A stretch of 40,919 bases of DNA from Nitrospinota bacterium (GCA_016194375.1 JACQBU010000022.1:1-40919); one strand, 5' to 3'; counted from the first letter of the stretch, positions 1 through 40,919 are shown. Numbers and translations: made by a program. Notes: a model not told the origin generated them from the letters alone.

Positions 1-2
1 CC

Positions 3-563
3 GAGTTCGGACGATTCCTTTCGTTCCTGACGGTCGTCGTCTTGTGCGTCCTCGGTTGGGCGCACATGACGAAGCTGGGGTTCGGATTTTCCCAGTTCAA
101 GGAAAATTTTCGGGAGCACGCGCTTCTGTGCGCCGCGGGCCTCCTGTTCGGATGGCTTTTGCTCGACGCCGCAAGCGGATACAAGGAAAAACTGTTTTTC
201 TCGGCTCGTCCCGGGCTTTTCCCGCGAATGGAACTGCTCGCGGCTTTGGCGGGGCCGGTTTTTCTGGTCGTCCTCCACCAATTCAGGTATTTTCTCAACG
301 ACGGGCCGGCAAACGTTGCCATGGCGTTCGGCCTTCTTGCCAACCTCCTGTTTGGGGGGGCAACCAACGCCGACGTCCAACTCCAAGGGGACGCCGAGGC
401 GTCTTCGCTCGCGGCCGCCAGGATAAAATTCGCCAAGGAGGGATGGTCGTCCCAGTCGCTTGGACAACTGGCGTCCATCCATGAAAGACTTGGCAATCTT
501 CGCAAGGTTAAACTCATAAACAACCTCAAGAAAAGTCTTAACGAGGGGCGGCAACCACAATGA
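3..563 (+). CDS. Unknown membrane protein, C-terminal part (5' end outside window)
   Basis: The frame is open from the first bases of the window, so the start lies upstream. The visible part has hydrophobic stretches near its beginning, a second around GLLFGWLLL, and a third around LLAALAGPVFLVVLH, with a fourth weaker one after it. It ends in a soluble, charged helical tail of about 60 residues rich in Lys, Arg and Leu. I do not recognise the family. It overlaps the ubiX start by 4 bases (ATGA), so it is probably co-transcribed with ubiX. It does not look like UbiA, which often precedes ubiX. A TTG at 42 is in frame but is not preferred because the frame continues upstream. Confidence 0.6.
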   Translation, partial: EFGRFLSFLTVVVLCVLGWAHMTKLGFGFSQFKENFREHALLCAAGLLFGWLLLDAASGYKEKLFFSARPGLFPRMELLAALAGPVFLVVLHQFRYFLNDGPANVAMAFGLLANLLFGGATNADVQLQGDAEASSLAAARIKFAKEGWSSQSLGQLASIHERLGNLRKVKLINNLKKSLNEGRQPQ

Positions 564-1138
564 AATACAATGATAAAACCTGGCCGGTCGTGCTCGGGAT
601 TTCCGGTGCGTCCGGCGCTATTTACGGCAGGGAGATATTCGACAGGCTTCTTGGCGCGGGGGTGCCGCTTCACGTGGTGATAACCCCCACCGGAAAAGGC
701 ATTCTAAAGGCGGAACTGGGGCTTGAGACCGAATATTTCCATAAGCCCGGGGTCGTGGTCCACGACAACTCGAGGTACGACTCCCCAATCGCGAGCGGCT
801 CCTTTCCGACCTCCGGAATGGTGGTCGCCCCCTGTAGCATGGGTTGCCTCGCCAGAATCGCCGCCGGCGCCTCCACGGACCTGTTGGAGAGGGCGGCGGA
901 CGTCCACATAAAGGAGCGAAGGCCGCTCGTTCTTGTGCCGCGCGAAACGCCGCTTTCAGACATACATCTTGAGAACATGCTCCGGCTTTCGCGCGCGGGC
1001 GTCGTCATTCTTCCCGCCATGCCGGGTTTCACGCACTCCCCCGGGACCTTTGACGACCTCGCCGCGTTCATAGCCGGGCGCGTTCTGGACCAGCTGAAAA
1101 TCCCCCAGGACTTCGCCCCGCGCTACGGCGGCGGGTGA
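560..1138 (+). CDS. ubiX: Flavin prenyltransferase UbiX
   Basis: The 192-residue product has the usual length for UbiX. The family makes prenylated FMN from FMN and dimethylallyl phosphate, the cofactor of UbiD-type decarboxylases. The N-terminal Rossmann-like motif GISGASGAIYG (about residues 13-23), the APCSMGCLARIAAG segment (about 90-103) and the RPLVLVPRETPLS block followed by PAMPGFTH are all diagnostic. The protein is cytosolic. ATG at 560 overlaps the stop of the preceding membrane protein, and the MBL hydrolase follows after 10 bases, so this looks like an operon. No ubiD partner is in the window, so the pathway served (quinone synthesis or other decarboxylation) cannot be told. Confidence 0.95.
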   Translation: MKYNDKTWPVVLGISGASGAIYGREIFDRLLGAGVPLHVVITPTGKGILKAELGLETEYFHKPGVVVHDNSRYDSPIASGSFPTSGMVVAPCSMGCLARIAAGASTDLLERAADVHIKERRPLVLVPRETPLSDIHLENMLRLSRAGVVILPAMPGFTHSPGTFDDLAAFIAGRVLDQLKIPQDFAPRYGGG

Positions 1139-1148
1139 AAAGGCGTCG

Positions 1149-1946
1149 GTGACCCCGTTGATTCGGGTGCTGTTCCTCGGCACCGGAACCTCCACCGGCG
1201 TTCCCACCATCGGGTGCGACTGCAGAACCTGCCTCTCCGCCGACGAGAAGGACAAGAGAACAAGGTCGTCGGTACTTGTAAGCTGGGAGGAGGGGGGCGA
1301 GCCGAGGAGCGTTCTCGTTGACGCGTGCACCGACCTTCGTTTTCAGGCGTTGCGCTTTCACCTAAAGAGGGTGGACGCGGTGTTGTTCACGCACTCCCAC
1401 GCCGACCACATGCACGGCATCGACGATTTAAGGAGCTTCAACTTCATACAGCGCCGGAGCATCCCGTGTTACGGCTCCGCCGACACGATGAACGCCGTAA
1501 AGAAAAGGTTCGACTACATTTTCAACCCCGAATTTTCCAACGTCGGGGGCGGAACGCCCCGTTTGACCTTAAACCCCGTCGGGGACGATTTTGAATTGTT
1601 CGGCCTAAAAATATCGGTCCTTCCCGTCAAGCACGGCGATTCCGACGTATTCGGCTACCGGTTCGGCCCCGTCGCCTACATAACGGACGTCAACCGCGTG
1701 CCGGACGCGACCATGGATAAGGTCAGGGGCTCCGAAATAGTCGTCGTCGGGGCTATTCAGAGAAAACCCCACGCGACCCATTTCGGGCTTTCCGAGGCGT
1801 TGGAATTTTTAAAAAAATCGGGGGCGCGAAAGGGGTACATCACGCACATGAACCACGACCTGATGCACGGCGAGGTTTCCGCCGAACTTCCCGCCGACGT
1901 CTTCCTGGCCTATGACGGCCTTTCGCTGACGGCGGGAGCCGAATAG
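1149..1946 (+). CDS. MBL-fold metallohydrolase, PhnP-like phosphodiesterase family
   Basis: The 265-residue product starts with LFLGTGTSTGVPTIGCDC and has CRTC next to it, the arrangement seen in PhnP-type and related metallo-beta-lactamase-fold hydrolases, where Cys residues can bind a structural metal. The metal site HSHADHMHG (about residues 79-87) is intact. Further ligand His residues are visible in VKHGDS and in ITHMNHD near the C-terminus. PhnP itself cleaves ribosyl cyclic phosphates, but no phosphonate genes are nearby, so the substrate is unknown. The start is GTG at 1149. The gene lies between ubiX and a GTG-started membrane protein with short gaps, consistent with co-transcription. 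Confidence 0.85.
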   Translation: MTPLIRVLFLGTGTSTGVPTIGCDCRTCLSADEKDKRTRSSVLVSWEEGGEPRSVLVDACTDLRFQALRFHLKRVDAVLFTHSHADHMHGIDDLRSFNFIQRRSIPCYGSADTMNAVKKRFDYIFNPEFSNVGGGTPRLTLNPVGDDFELFGLKISVLPVKHGDSDVFGYRFGPVAYITDVNRVPDATMDKVRGSEIVVVGAIQRKPHATHFGLSEALEFLKKSGARKGYITHMNHDLMHGEVSAELPADVFLAYDGLSLTAGAE

Positions 1947-1955
1947 GCGACGCCG

Positions 1956-3080
1956 GTGCTTCCGAATCTAATCGTCCTGGCGGCCTTCCTGGCACTAAAA
2001 CGGCTCCCATACGCGCCCTTCCTTTATTCCTCCGGAACGGCGGCGATTTTATTTGGCGTCCGGCTGGTCGCGGAGAGAAGCCCGACCGGCGCCGCCATGC
2101 GTCGCTTTTCTCTGGCCGTTTCGTTCTTCGTGCTCGTCGTCGTGTGGCGCGGCCATCCGGGGATATCCTCCGCAGTCGCCGCCGGCTGGGCCTTCCGGGG
2201 GTTGGCGGGGCGCCGGAGCTTTTTGGTCGAATCCCCGGTAAAGAGTTTTTTGCTGGAGCTGTTTTTTTCGTCCCTCGTTTTTGCGTGGACGGCGGGGATG
2301 GTCTTGCCGGACGCCTTCGTCAGGGGCATTCCCGTCGTTTTGTTGCTCCTTATTTTCTCGCGTGGAATCTCGGCCAGGTTGCAGTCCGGGCGGACGGACA
2401 TGGCGGGGGAGGCGGTGACAGCCGTGCTGGCGGCCGCGCCGTGGGGGATGGACGCCTCCAACCTAATTTTCGCCCTCAACCCGGTGCACACGGCGCTTAT
2501 TGCCGCCATATTGGGATACGTGCTGAACGGCGCGGGGGTTTTGGGAAAGCTCTCGGCGTTCATATTTTTCCTGTCGGGAGGCATAATCTTCACGTTTGCC
2601 GGACGGGAGGCGTTCTTATTCTTCTTCATGTTCGCGCTCATCCTGACCGCGAGCGAAAGGTTCTGGCCGGGGCAAAGGGTTGATTCGTTGTTCAACCTTT
2701 TTTCAATCCTTGCGGCGGCCGCGTCCGTTTATTCCATCGGAAGGGAGGACCCGTTCCCGGCGTTTTTGGCGGTTTCGGGCCTGTTTTCGGCCGGGGCGTT
2801 CTACGCGTGGTCCGGGATGGGCTCCGTAGGCGGCCTTAAGGGATTCACGGGCGGCGCCGCGGGGGCGGCCCTTGTGTCGTCCTCGGCATGGTTGTCTTCC
2901 TTTCTTCCCCACAGGTCGGTCCCGCTCGTCTTTGTCGCGGGTGGCTTCGCCATGTTGGCGCCCTCGTGCTCCGTATTGCTGGAGAACCCCGAAGAGGGTC
3001 ATAAATGGGCGTTGGCGGCGTTGGGCGCGTTTTCGGCCGTGTTTTTGTTCAGGCTTACGCTAATTTTCGGCTACGGCTGA
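1956..3080 (+). CDS. Polytopic membrane protein, unknown (possibly DUF92-like)
   Basis: The 374-residue protein is almost entirely hydrophobic, with about ten candidate transmembrane helices. GTG at 1956 is the start, 9 bases after the MBL hydrolase stop. The C-terminal half has Gly-rich helices such as GSVGGLKGFTGGAAGAAL that resemble the GS-x-G pattern of DUF92/TIGR00297 proteins (related to phytyl-phosphate kinase). The match is by eye and weak. No signal peptide, cofactor motif or charged catalytic cluster stands out. It is last in the four-gene run beginning with the unknown membrane protein and ubiX. Confidence 0.6.
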   Translation: MLPNLIVLAAFLALKRLPYAPFLYSSGTAAILFGVRLVAERSPTGAAMRRFSLAVSFFVLVVVWRGHPGISSAVAAGWAFRGLAGRRSFLVESPVKSFLLELFFSSLVFAWTAGMVLPDAFVRGIPVVLLLLIFSRGISARLQSGRTDMAGEAVTAVLAAAPWGMDASNLIFALNPVHTALIAAILGYVLNGAGVLGKLSAFIFFLSGGIIFTFAGREAFLFFFMFALILTASERFWPGQRVDSLFNLFSILAAAASVYSIGREDPFPAFLAVSGLFSAGAFYAWSGMGSVGGLKGFTGGAAGAALVSSSAWLSSFLPHRSVPLVFVAGGFAMLAPSCSVLLENPEEGHKWALAALGAFSAVFLFRLTLIFGYG

Positions 3081-3120
3081 AAAAATCCGGCCTTAATGCG
3101 CGCCGGTTCGCAATGGCGGC

Positions 3121-3145
3121 CGGAACGAGGCGGTTCCGCCGTTTT
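3121..3145 (+). terminator. Possible intrinsic terminator between convergent genes
   Basis: CGGAAC (3121-3126) and GTTCCG (3133-3138) form a 6-bp stem with a GAGGCG loop, followed by CCG and four T. It lies just past the end of the membrane-protein gene and just before the convergent rfbF-like gene. The T tract is short, so the call is tentative. Confidence 0.35.
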
Positions 3146-3914
3146 ATCGCTTCAGCCAGGGAGGGTGGCCGTTGGCGCAGAGGCCCTCCAGATAATTTTT
3201 GTCGCGCATCGTGTCCATCGGTTGCCAAAACCCCTCGTGGCGGAACGCCATCAACTGCCCGTTTTTCGCGAGGCTCTCCAGCGGCTTCCCCTCCAAAACC
3301 GTCCGTTCGTCGTCAAGATAGTCAAAAACCCCCTGCTCGAAAACCATGTAGCCGCCGTTTATCCAGCCCTCGCCAAGCTGGGGTTTTTCCTTGAAGCTCT
3401 TCACGAGTCCGTTTCGAACCTCCATCGTGCCGAAGCGCGAGGGGGGGCGGACGGAGGTGACGGTGGCGATTTTCCCATGTTTTTTATGGAACTTTAAAAG
3501 GGCGCGCACGTCCACGTCGGCGACGCCGTCCCCGTAGGTGAGCATGAACGTCCCCGCTCCCTTGAGGAGTTTTTTTAGGCGGAAAAGCCTGCCGCCGGTG
3601 AGCGATTCGAGGCCGGTGTCGTACATTGACACGGTCCAGTCCTCGGCGGTGGCGTTGGCGTAGCTCGCCCTGCCGGACCTAAGGCGCACCGTCACGTCGC
3701 TCGTCAGCCGGTGGTAGTTCAGGAAGTAGTCCTTTATCATGCTCCCCTTGTATCCGAGGGCGAGGACGAAATCCTTGAAGCCGTGTCTTTCGTAGGTCTT
3801 CATCACGTGCCACAGGATAGGCCTGCCGCCGATCTCCACCATCGGCTTAGGGCGGACGGACGTTTCCTCGCTGAGGCGCGTCCCCATGCCTCCGCACAAA
3901 ATGACCGTTTTCAT
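3144..3914 (-). CDS. rfbF: Glucose-1-phosphate cytidylyltransferase
   Basis: The 256-residue product, starting at ATG 3914, makes CDP-glucose from CTP and glucose 1-phosphate, the first step towards CDP-linked dideoxy or branched sugars of surface polysaccharide. The nucleotidyltransferase signature VILCGGMGTRLSEET is at the very N-terminus, followed by RPKPMVEIGGRPILWHVMK, typical of RfbF rather than RfbA/GalU. The TYGDGVADVD block and WINGGYMVFE are also family-like, and the length matches RfbF (about 257). The frame extends 93 codons further upstream, but that part is low-complexity Arg/Pro sequence and would overlap the divergent aminotransferase. No CDP-glucose dehydratase (rfbG) is in the window. 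Confidence 0.92.
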   Translation of the reverse strand: MKTVILCGGMGTRLSEETSVRPKPMVEIGGRPILWHVMKTYERHGFKDFVLALGYKGSMIKDYFLNYHRLTSDVTVRLRSGRASYANATAEDWTVSMYDTGLESLTGGRLFRLKKLLKGAGTFMLTYGDGVADVDVRALLKFHKKHGKIATVTSVRPPSRFGTMEVRNGLVKSFKEKPQLGEGWINGGYMVFEQGVFDYLDDERTVLEGKPLESLAKNGQLMAFRHEGFWQPMDTMRDKNYLEGLCANGHPPWLKR

Positions 3915-4045
3915 CCGCGATAGATTAACACACGGCGGGGATGATAGTATGCGTGAAAAGCGGCGGCGCATCGGACGCCGACGCGGGACGAACACCAAAG
4001 GGAGCGAACAAATGTACCGTTTGAAATGCGGACTCCGGTCGAGAA

Positions 4046-5185
4046 ATGGGCGACGATAAAAGACCGACCATCCGCCTCTCGCGCTCGATAGTCGGCAAGG
4101 CCGAGGCGGACGCGGTCTCTTCCGTAATAATCGACGACGGCTACCTCGGGATGGGGAGGCAGGTGCGGGCGTTCGAGGCGGAAATAGCCGCATATCTGGG
4201 AGTGCCGGCCGAATCCGTCTGTTGCGTGAACTCCGGCACCGCCGCCCTGCACCTTGCGGCGCAGGCTTTGTTGAAGCCGGGGGACGAGGTCCTCGTGCAG
4301 TCGCTCACGTTCGTCGCCACGTTCCAGGCGATAAGCGCCGCCGGAGCAAGGCCGGTGGCGTGCGAGGTCCTGCACGGGTCGGCCACGATCGACCTGGCGG
4401 ACGCGGAGAAGAGGCTTACGGCAAAGACAAAGGCGATAATGCCGGTACACTACGCCGGTTATCCCGGCGACCTCGACGCCGTACACGCCTTCGCAAAGCG
4501 GCGCGGACTGCGCGTAATCGAGGACGCCGCGCACGCCTTCGGCGGCGACTACAAGGGGAAAAAGATAGGCTCGTTCGGCGACGTCGCCTGCTTCAGCTTC
4601 GACGGGATAAAGAACATCACCAGCGGGGAGGGGGGCGCGATCGTGACCGGGGACCCGGCCGTGTTGTCGGCGGCTAAGGACGCGAGGCTTTTGGGGGTGG
4701 AGAAGGACACGGAAAACCGCTTCAAGGGGGCGAGGAGCTGGGAGTTCGACGTGAAGCGCCAGGGATACAGGTTCCACATGAGCGACATGTTCGCCGCGGT
4801 AGGCCGCGTACAGTTAAGGAGGCTGGATTCCGAGTTCGCCCCCGCGCGAAGGAAGCTGGCGGGACTTTATAGGAGTTCGCTCTCCGGGGTCTCGGCGCTA
4901 AAAATGTTCGAGACGAATCCTGAGTCGGTGGTTCCCCACATCTTTCCGGTGCGCGTTTTGGACGGCAAACGGGACGCGCTCCGCGAGTCGCTTAAAAACG
5001 CGGGCGTCGAAACCGGCTTCCATTACAAGCCCGCCCATCTGCTTAGTTTTTACGGCGGCGGGTCGCCGAAACTGCCGGTCACCGAAAAGCTTTGGGCCGA
5101 GCTGTTGACGTTGCCCCTCCACCCGGGCCTCACGCCGGAAGACGTAGACTATGTCTGCGACGCCGTGAAAAAATTCTTCAAATAA
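4046..5185 (+). CDS. DegT/DnrJ/EryC1-family PLP-dependent aminotransferase
   Basis: The 379-residue protein is a sugar aminotransferase-type PLP enzyme. It shows CVNSGTAALHLA (cofactor phosphate region), the SLTFVATFQAI segment, VIEDAAHAFGG (the Asp that pairs with the pyridine nitrogen) and FSFDGIKNITSGEGGAI, where the Lys is the expected Schiff-base residue. Because this Lys is present, the protein should be an aminotransferase rather than an RfbH-type 3-dehydrase, which has His there. It is divergent from the rfbF-like gene across 131 bases and probably acts in the same surface-sugar pathway. The exact sugar substrate cannot be inferred. Confidence 0.88.
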   Translation: MGDDKRPTIRLSRSIVGKAEADAVSSVIIDDGYLGMGRQVRAFEAEIAAYLGVPAESVCCVNSGTAALHLAAQALLKPGDEVLVQSLTFVATFQAISAAGARPVACEVLHGSATIDLADAEKRLTAKTKAIMPVHYAGYPGDLDAVHAFAKRRGLRVIEDAAHAFGGDYKGKKIGSFGDVACFSFDGIKNITSGEGGAIVTGDPAVLSAAKDARLLGVEKDTENRFKGARSWEFDVKRQGYRFHMSDMFAAVGRVQLRRLDSEFAPARRKLAGLYRSSLSGVSALKMFETNPESVVPHIFPVRVLDGKRDALRESLKNAGVETGFHYKPAHLLSFYGGGSPKLPVTEKLWAELLTLPLHPGLTPEDVDYVCDAVKKFFK

Positions 5186-5237
5186 TCACGCCCAAGAGGC
5201 AGGATAGGGGACTTGCGCGCGCCCCGGAGTTTTTGGG

Positions 5238-5266
5238 TTGACACTCGTCCGACCCTTGCCGATAAT
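5238..5266 (+). promoter_or_regulatory. Sigma-70 promoter of the cobalamin operon
   Basis: TTGACA (5238-5243) and GATAAT (5261-5266) are separated by exactly 17 bp. A transcript would start near 5272, which is where the first helix (P1) of the cobalamin riboswitch begins. The agreement between promoter and aptamer edge supports both calls. Confidence 0.85.
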
Positions 5267-5271
5267 GGTTT

Positions 5272-5438
5272 CAAGCCAGACGCCCGAAATTATCGGGCTT
5301 TGACAGGGAAGGCGGTTAAAATCCGCCGCGGACCCGCCGCTGTGACCGGGGACGAACGCCGCAGTACGCCACTAGCCCGTAAGGGCCGGGAAGGCGCGGC
5401 AAGTAGGACGATCCGGAAGCCAGAATACCTGCTGGTTG
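5272..5438 (+). ncRNA. Cobalamin (B12) riboswitch aptamer
   Basis: The segment carries the conserved AGGGAA (5305-5310) and AAATCC core, the CCCGCCGCTGTGACC element and the B12-box-like AAGCCAGAATACCTGC near 5417-5432. P1 can form between CAAGCCAG (5272-5279) and CTGGTTG (5432-5438) with one bulged G. It precedes the corrin-synthesis operon, where adenosylcobalamin would repress expression. The downstream leader (5439-5518) contains a TTTCAT/ATGAAA hairpin (5474-5488) and a run of T at about 5501-5507 just before the GGTGAG ribosome-binding site. Whether control is by termination or translation is not clear by eye. Confidence 0.92.
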
Positions 5439-5518
5439 CGACAACGCCCGTGGATTGACGGCGTGGTCGCGCCTTTCATGGGATGAAACACGGCTCCCCC
5501 TTTTTTTGGTGAGAAATA

Positions 5519-6697
5519 ATGCCGTCCTGTCCCGTCGGCATAGGGGCCGGAACCAACAGCGGCGTCGGAAAAACCTCCGTAACCATCGCGCTCCTGCACG
5601 CCCTGCGCAGGAGGGGATTGAGGGCGCAACCGTTCAAGACCGGCCCTGATTTCCTCGACCCGACCCTTCTATCGGCGTCGGCCGGAAGGGACTGCCACAA
5701 CCTCGACTCGTGGATGATGGGGAGGGAATACATTCAAGGCCTAGTCGAAAAAGGGACCGCCGACGCGGATTTTGCCGTCGTCGAAGGGGTGATGGGGCTC
5801 TACGACGGCGTCGGCAATTCAAAACCGGCGGCCGGAAGCACGGCCGAGCTGGCGATGATTCTTTCCGCGCCCGTGCTTCTCGTGCTCGACGCGTCCGGGA
5901 TGGCGCAGAGCATTTCGGCTGTGGTGAAGGGGTACTGCGAACTGGTTCCCGGGCTGAAGGTGGCGGGGGTGATCGCAAACAGGGTCGGCTCCGCGAGGCA
6001 CGCGCAAATCCTATCCTCCGCGCTCGAGTCGGGCGGACTGCCCCCGTTGATGGGGGCGATACCAAAGGGGGCGTTTCCCGAGCTTCCTCGAAGGCACCTC
6101 GGGCTCGTAAAGGCGGGGCCGGACAATTTGTCGGAGGAAATATTAAATAAGTTTTCGGACGCCATCGAAAAATACGTCTCGGTCGTCGCCGTCATGGCCT
6201 CGGTAATAAAAGATTCTTCCGCGCACGCACACGATCACGAAGCCGACCCGAGGCCCGCGCCGACCGACACGACCCGCCGCTCGCACAAACCGCGCATAGG
6301 CCTCGCGTGGGACGACGCGTTCAGCTTTTACTACAAGGACGCGCTCGACCTTTTGGAGGCGGGGGCGGAGCTGGTTAAGTTTTCGCCGATGAACGACCCG
6401 GGCCTGCCCCCGGGGCTTGACGCCGTATATTTTGGCGGCGGATATCCCGAGGAACACTCGGCAAAACTGGCCGGAAACGCCAAGATGCTCGGGGCCGTGC
6501 GGGTTTTTGCCGAAAGCGGCGGGAGGATATACGCCGAGTGCGGCGGCCTGATCTATCTGTCAAAAGGGGTAGAACTGGCCGACGGCGCGAGGCGCGAATT
6601 CGTCGGCATCGTCCCGTCTTGGACAAGGATGAACAAAAAGCTGAAGTCGCTCGGATACGTCGAGGTGATTTTGCGGGAGGACTCGATAGTCGGCTGA
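5519..6697 (+). CDS. cbiA: Cobyrinate a,c-diamide synthase, prematurely ended frame
   Basis: CbiA amidates the a and c side chains of (cobalt-)cobyrinate using ATP and glutamine. The 392-residue frame has the P-loop GAGTNSGVGKTS (about residues 9-20), KTGPDFLDP, EGVMGLYDG and the glutamine-amidotransferase nucleophile region AECGGLIYLSKG. It then reads LGYVEVILREDSIVG and hits TGA at 6695. Family members continue with an LRGHEFHY block carrying the catalytic His and are about 450 residues long. That block is missing here, while the normal C-terminus is present just downstream in another frame. The ATG at 5519 follows a GGTGAG site. As read, the amidotransferase half should be inactive. Confidence 0.88.
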   Translation: MPSCPVGIGAGTNSGVGKTSVTIALLHALRRRGLRAQPFKTGPDFLDPTLLSASAGRDCHNLDSWMMGREYIQGLVEKGTADADFAVVEGVMGLYDGVGNSKPAAGSTAELAMILSAPVLLVLDASGMAQSISAVVKGYCELVPGLKVAGVIANRVGSARHAQILSSALESGGLPPLMGAIPKGAFPELPRRHLGLVKAGPDNLSEEILNKFSDAIEKYVSVVAVMASVIKDSSAHAHDHEADPRPAPTDTTRRSHKPRIGLAWDDAFSFYYKDALDLLEAGAELVKFSPMNDPGLPPGLDAVYFGGGYPEEHSAKLAGNAKMLGAVRVFAESGGRIYAECGGLIYLSKGVELADGARREFVGIVPSWTRMNKKLKSLGYVEVILREDSIVG

Positions 6698-6801
6698 CCC
6701 TGGAGGGGTACAAAAGGAAGAACGTGCTTGCGAGCTACGTCCACCTTCATCTGGCCGAAAACATAAACCATTTTTTACGCGGTTGCGCCGGGGGAATATG
6801 A
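6694..6801 (+). pseudogene. cbiA: Out-of-frame 3' end of cbiA
   Basis: Immediately after the cbiA stop, the next frame reads LTLEGYKRKNVLASYVHLHL and then AENINHFL, the typical CbiA C-terminus (GNVLASYVHLH). It ends in TGA at 6799-6801, overlapping the ATG of the next gene as ATGA. This translational coupling shows that it is the authentic 3' end of cbiA. About 40-50 codons, including the LRGHEFHY region, appear to be missing between the two parts, with a length not divisible by three. Confidence 0.8.
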
Positions 6802-8009
6802 CAGACATGAAAAGGCCGTTGATTTACTCGTTTTTGGATAATCCGATGACGCCGGAGGAGATAGAACAGAAATCCTTCGACGCGATAGACCGCGAGGCGC
6901 CGCCCCACCGCTTCTCCAAGGAGCAGTGGGTCGTGGTGAGGCGCATGATACACACGACGTCCAGCTTCGACCTGGCGGATTCGACGAGGTTTTCCGACGA
7001 CGCCATCGCCTCGGGGATAAGGGCCGTTCGGGATGGGAGGCCGATTTACGCGGACTCCAACATGATGCGTTCCGGCATTTCGCTCAAAAGGCTCAGGGCG
7101 GTTAATCCGGATTACGACCAAAAAAGCGTCGCCTGCCACGTGGCCGACCCAGACGTGGCGGCCGAGTCGAACAGGACGCGGCTTCCGCGTTCGCTGTTCG
7201 CCGTGCGAAAGGCCCGGAAAATTCTTGACGGCGGCATAGCGGTTTTCGGGAACGCCCCCGTGGCGCTTTTGGAGCTTAACCGGATGATTATGGAGGAGGG
7301 AATCAGGCCCGCGCTGGTGGTCGCCATGCCGGTGGGGTTCGTCCACGTTGTCGAAAGCAAGGAGGAGCTGATGCGGCTCGGGGTTCCGTTCATCGCGCTC
7401 GAGGGGCGGCGCGGGGGAAGCACGCTCGGGGTCAGCGTCATCCACTCCCTTTGCATCATGGCGGAGGGCGGCGGCCCAAAAGCGGCCCGGCCGGCGCCGG
7501 AAAAATCCGATCAGGCCGTCATTCTTTTCGGCCATGGAAGCAGGGTGCCGGGCGCGGGGGAGGGGATGGAGGCCATAGCGGGAAGGCTTTTCGAGACCGG
7601 CGAATATGTAACGGTGGAAAATTGTTACATGTCCCGTTTGGGGCCGCATTTGCCGGAGATTCTGAAGAAATGCGTCGAAGCCGGAGCCAAGAGGGTGTTG
7701 CTCCTGCCGTATTTTCTCCACGCGGGACTGCACATGAGGCACGACGTCCCCCGCATGATGCAGGAGGAGGCGAAAAAATACCCCGGCGTCAAAATCGTTT
7801 TTGGAAAACACCTGGGGTTCGACGAACGAATGGTCGAAATCGTCAAAAAAAGGATATCCGAATCAACGGATTTAAGCGACGTGCGCGACATGACGCTTGA
7901 CCCGATTGAAAAATTTCCCCTTCCCCCCGGCGAGCTCGAATACGTCTCGATGACGCCCGAAAAGGCGCGCGAGATTAAGGAATCCGGCCACAGCCACCAT
8001 GACCACTAG
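6798..8009 (+). CDS. cbiC-cbiX: CbiC-CbiX fusion: precorrin-8X methylmutase and cobaltochelatase
   Basis: The 403-residue protein joins two cobalamin enzymes. Residues about 1-215 are CbiC, which moves the C11 methyl to C12 to give cobyrinate; its catalytic-His motif RRMIHTTSSFD and the GRRGGST segment are present. Residues about 230-350 are a short CbiX, which inserts cobalt into sirohydrochlorin, with metal-binding His in LFGHGSR and in YFLHAGLHMRHDVP. The last ~50 residues are a linker ending in the His-rich GHSHHDH, which may hold metal. ATG at 6798 is preceded by GGGGGAA and overlaps the end of cbiA. The next gene overlaps by 11 bases. The two activities act at opposite ends of the corrin pathway. 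Confidence 0.92.
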   Translation: MTDMKRPLIYSFLDNPMTPEEIEQKSFDAIDREAPPHRFSKEQWVVVRRMIHTTSSFDLADSTRFSDDAIASGIRAVRDGRPIYADSNMMRSGISLKRLRAVNPDYDQKSVACHVADPDVAAESNRTRLPRSLFAVRKARKILDGGIAVFGNAPVALLELNRMIMEEGIRPALVVAMPVGFVHVVESKEELMRLGVPFIALEGRRGGSTLGVSVIHSLCIMAEGGGPKAARPAPEKSDQAVILFGHGSRVPGAGEGMEAIAGRLFETGEYVTVENCYMSRLGPHLPEILKKCVEAGAKRVLLLPYFLHAGLHMRHDVPRMMQEEAKKYPGVKIVFGKHLGFDERMVEIVKKRISESTDLSDVRDMTLDPIEKFPLPPGELEYVSMTPEKAREIKESGHSHHDH

Positions 8010-9069
8010 GGACCTCGGGGCGCTTAGGACGGGCCGCACCACCGGCGCCTGCGCGGCCGCGGCGGCCAAGGCGGCGGTCATGATGCTGACGGGGGCGGAG
8101 CCGGGTCCGAGCGTCGAAATTCCCCTGCCGGGCGGCGGGAGGATGTCCGTCCCCGTGGGGCGTGTGGCGGGGAAAAACAACGCCGCCATGGTGACCAAGG
8201 ACGCCGGGGACGACCCCGACGTCACAAACGGCGCGAGCATCGTCACGGAGGTCTCGTGGTGCGACGCCGACGACATATTGTTCGAAGCCGGGGAGGGCGT
8301 CGGCGTCGTGACGAAAAAGGGGCTTTCAATCCCGCCGCCGGAGCCGGCCATCAACCCCGGCCCGCGCAAAATGATAAGGGACGCGGTGCGGGAGGTGACC
8401 TCAAAACCGGTTCGCGTAATCATTTCCATTCCGGGCGGGGAGGAGCTGGCTAGGAGGACGTTCAACCCCCGTCTGGGGATAACGGGGGGTCTTTCCATTC
8501 TCGGCACCACGGGCATCGTCCGTCCCTACAGCCATTCCGCGATTAGGGAGACGCTTAAATGTGCGATGGACGTCTGCCTAGCGGGGGGCGTCAACCGACC
8601 CGTCTTGGCGGCGGGGAACATCGGGGCCAAAGCGGCGTCCGCGCTGTTCCGCATAAACCCGGGAGACGTCATAGAGGTCGGGAATGAATGGGGGTTTTTG
8701 CTGAAAAACCTTTCCCGGCATGAAATTGAAGGGGCGCTTATAATCGGGCATCCCGGCAAGCTGGCGAAACTTGCAATGGGGGAGTGGGACACCCATTCCA
8801 GCCGTTCCAAATCCGCACTCCCGTTCGTGGCGGCGGCGGCCGGGGAGCTTTCAATCCCCCCGAGCGAGGAGCCGGGAACGGTGGAGGGTTTTTTTAACGG
8901 CCTTGACGACGAACAAAAAAAGCTACTGGCGCGCGAGCTTTCCGATAGGATACGTAGGTCGGTCCTTGAATTAATTACCCCCAAATTTTGGGTGGACGTG
9001 GCGCTGGTCAACATGGCCGGCGAACTGCTCGGACACGGTGATGGAGTGTTGGATAGATGGCGGAAATAA
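7999..9069 (+). CDS. cbiD: Cobalt-precorrin-5B C1-methyltransferase CbiD
   Basis: The 356-residue product matches CbiD in length and motifs: LRTGRTTGACAAAAAKAA at the N-terminus, VTKDAGDDPDVTNGA, and the FNPRLGITGGLSILGTTGIV block. CbiD methylates C1 of the corrin ring in the anaerobic (early cobalt) pathway and is a marker for that route. The ATG lies inside the end of cbiC-cbiX, so the two are translationally coupled, and its own end overlaps cbiE by 13 bases. Confidence 0.95.
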   Translation: MTTRDLGALRTGRTTGACAAAAAKAAVMMLTGAEPGPSVEIPLPGGGRMSVPVGRVAGKNNAAMVTKDAGDDPDVTNGASIVTEVSWCDADDILFEAGEGVGVVTKKGLSIPPPEPAINPGPRKMIRDAVREVTSKPVRVIISIPGGEELARRTFNPRLGITGGLSILGTTGIVRPYSHSAIRETLKCAMDVCLAGGVNRPVLAAGNIGAKAASALFRINPGDVIEVGNEWGFLLKNLSRHEIEGALIIGHPGKLAKLAMGEWDTHSSRSKSALPFVAAAAGELSIPPSEEPGTVEGFFNGLDDEQKKLLARELSDRIRRSVLELITPKFWVDVALVNMAGELLGHGDGVLDRWRK

Positions 9070-9677
9070 CGATAGTCGGTTGCGGGCCGGGCTCGGCGGA
9101 TTACCTTACCCCGATAGCCAGAAGGGCGGCGCTGGAGGCGGACGTGTTGCTGGGCTCCCCGAGGTTGATAAGCCTGTTTCCCGAGAGTAAGGCTCAACGC
9201 GTTGAAGTCACAAGATCATTGATTGCCGTTTCAGAAATTTCCAAATGGGCCCCGAAGGTGAAAAAAATCGCCGTTTTGGTCAGCGGAGACCCGGGGATAT
9301 CCTCAATGGCAAAGCCGGTCATAAGGCATTTTGGGGCCGAAAACTGCCGGGTCATTCCGGGAATCAGCTCCGTCCAGCTCGCGTTCGCCAAGTTTGGTCT
9401 GGAATGGTCCTCGGCGCGGTTTATAACCGCCCACAAAAGCGACCCCACCGAGGATATCGCGACGCTCGCGAAGGAGAAGAAAATCGCGGTTCTGGCGGGG
9501 CGCGAGGGGGCCGTCGAGTGGATAGCGCGGCTTGCTGAGGCTATGGGGCCGGGGGTCGAGGCCAAAGTCTGTGAAAACCTCTCCATGCCCGACGAAAAGG
9601 TTTCCAGCATCCCGGGCTCCGCGCTCAAGGGGTATAAGGCTCCTTCAATGACCGTCGTCATCCTAGTAAAAAAATGA
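9057..9677 (+). CDS. cbiE: Cobalt-precorrin-7 C5-methyltransferase CbiE
   Basis: The 206-residue product is a small tetrapyrrole (SAM-dependent) methyltransferase with ITIVGCGPGSADYLTP at the N-terminus, LVSGDPGISSMA, and VIPGISSVQLAFAKFGL followed by ITAHKS, characteristic of CbiE. It carries only the CbiE domain. The CbiT domain that methylates C15 and decarboxylates, often fused (CobL) or adjacent, is absent here and is not the next gene. ATG at 9057 overlaps cbiD. Confidence 0.92.
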   Translation: MAEITIVGCGPGSADYLTPIARRAALEADVLLGSPRLISLFPESKAQRVEVTRSLIAVSEISKWAPKVKKIAVLVSGDPGISSMAKPVIRHFGAENCRVIPGISSVQLAFAKFGLEWSSARFITAHKSDPTEDIATLAKEKKIAVLAGREGAVEWIARLAEAMGPGVEAKVCENLSMPDEKVSSIPGSALKGYKAPSMTVVILVKK

Positions 9678-10402
9678 CCGTGAAATTGGGGGTGTTGTAC
9701 GGAATCGGCGTGGGGCCGGGGGATCCGGAGCTCATAACGGTGAAGGGGGCCAGGTTGCTTTCCAACTGCCGCCACCTGTTCGTGCCAAAGGCGCGGATAA
9801 AGGCGGAGAGCGTGGCATTGGACATCGTAAAATCCTACGTCAACGGGAACGCTAAAATTCACGAACTGGTTTTCCCGATGGTGACGGACAAAAAAGTGCT
9901 GTCTGAAAAATGGGAGGAGTCTGCCAAGGCGATTGCGGGGGCGCTGGCGACGGGGGCGGACGCCTGTTTTGTGACGCTTGGCGATTCATTGCTTTATTCG
10001 ACCTACATTTATCTCCTGCGCGAACTAAAAAAAACGCTCCCGGGAGTCAAGATAGTGACAGTCCCGGGGGTAACTGCCTTTAGCGCGGTGGCGGCCATCA
10101 CCAATTTTCCGTTGGGGGAGGGGAAGGAGCCGTTGACGGTTGTTCCGGCCTCGGACGACCTTTCGGCGGTGGAGAACGCGTTAAAGGGGGAGGGGACGGT
10201 GATATTGATGAAGGTGGGCAAAAGGTTGCCGGGGATTCTCGCCCTGCTGGACAAGGAAAACCTTTTGGATGACGCCGTTTTTGTCGCAAACGCGGGGATG
10301 AAGAACGAGAGGGTCGAGACGGACTTGCGGAGGCTTTTTTCCGAAAGCCCCGAAACCGGCTACCTCTCCACAATCCTCGTCCACAAGGGGAGGGGTTTTT
10401 GA
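9674..10402 (+). CDS. cbiL: Cobalt-factor II / precorrin-2 C20-methyltransferase CbiL
   Basis: The 242-residue SAM-dependent methyltransferase has GIGVGPGDPELITVKGARLL at the N-terminus, the LGDSLLYSTYIYLLREL segment and VPGVTAFSAVAAITNFPL, the CbiL/CobI pattern. It methylates C20, the first methylation after cobalt insertion. ATG 9674 overlaps the cbiE stop as ATGA. The following gene overlaps as TTGA. Confidence 0.93.
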   Translation: MTVKLGVLYGIGVGPGDPELITVKGARLLSNCRHLFVPKARIKAESVALDIVKSYVNGNAKIHELVFPMVTDKKVLSEKWEESAKAIAGALATGADACFVTLGDSLLYSTYIYLLRELKKTLPGVKIVTVPGVTAFSAVAAITNFPLGEGKEPLTVVPASDDLSAVENALKGEGTVILMKVGKRLPGILALLDKENLLDDAVFVANAGMKNERVETDLRRLFSESPETGYLSTILVHKGRGF

Positions 10403-11142
10403 AGGTCTATTTCGTCGGGGCCGGCCCGGGGGATCCGGAACTCCTAACAATAAAAGCCAAAAGACTGCTTGAAAACTGCAAATGTTGCATTTACGCGGGG
10501 TCGCTCATCAGCGACGAGGTGATGAGTCTCGTGTCAAAAGAAGCCAAGCTACACGATTCAAGTTCAATGACCTTGGGGCAAATCATTAAGGTTGTGGATG
10601 ATTGTAAAAAGGGAGGGGTTGACCTCGTCCGGCTTCATTCCGGCGACCCCTCCATTTACGGGGCGATTTTGGAGCAGATGAACGAATTGGACAAGCTCTC
10701 CGTCCGGTACGAGGTCGTTCCGGGCGTGAGTTCCTTTCAGGCGGCGGCGGCCGCCCTGTCCCTGGAGCTTACCGTGCCGGAGAGGGCGCAGACGGTAATC
10801 CTCACCCGTGCTACGGGTCGGACGCCCGTTCCCCCCGAACAGGACCTGACGATACTTTCCAAGGCCCGAACCACGATGTGCATATTCCTTTCCGTCCAGA
10901 TGATTGGGGAGGTGGTCAAAAAACTGCGCCCCGAATACGGGGCGGACTCCCCCGTGGCCGTGGTTTTTCACGCCTCGCGGCCCGACCAGATGATAATCAC
11001 CGGCTTGTTGGGGGACATAGAGGAAAAGGTCGGGTCCGCGGGCGTTGACAAGACGGCCATGATAATCGTGGGTCCCGCGCTTTCACGGTCAGGCGCGGCG
11101 TCGAGGCTGTACGCCGCCGATTTTCCACACGGTTGCAGGTAG
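10399..11142 (+). CDS. cbiF: Cobalt-precorrin-4 C11-methyltransferase CbiF
   Basis: The 247-residue product begins KVYFVGAGPGDPELLTIKA, followed by CIYAGSLI, LHSGDPSIYGAI and VPGVSSFQAAAAAL. It also has the TRATGRTPVP segment, which distinguishes CbiF/CobM from related methyltransferases. The start is TTG at 10399, overlapping the cbiL stop (TTGA), a coupling also seen at cbiJ. It supplies the substrate for CbiG, the next gene. Confidence 0.94.
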   Translation: MKVYFVGAGPGDPELLTIKAKRLLENCKCCIYAGSLISDEVMSLVSKEAKLHDSSSMTLGQIIKVVDDCKKGGVDLVRLHSGDPSIYGAILEQMNELDKLSVRYEVVPGVSSFQAAAAALSLELTVPERAQTVILTRATGRTPVPPEQDLTILSKARTTMCIFLSVQMIGEVVKKLRPEYGADSPVAVVFHASRPDQMIITGLLGDIEEKVGSAGVDKTAMIIVGPALSRSGAASRLYAADFPHGCR

Positions 11143-11144
11143 AC

Positions 11145-11927
11145 GTGAAGATCGCGCTTATAACACTTTCGAACGAAGGGGCCCGGGTCGTCGGCGAGCT
11201 GAGGAAAACGTTCGGGGAGGCCGACGCTTTCTTTCACGAGCGCGTAACCGTCGGGGCGAACGGCGCGAGGTTTTCGAAGATGGGAGAGCTTACGGCCCGG
11301 ATTTTTGGGGAATACGACGGGTTGGTTTACGTGGCCCCCTGCGGCGCCGTCGTCAGGGCGACGGCCGGAATGGTCGGCTCGAAGCTAAAAGATCCGGCGG
11401 TGGTCGTGTTGGACGCGGGGGGCAGGTACGCCATAAGCCTTTTGAGCGGGCACGAGGGGGGCGCGAACGACCTGGCCGTGACGATTGGGAACGCGACGGG
11501 CGCCGAGCCGGTGATAACCACCACCGCCGACGCCGTTAAAAACGTGGTCGTCGGCGTAGGGTGCCGGAAGGGGAAGGAGTCGGATAAGATAATGGAGGCC
11601 ATAAGCAAGGCACTCTCCATGGCGGGGGTCGAGGTCGGGAAAGTTCGGTACATCGCATCGGCGGACGTGAAAAGGGACGAGCCGGGGTTGATTGAGGCGG
11701 CAAGACGGCTTAACGTGCCGCTAAGGTTCGTCTCCGGCGAGGAAATAAAAAATTCATCGAGGGATTTTGGAAAATCCGATTTCGTGGAGAAAAACGTTGA
11801 TTTGCCGGCGGTGGCGGAGCCAGCCGCTCTGCTGGCCGGAAGGAGGACGACATTAATACTAAGAAAGACCGCGTTCGAGGGGATAACAGTGGCCCTGGCG
11901 CGGGAAAACTGTTCGTCGTTGGAATAG
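11145..11927 (+). CDS. cbiG: Cobalt-precorrin-5A hydrolase CbiG (short form)
   Basis: CbiG opens the lactone ring and removes C20 as acetaldehyde in the anaerobic pathway. The product has the N-domain motifs VYVAPCGAVVRATAGMV and LLSGHEGGANDLA (about residues 60-115), then GVGCRKGKESDKI, the start of the C-domain. The two are joined directly, so the middle domain present in longer CbiG proteins seems to be missing; at about 260 residues it is shorter than usual. GTG at 11145 gives the family-like start KIALITLSNEG; TTG at 11133 is the alternative. The frame ends at TAG 11925. One extra base at the AAAA run 11905-11908 would let it read straight into cbiH. Confidence 0.85.
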   Translation: MKIALITLSNEGARVVGELRKTFGEADAFFHERVTVGANGARFSKMGELTARIFGEYDGLVYVAPCGAVVRATAGMVGSKLKDPAVVVLDAGGRYAISLLSGHEGGANDLAVTIGNATGAEPVITTTADAVKNVVVGVGCRKGKESDKIMEAISKALSMAGVEVGKVRYIASADVKRDEPGLIEAARRLNVPLRFVSGEEIKNSSRDFGKSDFVEKNVDLPAVAEPAALLAGRRTTLILRKTAFEGITVALARENCSSLE

Positions 11928-12643
11928 GGCCGGGCGGCCCGCTTGACCGCACGCGCCGCGCCGAGAACGCAATAAAGGCGTCCTCCACGGTGGTTGGGTA
12001 TAAGAGGTATCTGGAGAACGTGGGGGACCTCACGCGGGGGAAAAAGATCGTCTCGTCCGGCATGACGCAGGAGGCCGACCGTTGCCGCGAGGCGCTAAGG
12101 CTGGCCCTCGCGGGGGAGACGGTGGCCGTTGTGTCGTCCGGCGACGCCGGCGTTTACGGCATGGCGGGGCTTGCGATGGAGCTAGCGGAGGAGGAAAAGG
12201 CGCGCGTCGAGATAGAGGTAGTCCCGGGCGTGTCGGCGGCCAACGCCGCCGCCGCCGTGCTCGGAGCCCCGCTGATGCTCGATTATGCGGTGATAAGCCT
12301 GAGCGACCTTCTGGTGCCGTGGGAAACGATCAAAAAACGGCTGGAGGCGGTCGCGGCGGCGGACCTGGTGGCGGCCATTTACAACCCCAAGAGCAAAAAA
12401 CGGACCAAGCAGATTGCGGAGGCCGCCGGGATATTTTTAAAACACAGGCCGGCCTCGACCCCCGTCGGGGTCTGCACCAGCATCGGGTACGAGGGGGAGG
12501 AGAAAATCGTTTTTTCCGACCTCGGGCGGTTCCTTAAGGCGGACATCGGCATGATGAGCATCGTGATAATCGGCAACAAGGGGTCGAGGATGGTCGGGGG
12601 GCGGCTGGTGACGCCCCGCGGCTACAAGGGGAAAAGGTTTTGA
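11909..12643 (+). CDS. cbiH: Cobalt-factor III / precorrin-3B C17-methyltransferase CbiH, start uncertain
   Basis: The conserved N-terminus LFVVGIGPGGPLDRTRRAE begins at 11909. It is followed by VVGYKRYL, SSGDAGVYGMAGLA, VPGVSAANAAAAVLGAPL and IYNPKSKKR, all CbiH/CobJ motifs. The enzyme methylates C17 and contracts the ring. The frame is open from 11801 but contains no ATG, GTG or TTG before the SAM-binding motif; GTG at 11990 would delete it. Options are CTG 11909, ATT 11852 (preceded by GGAGGA), or a lost A at 11905-11908 that would make an uninterrupted CbiG-CbiH fusion. The 3' end overlaps cbiJ as TTGA. Confidence 0.85.
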   Translation: MFVVGIGPGGPLDRTRRAENAIKASSTVVGYKRYLENVGDLTRGKKIVSSGMTQEADRCREALRLALAGETVAVVSSGDAGVYGMAGLAMELAEEEKARVEIEVVPGVSAANAAAAVLGAPLMLDYAVISLSDLLVPWETIKKRLEAVAAADLVAAIYNPKSKKRTKQIAEAAGIFLKHRPASTPVGVCTSIGYEGEEKIVFSDLGRFLKADIGMMSIVIIGNKGSRMVGGRLVTPRGYKGKRF

Positions 12644-13416
12644 TACTTCTGCTGGGCGGCACTAGCGAGACGAGGGAGATCGCGCTGTCCCTCGCCGGGA
12701 CGGGCGAAACGGTCCTCGTTTCCACTGCGACCGACAACGAGCTGGACGTCGGGGTGCACGAGAACATCACCCGGCGCGTGGGGCGGCTGGACGCCGAGGG
12801 GATGGCGGAGCTCATCCGCGTTAAGGGTGTTCGGCTGGTGGTGGACGCCACGCATCCATTCGCGGCCGAGGTCCAGGAGACGGCGCGCCGGGCCGCGGAA
12901 ACGACCGGCGTCCGCCACATAAGGTTCCAGCGTCCGGCGTCCGACCACGCCGCCGACGGCGTCGTTTACGCGGAGGACCACGAGTCGGCCGCCCGGGCGG
13001 CGTTTTCATACGGCGGTACGGTTTTGCTCACCACGGGCTCCAGGACTCTCCTCCCGTACGTCAAAGAATCGGCCAGGACGGGCGTTCCGGTCATAGTCCG
13101 CGTTTTGCCGCACCCCGAGTCGCTGGAGGCGTGCAGGAAGGCCGGCATCCCGGATTCCTCCGTCATAACCGGAAGGGGGCCGTTCAGCGTGGGAGAGAAT
13201 TTCGACGTCATTACAAACAGGGGCGTCGCGGTGTTGGTGACCAAGGACAGCGGCAGGGAGGGAGGCGTGCCGGAAAAAATAATCGCCGCAAAACGGGCCT
13301 CCTGCCGGGTGGTCGTCATAAGGCGTCCCGATACCCAGCGGTCGGACGTCGACAACGTCCAGAAGTTGATCGAGGAAATATCATCCGCGTCGGGGGTCAA
13401 AAGTGGCCGACGTTGA
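12640..13416 (+). CDS. cbiJ: Cobalt-precorrin-6A reductase CbiJ
   Basis: The 258-residue product begins ILLLGGTSETREIALSL, the nucleotide-binding start of CbiJ/CobK. It also has VVDATHPFAAEVQETARRA and LLTTGSRTLLPY, and ends with LVTKDSGREGGVPEKI. It reduces the macrocycle with NAD(P)H before the C5/C15 methylations. TTG at 12640 overlaps the cbiH stop, and its end overlaps the adenosyltransferase start by 14 bases. Confidence 0.93.
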   Translation: MILLLGGTSETREIALSLAGTGETVLVSTATDNELDVGVHENITRRVGRLDAEGMAELIRVKGVRLVVDATHPFAAEVQETARRAAETTGVRHIRFQRPASDHAADGVVYAEDHESAARAAFSYGGTVLLTTGSRTLLPYVKESARTGVPVIVRVLPHPESLEACRKAGIPDSSVITGRGPFSVGENFDVITNRGVAVLVTKDSGREGGVPEKIIAAKRASCRVVVIRRPDTQRSDVDNVQKLIEEISSASGVKSGRR

Positions 13417-13942
13417 GAAATTTAGGGGGCTGACCGTTATTTTCACCGGGGACGGCAAGGGGAAGACTTCCGCGGCCATGGGCGTGGTTGCGCGCGCGCT
13501 CGGCCACGGCTTCAGGTGCAAGGTAATCCAGTTCATCAAGGCGGACACGGGCACCGGGGAGTACAATTTTTTAAGGAAGCTTTCCCCCGACGTGGAGATG
13601 GAACAGTTCGGGCGCGGGTTCACCTGGAAGAAAAAGCACTCCCGCGAGGAGCATTTAAAAGCGGCGAAGGATGGGATGGCGGCGGCCGTCGCCGACCTGG
13701 TCTCCGGCAAATACCGGCTGGTGGTGTTGGACGAGATTTTGTACGCAATCGGCAACGGTCTTGTGGAGCTTGGCGACGTCGTCCGGCTGGTCAAAAGCAA
13801 ACCGCCCGAAATGCACCTGATATTGACCGGACGCGGCGCGCCCAAGGAGCTTGTGGACCTTGCCGACATGGTCACAGAGATGAGGCCGGTCAAGCACCCG
13901 ATGGAGCAGGGCATACCGGCCCAGAAGGGGCTTGATTATTAG
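13403..13942 (+). CDS. cobA: Corrinoid adenosyltransferase (CobA/BtuR type)
   Basis: The 179-residue product transfers the adenosyl group of ATP to Co(I) corrinoids. It has the CobA-type P-loop FTGDGKGKTSAAMG, the VIQFIKADTGTGEY segment and VVLDEILYAI, then LILTGRGAP near the C-terminus. This is the RecA-like CobA/BtuR family, not PduO or EutT. GTG at 13403 lies inside the end of cbiJ, making it the last gene of the riboswitch-controlled operon. It is the only cobalamin gene here that acts after ring synthesis; cbiB, cbiP and the nucleotide-loop genes are not in the window. Confidence 0.93.
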   Translation: MADVEKFRGLTVIFTGDGKGKTSAAMGVVARALGHGFRCKVIQFIKADTGTGEYNFLRKLSPDVEMEQFGRGFTWKKKHSREEHLKAAKDGMAAAVADLVSGKYRLVVLDEILYAIGNGLVELGDVVRLVKSKPPEMHLILTGRGAPKELVDLADMVTEMRPVKHPMEQGIPAQKGLDY

Positions 13943-14078
13943 CATGGGCCTTTTATTTACAGCACGGAATTTTTGGCTTATCATTGCATTCGAGGCGGTT
14001 GGCGCCGACGGCTTGGAGCCGGGGGATGCTTGAATCTTTTATGATGGGAACGGCGGACGGCGGCTCGGGGGGGCGGAA

Positions 14079-15161
14079 ATGAGCGTGGATTCAAATCAGT
14101 CCAATAAGGCCGGAAAGGCGCCCGTCATGGGATTCGGTTCCGGGACCGGCGTCTTACTCTTTCTGATAGGCATGCTGGCCATCGTAACGTATTGGGGCGT
14201 GCGAAGAACCTTCCCGATGAATAAAACCACAGCCGCAGTGATGAATGTCGTCGGCAAACAGCGAATGTTGATACAGCGCGTTTATATGCTTTGTAACGAG
14301 ATAACCCTGAGGAAGGACGACAGCAACCTTAAGCCGTTGCGGGAAGAGCTTTTTGCAACCGCCCACCAAATCGAAGAGACGCACGGCTGGATCATAAACG
14401 GCAACATGGAGCTTGGGTTGCCCGGCGCGCCCCCTCCTTCAGTCGGCGTCATGCTGTACAAAGAGCCTCTGCTTTTGGACGGCCGGATGCGCCGGTTCGC
14501 GGCGGCGGCGAAGGAATTTTCCGCCAAGCCGAAAAACGAGCTCACGCGCGAAAACCCGCTGTATAAACTGATTGAAAAGGAGGGAAGCCTCGACGCCAGC
14601 CTCATTAGGGATTGGAACGCCGTTACGAGCCAATACCAGAAGGAGAGGGACGCGGAAGCCGAAAAAATGGAGCAATACGAGACCTCCCTGGCGGGCGGGA
14701 TTCTGGTGCTTCTGTTGGCCTCCGGCCTCTTTGCTTTTCGGTCCATGGCGAACAGCCTTCGGATGGAAACTCAGCGGCAGATGGAGAGCGAGCGGTTATT
14801 CAGGTCGCTTACGGAATCGGCAAACGACGCAATAATTTCCGCCAACAAGTTCGGCGTCATCGTGTCTTGGAACGGAGGGGCCCAAAGGCTGTTCGGCTAT
14901 TCGGAAGCCGAGGTCGTTGGCGGGCCGCTGACCGTCATCATTCCAGACCGATACAGGGAGGCGCACACCAAGGGCCTCGCGCTGGCGGCCATGTCGCAGG
15001 AGTTCCGCAAGATTGGAAAAACCGTCGTACTCCACGGCCTTAAGAAGGACGGTTCAGAATTCCCCGTGGAGATCTCGGTTGCTTCTTGGAATACGGACGG
15101 GGGCGTCTATTTCAGCGGAATCATACGGGATATAACGAAGAGGAGGGAGGCGGAACGCTAA
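14079..15161 (+). CDS. Membrane PAS receptor with PilJ-type N-terminal domain, no kinase
   Basis: The 360-residue protein has a transmembrane helix at about 23-40, then a periplasmic helical region with VVGKQRMLIQRVYMLCNE (about 57-74). That motif is typical of the type IV pili/PilJ (nitrate-sensor-like) N-terminal domain. A second helix lies at about 204-220 and a PAS domain with PAC tail (GIIRDITKRREAE) at about 240-358. The protein then stops, where the downstream paralogue continues into a second PAS and a histidine kinase. It therefore has an input module but no visible output. ATG 14079 is preceded by GGGGGGCGG. It is about 60-70 % identical by eye to parts of the next protein, so the two arose by tandem duplication. 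Confidence 0.85.
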   Translation: MSVDSNQSNKAGKAPVMGFGSGTGVLLFLIGMLAIVTYWGVRRTFPMNKTTAAVMNVVGKQRMLIQRVYMLCNEITLRKDDSNLKPLREELFATAHQIEETHGWIINGNMELGLPGAPPPSVGVMLYKEPLLLDGRMRRFAAAAKEFSAKPKNELTRENPLYKLIEKEGSLDASLIRDWNAVTSQYQKERDAEAEKMEQYETSLAGGILVLLLASGLFAFRSMANSLRMETQRQMESERLFRSLTESANDAIISANKFGVIVSWNGGAQRLFGYSEAEVVGGPLTVIIPDRYREAHTKGLALAAMSQEFRKIGKTVVLHGLKKDGSEFPVEISVASWNTDGGVYFSGIIRDITKRREAER

Positions 15162-15366
15162 AGTTCCCGCTTACGCCTTAGTCGGCAACCCCCTTGCCGT
15201 ACGAATCGGCATGGGTCCCCGCTCTATCTTCTCGTCCTAGTCGCATCTTGGAGGCCGGGGCTTAGCAAGCAGCGCCGCCTTCATACGTCGCCGCCATCGA
15301 GCGCGCGACGCGTAAAAACGCCCCCTTAACGACGGGGCCGACGTCCTCCGGCCCCGGGAGGCGGAG
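15162..15366. other. Spacer between the duplicated sensor genes, with a hairpin
   Basis: I see no coding remnant of the first copy's lost kinase here. GGGGCCG (15334-15340) and CGGCCCC (15349-15355) can form a stem just upstream of the GGAGGCGG ribosome-binding region of the kinase gene, so it could affect that gene's translation or end upstream transcription. No T tract follows. Confidence 0.4.
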
Positions 15367-17637
15367 ATGGGCGTAGATTTAAAAAATTCCAAAAAGCCCG
15401 AAAGGGCGCCCGTTATAGGAGTAGGAGCGGGGGCGGGCGTAGCACTCTTTTTGATATGCATGCTGCCCGTAGTAGGGTACTGGGGCGTGCGAAGAAACGT
15501 CCCGATGATCAATACTTCCGCCGCCAAGCCGAAAAACGAACATGCGCGCGAAAATCCAATGTTTAAGTCGATAAAAAATGAGGGCCGCTTCGAGGCAAGC
15601 CTCATTAGGGATTGGAACGCCGTTACAAGCCGACACCGGATGGAGACGGACGAGGGGGCCGAAAAAAGGGAGCTGGTCGAGGCGTCCCTGTTAGGAGGGA
15701 TTTTGGCGCTTCTATTGGCTTTCGGCCTTTTTGTCTTCAGCCGGAAAAAGGCGGGGGAAAAGCTTAAGGATTGTGAAAGAAGGTACCAGTCCCTGACAGA
15801 ATCCGCTAATGATGCCATCATTTCCGCCGATAAGGCTGGAAACATAGTTTTTTTGAATAAAGGAGCCATGAAGCTTTTCGGCTACGAGGAAAATGAGGTG
15901 ATGGGCATGGCCCTCACCATGCTCATGCCGGAAAGGTACAGGAAGGCCCACTCCGAAGGGATCGCCCGGGCGACCTCGACCGGCCAATTCAAGATGTTGG
16001 GAAAGACGATGGAGCTTTGCGGGTTGAAAAAGGACGGAGTCGAGTTTCCACTTGAAATATCCGTGGCCAGCTGGAACTCAGGCGAAGGGGTGTTTTTCAA
16101 CGCCATCATACGGGACATAACCAAACGCAGGGAGGCGGAACTCGAGCTTAACATCTTAAGAAACGCCGTCGAACAAGCGGCTGAAATGGTCGTCATCACC
16201 GATCACAACGGGGCGATTGAATACGTCAACCCCGCTTTCGAGCGCTTGACGGGATATAGCACCAGGGAGGCGATCGGCTCAAATCCGCGCATGCTGACGT
16301 CCGGCAGGCAACCGAGGGAATTTTACGAGGAACTTTGGGGGAACATCAAAGCCGGGCGCATCTGGTTCGGCCAGCTTATCAACAGGAAAAAGTCCGGCGA
16401 GGAATATCATGAGGAAATGACCATCTCCCCCATCAAGGGGGAGGACGGGAAAATAAGCCACTTCATGGCGATTACACGGGACATCAGCGAGAACATGGCT
16501 ATTCGGAACCAGCTAATTCAGGCCGAGAAGCTCTCCTCCATCGGCACGCTGGTGTCCGGAGTGGCGCACGAGATGAACAACCCCCTAACAGCCATACTGG
16601 GTTATTCGGAAATGTTGCTTTCCAAAGGCGGCGATTTGCCCGACGACGTCGCCAAGGGGCTCGGGGTGATACATCAGCAGGCCGAACGAACCTCGAAAAT
16701 AGTGAGGGACCTCCTGAGGTTTTCCAGAAAACAGGACGTCGAAAAAACGTCGCTGGAGATCTCGGACGTCCTGGAGGGCGTTTTTTCGCTTCAGGCGCAC
16801 CACCTTCGCACCACCAACATAGAATGTTTGAAGGAATACGGCGCCGGGCAAATGAGGGTCTTTGGAAACATGAGCCAACTCCAACAGGTGTTCCTGAACA
16901 TCATCCAGAACGGGGCGCACGAAATGAGGAGGGCGCACGGGAAGGGGGTCATGGCCGTCAGGACGGAAATGCGGGACGGGGAGGCGCTCGTATTGTTGGA
17001 AAACGACGGCCCGCCCATACCGCCCGACGTCATGGGCAGGTTGTTCGACCCCTTTTTCACCACAAAGGGGGTGGGGGAGGGGACGGGGCTGGGGCTCTCA
17101 ATCTCCTACGGCATAGTCAAGGACCACGGCGGCAGGCTGTGGGCGGAAAATATCGGCGAATCGGGCGTGCGGTTTGTGGTGGCCCTGCCCCTCGACGGGA
17201 GCGAGATTTCGGCGAATCGGACGGTCAATAAACCGTCCGGGCCGGAATTATCGGGTCGTTGCGTCCTATTGGTCGAGGACGAGCAGGCGGTGCGCAAATG
17301 GCTTTTAACGCTGCTTAGGAAAAACGGGGCGGTCGTCCATTCTTCGAAAAACGGCAAAGAGGCGATAGAACTCATAAAGAAAAACGATTACGACCTTATA
17401 ATATCGGACCTAAAAATGCCCGAAATGGACGGCTTCAAGGTCGGCAATTGGTTGCGTGAACATAGGCCGGAGCAATTTCGACGGTTCATCCTGATAACCG
17501 GGACCATAGACTCCGAAGTCGTCGAATACTCCGGAAATTTCGGATGCAGGGTTCTTCAAAAACCCTTCAGCCAGGACGAACTTTTCGCGAGCATTCGAGA
17601 GACGTCGGGCCTCCCGTCCGGGGAAAAGCCCAGGTAA
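15367..17637 (+). CDS. Hybrid sensor histidine kinase (PAS-PAS-HisKA-HATPase-receiver)
   Basis: The 756-residue protein has membrane helices at about 20-40 and 106-124, PAS at about 135-258 and a second PAS/PAC at about 262-380. The HisKA domain has phosphoacceptor H401 (VSGVAHEMNNPL), the ATPase domain has NIIQNG (N515) and GTGLGLSIS, and the C-terminal receiver has D681 (SDLKMPEMDG) and K732. The sensor region between the helices is much shorter than in the upstream paralogue. About 96 residues containing the PilJ-type core are missing, while the flanking AKPKNE and SLIRDWNAVTS segments are kept. It probably senses through PAS and phosphorylates its own receiver and/or the next gene's product, whose ATG overlaps its stop (TAATG). 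Confidence 0.9.
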   Translation: MGVDLKNSKKPERAPVIGVGAGAGVALFLICMLPVVGYWGVRRNVPMINTSAAKPKNEHARENPMFKSIKNEGRFEASLIRDWNAVTSRHRMETDEGAEKRELVEASLLGGILALLLAFGLFVFSRKKAGEKLKDCERRYQSLTESANDAIISADKAGNIVFLNKGAMKLFGYEENEVMGMALTMLMPERYRKAHSEGIARATSTGQFKMLGKTMELCGLKKDGVEFPLEISVASWNSGEGVFFNAIIRDITKRREAELELNILRNAVEQAAEMVVITDHNGAIEYVNPAFERLTGYSTREAIGSNPRMLTSGRQPREFYEELWGNIKAGRIWFGQLINRKKSGEEYHEEMTISPIKGEDGKISHFMAITRDISENMAIRNQLIQAEKLSSIGTLVSGVAHEMNNPLTAILGYSEMLLSKGGDLPDDVAKGLGVIHQQAERTSKIVRDLLRFSRKQDVEKTSLEISDVLEGVFSLQAHHLRTTNIECLKEYGAGQMRVFGNMSQLQQVFLNIIQNGAHEMRRAHGKGVMAVRTEMRDGEALVLLENDGPPIPPDVMGRLFDPFFTTKGVGEGTGLGLSISYGIVKDHGGRLWAENIGESGVRFVVALPLDGSEISANRTVNKPSGPELSGRCVLLVEDEQAVRKWLLTLLRKNGAVVHSSKNGKEAIELIKKNDYDLIISDLKMPEMDGFKVGNWLREHRPEQFRRFILITGTIDSEVVEYSGNFGCRVLQKPFSQDELFASIRETSGLPSGEKPR

Positions 17638-18608
17638 TGGCGGGGGTAAAACAACGGACGATAATGGTGGTGGATGACGAGCCGGCCATCCGGGAAATGA
17701 TGACATGGATGCTCAAGGAGAAGAACTTTGCCGTTTTGGCGGCTGAAAACGGGAGGGAGGCGGTCAAACTGCTCGAAATGTCCGGCGCGACAATAGACGC
17801 GATAACATGCGACATGTTGATGCCGGTGATGAACGGAATGGAGCTGGCAAAACATAACTATGAACACGGCGACCTGCCCTTCATCGTATGCACCACGATA
17901 ACCGACTCGGGCATGGCCGTTAAAATGATGAGATACGGCGTTCAGGATTTCCTCGTAAAGCCGATAACTCAACAAACGCTCGTCGCAACGATAAACGCCG
18001 CCATAAACCGGAGGCTCTTTGTCACCATGAAGATGGAGGGGGAAACGGCGCTGGACGGCAACGTTTCAAGCATCGTCATCCCCGCCAAAAGGAGCCAGGT
18101 GCTAGCCGGCCTCGACTGGATTCGGGAAAAGTTGGGCGACAGCCTCCAACCCGATCAAAGGGGCAAGTTCCTGACCCATTCGTTCGTATTCTTGCAAAAC
18201 GCATACGAGCACGGAAGCCTCCTGTTCGGCGAGGCGCAGAAAACAACGCTGTTGAAAGAGGGCAAGTTCGAGCTTGAGGTGAAAAAACGGGACTCCGCCA
18301 GCAAGGCCAACATAACGATTGACATGGCCGTGCTGGAAGGGGAGGCGTCATTAAGGATTAGGGACGAGGGGGCCGGCTTTGATTATAAAAAATACCTGAA
18401 CATGACCCCCGACGACGTCGTCAAACGGTTGGATATGCCCAACGGCCGGGGGATAAATATGTCAGTCCATTATTTCGATTTGATCGAATACGGCGACGGG
18501 GGAGCTTCGGTGGTATTGACGAAGAGGTTCGTCGATTCGGGCGACGCCGGGTCGGCACAATCCGACGACAAGACCGTCAATGACGCCACACTAGTCACGC
18601 CCTCTTAG
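17637..18608 (+). CDS. Response regulator with C-terminal RsbW-like ATPase domain
   Basis: The 323-residue protein has a receiver domain (residues about 8-125: DD at 13-14, phosphoacceptor D59 in TCDMLMPVMNG, K108). Its C-terminal GHKL ATPase domain has an N-box around N188 (LQNAYEHG), a G1 box IRDEGAGFD (D243) and a G2-like NGRGINM. This is the anti-sigma/serine-kinase (RsbW/SpoIIAB) type rather than a DNA-binding output. ATG 17637 overlaps the kinase stop, so the pair is co-expressed. The natural partner of such a domain would be an anti-sigma antagonist or a sigma factor, but none is adjacent. A CGCCCT/AGGGCG inverted repeat spans its stop codon. Confidence 0.88.
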   Translation: MAGVKQRTIMVVDDEPAIREMMTWMLKEKNFAVLAAENGREAVKLLEMSGATIDAITCDMLMPVMNGMELAKHNYEHGDLPFIVCTTITDSGMAVKMMRYGVQDFLVKPITQQTLVATINAAINRRLFVTMKMEGETALDGNVSSIVIPAKRSQVLAGLDWIREKLGDSLQPDQRGKFLTHSFVFLQNAYEHGSLLFGEAQKTTLLKEGKFELEVKKRDSASKANITIDMAVLEGEASLRIRDEGAGFDYKKYLNMTPDDVVKRLDMPNGRGINMSVHYFDLIEYGDGGASVVLTKRFVDSGDAGSAQSDDKTVNDATLVTPS

Positions 18609-18645
18609 GGCGCGCGTTCGCCGACTTTTCGCGGGCGTTTCCATG

Positions 18646-18674
18646 TTGAAAAAACCGACCGCATCCCATATATT
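18646..18674 (+). promoter_or_regulatory. Sigma-70 promoter of the alternative complex III operon
   Basis: TTGAAA (18646-18651) and TATATT (18669-18674) have a 17-bp spacer. The expected start near 18681 leaves about 30 bases of leader with an AGAGGTAAG ribosome-binding site before the TTG of actA. Confidence 0.7.
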
Positions 18675-18711
18675 GTTAACATCCAATCGCAACGTCTAAC
18701 AGAGGTAAGTC

Positions 18712-19272
18712 TTGGAAAACGGAAGGTGGGTTTCGCGCATCAAGCCTCGGTCGGCCATAGGCAGGGCTTTTCTAAAGGGCGGAATTCTGCTTTTCGCGGG
18801 GTTGCTGTTTTTCGGCGGCTATTTTTATTACGCCCCGATATTCCCCCCCGGCAAGTACGCCCCCCAACAGCCGTACGAATACTCACACAAGCTACACGCG
18901 GGGGATTTGGGAATAAACTGCCAATACTGCCACATTTATGCCAAGAAGGCGGAATTCGCCGGCGTTCCGCCGTTCTCAAAATGCATGAACTGCCACGTCA
19001 ACCTTTCCATAAACAAGCCGTCAGTCAAGGCGATTCAAAAGGCCTACGAGGAGAAGAACATGGGGCGGTGGACTAGGGTTTACAACCTGCCGGACCACGT
19101 TTGGTTCAGCCATAAGCGCCACGTATCGAAAAACATTGACTGCGCGGCCTGCCACGGCCCCGTCGAGACCCTGGTCGTCAGCACGGAGAACAGGGTGTTT
19201 AGGATGGGTTTCTGCGTCCGGTGCCACCAAGAGCGCGGCGCCTCGACGGATTGTTGGGCGTGCCACACCTAG
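18712..19272 (+). CDS. actA: Alternative complex III pentaheme cytochrome c subunit ActA
   Basis: The 186-residue product has one N-terminal membrane helix (about 24-43) and five CxxCH haem-binding motifs (CQYCH, CMNCH, CAACH, CVRCH, CWACH), the count expected for ActA. The APIFPPGKYAPQQPYEYSHK segment resembles cytochrome c7-like domains. In this complex ActA carries electrons from quinol oxidation on the periplasmic side. The start is TTG at 18712 with AGAGGTAAG upstream. It is the first of six act genes and is followed 14 bases later by actB1. Confidence 0.9.
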   Translation: MENGRWVSRIKPRSAIGRAFLKGGILLFAGLLFFGGYFYYAPIFPPGKYAPQQPYEYSHKLHAGDLGINCQYCHIYAKKAEFAGVPPFSKCMNCHVNLSINKPSVKAIQKAYEEKNMGRWTRVYNLPDHVWFSHKRHVSKNIDCAACHGPVETLVVSTENRVFRMGFCVRCHQERGASTDCWACHT

Positions 19273-19286
19273 GAAACGAGGACAGC

Positions 19287-21466
19287 ATGGACAGACGTTC
19301 GTTCTTGAAGCTCGGCGGCGCAATAGCCGCCGTCGGCGTCACCGGCTCCTGCGGACAGGTGGCGCAGACCATCATCCCTACGTCACCCCGCCGGACGAGG
19401 GGATAAACCCGGTCGACGGCACTTGGTACTACACGACGTGCAAGATGTGCAACGCCGGTTGCGGAATAATGGTGAGGACCGTCATGGGCAGGGCGAAGAA
19501 AGTGGAGGGAAATCCGGCGCATCCGGTCAACGGCGGAGGAGTGTGCGCGCTGGGTCAGGCGGCGGTGCACCAGCTGTATCACCCCGAGCGGCTCAAGCTC
19601 CCGCTCTTGCGCTCCGGCCCCAGGGGAACCAACGCCTTCAAGGAGGTTTCATGGCCGGACGCGCTGGCTCGTTTGGCGGACAACATGAAAAAGGCGGAAG
19701 GCGGGGCTTCCTATGCCGTCGTATCAAACCCCCATGACGCGGTCACCGTCATCGCGTCCAAGACCCTAAAGAAAATGGGGTCCGACAACCTCGCCGTGCA
19801 GGGTCTTTCGGCGGTCGAAGGTAGGCGCCTGGCCGCCGCATCGGCGTTACACTTCCCGGACATGGCGAAGGCTGGTTGCGTTCTCATGCTGGGCTCCGAC
19901 GTTTTCGCGGGCGAGGCCGCCGCGCATTACGGCGACAGGTTCGGCAGGATGCGCCGCGGGAACGAATCCAAAAGGGGGATGATGATTTACGCCGGGACGA
20001 GGCTCTCCCTCACCGCGGCCTCGGCCGACAGGTTCGTCGCCGCAAAGGAGGGGTCGCTCGGCGTGCTCGCGCTCGCAGTGGCCCGCGAGTACGTCTCGCT
20101 CCTAAAGGGGCGCGGAACGGTCAACCCGAAGACGGCCGCGTGGGAAAAGGCGCTGGCCGGCAACGCCGACGCGTCAAGCAAGACCGGAGTGCCCGAGGAC
20201 GCCATAAAAAAAATCGCAAGGGACCTTTACGAACACGGGCCGTCGGCGGTCATAGCCGGGGACGACCTTACGGCCCATACAAACGGGGCGCAGGCGCTCG
20301 CCGCGGCCGACTTCCTAAACTCGATTCTGCGAGAGACGGCCGACGATAAGGACGGGGTCTGGCCTCCGGCGGAAAAACTGTCCGGCTATGAAACCATTAG
20401 GAAATCAACCGGGGTTCCCGAAAAGTTCGCGCCATTGGGACCGCTCCTTGCCTCGGCCGCAAACGGCAAAATGAAACTGGGGCTGATTATCGACTCCGAC
20501 CCGGTCCAAGCGCTTCCGGCCGGGCTAAACGCCCGAAAGGCGCTGGAGGCTACCGGTTTTGTCGCGGTGTTTGGATGCTTCTTAAACGACACTACAAGGT
20601 ACGCCGACTTGGTCCTGCCGGACCATCAATTCTTGGAGGCTTGGTCGGCGCAGGCGGCGGTCACGCCGCACGGGACGCCGTTCTTTAACGCCCAACAGCC
20701 GGTGGTCAGGCCGCTTTACGGCACCATGCAGTCCGGCGACGCGATTTTGAAGGCCGCGACAATGGCCGGATTTGGAATAGGCGTCGACACGCAGGAGGCG
20801 TTGTTGCTGGGGATGGTGGGCGACCTAAGGCGTAATCTCGAAGGGGTTCCGCCGGCCCTGGACGGGAAGAAGGCTTGGGAGCACGTCCTTCAAAGGGGGT
20901 TCGCCGTCGCGTCGGCGAAGCCTTCCTCGGCGCCGGGCGGGTCGGCAAAAAACCCGGAGGCCCCGCGGGTGGACGACCCGCTTTTTACGGGCCTGGCGCC
21001 GGACGATTTCTTCCTGCATCCGTACACGGCGGCCAACATCGGGGACGGAAGGGTGTCCAACATTTCGTGGCTCCTCGAAATGCCCGAGCCGATGACCAGC
21101 GTCAAGTGGGGCTCGTGGGTGGAGATAAATCCGAAGACCGCCGCCCGGCTTGGAATAGCCGACGGCGACGTCCTCAAGGTGGAGACGAAGTTCGGCTCGG
21201 CGGAGGCTCCGGCCTGCATATATCCCGGAATAGGCCCGGATACGATAGCCATGCCCGTGGGATTCGGCCACCTGGATTTCGGCAAGCACGCGAGGGGACG
21301 CGGGGCGAACGTCATGTCCATCGTCGGCGACGTAGAGGGAAAGGGGTTCGACTACACGGCCTTTCGAAGCGTGAAGGCGACGGTGACAAAAACCGGAAAA
21401 CGCATGGAACTGATACGGGAGGGGAATCCCAAAGGAGATTACGAAGGTGAAGTCTTTCAACTCTAA
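19287..21466 (+). CDS. actB1: Alternative complex III molybdopterin-oxidoreductase-like subunit ActB1 (frameshift near N-terminus)
   Basis: From ATG 19287 the protein starts MDRRSFLKLGGAIAAVGVTG, a Tat-type signal with a following SCGQ. After ...QTIIP the frame ends early, while YVTPPDEGINPVDG continues in another frame. One base is missing in the C run at 19376-19378. Read through, the protein is about 726 residues. It has CKMCNAGC and a later VCALGQA for one [4Fe-4S] cluster, then molybdopterin-oxidoreductase-like domains (LPDHQFLEAW; C-terminal NPKTAARLGIADGD). In ActB these domains are thought to carry no molybdenum cofactor. Here the ferredoxin part is a separate gene (actB2) instead of a fusion. 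The end overlaps actB2 by 20 bases. Confidence 0.85.
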
Positions 21467-22160
21467 CGGCGACGGCAAACACAAGTGGACGATGGTGGTA
21501 GACCTCGACCGGTGCAACGGTTGCGGCGCGTGCACAGTCGCGTGCCAGGCGGAGAACAACATAGCGGTCGTAGGCGAAAAGCTCGCCTCGGAAAAGCGGA
21601 CCATGTCCTGGCTGAGGGTGGAGAGATATTTCGAGGGGGAGTGGCCGGACCTGCGCGTGATATTTCTACCGATGCCCTGCCAGCAATGCGGCAACGCCCC
21701 CTGCGAGCCGGTCTGCCCGGTCTTCGCCACGTACCGCAACCCGGACGGGCTCAACGCAATGGTGTACAACCGATGCGTGGGCGTGAGGTTCTGCGGCAAC
21801 AACTGCCCATACGGGGTAAGGAAATTCAACTGGTTCAGATACAAATGGGAGAAACCGCTTCAGGAACAATTAAACCCGGACGTGTCGGTGCGCGAGGTCG
21901 GGGTGATGGAAAAATGCACCTTCTGCATGCAACGCATCCGGCGCGGCAAGGACGCGGCCAAGGACGAGGCTAGGGACGTCAGGGACGGCGAGGTCGTGAC
22001 CGCCTGCGCACAATCCTGCCCGACGGGGGCGATAATCTTCGGCGACGTGAAGGATCCGGAAAGCAGGGCGGCCAAACTCGTCAAGAGCAAGCGCCGGTTC
22101 CGTCTTTTGAACGAACATGGGACGGAACCGTCGGTCGTTTACCTAAAGGGAGGGGCGTGA
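21447..22160 (+). CDS. actB2: Alternative complex III iron-sulfur subunit ActB2
   Basis: The 237-residue ferredoxin-like protein has four Cys clusters: CNGCGACTVACQAEN, CQQCGNAPCEPVCP, CVGVRFCGNNCPYGVRKFNW and CTFCMQRI with CAQSCPTGAIIFGD. They match the [4Fe-4S]/[3Fe-4S] wire of DMSO-reductase-type and ActB proteins. GTG at 21447 lies inside the end of actB1, and actC begins 2 bases after its stop. The protein lacks a signal peptide of its own and probably travels with ActB1 through the Tat system (inference). Confidence 0.9.
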   Translation: MKSFNSNGDGKHKWTMVVDLDRCNGCGACTVACQAENNIAVVGEKLASEKRTMSWLRVERYFEGEWPDLRVIFLPMPCQQCGNAPCEPVCPVFATYRNPDGLNAMVYNRCVGVRFCGNNCPYGVRKFNWFRYKWEKPLQEQLNPDVSVREVGVMEKCTFCMQRIRRGKDAAKDEARDVRDGEVVTACAQSCPTGAIIFGDVKDPESRAAKLVKSKRRFRLLNEHGTEPSVVYLKGGA

Positions 22161-22161
22161 C

Positions 22162-23661
22162 GTGGACGAACAGGAGAGACCGCCGCAACACCAGGAGGGG
22201 GAGAGAAGGATGGGCGGCCCCCGCACGGAAATGCCTAGCCTGGAGGAATTGCGCGGAATCGCGGCCAGAAAGGGCCAGCTGAAGGGGCTGGACATAGACC
22301 TCACCATGCCCGAGGCCTGGCTAAACCAATATTCCCTCAGCCCGATGTTCTACACCACGAGGGCGTATTTCGTCTTCACTTTGGCGCTGTCGTCCGTCGT
22401 CGCATGGGGCGCCGCCTGCTGGGGCTACCAGATTTATGTCGGCATGGGCGTTGCCGGCCTGAGGCCCCCGATTTTTTGGGGAATTTACATATCGACGTTC
22501 GTCTTCTGGGTGGGCCTAAGCCATTCCGGCACCATCGTCTCCAGCCTCCTAAGGCTGACCAAGGCCAATTGGAGGAGGCCCGTTCTTCGCGGCGCGGAGG
22601 CGATGACCGCCTTTTCGCTGATGGTCGCCAGCCTGTTCCCCTTGATACACATCGGCAGGATATGGAGGGTGTACTATATGTTCCCTCTCCCGAACCAGCG
22701 GTTCCTCTGGCCTAACTACCGCAGTCCCCTTGCGTGGGACATGTTGGCCATCTCCGTCTATCTCACGGCCTCCATGATATTTCTCTACACCGGGCTGTTG
22801 CCGGACGTCGCGCTCGCGCGAGACCTCTGTCCGCGCGGCAACTGGCGCAAAAAATATCTCACGGTGCTGTCGCTGGGGTGGAGGGGAACCCACAGGCAGT
22901 GGCACGTCTATGAAAAGGCCTCCACGCTCCTCGCGGTCGGGGTGCTTCTAATCGCGCCCTCGGTCCACACGATAGTGGCCTGGGATTTTTCGATGAGCAT
23001 CACGCCGGGCTGGCACACCACAATCTTCGGCCCGTATTTCGTCGTGGGGGCGATCTATTCCGGCGTGGCGGGCGTGATATCGCTCATGATTCTTTTAAGG
23101 TGGATTTTCGGCCTGGGGCAAATAATACGCACAGTCCACCTTTACAACCTGGCCAAGCTGGAGCTTGTGATGGCCGTTACTTGGGCCTACTTTTACTTCG
23201 TGGAGTTCATGACCGCCTGGTACGCACACAATCCCGTGGAGTTCCGAATATGGGAATACCAATGGGAGCGGTTCCCGCACCTTATGATTGTCATGCTCGG
23301 CGGGACTGCCTTGGCGATCCTCATGCTGTCGTTCCACAAGGTAAGGACGAGCCCCCGGTTGCTTTTCTTAATAACCGTCTTGATAAACGTCGGGATGTAC
23401 ATCGAGCGGTACCTCATCGTCATCCCGGTTTTGACGCACAGGGACAACGCCTACACTTGGACCGACTACACGCCGTCCTTCGTCGAGATTTCGGTGGCGG
23501 TCGGGGCGCTGGCGTTTTTCCTGTTGCTTTACGCGGTGTTTTCCAAGCTCCTGCCCGTGGTCACCGTCGCGGACATAAGGGAGGGGAAGATAATCACCGG
23601 AGACGTGAGGATTGGCAACAGGGAGGTTCGCGTCTATGCCGACGTGGAGGAGCCGTTATGA
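22162..23661 (+). CDS. actC: Alternative complex III NrfD-like membrane subunit ActC
   Basis: The 499-residue polytopic protein of the NrfD/PsrC family has about ten hydrophobic segments and is the quinol-binding membrane anchor. Recognisable blocks are FWVGLSHSGTIVSSLLRLTKANWRRP, MFPLPNQRFLWPNYRSPLAWD and a C-terminal helix pair ending in FSKLLPVVTVADIRE, as in ActC. The start is GTG at 22162. ATG of actD overlaps its stop (ATGA). A second NrfD copy (ActF), present in many such operons, is not found in the window. Confidence 0.92.
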   Translation: MDEQERPPQHQEGERRMGGPRTEMPSLEELRGIAARKGQLKGLDIDLTMPEAWLNQYSLSPMFYTTRAYFVFTLALSSVVAWGAACWGYQIYVGMGVAGLRPPIFWGIYISTFVFWVGLSHSGTIVSSLLRLTKANWRRPVLRGAEAMTAFSLMVASLFPLIHIGRIWRVYYMFPLPNQRFLWPNYRSPLAWDMLAISVYLTASMIFLYTGLLPDVALARDLCPRGNWRKKYLTVLSLGWRGTHRQWHVYEKASTLLAVGVLLIAPSVHTIVAWDFSMSITPGWHTTIFGPYFVVGAIYSGVAGVISLMILLRWIFGLGQIIRTVHLYNLAKLELVMAVTWAYFYFVEFMTAWYAHNPVEFRIWEYQWERFPHLMIVMLGGTALAILMLSFHKVRTSPRLLFLITVLINVGMYIERYLIVIPVLTHRDNAYTWTDYTPSFVEISVAVGALAFFLLLYAVFSKLLPVVTVADIREGKIITGDVRIGNREVRVYADVEEPL

Positions 23662-24179
23662 GCCACATCACGGTGTTGGGCCTTTTTAACAGGATCGAGG
23701 AGCCGGCGGCGATGTTGACGCCGTTGGGCGAAATTCCGGTTGCGAAGGAGGACATGACCCTGATATCGGTCGCGCCGTACCCGGACGGCGCGGTGCTGTA
23801 CGACGAGCACCACAGCCCGCTTTGGGCCGTCGCGATCGTCTGCGGGATAGTCGGCTTTTTCGCGGCCATATGGCTCGCCGGGTGGACTCAATGGCAGATA
23901 AATCTGAACGTCGGGGGCAAATCAACCTGGTCCGTCCCTCCGGTAGCCATAACTTGTTACGAGTTTTCGCTGGCAGGCATGGTCCTAGGGACGTTCTTCG
24001 GCATGCTTTGGTACGCCGAACTGCCGGACTGGAACGAGCTGGCCTACGACAAAGACATAAGCAGGAGCAAGGTGGGCTTCCTCGTCCGGTGCCGGGACGA
24101 GGCCACGGCTGAAATGGTCGAGGAGATAATGAAAAACAACAACGTGGTCAGGATAAAGAGGGGTAGGGACGACTATTGA
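23658..24179 (+). CDS. actD: Alternative complex III subunit ActD (DUF3341)
   Basis: The 173-residue product begins MSHITVLGLFNRIEEPAAML. It has two transmembrane helices (about 54-74 and 96-118) around the conserved WTQWQINLNVGGK and WSVPPVAITCYEFSLAGM segments, and a C-terminal LVRC...NNNVVRIKRG tail, the DUF3341/ActD layout. ATG 23658 overlaps the actC stop. Its role in the complex is structural as far as known. The actE start overlaps its stop as TTGA. Confidence 0.9.
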   Translation: MSHITVLGLFNRIEEPAAMLTPLGEIPVAKEDMTLISVAPYPDGAVLYDEHHSPLWAVAIVCGIVGFFAAIWLAGWTQWQINLNVGGKSTWSVPPVAITCYEFSLAGMVLGTFFGMLWYAELPDWNELAYDKDISRSKVGFLVRCRDEATAEMVEEIMKNNNVVRIKRGRDDY

Positions 24180-24646
24180 AAAAGCCGGTCCTCGCGCTTT
24201 TCGCCTCCCTGCTGGTTTTCTCCTGCGAGAACGTGGACAGGAGCATGTACGAGAAGGTCGAGGCCGTTCCGCCGCCGTCGGGCTCCGTCCCCGCGCTTGG
24301 AACGAAAATCAAGATTGACTACTCGCAGGTTGATCTCAAAAAACTTGCCTCCCCGTTTCCGCTTGACGCGAAGGCCGGCGAGCGCGGCGCCGGGCTTTAC
24401 GGCGTGTACTGCGCCCCGTGCCACGGTATTACGGGAAACTCGGACACGAAGATAGCGCAAAAGATGGACCTCCCCCCGCCGGGGCTGGCGACCGACAGGG
24501 TGAGGAAGGAGTTGAGCGACGCCGAGATTTTCGTGAAGATTTTGGCCAGCGACTCGCTGATGCCCAAATATCGGGCGGAGTTGGAGGACAACGAGGCGTG
24601 GGAGATTGTCGCCCACGTGCGCCTGCTGGGACAAAGCCGGAAATAA
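24176..24646 (+). CDS. actE: Alternative complex III monohaem cytochrome c lipoprotein ActE
   Basis: The 156-residue product has a short signal ending in a lipobox (LLVFSC), a single haem site CAPCHG at about residues 80-85 and a likely distal Met ligand in SLMPKY near residue 128. This is the ActE type. It would be anchored by a lipid on the periplasmic side and pass electrons from ActA to an acceptor. The start is TTG 24176. It is the last gene of the operon; no cytochrome oxidase genes follow, so the electron acceptor is encoded elsewhere. Confidence 0.88.
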   Translation: MKKPVLALFASLLVFSCENVDRSMYEKVEAVPPPSGSVPALGTKIKIDYSQVDLKKLASPFPLDAKAGERGAGLYGVYCAPCHGITGNSDTKIAQKMDLPPPGLATDRVRKELSDAEIFVKILASDSLMPKYRAELEDNEAWEIVAHVRLLGQSRK

Positions 24647-24676
24647 CCCGCCCGCCTACCATTGTGGCCTGAAAAA

Positions 24677-24753
24677 TGGTCGGGGTGGCCGGATTCGAAC
24701 CGGCGACCCCCTGCTCCCAAAGCAGGTGCGCTAGCCAGCTGCGCTACACCCCG
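24677..24753 (-). tRNA. tRNA-Pro (UGG)
   Basis: The minus strand folds as a full cloverleaf: acceptor CGGGGTG/CACCCCG, D stem GCGC/GCGC, anticodon stem CCTGC/GCAGG with loop TTTGGGA (anticodon TGG), T arm GCCGG-TTCGAAT-CCGGC, discriminator A and an encoded CCA. A TTTTT tract follows immediately, giving a natural terminator. Confidence 0.97.
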
Positions 24754-24905
24754 AACTATTGACTCGCCAAAAACGGGGCGAATAAATTCTTGGTGCGAAC
24801 CTCTACTTAAGGGGGATTTTCTTGCCGGATTGAAGCCGTCAATTTCGGCGCTCCCGAGATTCGCACCCACCAAATTATGGAAGAAAGATGATACAGCAAA
24901 CCGGG
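24754..24905. other. Short gap between tRNA-Pro and the MFS gene
   Basis: No gene is seen. TTGGTGCGAA (24790-24799) and a slightly interrupted complement (24860-24873) form an imperfect inverted repeat about 60 bases apart. I cannot assign it to a known element. Confidence 0.3.
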
Positions 24906-26165
24906 TCAGACTTCGAGTTTTTTCCCCTTGGTTTCCGGGAACGTCCAGATCCAAAGCCCCGTCATTATCGCGAAGAACGCCGCCAAAAAAATCCCGCCGC
25001 CGAGGCCGTAACGCCCCGCGACGACGGCTATCGCGACCGGCGTGAAGAATTGAACACCGCGGGAGAGGTTGAACGCCGCACCCATCGCCGAGTTCCTTTT
25101 GGCCGTGGGAAAAATCTCGGAGAAAAGCGGGCCGAACCCGCTGAAGAAACCGGTGCCGAACCCGACCATGAACATGAAGTTCAAAATGACGGGCGGGTAG
25201 CCGGCGACGGCGTCCCAAAAAACGGTTGTCATCGTCAGCCCTACGGCCATTATCAGGGAAAACAGCGTGAACGCCGGCCTCCTGCCGAACCTGTCGGCGA
25301 AAAATCCGAACAAAAGATAGCCTAGGAAACCGCCGGCCTGCGTGACCAGCATCCAAAGCGCCGATTTTGTCAGCGTGAAATGCCGTTGCTGGAACAGGTA
25401 GCCCGGCATCCATGAATACGTCAGCCAGTATGCGGAAAGGCCGAAGGTGGTCAACAGTACCGATTGTAGGAACAGCCTCCGAGTGTCCGGCGAGAAAAGC
25501 GACGCAAACTTTTCAAAAAACTCCGTTATCAGCCGTGTGCCGCCCGGAGCGCCCGACAACCTCCTTCGCTCGAGCCAGACGTCCGACTCCGGCAGTTTTT
25601 CCCTTATGTAAACCACCATGACGGCGGGCAGGCCGGAAAGGATGAAGCAGGAGCGCCAGCCTATCTCGGGCGCCACGAACCCCCCGATGACCGAGGCTAG
25701 CGCGACGCCCACCGGTGCTCCTGTTTGCATCAGCGCGCCGTACCTTGCCCGGGTCTTGGCCGGGAATGTTTCCCCTATGTACGTCTGTCCGGCGGCCCAC
25801 TCGCCGCCAACCCCGACGCCGGTGATTATCCTGAAAAAAATAAGCGACCAAACGCCCAGCGCAAACCCGCTTAGGAGAGTTCCGACGCTGTAGATGACGA
25901 TGGTAAGTTGCAGTACCTTTTTCCTGCCTATCTGGTCGGAAAGGACGCCGAAGACGACCCCGCCCAGCGCGGTTGCGGCCAGCGAGGTTCCCAGCACGTA
26001 AGAGAGCCGGATGTTGTCCAAATGCAATTCACGACCGATCGGTATGAGCAGGAAGGTGTAGAGCACGAGGTCGTAAAAATCAAAGACCCATCCGGCCCAG
26101 CTCAACAACAATATCTTGTAGTGGGTGGCGCCCGGTTTTTCCTGCTCGCTCAACAACCCGTTCAT
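24906..26165 (-). CDS. Major facilitator superfamily transporter (metabolite:H+ symporter type)
   Basis: The 419-residue protein has about twelve membrane segments. The loop 2-3 signature GVLSDQIGRKKVL (G-x-L-x-D-x-x-GRKK) and its second-half copy FGFFADRFGRRPAF are clear, as are WAGWVFDFYDLVLY in helix 1 and GVGVGGEWAAGQTYIGE in helix 4-5. These are typical of the carboxylate/sugar-acid proton symporters (AAHS/SHS-like). The substrate is unknown. The start at ATG 26165 has no clear ribosome-binding site. It lies downstream of aroA on the same strand with a 55-base gap, and nothing about shikimate transport can be concluded from that. Confidence 0.85.
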   Translation of the reverse strand: MNGLLSEQEKPGATHYKILLLSWAGWVFDFYDLVLYTFLLIPIGRELHLDNIRLSYVLGTSLAATALGGVVFGVLSDQIGRKKVLQLTIVIYSVGTLLSGFALGVWSLIFFRIITGVGVGGEWAAGQTYIGETFPAKTRARYGALMQTGAPVGVALASVIGGFVAPEIGWRSCFILSGLPAVMVVYIREKLPESDVWLERRRLSGAPGGTRLITEFFEKFASLFSPDTRRLFLQSVLLTTFGLSAYWLTYSWMPGYLFQQRHFTLTKSALWMLVTQAGGFLGYLLFGFFADRFGRRPAFTLFSLIMAVGLTMTTVFWDAVAGYPPVILNFMFMVGFGTGFFSGFGPLFSEIFPTAKRNSAMGAAFNLSRGVQFFTPVAIAVVAGRYGLGGGIFLAAFFAIMTGLWIWTFPETKGKKLEV

Positions 26166-26220
26166 GTTTGGAAGACGTCAACCACAATTGGCCCCTGATT
26201 ATCGGCCCGTACGGCTCGGC

Positions 26221-27486
26221 CTATTCGATGCTCATTTTTGCGCCGCAGGAGCTCATGTAATCGACGAAGTTCGGAAAAGTTATTTTAATCGCCTCCGCAG
26301 TCGTGATTTTCGTCTCGCCCTCCGACGCGAGCGCCGCGACCGCCAGGCTCATCACTACGCGGTGGTCGTAATGGCCGTCCAGTTCGCGCCCCTTCAGCCT
26401 TCCGCCCCCTCGAATAAGAAGGCCGACGGCTTCCTCGGTCACGTCCGCGCCCATCTTTTTCAGCTCGGCGGCCATCACCGCAATCCTGTCGGTTTCCTTA
26501 ATCCTGGCCTGGGGGACGTTGGTCAGGCGCGTCACCCCGTCGGCAAGGCATCCTGCCACAGCCATCGCTGGTAGCGCGTCGGGCGTCGCGTTGAGGTCAA
26601 TATCGCATCCCTTGAGGCGCCTTCCACTCACCTTCACGGTCCGGCCGATTTCAATGTCGGCGCCCATCGCCTTCAGGTAGTCCACCACCGCCTTGTCCCC
26701 CTGCGTGTCGGAGAGGTCAAGCCCCTCGAGCTCCACCTCGCACCCCGGTATGGCGGCAAGGATGAGAAAAAACGCCGCCGACGAAAAATCCGCCGGTATC
26801 TCCGCCTCGAATCCCCTTATCCGCTGTCCGGGGGGGACTACGAACTCCTCGTATCCTTTTCGCTCGACCCGCACGCCGAGTTTTTCCAGCCAGTGGATCG
26901 TCATTTCCGCGTACGGTTTTTCGTTGAGCGACGCCAGCTTCAGGGTCGTGGCGGTTTTGCAAAACGGCGCGTGGATGAGCAGGGACGAAAGGTATTGCGA
27001 CGTGGATCCGTCCACGACGGTCGTCCCGCCGCGCATGGGGCCGTGCAAACGCACCGGCAGGCGTCCTTCGTTGCTTACCTCGATGTGCGCTCCAAGTTGC
27101 TCCAGCGAACCGCAAAGCGGTGAAACCGGCCGCTTTCGGGTCTGGTCGTCCGCGGTGATGACCACCGATTTTTCGGAAAGCGCCGCCATCGAAAGGACGA
27201 AATTTGCGGTGGTGCCGCTGTTGCCGACGTCTATCGAGTCGACGACGGGGCTGGGTCGTCCGCCGACGCCCCGGACCACCAGGGAGTCGCCCTGTTCCGT
27301 TATTTCCGCGCCAAATCCCCTGCAGGCCGTTATCGCGGAGTCGACGTCGGCCGAATGAAGCCTGCGTAAGATGGTCGAGGTCCCCTCCGCGAGCGAGGCC
27401 AAAAAGACGGCGCGGATGGAGTGGGATTTCGACGGGGGTATCCTAATGCGCCCCTTGACGACGGACGGGGAAACTTTAATCATCAT
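26221..27486 (-). CDS. aroA: 3-phosphoshikimate 1-carboxyvinyltransferase (EPSP synthase)
   Basis: The 421-residue enzyme of the shikimate pathway joins PEP and shikimate 3-phosphate. Motifs: RIPPSKSHSIRAVFLASLAEG (residues about 12-32), GNSGTTANFVLSM, a diverged DQTRKRPVSPL in place of the usual R-x-RPM, and C-terminal RIKETDRIAVMAAELKKMGA and DGHYDHRVVMSLAVAAL. The start is ATG 27486 or 27483 (MMIKVSPS). The longer upstream frame has no family similarity. A TATAAT on the minus strand at 27494-27499 lies only 7 bases before the ATG with no good -35, so a leaderless transcript is possible but weakly supported. Confidence 0.93.
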   Translation of the reverse strand: MMIKVSPSVVKGRIRIPPSKSHSIRAVFLASLAEGTSTILRRLHSADVDSAITACRGFGAEITEQGDSLVVRGVGGRPSPVVDSIDVGNSGTTANFVLSMAALSEKSVVITADDQTRKRPVSPLCGSLEQLGAHIEVSNEGRLPVRLHGPMRGGTTVVDGSTSQYLSSLLIHAPFCKTATTLKLASLNEKPYAEMTIHWLEKLGVRVERKGYEEFVVPPGQRIRGFEAEIPADFSSAAFFLILAAIPGCEVELEGLDLSDTQGDKAVVDYLKAMGADIEIGRTVKVSGRRLKGCDIDLNATPDALPAMAVAGCLADGVTRLTNVPQARIKETDRIAVMAAELKKMGADVTEEAVGLLIRGGGRLKGRELDGHYDHRVVMSLAVAALASEGETKITTAEAIKITFPNFVDYMSSCGAKMSIE

Positions 27487-27573
27487 TTGCGGGATTATAG
27501 CAGTTCGTAGCCCACGTGATTTTCGAATTTCACCTGGGTCGTCGGCCTTGTTGGGACGGTTGATGTGCGTGGC

Positions 27574-27617
27574 TTGACATAAGGGGGCGGAGAGGGCAAT
27601 ATAAATGAAAATCATTT
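27574..27617 (+). promoter_or_regulatory. zur promoter with Fur/Zur-family operator
   Basis: TTGACA (27574-27579), a 17-bp spacer and CAATAT (27597-27602) form a promoter. Directly after it lies a perfect 6-3-6 inverted repeat, AAATGA-AAA-TCATTT (27603-27617), resembling Fur-family boxes and sitting on the expected transcription start. The ATG of the regulator follows 13 bases later. The geometry predicts autorepression of the regulator and the zinc transporter genes. Confidence 0.75.
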
Positions 27618-27630
27618 CTAATTAGAGGTT

Positions 27631-28056
27631 ATGGAAGAACGCAAGGGTCGCGAATCCGTCCTAAAAAGCCTTGGCATGAAGGCCACCCCGAAAAGGCTGG
27701 CCATGCTCGCCGCGCTCGAGTCGGCCAGGGTCTATAAAAGCCCCGAGGACGTCTGGAGGACGCTAAGGCGAAAGTTCGCCGGCATCGGCCTTCCAACCGT
27801 GTACCGCAACCTGGATGAGCTGGAGAAGGGCGGAATAATTTCAAAGGTGATGCACTCAAACCGCCAGCTTTACTACTTTTTCTGCCGGCACAAGGCGCAC
27901 CATCACCACTTCGTCTGCATTTCCTGCCGAAAGGTTCAGGACTTCGCCTCATGCGCCGAAAAGGAGATTGAAAAAGAGATAAAAACCAGCATAAGGGGAA
28001 GGGTGCTTTCGCACATCCTACAGGTAAACGGATTTTGCGAGGAGTGCGCGAGGTGA
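27631..28056 (+). CDS. zur: Fur-family metalloregulator, probably the zinc regulator Zur
   Basis: The 141-residue protein has an N-terminal winged helix (KATPKRLAMLAALE and LPTVYRNLDELEKGGII) and a metal-binding C-terminal half with the His cluster HKAHHHHFVC. Two CxxC pairs (CISC and CEEC) form the usual structural zinc site. Fur-family proteins sense iron, zinc, manganese or peroxide. The assignment to zinc rests on its position: it is the first gene of an operon with znuA, znuC and znuB, behind a Fur-type box. Its stop overlaps the GTG of znuA. Confidence 0.88.
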   Translation: MEERKGRESVLKSLGMKATPKRLAMLAALESARVYKSPEDVWRTLRRKFAGIGLPTVYRNLDELEKGGIISKVMHSNRQLYYFFCRHKAHHHHFVCISCRKVQDFASCAEKEIEKEIKTSIRGRVLSHILQVNGFCEECAR

Positions 28057-28976
28057 GGAGAGCGTTCACGCGGTCTTTGACCGTGTTTGTGCTGGCGCTT
28101 GCCGTCGCCTCGTGCCAGAAGGCGCCGGCGCCAACGGCGCCAAAGCTCCGGGGCCTTACGGCGGTGGCGACGATATTTCCGGCCTATGATTTTGCAAGGA
28201 CAATCGGAGGAGGCAGGGCTTCGGTTCTAATGCTCGTCCCGCCGGGGGTTGAGACGCACGAATACGAGCCTCGCCCGGACGATTTTGTCCGGGTGCACGG
28301 CGCGGATTTTTTCATTTACACCGGCCCGTCCATGGAGCCCTGGGCTGGAACCATCGTCGCCGGAGTGGACCCGCAAAAAACAGAGGTCATAAACCTCGGC
28401 CCCGCCGCGAGGCCGCAGGGCGGTTCGCCCGGCCTTCGGGCGACATCCGATCCGCACATATGGCTTGATTTTTTCGTGGCGGCGAAAATGGCCGACCTCG
28501 TCGCCGAAGGCTTTTCAAGAAGGGACCCGTCAAACCGCGAATTTTACGTTAAGAACGCGGGGGGGCTTAAAAACGCCCTGTCCGCGCTTGACGCGCGTTA
28601 CGCCTCGAGACTTAAGAATTGCAAAAGAGACGTCTTCATCCACGGGGGCCACAGGTCCTTTGACCGGCTGGCCCGGCGATACGGGTTGAGGTACGAGGCC
28701 GCTGTAGATTCGTTCCGGGACGCCGAGCCGTTGCCGGCGAGGATGGCGGAGCTGGCCCGGCTGATGCGCGACACCGGGATAAAATACGTGTTGTACGACG
28801 AGCTTGAAGGCGCGGCGACGGCCTCCGCGCTTGCGAACGAAAACGGGGCTGAGTTGTTGGCCGTCAATTCGGCGCACACGGTTTCCAAGGGTGACTTTAA
28901 AAACGGGGCCACATTCGCCTCCATAATGGAGAAAAACTTGGAACGGCTTGAGAGGGCTCTGGAATGCAAGAGTTGA
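28053..28976 (+). CDS. znuA: Zinc ABC transporter substrate-binding lipoprotein ZnuA
   Basis: The 307-residue lipoprotein has a signal ending in LAVASCQK and belongs to cluster A-I metal-binding proteins. Metal ligands are visible in GVETHEYEPRPDD, SDPHIWLD and FIHGGHRSFDRLARRYGL, with an acidic residue expected near the C-terminus. The long His/Asp-rich loop of many ZnuA proteins is absent; in its place is a short Gly/Pro stretch. GTG 28053 overlaps the zur stop as GTGA and is preferred over TTG 28035. It delivers zinc (or manganese) to the ZnuB permease. Its end overlaps znuC by 13 bases. Confidence 0.88.
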   Translation: MRRAFTRSLTVFVLALAVASCQKAPAPTAPKLRGLTAVATIFPAYDFARTIGGGRASVLMLVPPGVETHEYEPRPDDFVRVHGADFFIYTGPSMEPWAGTIVAGVDPQKTEVINLGPAARPQGGSPGLRATSDPHIWLDFFVAAKMADLVAEGFSRRDPSNREFYVKNAGGLKNALSALDARYASRLKNCKRDVFIHGGHRSFDRLARRYGLRYEAAVDSFRDAEPLPARMAELARLMRDTGIKYVLYDELEGAATASALANENGAELLAVNSAHTVSKGDFKNGATFASIMEKNLERLERALECKS

Positions 28977-29719
28977 TGCGCGTCAAGGGGCTGTCGTTTT
29001 CCTACGGCGGCGCGGAGTCGCTGACCGACGTTTCTTTTTCCGTGTCGGCCGGGGACTACGTGGGGTTGGTCGGCCCGAACGGCTCCGGAAAAAGCACGCT
29101 CGTAAGGGCCGCCCTTGGCATAATAAAGGGCTGGAGCGGCTCGGTTTCGCTTTTCGGGGAAAACGTACTGAACTTCTCCGAATGGCGACGGATTGGGTAC
29201 CTTCCCCAACAGATTGCCGCGTTCAACCAATATTTCCCCGCCACGGTGGAGGAAATCGTGTCGCTGGGCCTCATTTCAACCGGATGGAGCGCGAGCGAGT
29301 CGGCCGAGGCGGTGGAGTCCGCCCTTGACCTGATGGACCTCGGCCAGATAAGGCGCAAATTAATCGGCGAGGTTTCCGGAGGCCAGAGGCAAAGGGCCCT
29401 TTTGGCCAGGGCCGTCGTGAACAGGCCGGAACTGCTTGTTCTTGACGAGCCCACCACCGCCCTCGACCCGGAGACCCGCGAACGGTTCTACGCGACGATA
29501 GGCGAGATGAACAAAAAAATGGGGGTCGCCGTCATACTCGTGACCCACGACATGGGGATGATAGGCAAATACGCGTCGCATCTCCTGTACGTGGACAAAA
29601 GGCTGATATTCAGCGGCGGGTTCGTGGAATTTTGCGAGTCCGAGGAGATGCAACGGTATTTCGGCGAATTCTCGCAACACATAATCTGCCACAGGCACTC
29701 CGGGGAGAGCCATCGGTGA
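28964..29719 (+). CDS. znuC: Zinc ABC transporter ATP-binding protein ZnuC
   Basis: The 251-residue ABC ATPase has Walker A GPNGSGKST (about residues 37-45), a Q-loop LPQQ, signature VSGGQRQRALLARA, Walker B LLVLDEP and an H-loop VTHD. Its length and gene order (znuA-znuC-znuB) fit the metal-uptake family. It is cytosolic and powers ZnuB. The C-terminal tail has a His-containing stretch (SQHIICHRHSGESHR) that could touch metal, which is speculative. The GTG of znuB overlaps its stop. Confidence 0.93.
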   Translation: MQELMRVKGLSFSYGGAESLTDVSFSVSAGDYVGLVGPNGSGKSTLVRAALGIIKGWSGSVSLFGENVLNFSEWRRIGYLPQQIAAFNQYFPATVEEIVSLGLISTGWSASESAEAVESALDLMDLGQIRRKLIGEVSGGQRQRALLARAVVNRPELLVLDEPTTALDPETRERFYATIGEMNKKMGVAVILVTHDMGMIGKYASHLLYVDKRLIFSGGFVEFCESEEMQRYFGEFSQHIICHRHSGESHR

Positions 29720-30546
29720 CGGACCGCTTTTTCGACCTTTTTTCATACCAATTCGCCCTGCGAGGCCTCCTGGCGGGACTGTGCATAGGCGTGGCCTGCT
29801 CGGCGCTGGGGGTGGTGCTGGTATTAAGGAGGTTGTCGCTCATCGGCGACGGACTTTCGCACGTGACGTTTTTAGGCGCGGTGGTCGGCCTGTTGCTCGG
29901 CTCGAGTCCTGTTTATGTCGCAATTCCCGTCGTCATGGCGAGCTCGCTTTTAATATTGAGGCTTACGGAAAAAACGAGGATGTACGGGGACACGGCGATT
30001 GGAATGGTCGGCTCGTTCGGGGTCGCCGGAGCCGTGATGCTTGCCTCCCTGGGGGGCGGGTTTAACTCGGACATTTTTGGGTTTCTGTTCGGCAACATAC
30101 TTTCCGTTAAGCCCGGGGAACTGTACGCCTCGGTGGCCGTGCTGGCGGTTGCGTTGGGCTTCATGGCCGTCTTCTACCGCGAGCTGATGTCCGTTTCGTT
30201 TGACGCGGACTTTGCCAAGACCACCGGCGTCAGCGCGGGGCGGCTAAACGTGGCGCTAGTGCTGGTGACGTCCGTCTCGGTCGTGTTGGCGATTAAGATG
30301 ACCGGCGCGATGCTGACGTCGTCGCTCATCATAGTGCCGGCCGTGACCGCGATTCAGGTAGCCAGGGGCTTCAAAAGCGCGATAATCATATCGTGCGCCC
30401 TGTCCGCCGTTTCGGTGCTGTTCGGCCTCGCGGCCTCGTTCATGATGAACCTGCCGAGCGGCGCGACAATAATTCTTTTTAACATCTTTTTCTTTTTGGC
30501 CTCGGCGCCCCTTAAGAGGTTGGTTCTCCGTCGACACGTTCTGTAA
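29716..30546 (+). CDS. znuB: Zinc ABC transporter permease ZnuB
   Basis: The 276-residue membrane protein of the ABC-3 family has about eight helices, with the N-terminal RGLLAGLCIGVACSALGVVLVLRR and the family-typical RRLSLIGDGLSHVTFLGAVVGLLLG. The MTGAMLTSSLIIVPAVTA block near residue 200 is characteristic. The start is GTG 29716, overlapping the znuC stop as GTGA; the frame extends further upstream inside znuC but without family similarity. It is the last gene of the zinc operon. Confidence 0.92.
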   Translation: MTDRFFDLFSYQFALRGLLAGLCIGVACSALGVVLVLRRLSLIGDGLSHVTFLGAVVGLLLGSSPVYVAIPVVMASSLLILRLTEKTRMYGDTAIGMVGSFGVAGAVMLASLGGGFNSDIFGFLFGNILSVKPGELYASVAVLAVALGFMAVFYRELMSVSFDADFAKTTGVSAGRLNVALVLVTSVSVVLAIKMTGAMLTSSLIIVPAVTAIQVARGFKSAIIISCALSAVSVLFGLAASFMMNLPSGATIILFNIFFFLASAPLKRLVLRRHVL

Positions 30547-30618
30547 AGCGACCGCAATCTCGGATTTAAATGATTGGAATCGGCGTTTGGTCGGCGCGCG
30601 TATGTTCCCAAACGGTTT

Positions 30619-30890
30619 TCAGTCGGCGGGCTTCGGGCCGATGATTTTTCCCTCCGCCCCCTCCCATCCGCCCCCCAAGGCGACGATTAGGGCGGCGGTG
30701 TCCTGCAACCTCTGGCCTCGCGCCTGGGCGTAGCCTATTTTCGCCTGGGAATACTGGCCGTCGGCGGACAGCATTTGCAGGTGGTTTGCCACGCCCGCCT
30801 AGGACGGTCTGGCGGTATCCGGCCTGCGACGGCGCGTTTAAGGAGTATTTGTCCAGAAGGGCCGCGGAGGCCTTTCCGGCGCTCGGTCGG
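30619..30890 (-). pseudogene. Remnant of a NodT/TolC-type efflux outer-membrane lipoprotein
   Basis: The minus strand ends with AGVANHLQML, then KIGYAQARGQRLQDTAAL and IVALGGGWEG, the usual C-terminus of RND efflux outer-membrane factors, stopping at TGA (30621-30619). Just upstream another frame reads AGYRQTVL, a motif that normally lies about 60 residues earlier. A TAG separates the two. The intervening segment and the N-terminal two thirds are gone, and no partner pump genes are nearby. It is a decayed gene lying convergent to znuB. Confidence 0.8.
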
Positions 30891-31061
30891 GGATGGTTTT
30901 ACCTTAATAATATGGTCGAATCTCCTTAAATATGTTGAGGAAAGTTAAATGTTGCAAAAAAAACTAAAGTTTTTAGGCACGACGCCGATATGGCATTCAG
31001 AGGTACTGCGCTCCGGAGTGTTAAGGCGACGATTTGGTTGAGAATATAGAAAGGCGGATTT
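30891..31061. other. AT-richer intergenic stretch, nothing recognised
   Basis: The sequence changes to lower GC with short A and T runs. I found no gene, repeat or clear promoter here. Confidence 0.3.
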
Positions 31062-31247
31062 ATGGCGATTACACATGTTCAGGCCACAGGGACAAATCCC
31101 AAACGCGCCTCCGTGGTCACAACTGAAAAAAACCAAAAGGGGCATAAGACGGCCAAACGCCGGAAACAAAACCTCCATCCGCAGGAAAACCCCACAGTGT
31201 CCGACGCGCCGAGCGGGCGACAAATGGTTTTTAACAGATACGCCTAA
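31062..31247 (+). CDS. Possible small protein of 61 residues, unknown
   Basis: An ATG at 31062 has AAAGG eight bases upstream and opens a 61-codon frame that is very basic in the middle (KTAKRRKQ) and rich in Thr, Asn and Gln. No membrane helix, signal or family resemblance is seen. It sits alone in a gene-poor stretch between a decayed gene and the DUF3300 gene. It may not be translated. Confidence 0.25.
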   Translation: MAITHVQATGTNPKRASVVTTEKNQKGHKTAKRRKQNLHPQENPTVSDAPSGRQMVFNRYA

Positions 31248-31402
31248 AAATTGTCCGGGGTGTTTTACCGTGGAAAAATGCCATAAATCAACGACCGGTT
31301 GCCTCTTGTAGCGTGGCGGCTACTTGCGGTCCGGCGTCAAAACCCGCCACGGCGCCGCTGAATTTAAGCCAATCCCTTTGTTTTCCCGGCGTTCAAAACC
31401 TA

Positions 31403-31429
31403 ATGAACTTTTACCGCTCGTCGAACGTC
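31403..31429 (+). promoter_or_regulatory. ECF-sigma-type promoter upstream of the DUF3300 gene
   Basis: ATGAAC (31403-31408), a 17-bp spacer and CGTC (31426-31429) fit the AAC/CGTC pattern of ECF sigma promoters. The same motif with the same spacing occurs at 33717-33743 before the Spy-like/sigma operon. The expected start near 31436 leaves only about 8 bases before ATG 31444. Confidence 0.6.
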
Positions 31430-31443
31430 AAAATGGATGTAGA

Positions 31444-32621
31444 ATGAAATCGATAGAATTACAATTATTGCGAACATTTCCTGTTTGGGTAATTTGCGTA
31501 TTATTTTGGCCGGCTTCGCCCAGACCGTATATGCACAGGATTATGATGAGTCGCCTAACGGGCCGGGTTCGCCGCTTTCCCAGGGTCAACTCGACCAGAT
31601 GCTCGCGCCGATCGCGCTATATCCCGACGCCCTTCTAAGCCAGATTCTTATGGCGGCAACGTATCCCATCGAGGTGGTCAACGCCGACCGATGGTTGCAG
31701 AATCCGAACAACGCCTCGCTTCACGGGGACGCCCTCGACCACGCCCTTCAGGAACAGCCGTGGGACCCAAGCGTGAAGTCGCTCGTTCCTTTTCCGCAGA
31801 TTTTGCGGATGATGGACGACCATCTTACTTGGACGGAGAACCTTGGCAACGCATTCCTTGCGAATCAGGCCTCGGTAATGGACTCGGTTCAACGACTGCG
31901 CTGGAACGCCAAGAACGCCGGCACGCTGGCCTCCACGCCGCAACAGAGGGTGGTGGTTGACGGCCAAATAATCGTTTTGGAGCCGGCGGACCCTCAGATC
32001 GTATATGTGCCTTACTACAATCCGGCCGTCGTTTATCCGGGATGGGCTTATCCCGCTTATCCGCCGTATTTCTTCCCTTGGTTCGGGTTCGAGGTCGGGT
32101 TCGGTTTCGGTTTTGGCATTGGTTACCCGGTTCTTTGGCCGTACTGGGGCTGGCATCATTGCAATTGGCGCCATCACCGGTTTGACCTAGATAGGGATAG
32201 GTTCAACCGGATTAACTTCGGTCGCCCGCCGATCACTTTTGAAGACTGGCGGCACGATCCGTGGCACAGGCACGGCGTGCGATATCGCGACCCGGAGGTG
32301 CGGGCGCGGTTCCGAGGGGGGGAAGTCCGCCCTCGGCAAGGGAACTTCCGTGGTTACGTCGAGCCCCCCCCGACCCACAACGTCCGTCCGCAGAGAATCC
32401 CGTCTTCGGAACCGCATCGAGCTCCGGCCCCTCAGACGTTTCGCCCTCCGGCCCCGCAGACGTCTCGTCCCCGGGCGCCGGCCTTTGAGTCATACGGCCA
32501 CGGGGCCGAGGTGCGCGTGCACGAGCGACGCGGAATCCAAAGTCTAAAATCGGCGGGAAAAGCCGAGGGCCGCGCCGATACGGTCGGACGCGGCGGATTT
32601 GGCGGAGGGAAAACGCGATGA
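31444..32621 (+). CDS. DUF3300 envelope protein (frameshift in signal peptide)
   Basis: The main frame has the DUF3300 core: LDQMLAPIALYPDALLSQIL, ATYPIEVVNADRWLQNP, QPWDPSVKSLVPFPQIL and VYVPYYNPAVVYPG. It is followed by aromatic/Gly-rich hydrophobic sequence and an Arg/Pro-rich tail. DUF3300 proteins are exported, with unknown function. The best signal peptide, MKSIELQLLRTFPVWVICVL from ATG 31444, lies in another frame. One T missing from the TTTT run at 31504-31507 would join it to LAGFAQTVYA, a good cleavage site, before QDYDES. TTG 31485 is the only start in the main frame and would give a poor signal. The DUF2950 gene follows after 43 bases. Confidence 0.82.
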
Positions 32622-32664
32622 GGCGTTCAAATCAACCGTCCCCCTCGGTAGGGAGTAGCCCATT

Positions 32665-33624
32665 ATGAGGAAGATGAAATTTAAGGAGGGAGGAGTCGAA
32701 CTACGGTTACGGCTTCTAGTCATCGCAGTCGTCCTCGCATTTTCGTTGGGCGCGTCGGGACGGGTTTTCGGGGCCGGCGTGGAACAAAAGACTTTTTCCA
32801 CCCCGCGGGAGGCAGTGGACTCCCTGATTGCGGCCGAACGCTCCGGCGACAAGGACGCACTCCTTCAAATTTTCGGCCCCGAAGGGGCGAAGCTGGTTTT
32901 TTCGGGCGACAAGGTGGCGGACGACGAGGATCGGCGCAAGTTTGTCTCGGCATATGACGACGCGAACCGCGTCGAGACGGATGGGGACGAGAGGGCGGTT
33001 CTGGTGGTGGGCAAGGACGAGTGGCCGTTCCCCATTCCGGTGGTCAAACACGGAGACGCTTGGAGCTTGGACACGGACGCAGGGTTGGAAAAAATCCTTC
33101 AACTGCGGATAGGTCGCAACGAACTCGGCGCCATCGAGGTTTGCAGGGCCTATGTCGACGCCCAGCGCGAGTACGCCTCAAAGGGGCTTGCGAGCAACGG
33201 GTTGACGGAGTACGCGCAGAAGTTTAAGAGCAGTCCCGGAAAACATGACGGCCTATATTGGGACGCCGGCGAGGGGGAGGAGAAAAGCCCTTTTGGTCCT
33301 CTAATCGAAAGCGCGCGGGCGGAGGGGTACGGGGCCGAACAAAGAGAGCCGGGCCGGAATCCGTACCACGGCTATTATTACAAGATACTCACGCGGCAGG
33401 GGGAGAACGCACCTGGCGGGGCCAAGGACTACGTCGTCAAAGACCGCATGACGGAAGGATTCGCGTTGCTGGCGTTCCCGGCTAAGTGGGGGGATTCCGG
33501 CGTCATGACGTTCCTGGTCGCCGAGCACGGAATCGTGTTTCAGAAGAATCTTGGTCCCGACACGGCCGAAGTCGCCGGTAATATCACGGAGTTCGACCCG
33601 GATTTGAGCTGGATGACGCCTTAG
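32665..33624 (+). CDS. DUF2950 exported protein
   Basis: The 319-residue protein has an N-terminal hydrophobic signal (RLRLLVIAVVLAFSLGASG) and the DUF2950 blocks: FSTPREAVDSLIAAERSGD, ILQLRIGRNELGAIEVCRAYVDAQREYA, NPYHGYYYKILT, then FALLAFPAKWGDSGVMTFLV and FQKNLGPDTAE. DUF2950 genes commonly sit beside DUF3300 genes, as here; the function of the pair is unknown. GGGAG precedes the ATG. It is probably co-transcribed with the DUF3300 gene and so belongs to the same proposed ECF regulon. Confidence 0.88.
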   Translation: MRKMKFKEGGVELRLRLLVIAVVLAFSLGASGRVFGAGVEQKTFSTPREAVDSLIAAERSGDKDALLQIFGPEGAKLVFSGDKVADDEDRRKFVSAYDDANRVETDGDERAVLVVGKDEWPFPIPVVKHGDAWSLDTDAGLEKILQLRIGRNELGAIEVCRAYVDAQREYASKGLASNGLTEYAQKFKSSPGKHDGLYWDAGEGEEKSPFGPLIESARAEGYGAEQREPGRNPYHGYYYKILTRQGENAPGGAKDYVVKDRMTEGFALLAFPAKWGDSGVMTFLVAEHGIVFQKNLGPDTAEVAGNITEFDPDLSWMTP

Positions 33625-33716
33625 TAATTCGCCGCCCTTCGAGCGGCGGCACGCGCCAATAATTGTCTTTCCGGACGTTTTTCATTAATTTGACATCTGC
33701 CCCGCCGAAAAATGAC

Positions 33717-33743
33717 ATGAACCTTTTCCACCACTCCTACGTC
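33717..33743 (+). promoter_or_regulatory. ECF-sigma-type promoter upstream of the Spy-like/sigma operon
   Basis: ATGAAC (33717-33722), 17 bp and CGTC (33740-33743) repeat the motif and spacing seen at 31403-31429. The expected start near 33750 gives a leader of about 40 bases. A weaker sigma-70-like TTGACA (33690-33695) with TGACAT 17 bp on could serve for basal expression. Confidence 0.62.
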
Positions 33744-33788
33744 CAATTAAGCATAAGGATGAAAATAACCATGAAAGGAAAGGACCAA

Positions 33789-34286
33789 ATGTACAAAGTC
33801 GCTCTACCAAAGACCTTGACGTTGTTTATCGCCCTGGCGGCGTTGTCCGTATGGGCCGGAAACGCCTCCGCCGAACCCGGCGACAAACGAACCGGGGACA
33901 AGGGGTGGGAAGAGGGCCGCGGTCATGAGGGCGACGGTGAGGGCCGCCGTAAATGGATGGAAAAACTTAACCTGACCGCCGACCAGAGAAAGAGGATTGA
34001 CGCCGTCCGGAGCGAGAGAAAAGAGAAGATGAAGACCGTCGTCGAGCAGTTGCACGCGGAACACCGGAAATTGCGCGACATGCTAAAGGGTGACGCCACC
34101 GACGCCCAGTTGCGGGAACAGCACGGGAAGTACGCGGCGTTGCAGGCGCAAATGGGGGAGACATTCTTCGATTCCATGTTGCGCATACGGGCGGTTTTGA
34201 CCCCGGACCAACGAAAGGAGCTTAAGGTGCACCGTCATGAAGGAAAAGGGGGGGAGTGCGAACGCCGCCGTGACCAAAAGGATTAA
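33789..34286 (+). CDS. Spy/CpxP/CnrX-like periplasmic protein with LTxxQ motifs
   Basis: The 165-residue protein has a Sec signal (LTLFIALAALSVWAGNASA). The helical mature part has two LTxxQ motifs (LTADQ and LTPDQ), the mark of the Spy/CpxP/ZraP/CnrX fold, plus a His/Glu-rich start and a His/Cys-containing end (HRHEGKGGECERRR) that could bind metal. ATG 33789 with AGGAAAGGA upstream was chosen over ATG 33759 and 33771 because it puts the signal at the N-terminus. In cnr-type systems such a protein senses metal and controls an anti-sigma/ECF pair; here the ECF sigma gene follows after 38 bases. The sensing role is inference. Confidence 0.8.
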   Translation: MYKVALPKTLTLFIALAALSVWAGNASAEPGDKRTGDKGWEEGRGHEGDGEGRRKWMEKLNLTADQRKRIDAVRSERKEKMKTVVEQLHAEHRKLRDMLKGDATDAQLREQHGKYAALQAQMGETFFDSMLRIRAVLTPDQRKELKVHRHEGKGGECERRRDQKD

Positions 34287-34324
34287 AGTTAAATGTTGGA
34301 AATCGGCCGCGTTAGAATAAAAAC

Positions 34325-34837
34325 ATGGCTTCAAACGAAAAGGACGACGGCGGCCCGGATCGTTTCCATGCCGTTTATCTCGAACACGCGGAGCTTGTGC
34401 GCGGCGTCATTTACAACATCAGCGGCCCGCTCGACCTGGACGACCTGGTGCAGGAGGCCTTCGTCAAAATTTGGAAGGGATTCGGCGGGTTCAGGAATGA
34501 CGCCAATATAAAGACGTGGATATATCGCATTGCCACGAACACGGCGCTTGATTATTGCAGAAAAAGAACCCCGCGCCTCGCGGAGACGGAGCTCGAGGAA
34601 CTGCCCGGAGGCGGTGAAAACGAGGAGGACGCCGTGCGCCGCGACCTGGTCCATAAAGGAATGCGGCGGTTGTCGTCGGAACATAGGGCGATTGTGACCC
34701 TGTGCGTGTTTGAGGAACTGTCGGTGAAGGATGCGGCGGACGCGCTCGGTCTGCCGGAAGGTACGGTGAAATCCCGCCTTCATTACGCAAAGAGGGAGCT
34801 TGCAAAATTTTTTAACAACAGCGGAGTTAGGGCATGA
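34325..34837 (+). CDS. RNA polymerase ECF sigma factor
   Basis: The 170-residue protein has sigma region 2 (DLDDLVQEAFVKIWKGF and IKTWIYRIATNTALDYCRK) and region 4 (RAIVTLCVFEELSVKDAADA then GLPEGTVKSRLHYAKREL) and nothing in between, the ECF layout. It lies behind the Spy-like gene and overlaps the next gene by 4 bases (ATGA). It is the obvious candidate to read the two matching promoters at 31403 and 33717. The closest functional comparison is CnrH-like or RpoE-like stress sigma factors, but the subgroup cannot be fixed by eye. Confidence 0.93.
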   Translation: MASNEKDDGGPDRFHAVYLEHAELVRGVIYNISGPLDLDDLVQEAFVKIWKGFGGFRNDANIKTWIYRIATNTALDYCRKRTPRLAETELEELPGGGENEEDAVRRDLVHKGMRRLSSEHRAIVTLCVFEELSVKDAADALGLPEGTVKSRLHYAKRELAKFFNNSGVRA

Positions 34838-35208
34838 GCGGCGAATTTAACGAACGAAACATCGAAGGCTTTTTGCTGAAGCATAGGCCGCATCCGCCCT
34901 CGCCGCAGGCCGGCGAATACAAAAGCCTGCTTCTGGCGGCCGGTGGCGGGTCCGTCGTGAAAAGGGGCGAGGGGAGCGGCAAAACGTATCGTTTTGCGTT
35001 CGCATTGGCCGCGGGCATCCTTATTGCGCTGGGGGTAACCCTAAACCTCCGCGGGCACTTTCCTCCGGCCGTCACCAAAGCGTCGGACGAACAGTTGGAG
35101 GCATTCTTGGACGAAACCGTGCGGCAAGTGACGGCAGACCCGCCCCCGTACGACACGAACGCGCCGAACGACGAAATTGAAGGCGTCGGCTACGATAATG
35201 AGCGTTGA
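34834..35208 (+). CDS. Probable anti-sigma membrane protein
   Basis: The 124-residue protein has a cytosolic N-terminal half of about 50 residues, one membrane helix (about residues 53-71, FAFALAAGILIALGVTL) and an acidic periplasmic tail. It shows no zinc-binding HxxxCxxC (ZAS) motif. Its place directly after an ECF sigma gene, with an ATGA overlap, and its topology fit a small anti-sigma factor such as those in cnr-type operons. This is assigned from context only. Confidence 0.55.
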   Translation: MSGEFNERNIEGFLLKHRPHPPSPQAGEYKSLLLAAGGGSVVKRGEGSGKTYRFAFALAAGILIALGVTLNLRGHFPPAVTKASDEQLEAFLDETVRQVTADPPPYDTNAPNDEIEGVGYDNER

Positions 35209-35266
35209 CCTTGGAGGAGACGGGGTCCCTTTGCCTGCTCCTTTCTAATCCCCCTCCCTACTGCCG

Positions 35267-35290
35267 CCCCGGCGGGTAAAACCGCCGGGG
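35267..35290 (+). terminator. Strong hairpin after the sigma/anti-sigma operon
   Basis: CCCCGGCGG (35267-35275) and CCGCCGGGG (35282-35290) form a perfect 9-bp stem with a 6-base loop. It is followed by GGCCTATATTATT rather than a T run, so it may be a weak or factor-assisted terminator. Confidence 0.45.
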
Positions 35291-35356
35291 GGCCTATATT
35301 ATTGACGAGAGTGGTCGTAAGTTATCGCATACCCGCCTGTGAAAACCGTATAATAA

Positions 35357-35440
35357 GCTTGGATTAATGGAATAACCGCCGACGGCACGAACCTCTATGT
35401 CGCGGACGCCATGAACAACACCATACGGAAAATCCATTAA
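35357..35440 (+). pseudogene. NHL-repeat fragment
   Basis: The frame ending at TAA 35438-35440 reads NGITADGTNLYVADAMNNTI then RKIH, a textbook NHL beta-propeller repeat. It is preceded by an in-frame TAA at 35354. Only one repeat remains, with no start codon of its own, so it is a leftover of a larger NHL protein. The rest of the 35291-35565 stretch holds nothing recognisable apart from a TATAAT at 35349-35354 lacking a good -35. Confidence 0.65.
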
Positions 35441-35565
35441 GACGACGGGCGGACAAGCGAGTGTGAACGCGACAACGACGGTTGGCGCGAAGGGATGGAA
35501 ACTAAAATTTATTGCGGTTTAGTGGAACGGACGCAGTGTGCGAATTAGTTGTTGGAGGGTCGAAA

Positions 35566-36207
35566 ATGAACTGGGATTTTAAAAAAACCGTTTTTTTCGC
35601 GGTGGTGTTGGGTTTCCTTGCCTGCGGGAACAACAACAGCGGCGTCGTTACCGGAATCACGGCGATGCCGGGGAACGGACAAGTGACGTTGAGCTGGAAT
35701 CTCGTGAACGGCGCCACGTCGTACAACGTCTATTACAGCACAAACCCCAACGTGGCGCCCACGGCGACGTCGAACCAAACCGGCACTTTGAGCCAAAAGG
35801 GGTTGACTAACCTCTCCACAACGATAACCGGACTGACGAATGGCACCTTGTGGTATTTTGTCGTCACAGCCGTGACCACGAACGGGGAAAGCGCCCCGTC
35901 CACAACGGTCTCCGCAACCCCGACCTCAACGAGCACGGGCACCTCGGGCTCTGGCGCGGTGACCGGCGTTACGGCAACAAAGGTGGGAACCGGGCAGGTT
36001 TTGGTAAGCTGGGGTCCCGTTAGCGGGGCCATTTCATACAACGTCTATTACGACACCACCCCCAACGTAAACACTTCAAGCCCCGTTGTCCAAAACATAA
36101 CCGGCACCTCCACCACGATTTCCGGCCTTGCTTCCGGAGTGACATATTATTTTATCGTCACGGTGAACACCGCCCCGCCGTCAACGCCTGTCTCGGTGCC
36201 TCTGTAG
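35566..36207 (+). CDS. Lipoprotein with two fibronectin type III domains
   Basis: The 213-residue protein has a signal ending in a lipobox-like GFLAC. Two Fn3 domains follow, residues about 28-118 (ITAMPGNGQVTLSWNLVNGA, SYNVYYS, ITGLTNGTLWYFVVTAV) and about 126-210 (VTATKVGTGQVLVSWGPVSG, SYNVYYD, ISGLASGVTYYFIVTV). A Ser/Thr/Gly linker separates them. ATG 35566 follows GGAGGG; the frame extends further upstream but lacks a signal there. It likely sits on the cell surface or in the periplasm. It ends after the second Fn3 without another domain, which is short for such proteins. An NHL remnant lies just upstream. Confidence 0.75.
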   Translation: MNWDFKKTVFFAVVLGFLACGNNNSGVVTGITAMPGNGQVTLSWNLVNGATSYNVYYSTNPNVAPTATSNQTGTLSQKGLTNLSTTITGLTNGTLWYFVVTAVTTNGESAPSTTVSATPTSTSTGTSGSGAVTGVTATKVGTGQVLVSWGPVSGAISYNVYYDTTPNVNTSSPVVQNITGTSTTISGLASGVTYYFIVTVNTAPPSTPVSVPL

Positions 36208-36285
36208 GGAAACGGCGGGTGACTAATTTGGGGCTACGGTGGTTAAAATGATTTGCGCTCCAAGAATGTCGGCGGAAATTCGGCC

Positions 36286-36867
36286 ATGAGTGAATTATCC
36301 ATCGATTCACAAACGTCCGCGCTTGTTCTGATAGACCTGCAAAAAGGGGTGGTGGAAAGGCCATGGGCGCCGCATTCCGGCTCCGACGTCGTGAAGAAGG
36401 CGGTCGGACTTGCGGGGCGGTTCCGGGAAAAAGGCGCGACCATCGTGATGGTTCACGTTTCCTTTCACCTTGATTTTAGGGATATGTTGAAATCCCCGGT
36501 CGAGACGCCGCCCGCAGTGCCCCCGGGTTCTCGTCCTCCGGATTGGGCGGAATTTGTCCCCGAGTTGACCCCGCAAAAAGGTGATTTGGTGATAACCAAA
36601 AGGCAGTGGGGCGCGTTTTATGGGACAGAACTCGACTTGCAGTTGCGTCGCCGAGGGGTTCGCACAATTGTTTTGGGCGGGATAGCCACCAATATGGGGG
36701 TGGAATCAACCGCGCGCGCCGGACATGAACACGGCTATGAAATGATTCTTGTTGAGGACGCAATGTCCTCTTTTTCGGCTGACGCCCACCAGTTCGCCGT
36801 ATCTAATATATTTCCAAGATTGGGGCGGGTGCGCTCCGCCAACGAGATTATCTCCGCCATCCGATAA
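36286..36867 (+). CDS. Isochorismatase-family hydrolase, YecD-like
   Basis: The 193-residue protein has the cysteine-hydrolase fold motifs ALVLIDLQKG (catalytic Asp position) and ITKRQWGAFYGTELDLQL (Lys position). Where nicotinamidases and related enzymes carry the nucleophilic Cys, it reads GGIATNMGVESTARAG, with Gly at that position. E. coli YecD has the same TN-x-GVESTAR pattern, so this is a YecD-type member whose substrate is unknown. ATG 36286 gives the family-like N-terminus; the upstream TTG 36253 is less likely. A terminator follows, so it appears to be a single-gene unit. Confidence 0.87.
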   Translation: MSELSIDSQTSALVLIDLQKGVVERPWAPHSGSDVVKKAVGLAGRFREKGATIVMVHVSFHLDFRDMLKSPVETPPAVPPGSRPPDWAEFVPELTPQKGDLVITKRQWGAFYGTELDLQLRRRGVRTIVLGGIATNMGVESTARAGHEHGYEMILVEDAMSSFSADAHQFAVSNIFPRLGRVRSANEIISAIR

Positions 36868-36897
36868 AGCCGCGATTCGCACCCTAATATCGCGTCA

Positions 36898-36932
36898 CGC
36901 CCGATTTCCCTCCCTATCGGTCGGGCGGTTTT
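36898..36932 (+). terminator. Intrinsic terminator after the YecD-like gene
   Basis: CGCCCGA (36898-36904) and TCGGGCG (36921-36927) form a perfect 7-bp stem followed by GTTTT. A TATAAT at 36960-36965 downstream may be part of the aconitase promoter, although no good -35 is seen. Confidence 0.55.
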
Positions 36933-37036
36933 GCACCCCCCAATAAATCAAAACGGATTTATAATAGGTGTGGTTGGATATTCGCGAAAGTTCACGCGTA
37001 CCAAAGCAAAAGAAAATCTTTCCAGGAGCCACTCCC

Positions 37037-39007
37037 ATGAAAAAGAGTCTAACGCGCAAAATCCTAGAAAATCATTTGAAGGAAGGCAGTCTTGTCCCCG
37101 GCAAGGAGATAGCCATACAGATTGACCACGCTCTCCTGCAGGACGCCACCGGCACTCTGGCGATGCTGGAGTTCGAGGCCATGGATTTCAAACGGGTTAA
37201 AACTGAGCTCGCGGCGCAATACGTTGACCACAACCTATTGCAAACCGACTACAAAAACGCCGACGACCACAAGTATCTACAGACGGCGTGCTCCAGATAC
37301 GGAATCGTGTTCAGCGCGCCGGGCAACGGCGTCTCCCATCAGTTGCACATGGAGCGATTCGGCGCGCCGGGGAAGACCATGCTGGGGGCCGACAGCCACA
37401 CGCCGGGGGCCGCCGGGCTCTCGATGCTCGCAATAGGCGCGGGCGGGTTGGACGTGGCCCTTTCGCTGGCCGGAAACCCGTATTATTTTCCGTGCCCAAA
37501 AGTGCTGGGGGTGAGGCTCACCGGGAAACTGCGGGATTGGGTGAGCGCGAAGGACGTGATTCTTGAGATGTTGCGCCGGTACGACGTGGACGGCTGTTTC
37601 GGCAAGATCATCGAATATTACGGGCCTGGTGTTCCAACCCTGTCCGCCACCGACCGCGAGACAATCGGCAATATGGGCACGGAAACCGGGGCCACAAGCT
37701 CCATTTTTCCGTCGGACGAACGAACAAGGGAATATCTTTCGGCGCAGGGGAGGGAGGACGTTTACACGCCCTTGGCGGCCGATGACGACGCGGAATACGA
37801 CGAACTGGCCGAAATCGACCTTTCCGCCGTCGAGCCGCTTATAGCCTGTCCGTCGTCCCCGGGCAACGTGAAGACGGTGCGGGAAGTCGCGGGGAAGAGG
37901 GTGGACCAGGTCATCGTCGGCAGTAGCGTAAACTCGTCCTACCGCGACCTGATGGTGGCGGCGGAAATACTAAAAGGAAAGCACATACATACCGGCCTGG
38001 CGATGCACGTAAATCCGGGTAGCAGGCAGGTTGTCGAGAACGTATTCAAGGACGGAGGCGGACTCGCGCTGTTGCAGGCCGGTGCAATAATCAAGGAGCC
38101 GGGTTGCCTCGGTTGCATCGGAATCGGCCAGGCTCCGGGCACCGGCCAGGTCAGCCTGCGAACTTTCCCGCGAAATTTTCCGGGCCGGTCCGGCACCGTT
38201 GACGACAACGTCTATCTCTGTTCGCCCGAGACTGCGGCCGCCGCCGCCCTAAAAGGCGTCATCACCGACCCGCGTGACCTCTCCGTTGAGATGCCGTATC
38301 CGCGCATTGCGGATCCGAAGAAGTATTTAATAGACGAGAAATCCATATATCTGCCCGCGCCGGAAGGGACGGAAACGGAGGTCATTCGGGGGCCGAACAT
38401 CAAGCCGTTCCCGAATTTTGACGAGCTTCCCAATTCAATATCAGCCGCGGTGGTGCTAAAAGTAGGCGACAATATTTCCACCGACGGCATAATGCCTGCC
38501 GGGAACGAAGTTCTGCCGTTGCGCTCCAACATAGAGGCGATAAGCCGCTATGTGTTCTACAAAATAGCGCCGGACTTTTACAAAAGATGCGAAGGGAGGG
38601 GAACGCTTGCCGTCGTCGGCGGCGCCAATTACGGGCAGGGGTCGAGCAGGGAGCACGCCGCGCTGGCCCCGCGCTATCTAGGCGTGAGGATTAAATTAGC
38701 CGAGAGCTTCGCCCGCATTCACAAGGCCAACCTGTGCAATTTCGGCGTTCTGCCGCTTGAGTTCAACGACCCCGCCGACTATGACGCGATAAAAGAAGGG
38801 GACGTTCTGATGATTTCCGAGATTCGCGACCGAATCGCCAGGGGGGACGTAGAAATACCGGTGTGGGTTAAGGACCACGCGATTATCACCAAACTGAACG
38901 TTAGCAAGAGGGAGCGGGAGCACCTGCTCGCGGGCGGGACGATAAACCACATTAAGGGGGCGCGGACGGCCGGCCTATACAAACCCCGGACTACAACGGC
39001 ATCTTGA
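37037..39007 (+). CDS. Aconitate hydratase (short, about 650-residue type)
   Basis: The 656-residue enzyme interconverts citrate and isocitrate in the TCA cycle. It has DHALLQDATGT near the N-terminus, GADSHTPGAAGLSMLAIGAGGLDVA, the [4Fe-4S] ligands in IACPSSPGNV and GCLGCIGIGQAPGTG, and the C-terminal swivel domain with GDNISTDGIMPAG and GGANYGQGSSREHAAL. This length and layout match the shorter aconitases of deltaproteobacteria and archaea rather than AcnA (about 890) or AcnB (about 865). ATG 37037 follows CCAGGAGCC; the upstream extension to 36968 has no family similarity. No other TCA genes are adjacent. Confidence 0.92.
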   Translation: MKKSLTRKILENHLKEGSLVPGKEIAIQIDHALLQDATGTLAMLEFEAMDFKRVKTELAAQYVDHNLLQTDYKNADDHKYLQTACSRYGIVFSAPGNGVSHQLHMERFGAPGKTMLGADSHTPGAAGLSMLAIGAGGLDVALSLAGNPYYFPCPKVLGVRLTGKLRDWVSAKDVILEMLRRYDVDGCFGKIIEYYGPGVPTLSATDRETIGNMGTETGATSSIFPSDERTREYLSAQGREDVYTPLAADDDAEYDELAEIDLSAVEPLIACPSSPGNVKTVREVAGKRVDQVIVGSSVNSSYRDLMVAAEILKGKHIHTGLAMHVNPGSRQVVENVFKDGGGLALLQAGAIIKEPGCLGCIGIGQAPGTGQVSLRTFPRNFPGRSGTVDDNVYLCSPETAAAAALKGVITDPRDLSVEMPYPRIADPKKYLIDEKSIYLPAPEGTETEVIRGPNIKPFPNFDELPNSISAAVVLKVGDNISTDGIMPAGNEVLPLRSNIEAISRYVFYKIAPDFYKRCEGRGTLAVVGGANYGQGSSREHAALAPRYLGVRIKLAESFARIHKANLCNFGVLPLEFNDPADYDAIKEGDVLMISEIRDRIARGDVEIPVWVKDHAIITKLNVSKREREHLLAGGTINHIKGARTAGLYKPRTTTAS

Positions 39008-39145
39008 TGACGACCTTGCGGACCTATTCTTGAGTCGCAATTAAGAGGTCAAGTTTAGGCGCGTTGCCCGACCTTCCCCGAGGTTGGAGCAGCTTCCATG
39101 CGGGAAATGTGAAAAACTTAAAAATATTGTATCGACTAGACATAT
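39008..39145. other. Intergenic stretch after aconitase, nothing recognised
   Basis: No gene, repeat or convincing terminator was found between the aconitase stop and the 3' end of tRNA-Thr. Confidence 0.3.
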
Positions 39146-39220
39146 TGGAGCCGGCGGTGGGAATCGAACCCACGGCCTGCTGATTACGAATCAGCTGCTC
39201 TACCCCTGAGCTACGCCGGC
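39146..39220 (-). tRNA. tRNA-Thr (CGU)
   Basis: The minus strand folds as GCCGGCG/CGCCGGC acceptor, GCTC/GAGC D stem, GCTGA/TCAGC anticodon stem with loop TTCGTAA (anticodon CGT) and GTGGG-TTCGATT-CCCAC T arm, with discriminator T and an encoded CCA. Confidence 0.97.
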
Positions 39221-39236
39221 AAAGGCAAAGGAGATG

Positions 39237-39265
39237 AAAGTATCATAGAGGCGTCGCAACGTCAA
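39237..39265 (-). promoter_or_regulatory. Likely promoter of tRNA-Thr
   Basis: On the minus strand TTGACG (39265-39260) and TACTTT (39242-39237) are 17 bp apart, about 17 bases upstream of the tRNA 5' end. The -35 is good and the -10 is weak. Confidence 0.45.
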
Positions 39266-39420
39266 TGAATCAGGAAGAAACGCAGGATATTTCCGTTTCG
39301 CGGCGGACTTCGCCGGGGGAAAAACGCTTGGCGACGAACGCGGAAAGGTTCGCATCAATACCAAGGGAGACGGGGGAGGGTGGGAAACGGGAATCCGCCA
39401 TATGCGGGACCCGGGGCGGG

Positions 39421-39753
39421 TCAGCCGTTTTTTACTATGTCCTCCATGATTTTGGAGGCTATCTTGTCGCTGTTGACGTAATAAGAACCGTCGTTAATTT
39501 GTGATTTGATGGACTTCACCTTGTCGGCGCGAACATCGGGGGTCTTTTTCAACTGTCCCTGTATCTTGGCGATCTCCTTGCCGACGTCGGACACGGCAAT
39601 TTTTTCCGACGCCGCCGCGGCTCCCTGGGTGGTAACTCCGGAATCCTTGTTCAACGAGGCCGTAGAAGCGGCCTTTTTGTCGGCGACTTTATTCGTCTCG
39701 GAAACCCGCTCCTTTTTTGGGGGGGTGGAATCCGAGGGACCGGTAATTTTCAT
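39421..39753 (-). CDS. flgM: Anti-sigma-28 factor FlgM
   Basis: The 110-residue protein starts MKITG and has a disordered Lys/Ser/Ala-rich N-terminal half. The sigma-28-binding C-terminal half has VRADKVKSIKSQINDGSYYV and NSDKIASKIMEDIV, the classical FlgM pattern. FlgM holds FliA inactive until the hook-basal body is complete and is then exported. GGAGG lies 10 bases before the ATG. A good sigma-28 promoter lies upstream, as expected for a gene under its own target's control. The FlgO-like gene at the window edge supports a flagellar region to the right. Confidence 0.92.
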   Translation of the reverse strand: MKITGPSDSTPPKKERVSETNKVADKKAASTASLNKDSGVTTQGAAAASEKIAVSDVGKEIAKIQGQLKKTPDVRADKVKSIKSQINDGSYYVNSDKIASKIMEDIVKNG

Positions 39754-39816
39754 CTAAAACGACCTCCGTGTTCTATTTACCAGGATAGTCCTTATAAAGA
39801 CGCGTCATTGTTATAC

Positions 39817-39843
39817 TTATCGCAATTGTAGCAGAAAACTTAA
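39817..39843 (-). promoter_or_regulatory. Sigma-28 (FliA) promoter of flgM
   Basis: On the minus strand TTAAGTTT (39843-39836), an 11-bp spacer and TGCGATAA (39824-39817) match the consensus TAAAGTTT-N11-GCCGATAA at 13 of 16 positions. The leader to the flgM ATG would be about 55 bases. Confidence 0.75.
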
Positions 39844-40031
39844 CCCAATTTTCCCATAAAATGACCGGCCTCTGTTTTCCCTTCAGTTGTTATCGGTATT
39901 TCCAAGCGATTACTAAAGCACTCGGGAAACGAACAGGAATGCCAAAAATGGGCGGATTTTGACGAGTGCACACTTGTTTCAAGAATAACATTGGAACCGC
40001 ATCTTAATGCATTGTAAATAGGCGGAAAAAA

Positions 40032-40763
40032 TCAGCTTGTTCCCTTCAAGGCCGTAAACAGGGAGACTATCTTCTCCCTTGATTTTACGCCCGGGGATAT
40101 TTCGACGCCGCTGGCCAAATCCAGTCCATAAGATCCGAGGCCCGCCGCCTCGGATATGTTCTCAGGCTTGAGGCCCCCGGCCATAAATATCTTGGCTTTC
40201 GACTTGTTTATGATTTCGCGCGCCAATATCCAATTGGACGTCATCCCGGTGCCGCCGTACATTCCGCGTGATTTTACGTCCAACACAAACCCCGTGCATC
40301 CGGCCTCTTCATATTCCCTGATTGTTTTCAGGAAGCCGGCCGGGTCGACGACCGCGCTTGATTCATCGGACGCCGGGAGGTGGATGGACTTTAAAACCGG
40401 GATTCCGAACTCGCCGATTATGGTTTTTACGTTTTCCGGCGTTTCGTCCCCGGTAAGCTGAAAGAAGGCCGGCTTGAGTTTTTCGGCGATTTCGGAGTAG
40501 GCTCGCGCATCGGCGTTGGCGGTCAGGGCGAAAAGCTTGCCGCCAAATTCCTTGAAAAGCGGCAGGGCCTCGGCGACGGTCATGGTTCTTGGCGAGGAGG
40601 GGACGTTTATGACCACTCCGCAGTAGTCGGCCCCGTTTTCCAGCGAGAACCGGACGTCCTCCAGCCGGGTCTGACCGCACAATTTTATTTTAGGCGGCAA
40701 AGCGCGGGGGTTTTTTGCGTCCGGGGCGTGGTTGCGCGTCCCGACGGGTTTAGCTTCCGGCAA
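40032..40763 (-). CDS. trpF: Phosphoribosylanthranilate isomerase TrpF
   Basis: The TIM-barrel enzyme of tryptophan synthesis has KIKLCGQTRLEDV (the Cys general-base motif), GADYCGVVINVPSSPR, FQLTGDE and the C-terminal phosphate-binding GGLKPENI and LDLASGVEISPGVKSREKI. TTG 40763 gives 243 residues with about 20 extra N-terminal residues. TTG 40700 would give a standard-length start (PPKIKLCG) but lacks a ribosome-binding site. It sits 1 base after the FlgO-like gene and upstream of flgM, so it may be expressed with flagellar genes. No other trp gene is present. Confidence 0.88.
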   Translation of the reverse strand: MPEAKPVGTRNHAPDAKNPRALPPKIKLCGQTRLEDVRFSLENGADYCGVVINVPSSPRTMTVAEALPLFKEFGGKLFALTANADARAYSEIAEKLKPAFFQLTGDETPENVKTIIGEFGIPVLKSIHLPASDESSAVVDPAGFLKTIREYEEAGCTGFVLDVKSRGMYGGTGMTSNWILAREIINKSKAKIFMAGGLKPENISEAAGLGSYGLDLASGVEISPGVKSREKIVSLFTALKGTS

Positions 40764-40764
40764 G

Positions 40765-40919
40765 TTAGAAGTTTTCCAGCATGGAGCTCACCTGTTTGCT
40801 CCGAAGAAAGCTTGCGCTTGAGGCGGATACGACGACGCCCGTTTTTGCGTCTATCATTTTGACGGTCAGATCCACGTCGCTCCCTTTTTGCAGGTCAGAC
40901 ACGGTTCCGACGATTATGG
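40765..40919 (-). CDS. FlgO-like outer-membrane flagellar protein, C-terminal end
   Basis: The last 50 residues of a gene continuing beyond the window read IIVGTVSDLQKGSDVDLTVK, then MIDAKTGVVVSASSASF and a short tail ending LENF. This beta-rich pattern is typical of the FlgO/CsgG-like family of lipoproteins associated with the flagellum or with curli-type secretion. Its place near flgM favours FlgO. The N-terminus and lipobox are outside the window, so the call is provisional. Confidence 0.6.
   Translation of the reverse strand, partial: IIVGTVSDLQKGSDVDLTVKMIDAKTGVVVSASSASFLRSKQVSSMLENF

Follow-up and report, generated by a model that had tools for sequence, protein, structure and literature searches.

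Does a single ECF sigma factor control both its own operon and the neighbouring DUF3300/DUF2950 genes, and if so, what kind of stress would such a regulon answer? The locus raising this question lies at positions 31,403 to 35,208 of a 40,919-nucleotide stretch of DNA, hereafter the window, from an uncultured groundwater Nitrospinota bacterium. In rhizobia, the genes for DUF3300 and DUF2950 were universally co-localised in a 2015 survey, which gave no other gene-neighbourhood hint (PMC4653623). The original prediction held that the sigma factor encoded in the window controls two transcription units through equivalent promoters, giving the DUF3300/DUF2950 pair a role in envelope or metal stress. 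To our knowledge, no ECF regulon has been characterised in Nitrospinota.

Results

Promoter sites and gene content of the two units

Both sites of the predicted form, ATGAAC and CGTC separated by a spacer, were found at the coordinates claimed, with a spacer of exactly 17 bp in each case. The putative ECF promoter of the DUF3300-DUF2950 unit (31403..31429, plus strand) combines a -35 element at 31403-31408 with a -10 element at 31426-31429, followed by AAA, and the putatively auto-regulated promoter of the Spy-ECF operon (33717..33743, plus strand) has the corresponding elements at 33717-33722 and 33740-33743, followed by CAA. The bare ten-base pattern, ATGAAC-N17-CGTC, is present four times in the window and 20 times in the 1.9 Mb genome, with many of these copies intragenic, and is insufficient alone to carry a regulon claim. 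Being too frequent, it was therefore dropped as a genome-wide test and replaced by the fuller pattern TGAACYTTT-N13-CGTCNAA together with a matrix.

In the source genome, the genome-wide tests consisted solely of pattern searches, and the fuller pattern gave exactly three exact matches in 1.9 Mb, two of them the sites at 31403 and 33717. The matrix, trained solely on the promoters of the sigma operons of five relatives and then run over the window, ranked the site at 33717 first (32.2 bits) and that at 31403 second (29.8 bits), the third-best position scoring just 9.7 bits. None of 24.5 million shuffled positions equalled either site, and sigma-70-like sites in the region occurred at chance level.

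As for the genes behind these sites, Pfam backs the predicted DUF3300, DUF2950, LTXXQ/Spy and ECF sigma (regions 2 and 4) assignments, and the last gene matches no family. The second unit, on the plus strand, opens with a Spy/CpxP-like (LTXXQ) periplasmic protein (33789..34286; PF07813, 2.7e-11), with a likely start at 33789, a predicted cleavable signal peptide and Spy (3o39) as the best solved relative. The ECF sigma factor follows (34325..34837), its stop codon overlapping the start codon of a predicted one-helix anti-sigma (34834..35208). The latter assignment draws on gene position, directly after the sigma gene as in the related operons read, and on alignments and a low-confidence model, according to which a short N-terminal part, predicted to be cytoplasmic and bearing a conserved RP.P motif, leads into a single membrane helix and then an amphipathic helix in the periplasm; searches returned neither a solved relative nor a recognised family for this protein. 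The only other clear ECF-type sigma factor found in the source genome (C135) is divergent, and the motif is absent upstream of its gene.

Conservation of motif and sigma factor in Nitrospinota

Whole-genome searches identified orthologs of the sigma factor, at 61-65% identity, in five further genomes from the family of the source, and the named records among these relatives are Nitrospinota and Nitrospinales groundwater assemblies. In all six genomes with the sigma factor (the source and the five relatives), the Spy-ECF operon is preceded by the promoter, which reads wTGAACYTTT-N13-CGTC before the Spy gene, usually with TAA next. The sigma factor's own operon thus has its promoter, conserved alongside the sigma factor, in line with the autoregulation of ECF systems, and the possibility that the motif would be missing from relatives did not materialise for this operon.

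The expectation that the motif keeps company with the sigma factor was likewise borne out. Exact matches to TGAACYTTT-N13-CGTCNAA number 14 over the six genomes and four in G010, an assembly of 78% completeness where the sigma factor was not found, and zero in the four family members lacking an ortholog (G002, G003, G005 and G007). Each of the 18 exact sites in the six genomes and G010 stands immediately ahead of a gene read from the same strand, and a reversed control pattern with one mismatch permitted produced only a handful of matches over the genomes compared. Three further exact matches, similar to one another, were seen in more distant Nitrospinota (G015, G016 and G022).

Related operons in other phyla

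A three-gene set of Spy-like protein, sigma factor and one-helix anti-sigma is also present in a deltaproteobacterium and in a Bdellovibrionales genome, although the protein in the Spy position of the latter, similar in size and place, matches no Pfam family. TGAAC-N18-GTCT is found ahead of related sigma operons from cyanobacteria, Bdellovibrionales and the deltaproteobacterium, with identical spacing in 13 of the 13 promoters compared; at the Silvanigrella locus L088, no clear promoter of this type was found.

The source sigma factor scores 140.7 bits against NF009171, below the curated cut-off of 208 but still with this as its best family by a wide margin, whereas two cyanobacterial-type sigma factors, at 286 and 288 bits, exceed the cut-off. 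The Nitrospinota sigma factor is therefore placed by its sequence as a sister group of the cyanobacterial NF009171 subgroup, not as a member, and not as an ortholog of CnrH. We take NF009171 (PRK12518) to be SigG. According to a 2009 review, which described the targets of SigG as unknown, SigG-SapG is conserved in cyanobacteria (PMC2758279). The source and the SigG-SapG type share a sigma factor directly followed by a one-helix anti-sigma, whose position and N-terminal motif are conserved across phyla, a Spy/LTXXQ gene within the operon (in the cyanobacterial-type loci read) and an auto-promoter of the TGAAC-N18-GTCT form with identical spacing. They differ in the place of the Spy gene, which is ahead of the sigma gene in Nitrospinota but comes last, after sigma and anti-sigma, in the cyanobacterial-type loci, and in the sub-threshold NF009171 score of the Nitrospinota sigma factor.

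Content of the proposed regulon

Exact sites in the source genome precede the DUF3300 unit, the Spy-ECF operon and the gene for an OmpA-like beta-barrel protein, and sites with one mismatch are located before a TolC-MacA-MacB operon and before a GAF/HD-GYP gene, the last being a weaker candidate for membership. In the relatives, such sites stand before RND adaptor-pump pairs, MacAB operons and TolC-like proteins as well as response regulators, a histidine kinase and GNAT acetyltransferases, and a site with one mismatch precedes a DegP-type protease. The RND pump read from one relative scores 1223 bits as a multidrug (MdtB/C-like) pump against 396 bits as CusA/CzcA. The sequence itself shows which promoters are present, how they are conserved and which genes lie behind them, and the best reading of this is an autoregulated envelope/efflux stress regulon.

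The DUF3300/DUF2950 unit

The DUF3300 gene (31485..32621, plus strand; PF11737, 1.1e-80) has an uncertain start, the frame opening at a TTG at 31485. The ATG nearest the first motif, at 31444, is out of the DUF3300 frame and followed by signal-peptide-like residues, so that an alternative start codon or a frame disruption, real or assembly-derived, is possible; intact DUF3300 genes are present elsewhere, in plasmid records. Were the ATG at 31444 used as start, the leader would measure just a few bases. The second gene of the unit encodes the DUF2950 protein (32665..33624, plus strand; PF11453, 5e-108), which has an N-terminal signal-like segment and shares 39-50% of its residues with homologs from plasmids and genomes. 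For this protein, a search for relatives in viral contigs, undertaken to deepen the alignment, returned none, and single-sequence structure prediction gave no usable model (pLDDT 40).

The order of the two genes, DUF3300 directly upstream of DUF2950, is kept in plasmid records of Caballeronia, Eleftheria, Rhodobacter and Qingshengfaniella and in other genomes. None of the other Nitrospinota genomes searched contains DUF3300 or DUF2950, and DUF2950 is rare domain-wide (6 of 385 genomes), hence a horizontal acquisition of the pair is likely; its base composition does not differ from that of its neighbours and gives no signal of transfer. An HlyD-family gene after the pair in S. meliloti, and ABC/FtsX genes a few genes beyond it in Qingshengfaniella, hint weakly at efflux. 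In E. coli, the DUF3300 gene yacH is regulated by CpxR (PMC9600279), which agrees with the proposed tie to envelope stress, as does the pairing of the two genes in rhizobia (PMC4653623).

A company of the motif with DUF3300/DUF2950, the other half of the expected association, did not emerge, as the homologs, whether plasmid-borne or from other genomes, have no matching promoter. Since the pair is also missing from the other Nitrospinota searched, its link to the sigma factor is drawn from a single genome, through one site of very high quality.

Discussion

Based on these sequence comparisons, we regard it as very probable that the sigma factor activates its own operon, the multidrug-type efflux operon and the DUF3300/DUF2950 genes. 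Control of both units, as originally predicted, is strongly supported by the conservation of the motif with the sigma orthologs and by the equivalent promoters before related sigma operons in other phyla. The suggested role in envelope or metal stress fared unevenly: its envelope part agrees with TolC-MacA-MacB, the RND pumps and DegP among the candidate targets, whereas the analogy to metal-sensing cnr systems gave way on the identities of the Spy protein, the sigma factor and the pump, and a metal role of the regulon finds little support in the sequences.

In a cnr-type arrangement, the Spy-fold protein would sense metal and act on the anti-sigma, and the regulon would export or buffer metal. 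The gene content, with a Spy-fold protein, a one-helix anti-sigma and an ECF sigma factor, does resemble cnrYXH, the Pfam heavy-metal resistance family gives a further, sub-threshold hit to the Spy protein, and a ZnuA-like ABC transporter is encoded just upstream. Yet a profile search with the Spy protein matches solved Spy chains and not CnrX, CnrH is a more distant match to the sigma factor than SigL, SigE, RpoE and others, the searches gave no motif site at the zinc transporter, and the RND target from a relative is MdtB/C-like rather than CzcA and does not qualify as a heavy-metal RND pump. We have rejected this arrangement on the sequences of the Spy protein and the sigma factor, together with the multidrug/envelope targets, and consider it quite unlikely.

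That the sigma factor is confined to efflux genes and the operon that encodes it, the match before DUF3300 being a coincidence or a non-functional relic, would fit with the promoter-less DUF3300/DUF2950 pairs elsewhere, an association known from one genome and the uncertain DUF3300 start codon. It is nevertheless hard to reconcile with a site that reaches 29.8 bits against the relatives' promoters, was not equalled in the shuffled control and, in correct orientation and directly upstream of the unit, is among just three positions in 1.9 Mb to fit the fuller pattern exactly, which renders a relic or coincidence very improbable. We regard it as more improbable again that another sigma factor, the ECF-like C135 or a housekeeping one, reads both promoters while the neighbouring sigma factor reads others: a second ECF-like sigma factor does exist in the genome, but it has no motif upstream, sigma-70-like sites do not rise above chance here, and the motif follows the Spy-linked sigma factor over genomes and phyla.

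The preferred reading, control of both units by the Spy-linked sigma factor, leads to a mechanism that we consider likely as a whole, namely that the sigma factor is held by the anti-sigma, is freed by envelope disturbance and then reads TGAACYTTT-N13-CGTCNAA promoters. Here we infer promoter use by the sigma factor, the function of the anti-sigma, the inducing signal and the part of Spy in both sensing and feedback. The one-helix anti-sigma, whose translation follows directly on that of the sigma factor, would keep the latter at the inner membrane, its N-terminus doing the holding, and the Spy protein would act on its periplasmic helix. Disturbance of the periplasm or outer membrane, probably by misfolded proteins or membrane-active toxic compounds occupying the Spy-like chaperone, would titrate Spy away and release the sigma factor. 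Activation of its own operon would then form a positive loop, and the induced Spy would restore inhibition as negative feedback. Further targets would be the TolC-MacA-MacB efflux operon, the OmpA-like outer-membrane protein and the DUF3300-DUF2950 unit, whose products may be secreted or periplasmic factors, probably gained horizontally and put under the envelope-defence regulon.

Such a system would share features with several known ones. As in the Cpx/Bae systems of E. coli, a Spy/CpxP-fold periplasmic protein is itself a regulon member, and Cpx/Bae targets include DegP and efflux; the regulator, however, is a histidine kinase with a response regulator in E. coli and an ECF sigma factor with a predicted anti-sigma here. 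CnrYXH of Cupriavidus metallidurans likewise unites a Spy-fold periplasmic protein, a small single-helix anti-sigma and an ECF sigma factor in one operon, but the source Spy protein and sigma factor are placed away from CnrX and CnrH by sequence searches, the former has a predicted cleavable signal peptide, and the candidate targets are of multidrug/envelope type rather than for metal efflux. With RpoE/RseA, the source has in common a membrane anti-sigma, a promoter of AAC/GTC type and, in a relative, a DegP-like target, whereas its operon is devoid of an RseB-like gene, the Spy-like protein being the periplasmic partner instead.

In our judgement, the odds are even that the Spy-partnered SigG-like ECF module represents a widespread envelope-stress system, spanning cyanobacteria, Bdellovibrionales and Nitrospinota, in which a single conserved promoter serves a core regulon of efflux and envelope quality control, and that DUF3300/DUF2950 are an envelope-defence pair open to recruitment by unrelated envelope-stress regulators, an ECF sigma factor in the source and Cpx in E. 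coli. For the SigG-related ECF subgroup, the present work supplies a concrete promoter pattern and a target list. For DUF3300 and DUF2950, conserved secreted proteins, it provides the first genomic tie to cell-envelope defence via an ECF sigma factor, and placing them in envelope stress yields a functional hypothesis that is directly testable.

Genes flanking the DUF3300 unit and the sigma operon

On its upstream side, the DUF3300 unit is adjoined by the genes of a zinc/manganese-type importer (28035-30546), whose binding protein is ZnuA-like and whose other two components are an ABC ATPase and a permease of the ABC-3 type; these genes lack the ECF motif. At the start of the DUF3300 gene (31444-31540), an ATG at 31444 is followed by signal-peptide-like residues in a frame different from that of the DUF3300 domain, the latter being opened by TTG at 31485. 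These out-of-frame residues may reflect the use of another start codon or a break in the reading frame, whether genuine or introduced by the assembly. Past the sigma operon, a short stretch at 35370-35442, YVADAMNNTIRKIH followed by a stop, resembles the end of an NHL/beta-propeller repeat and apparently represents the remnant of a decayed gene.

Related loci in other genomes

The predicted regulon recurrently includes a RimJ/RimL-like GNAT acetyltransferase, found in three genomes (loci L170, G006:C50; L172, G010:C216; and L229, G009:C89). Genome G004 harbors a second Spy-ECF locus (L224, G004:C22:11500-12673), which is cut by the contig end and has its own promoter with one mismatch, TGAACCTATT..GCGTCTAA.

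In Nitrospinota, a cleavable signal peptide is predicted for the protein that occupies the Spy position, whereas, on comparison of loci L084 and L086, its counterpart in the deltaproteobacterial locus appears membrane-anchored and that in the Bdellovibrionales locus appears to be a lipoprotein. In a separate ECF lineage in one family (loci L250-L252, genomes G100, G371 and G242), the gene of a conserved helical protein precedes that of the sigma factor and is followed, after the latter, by that of a cysteine-containing anti-sigma-like protein, a gene order that possibly constitutes a parallel arrangement.
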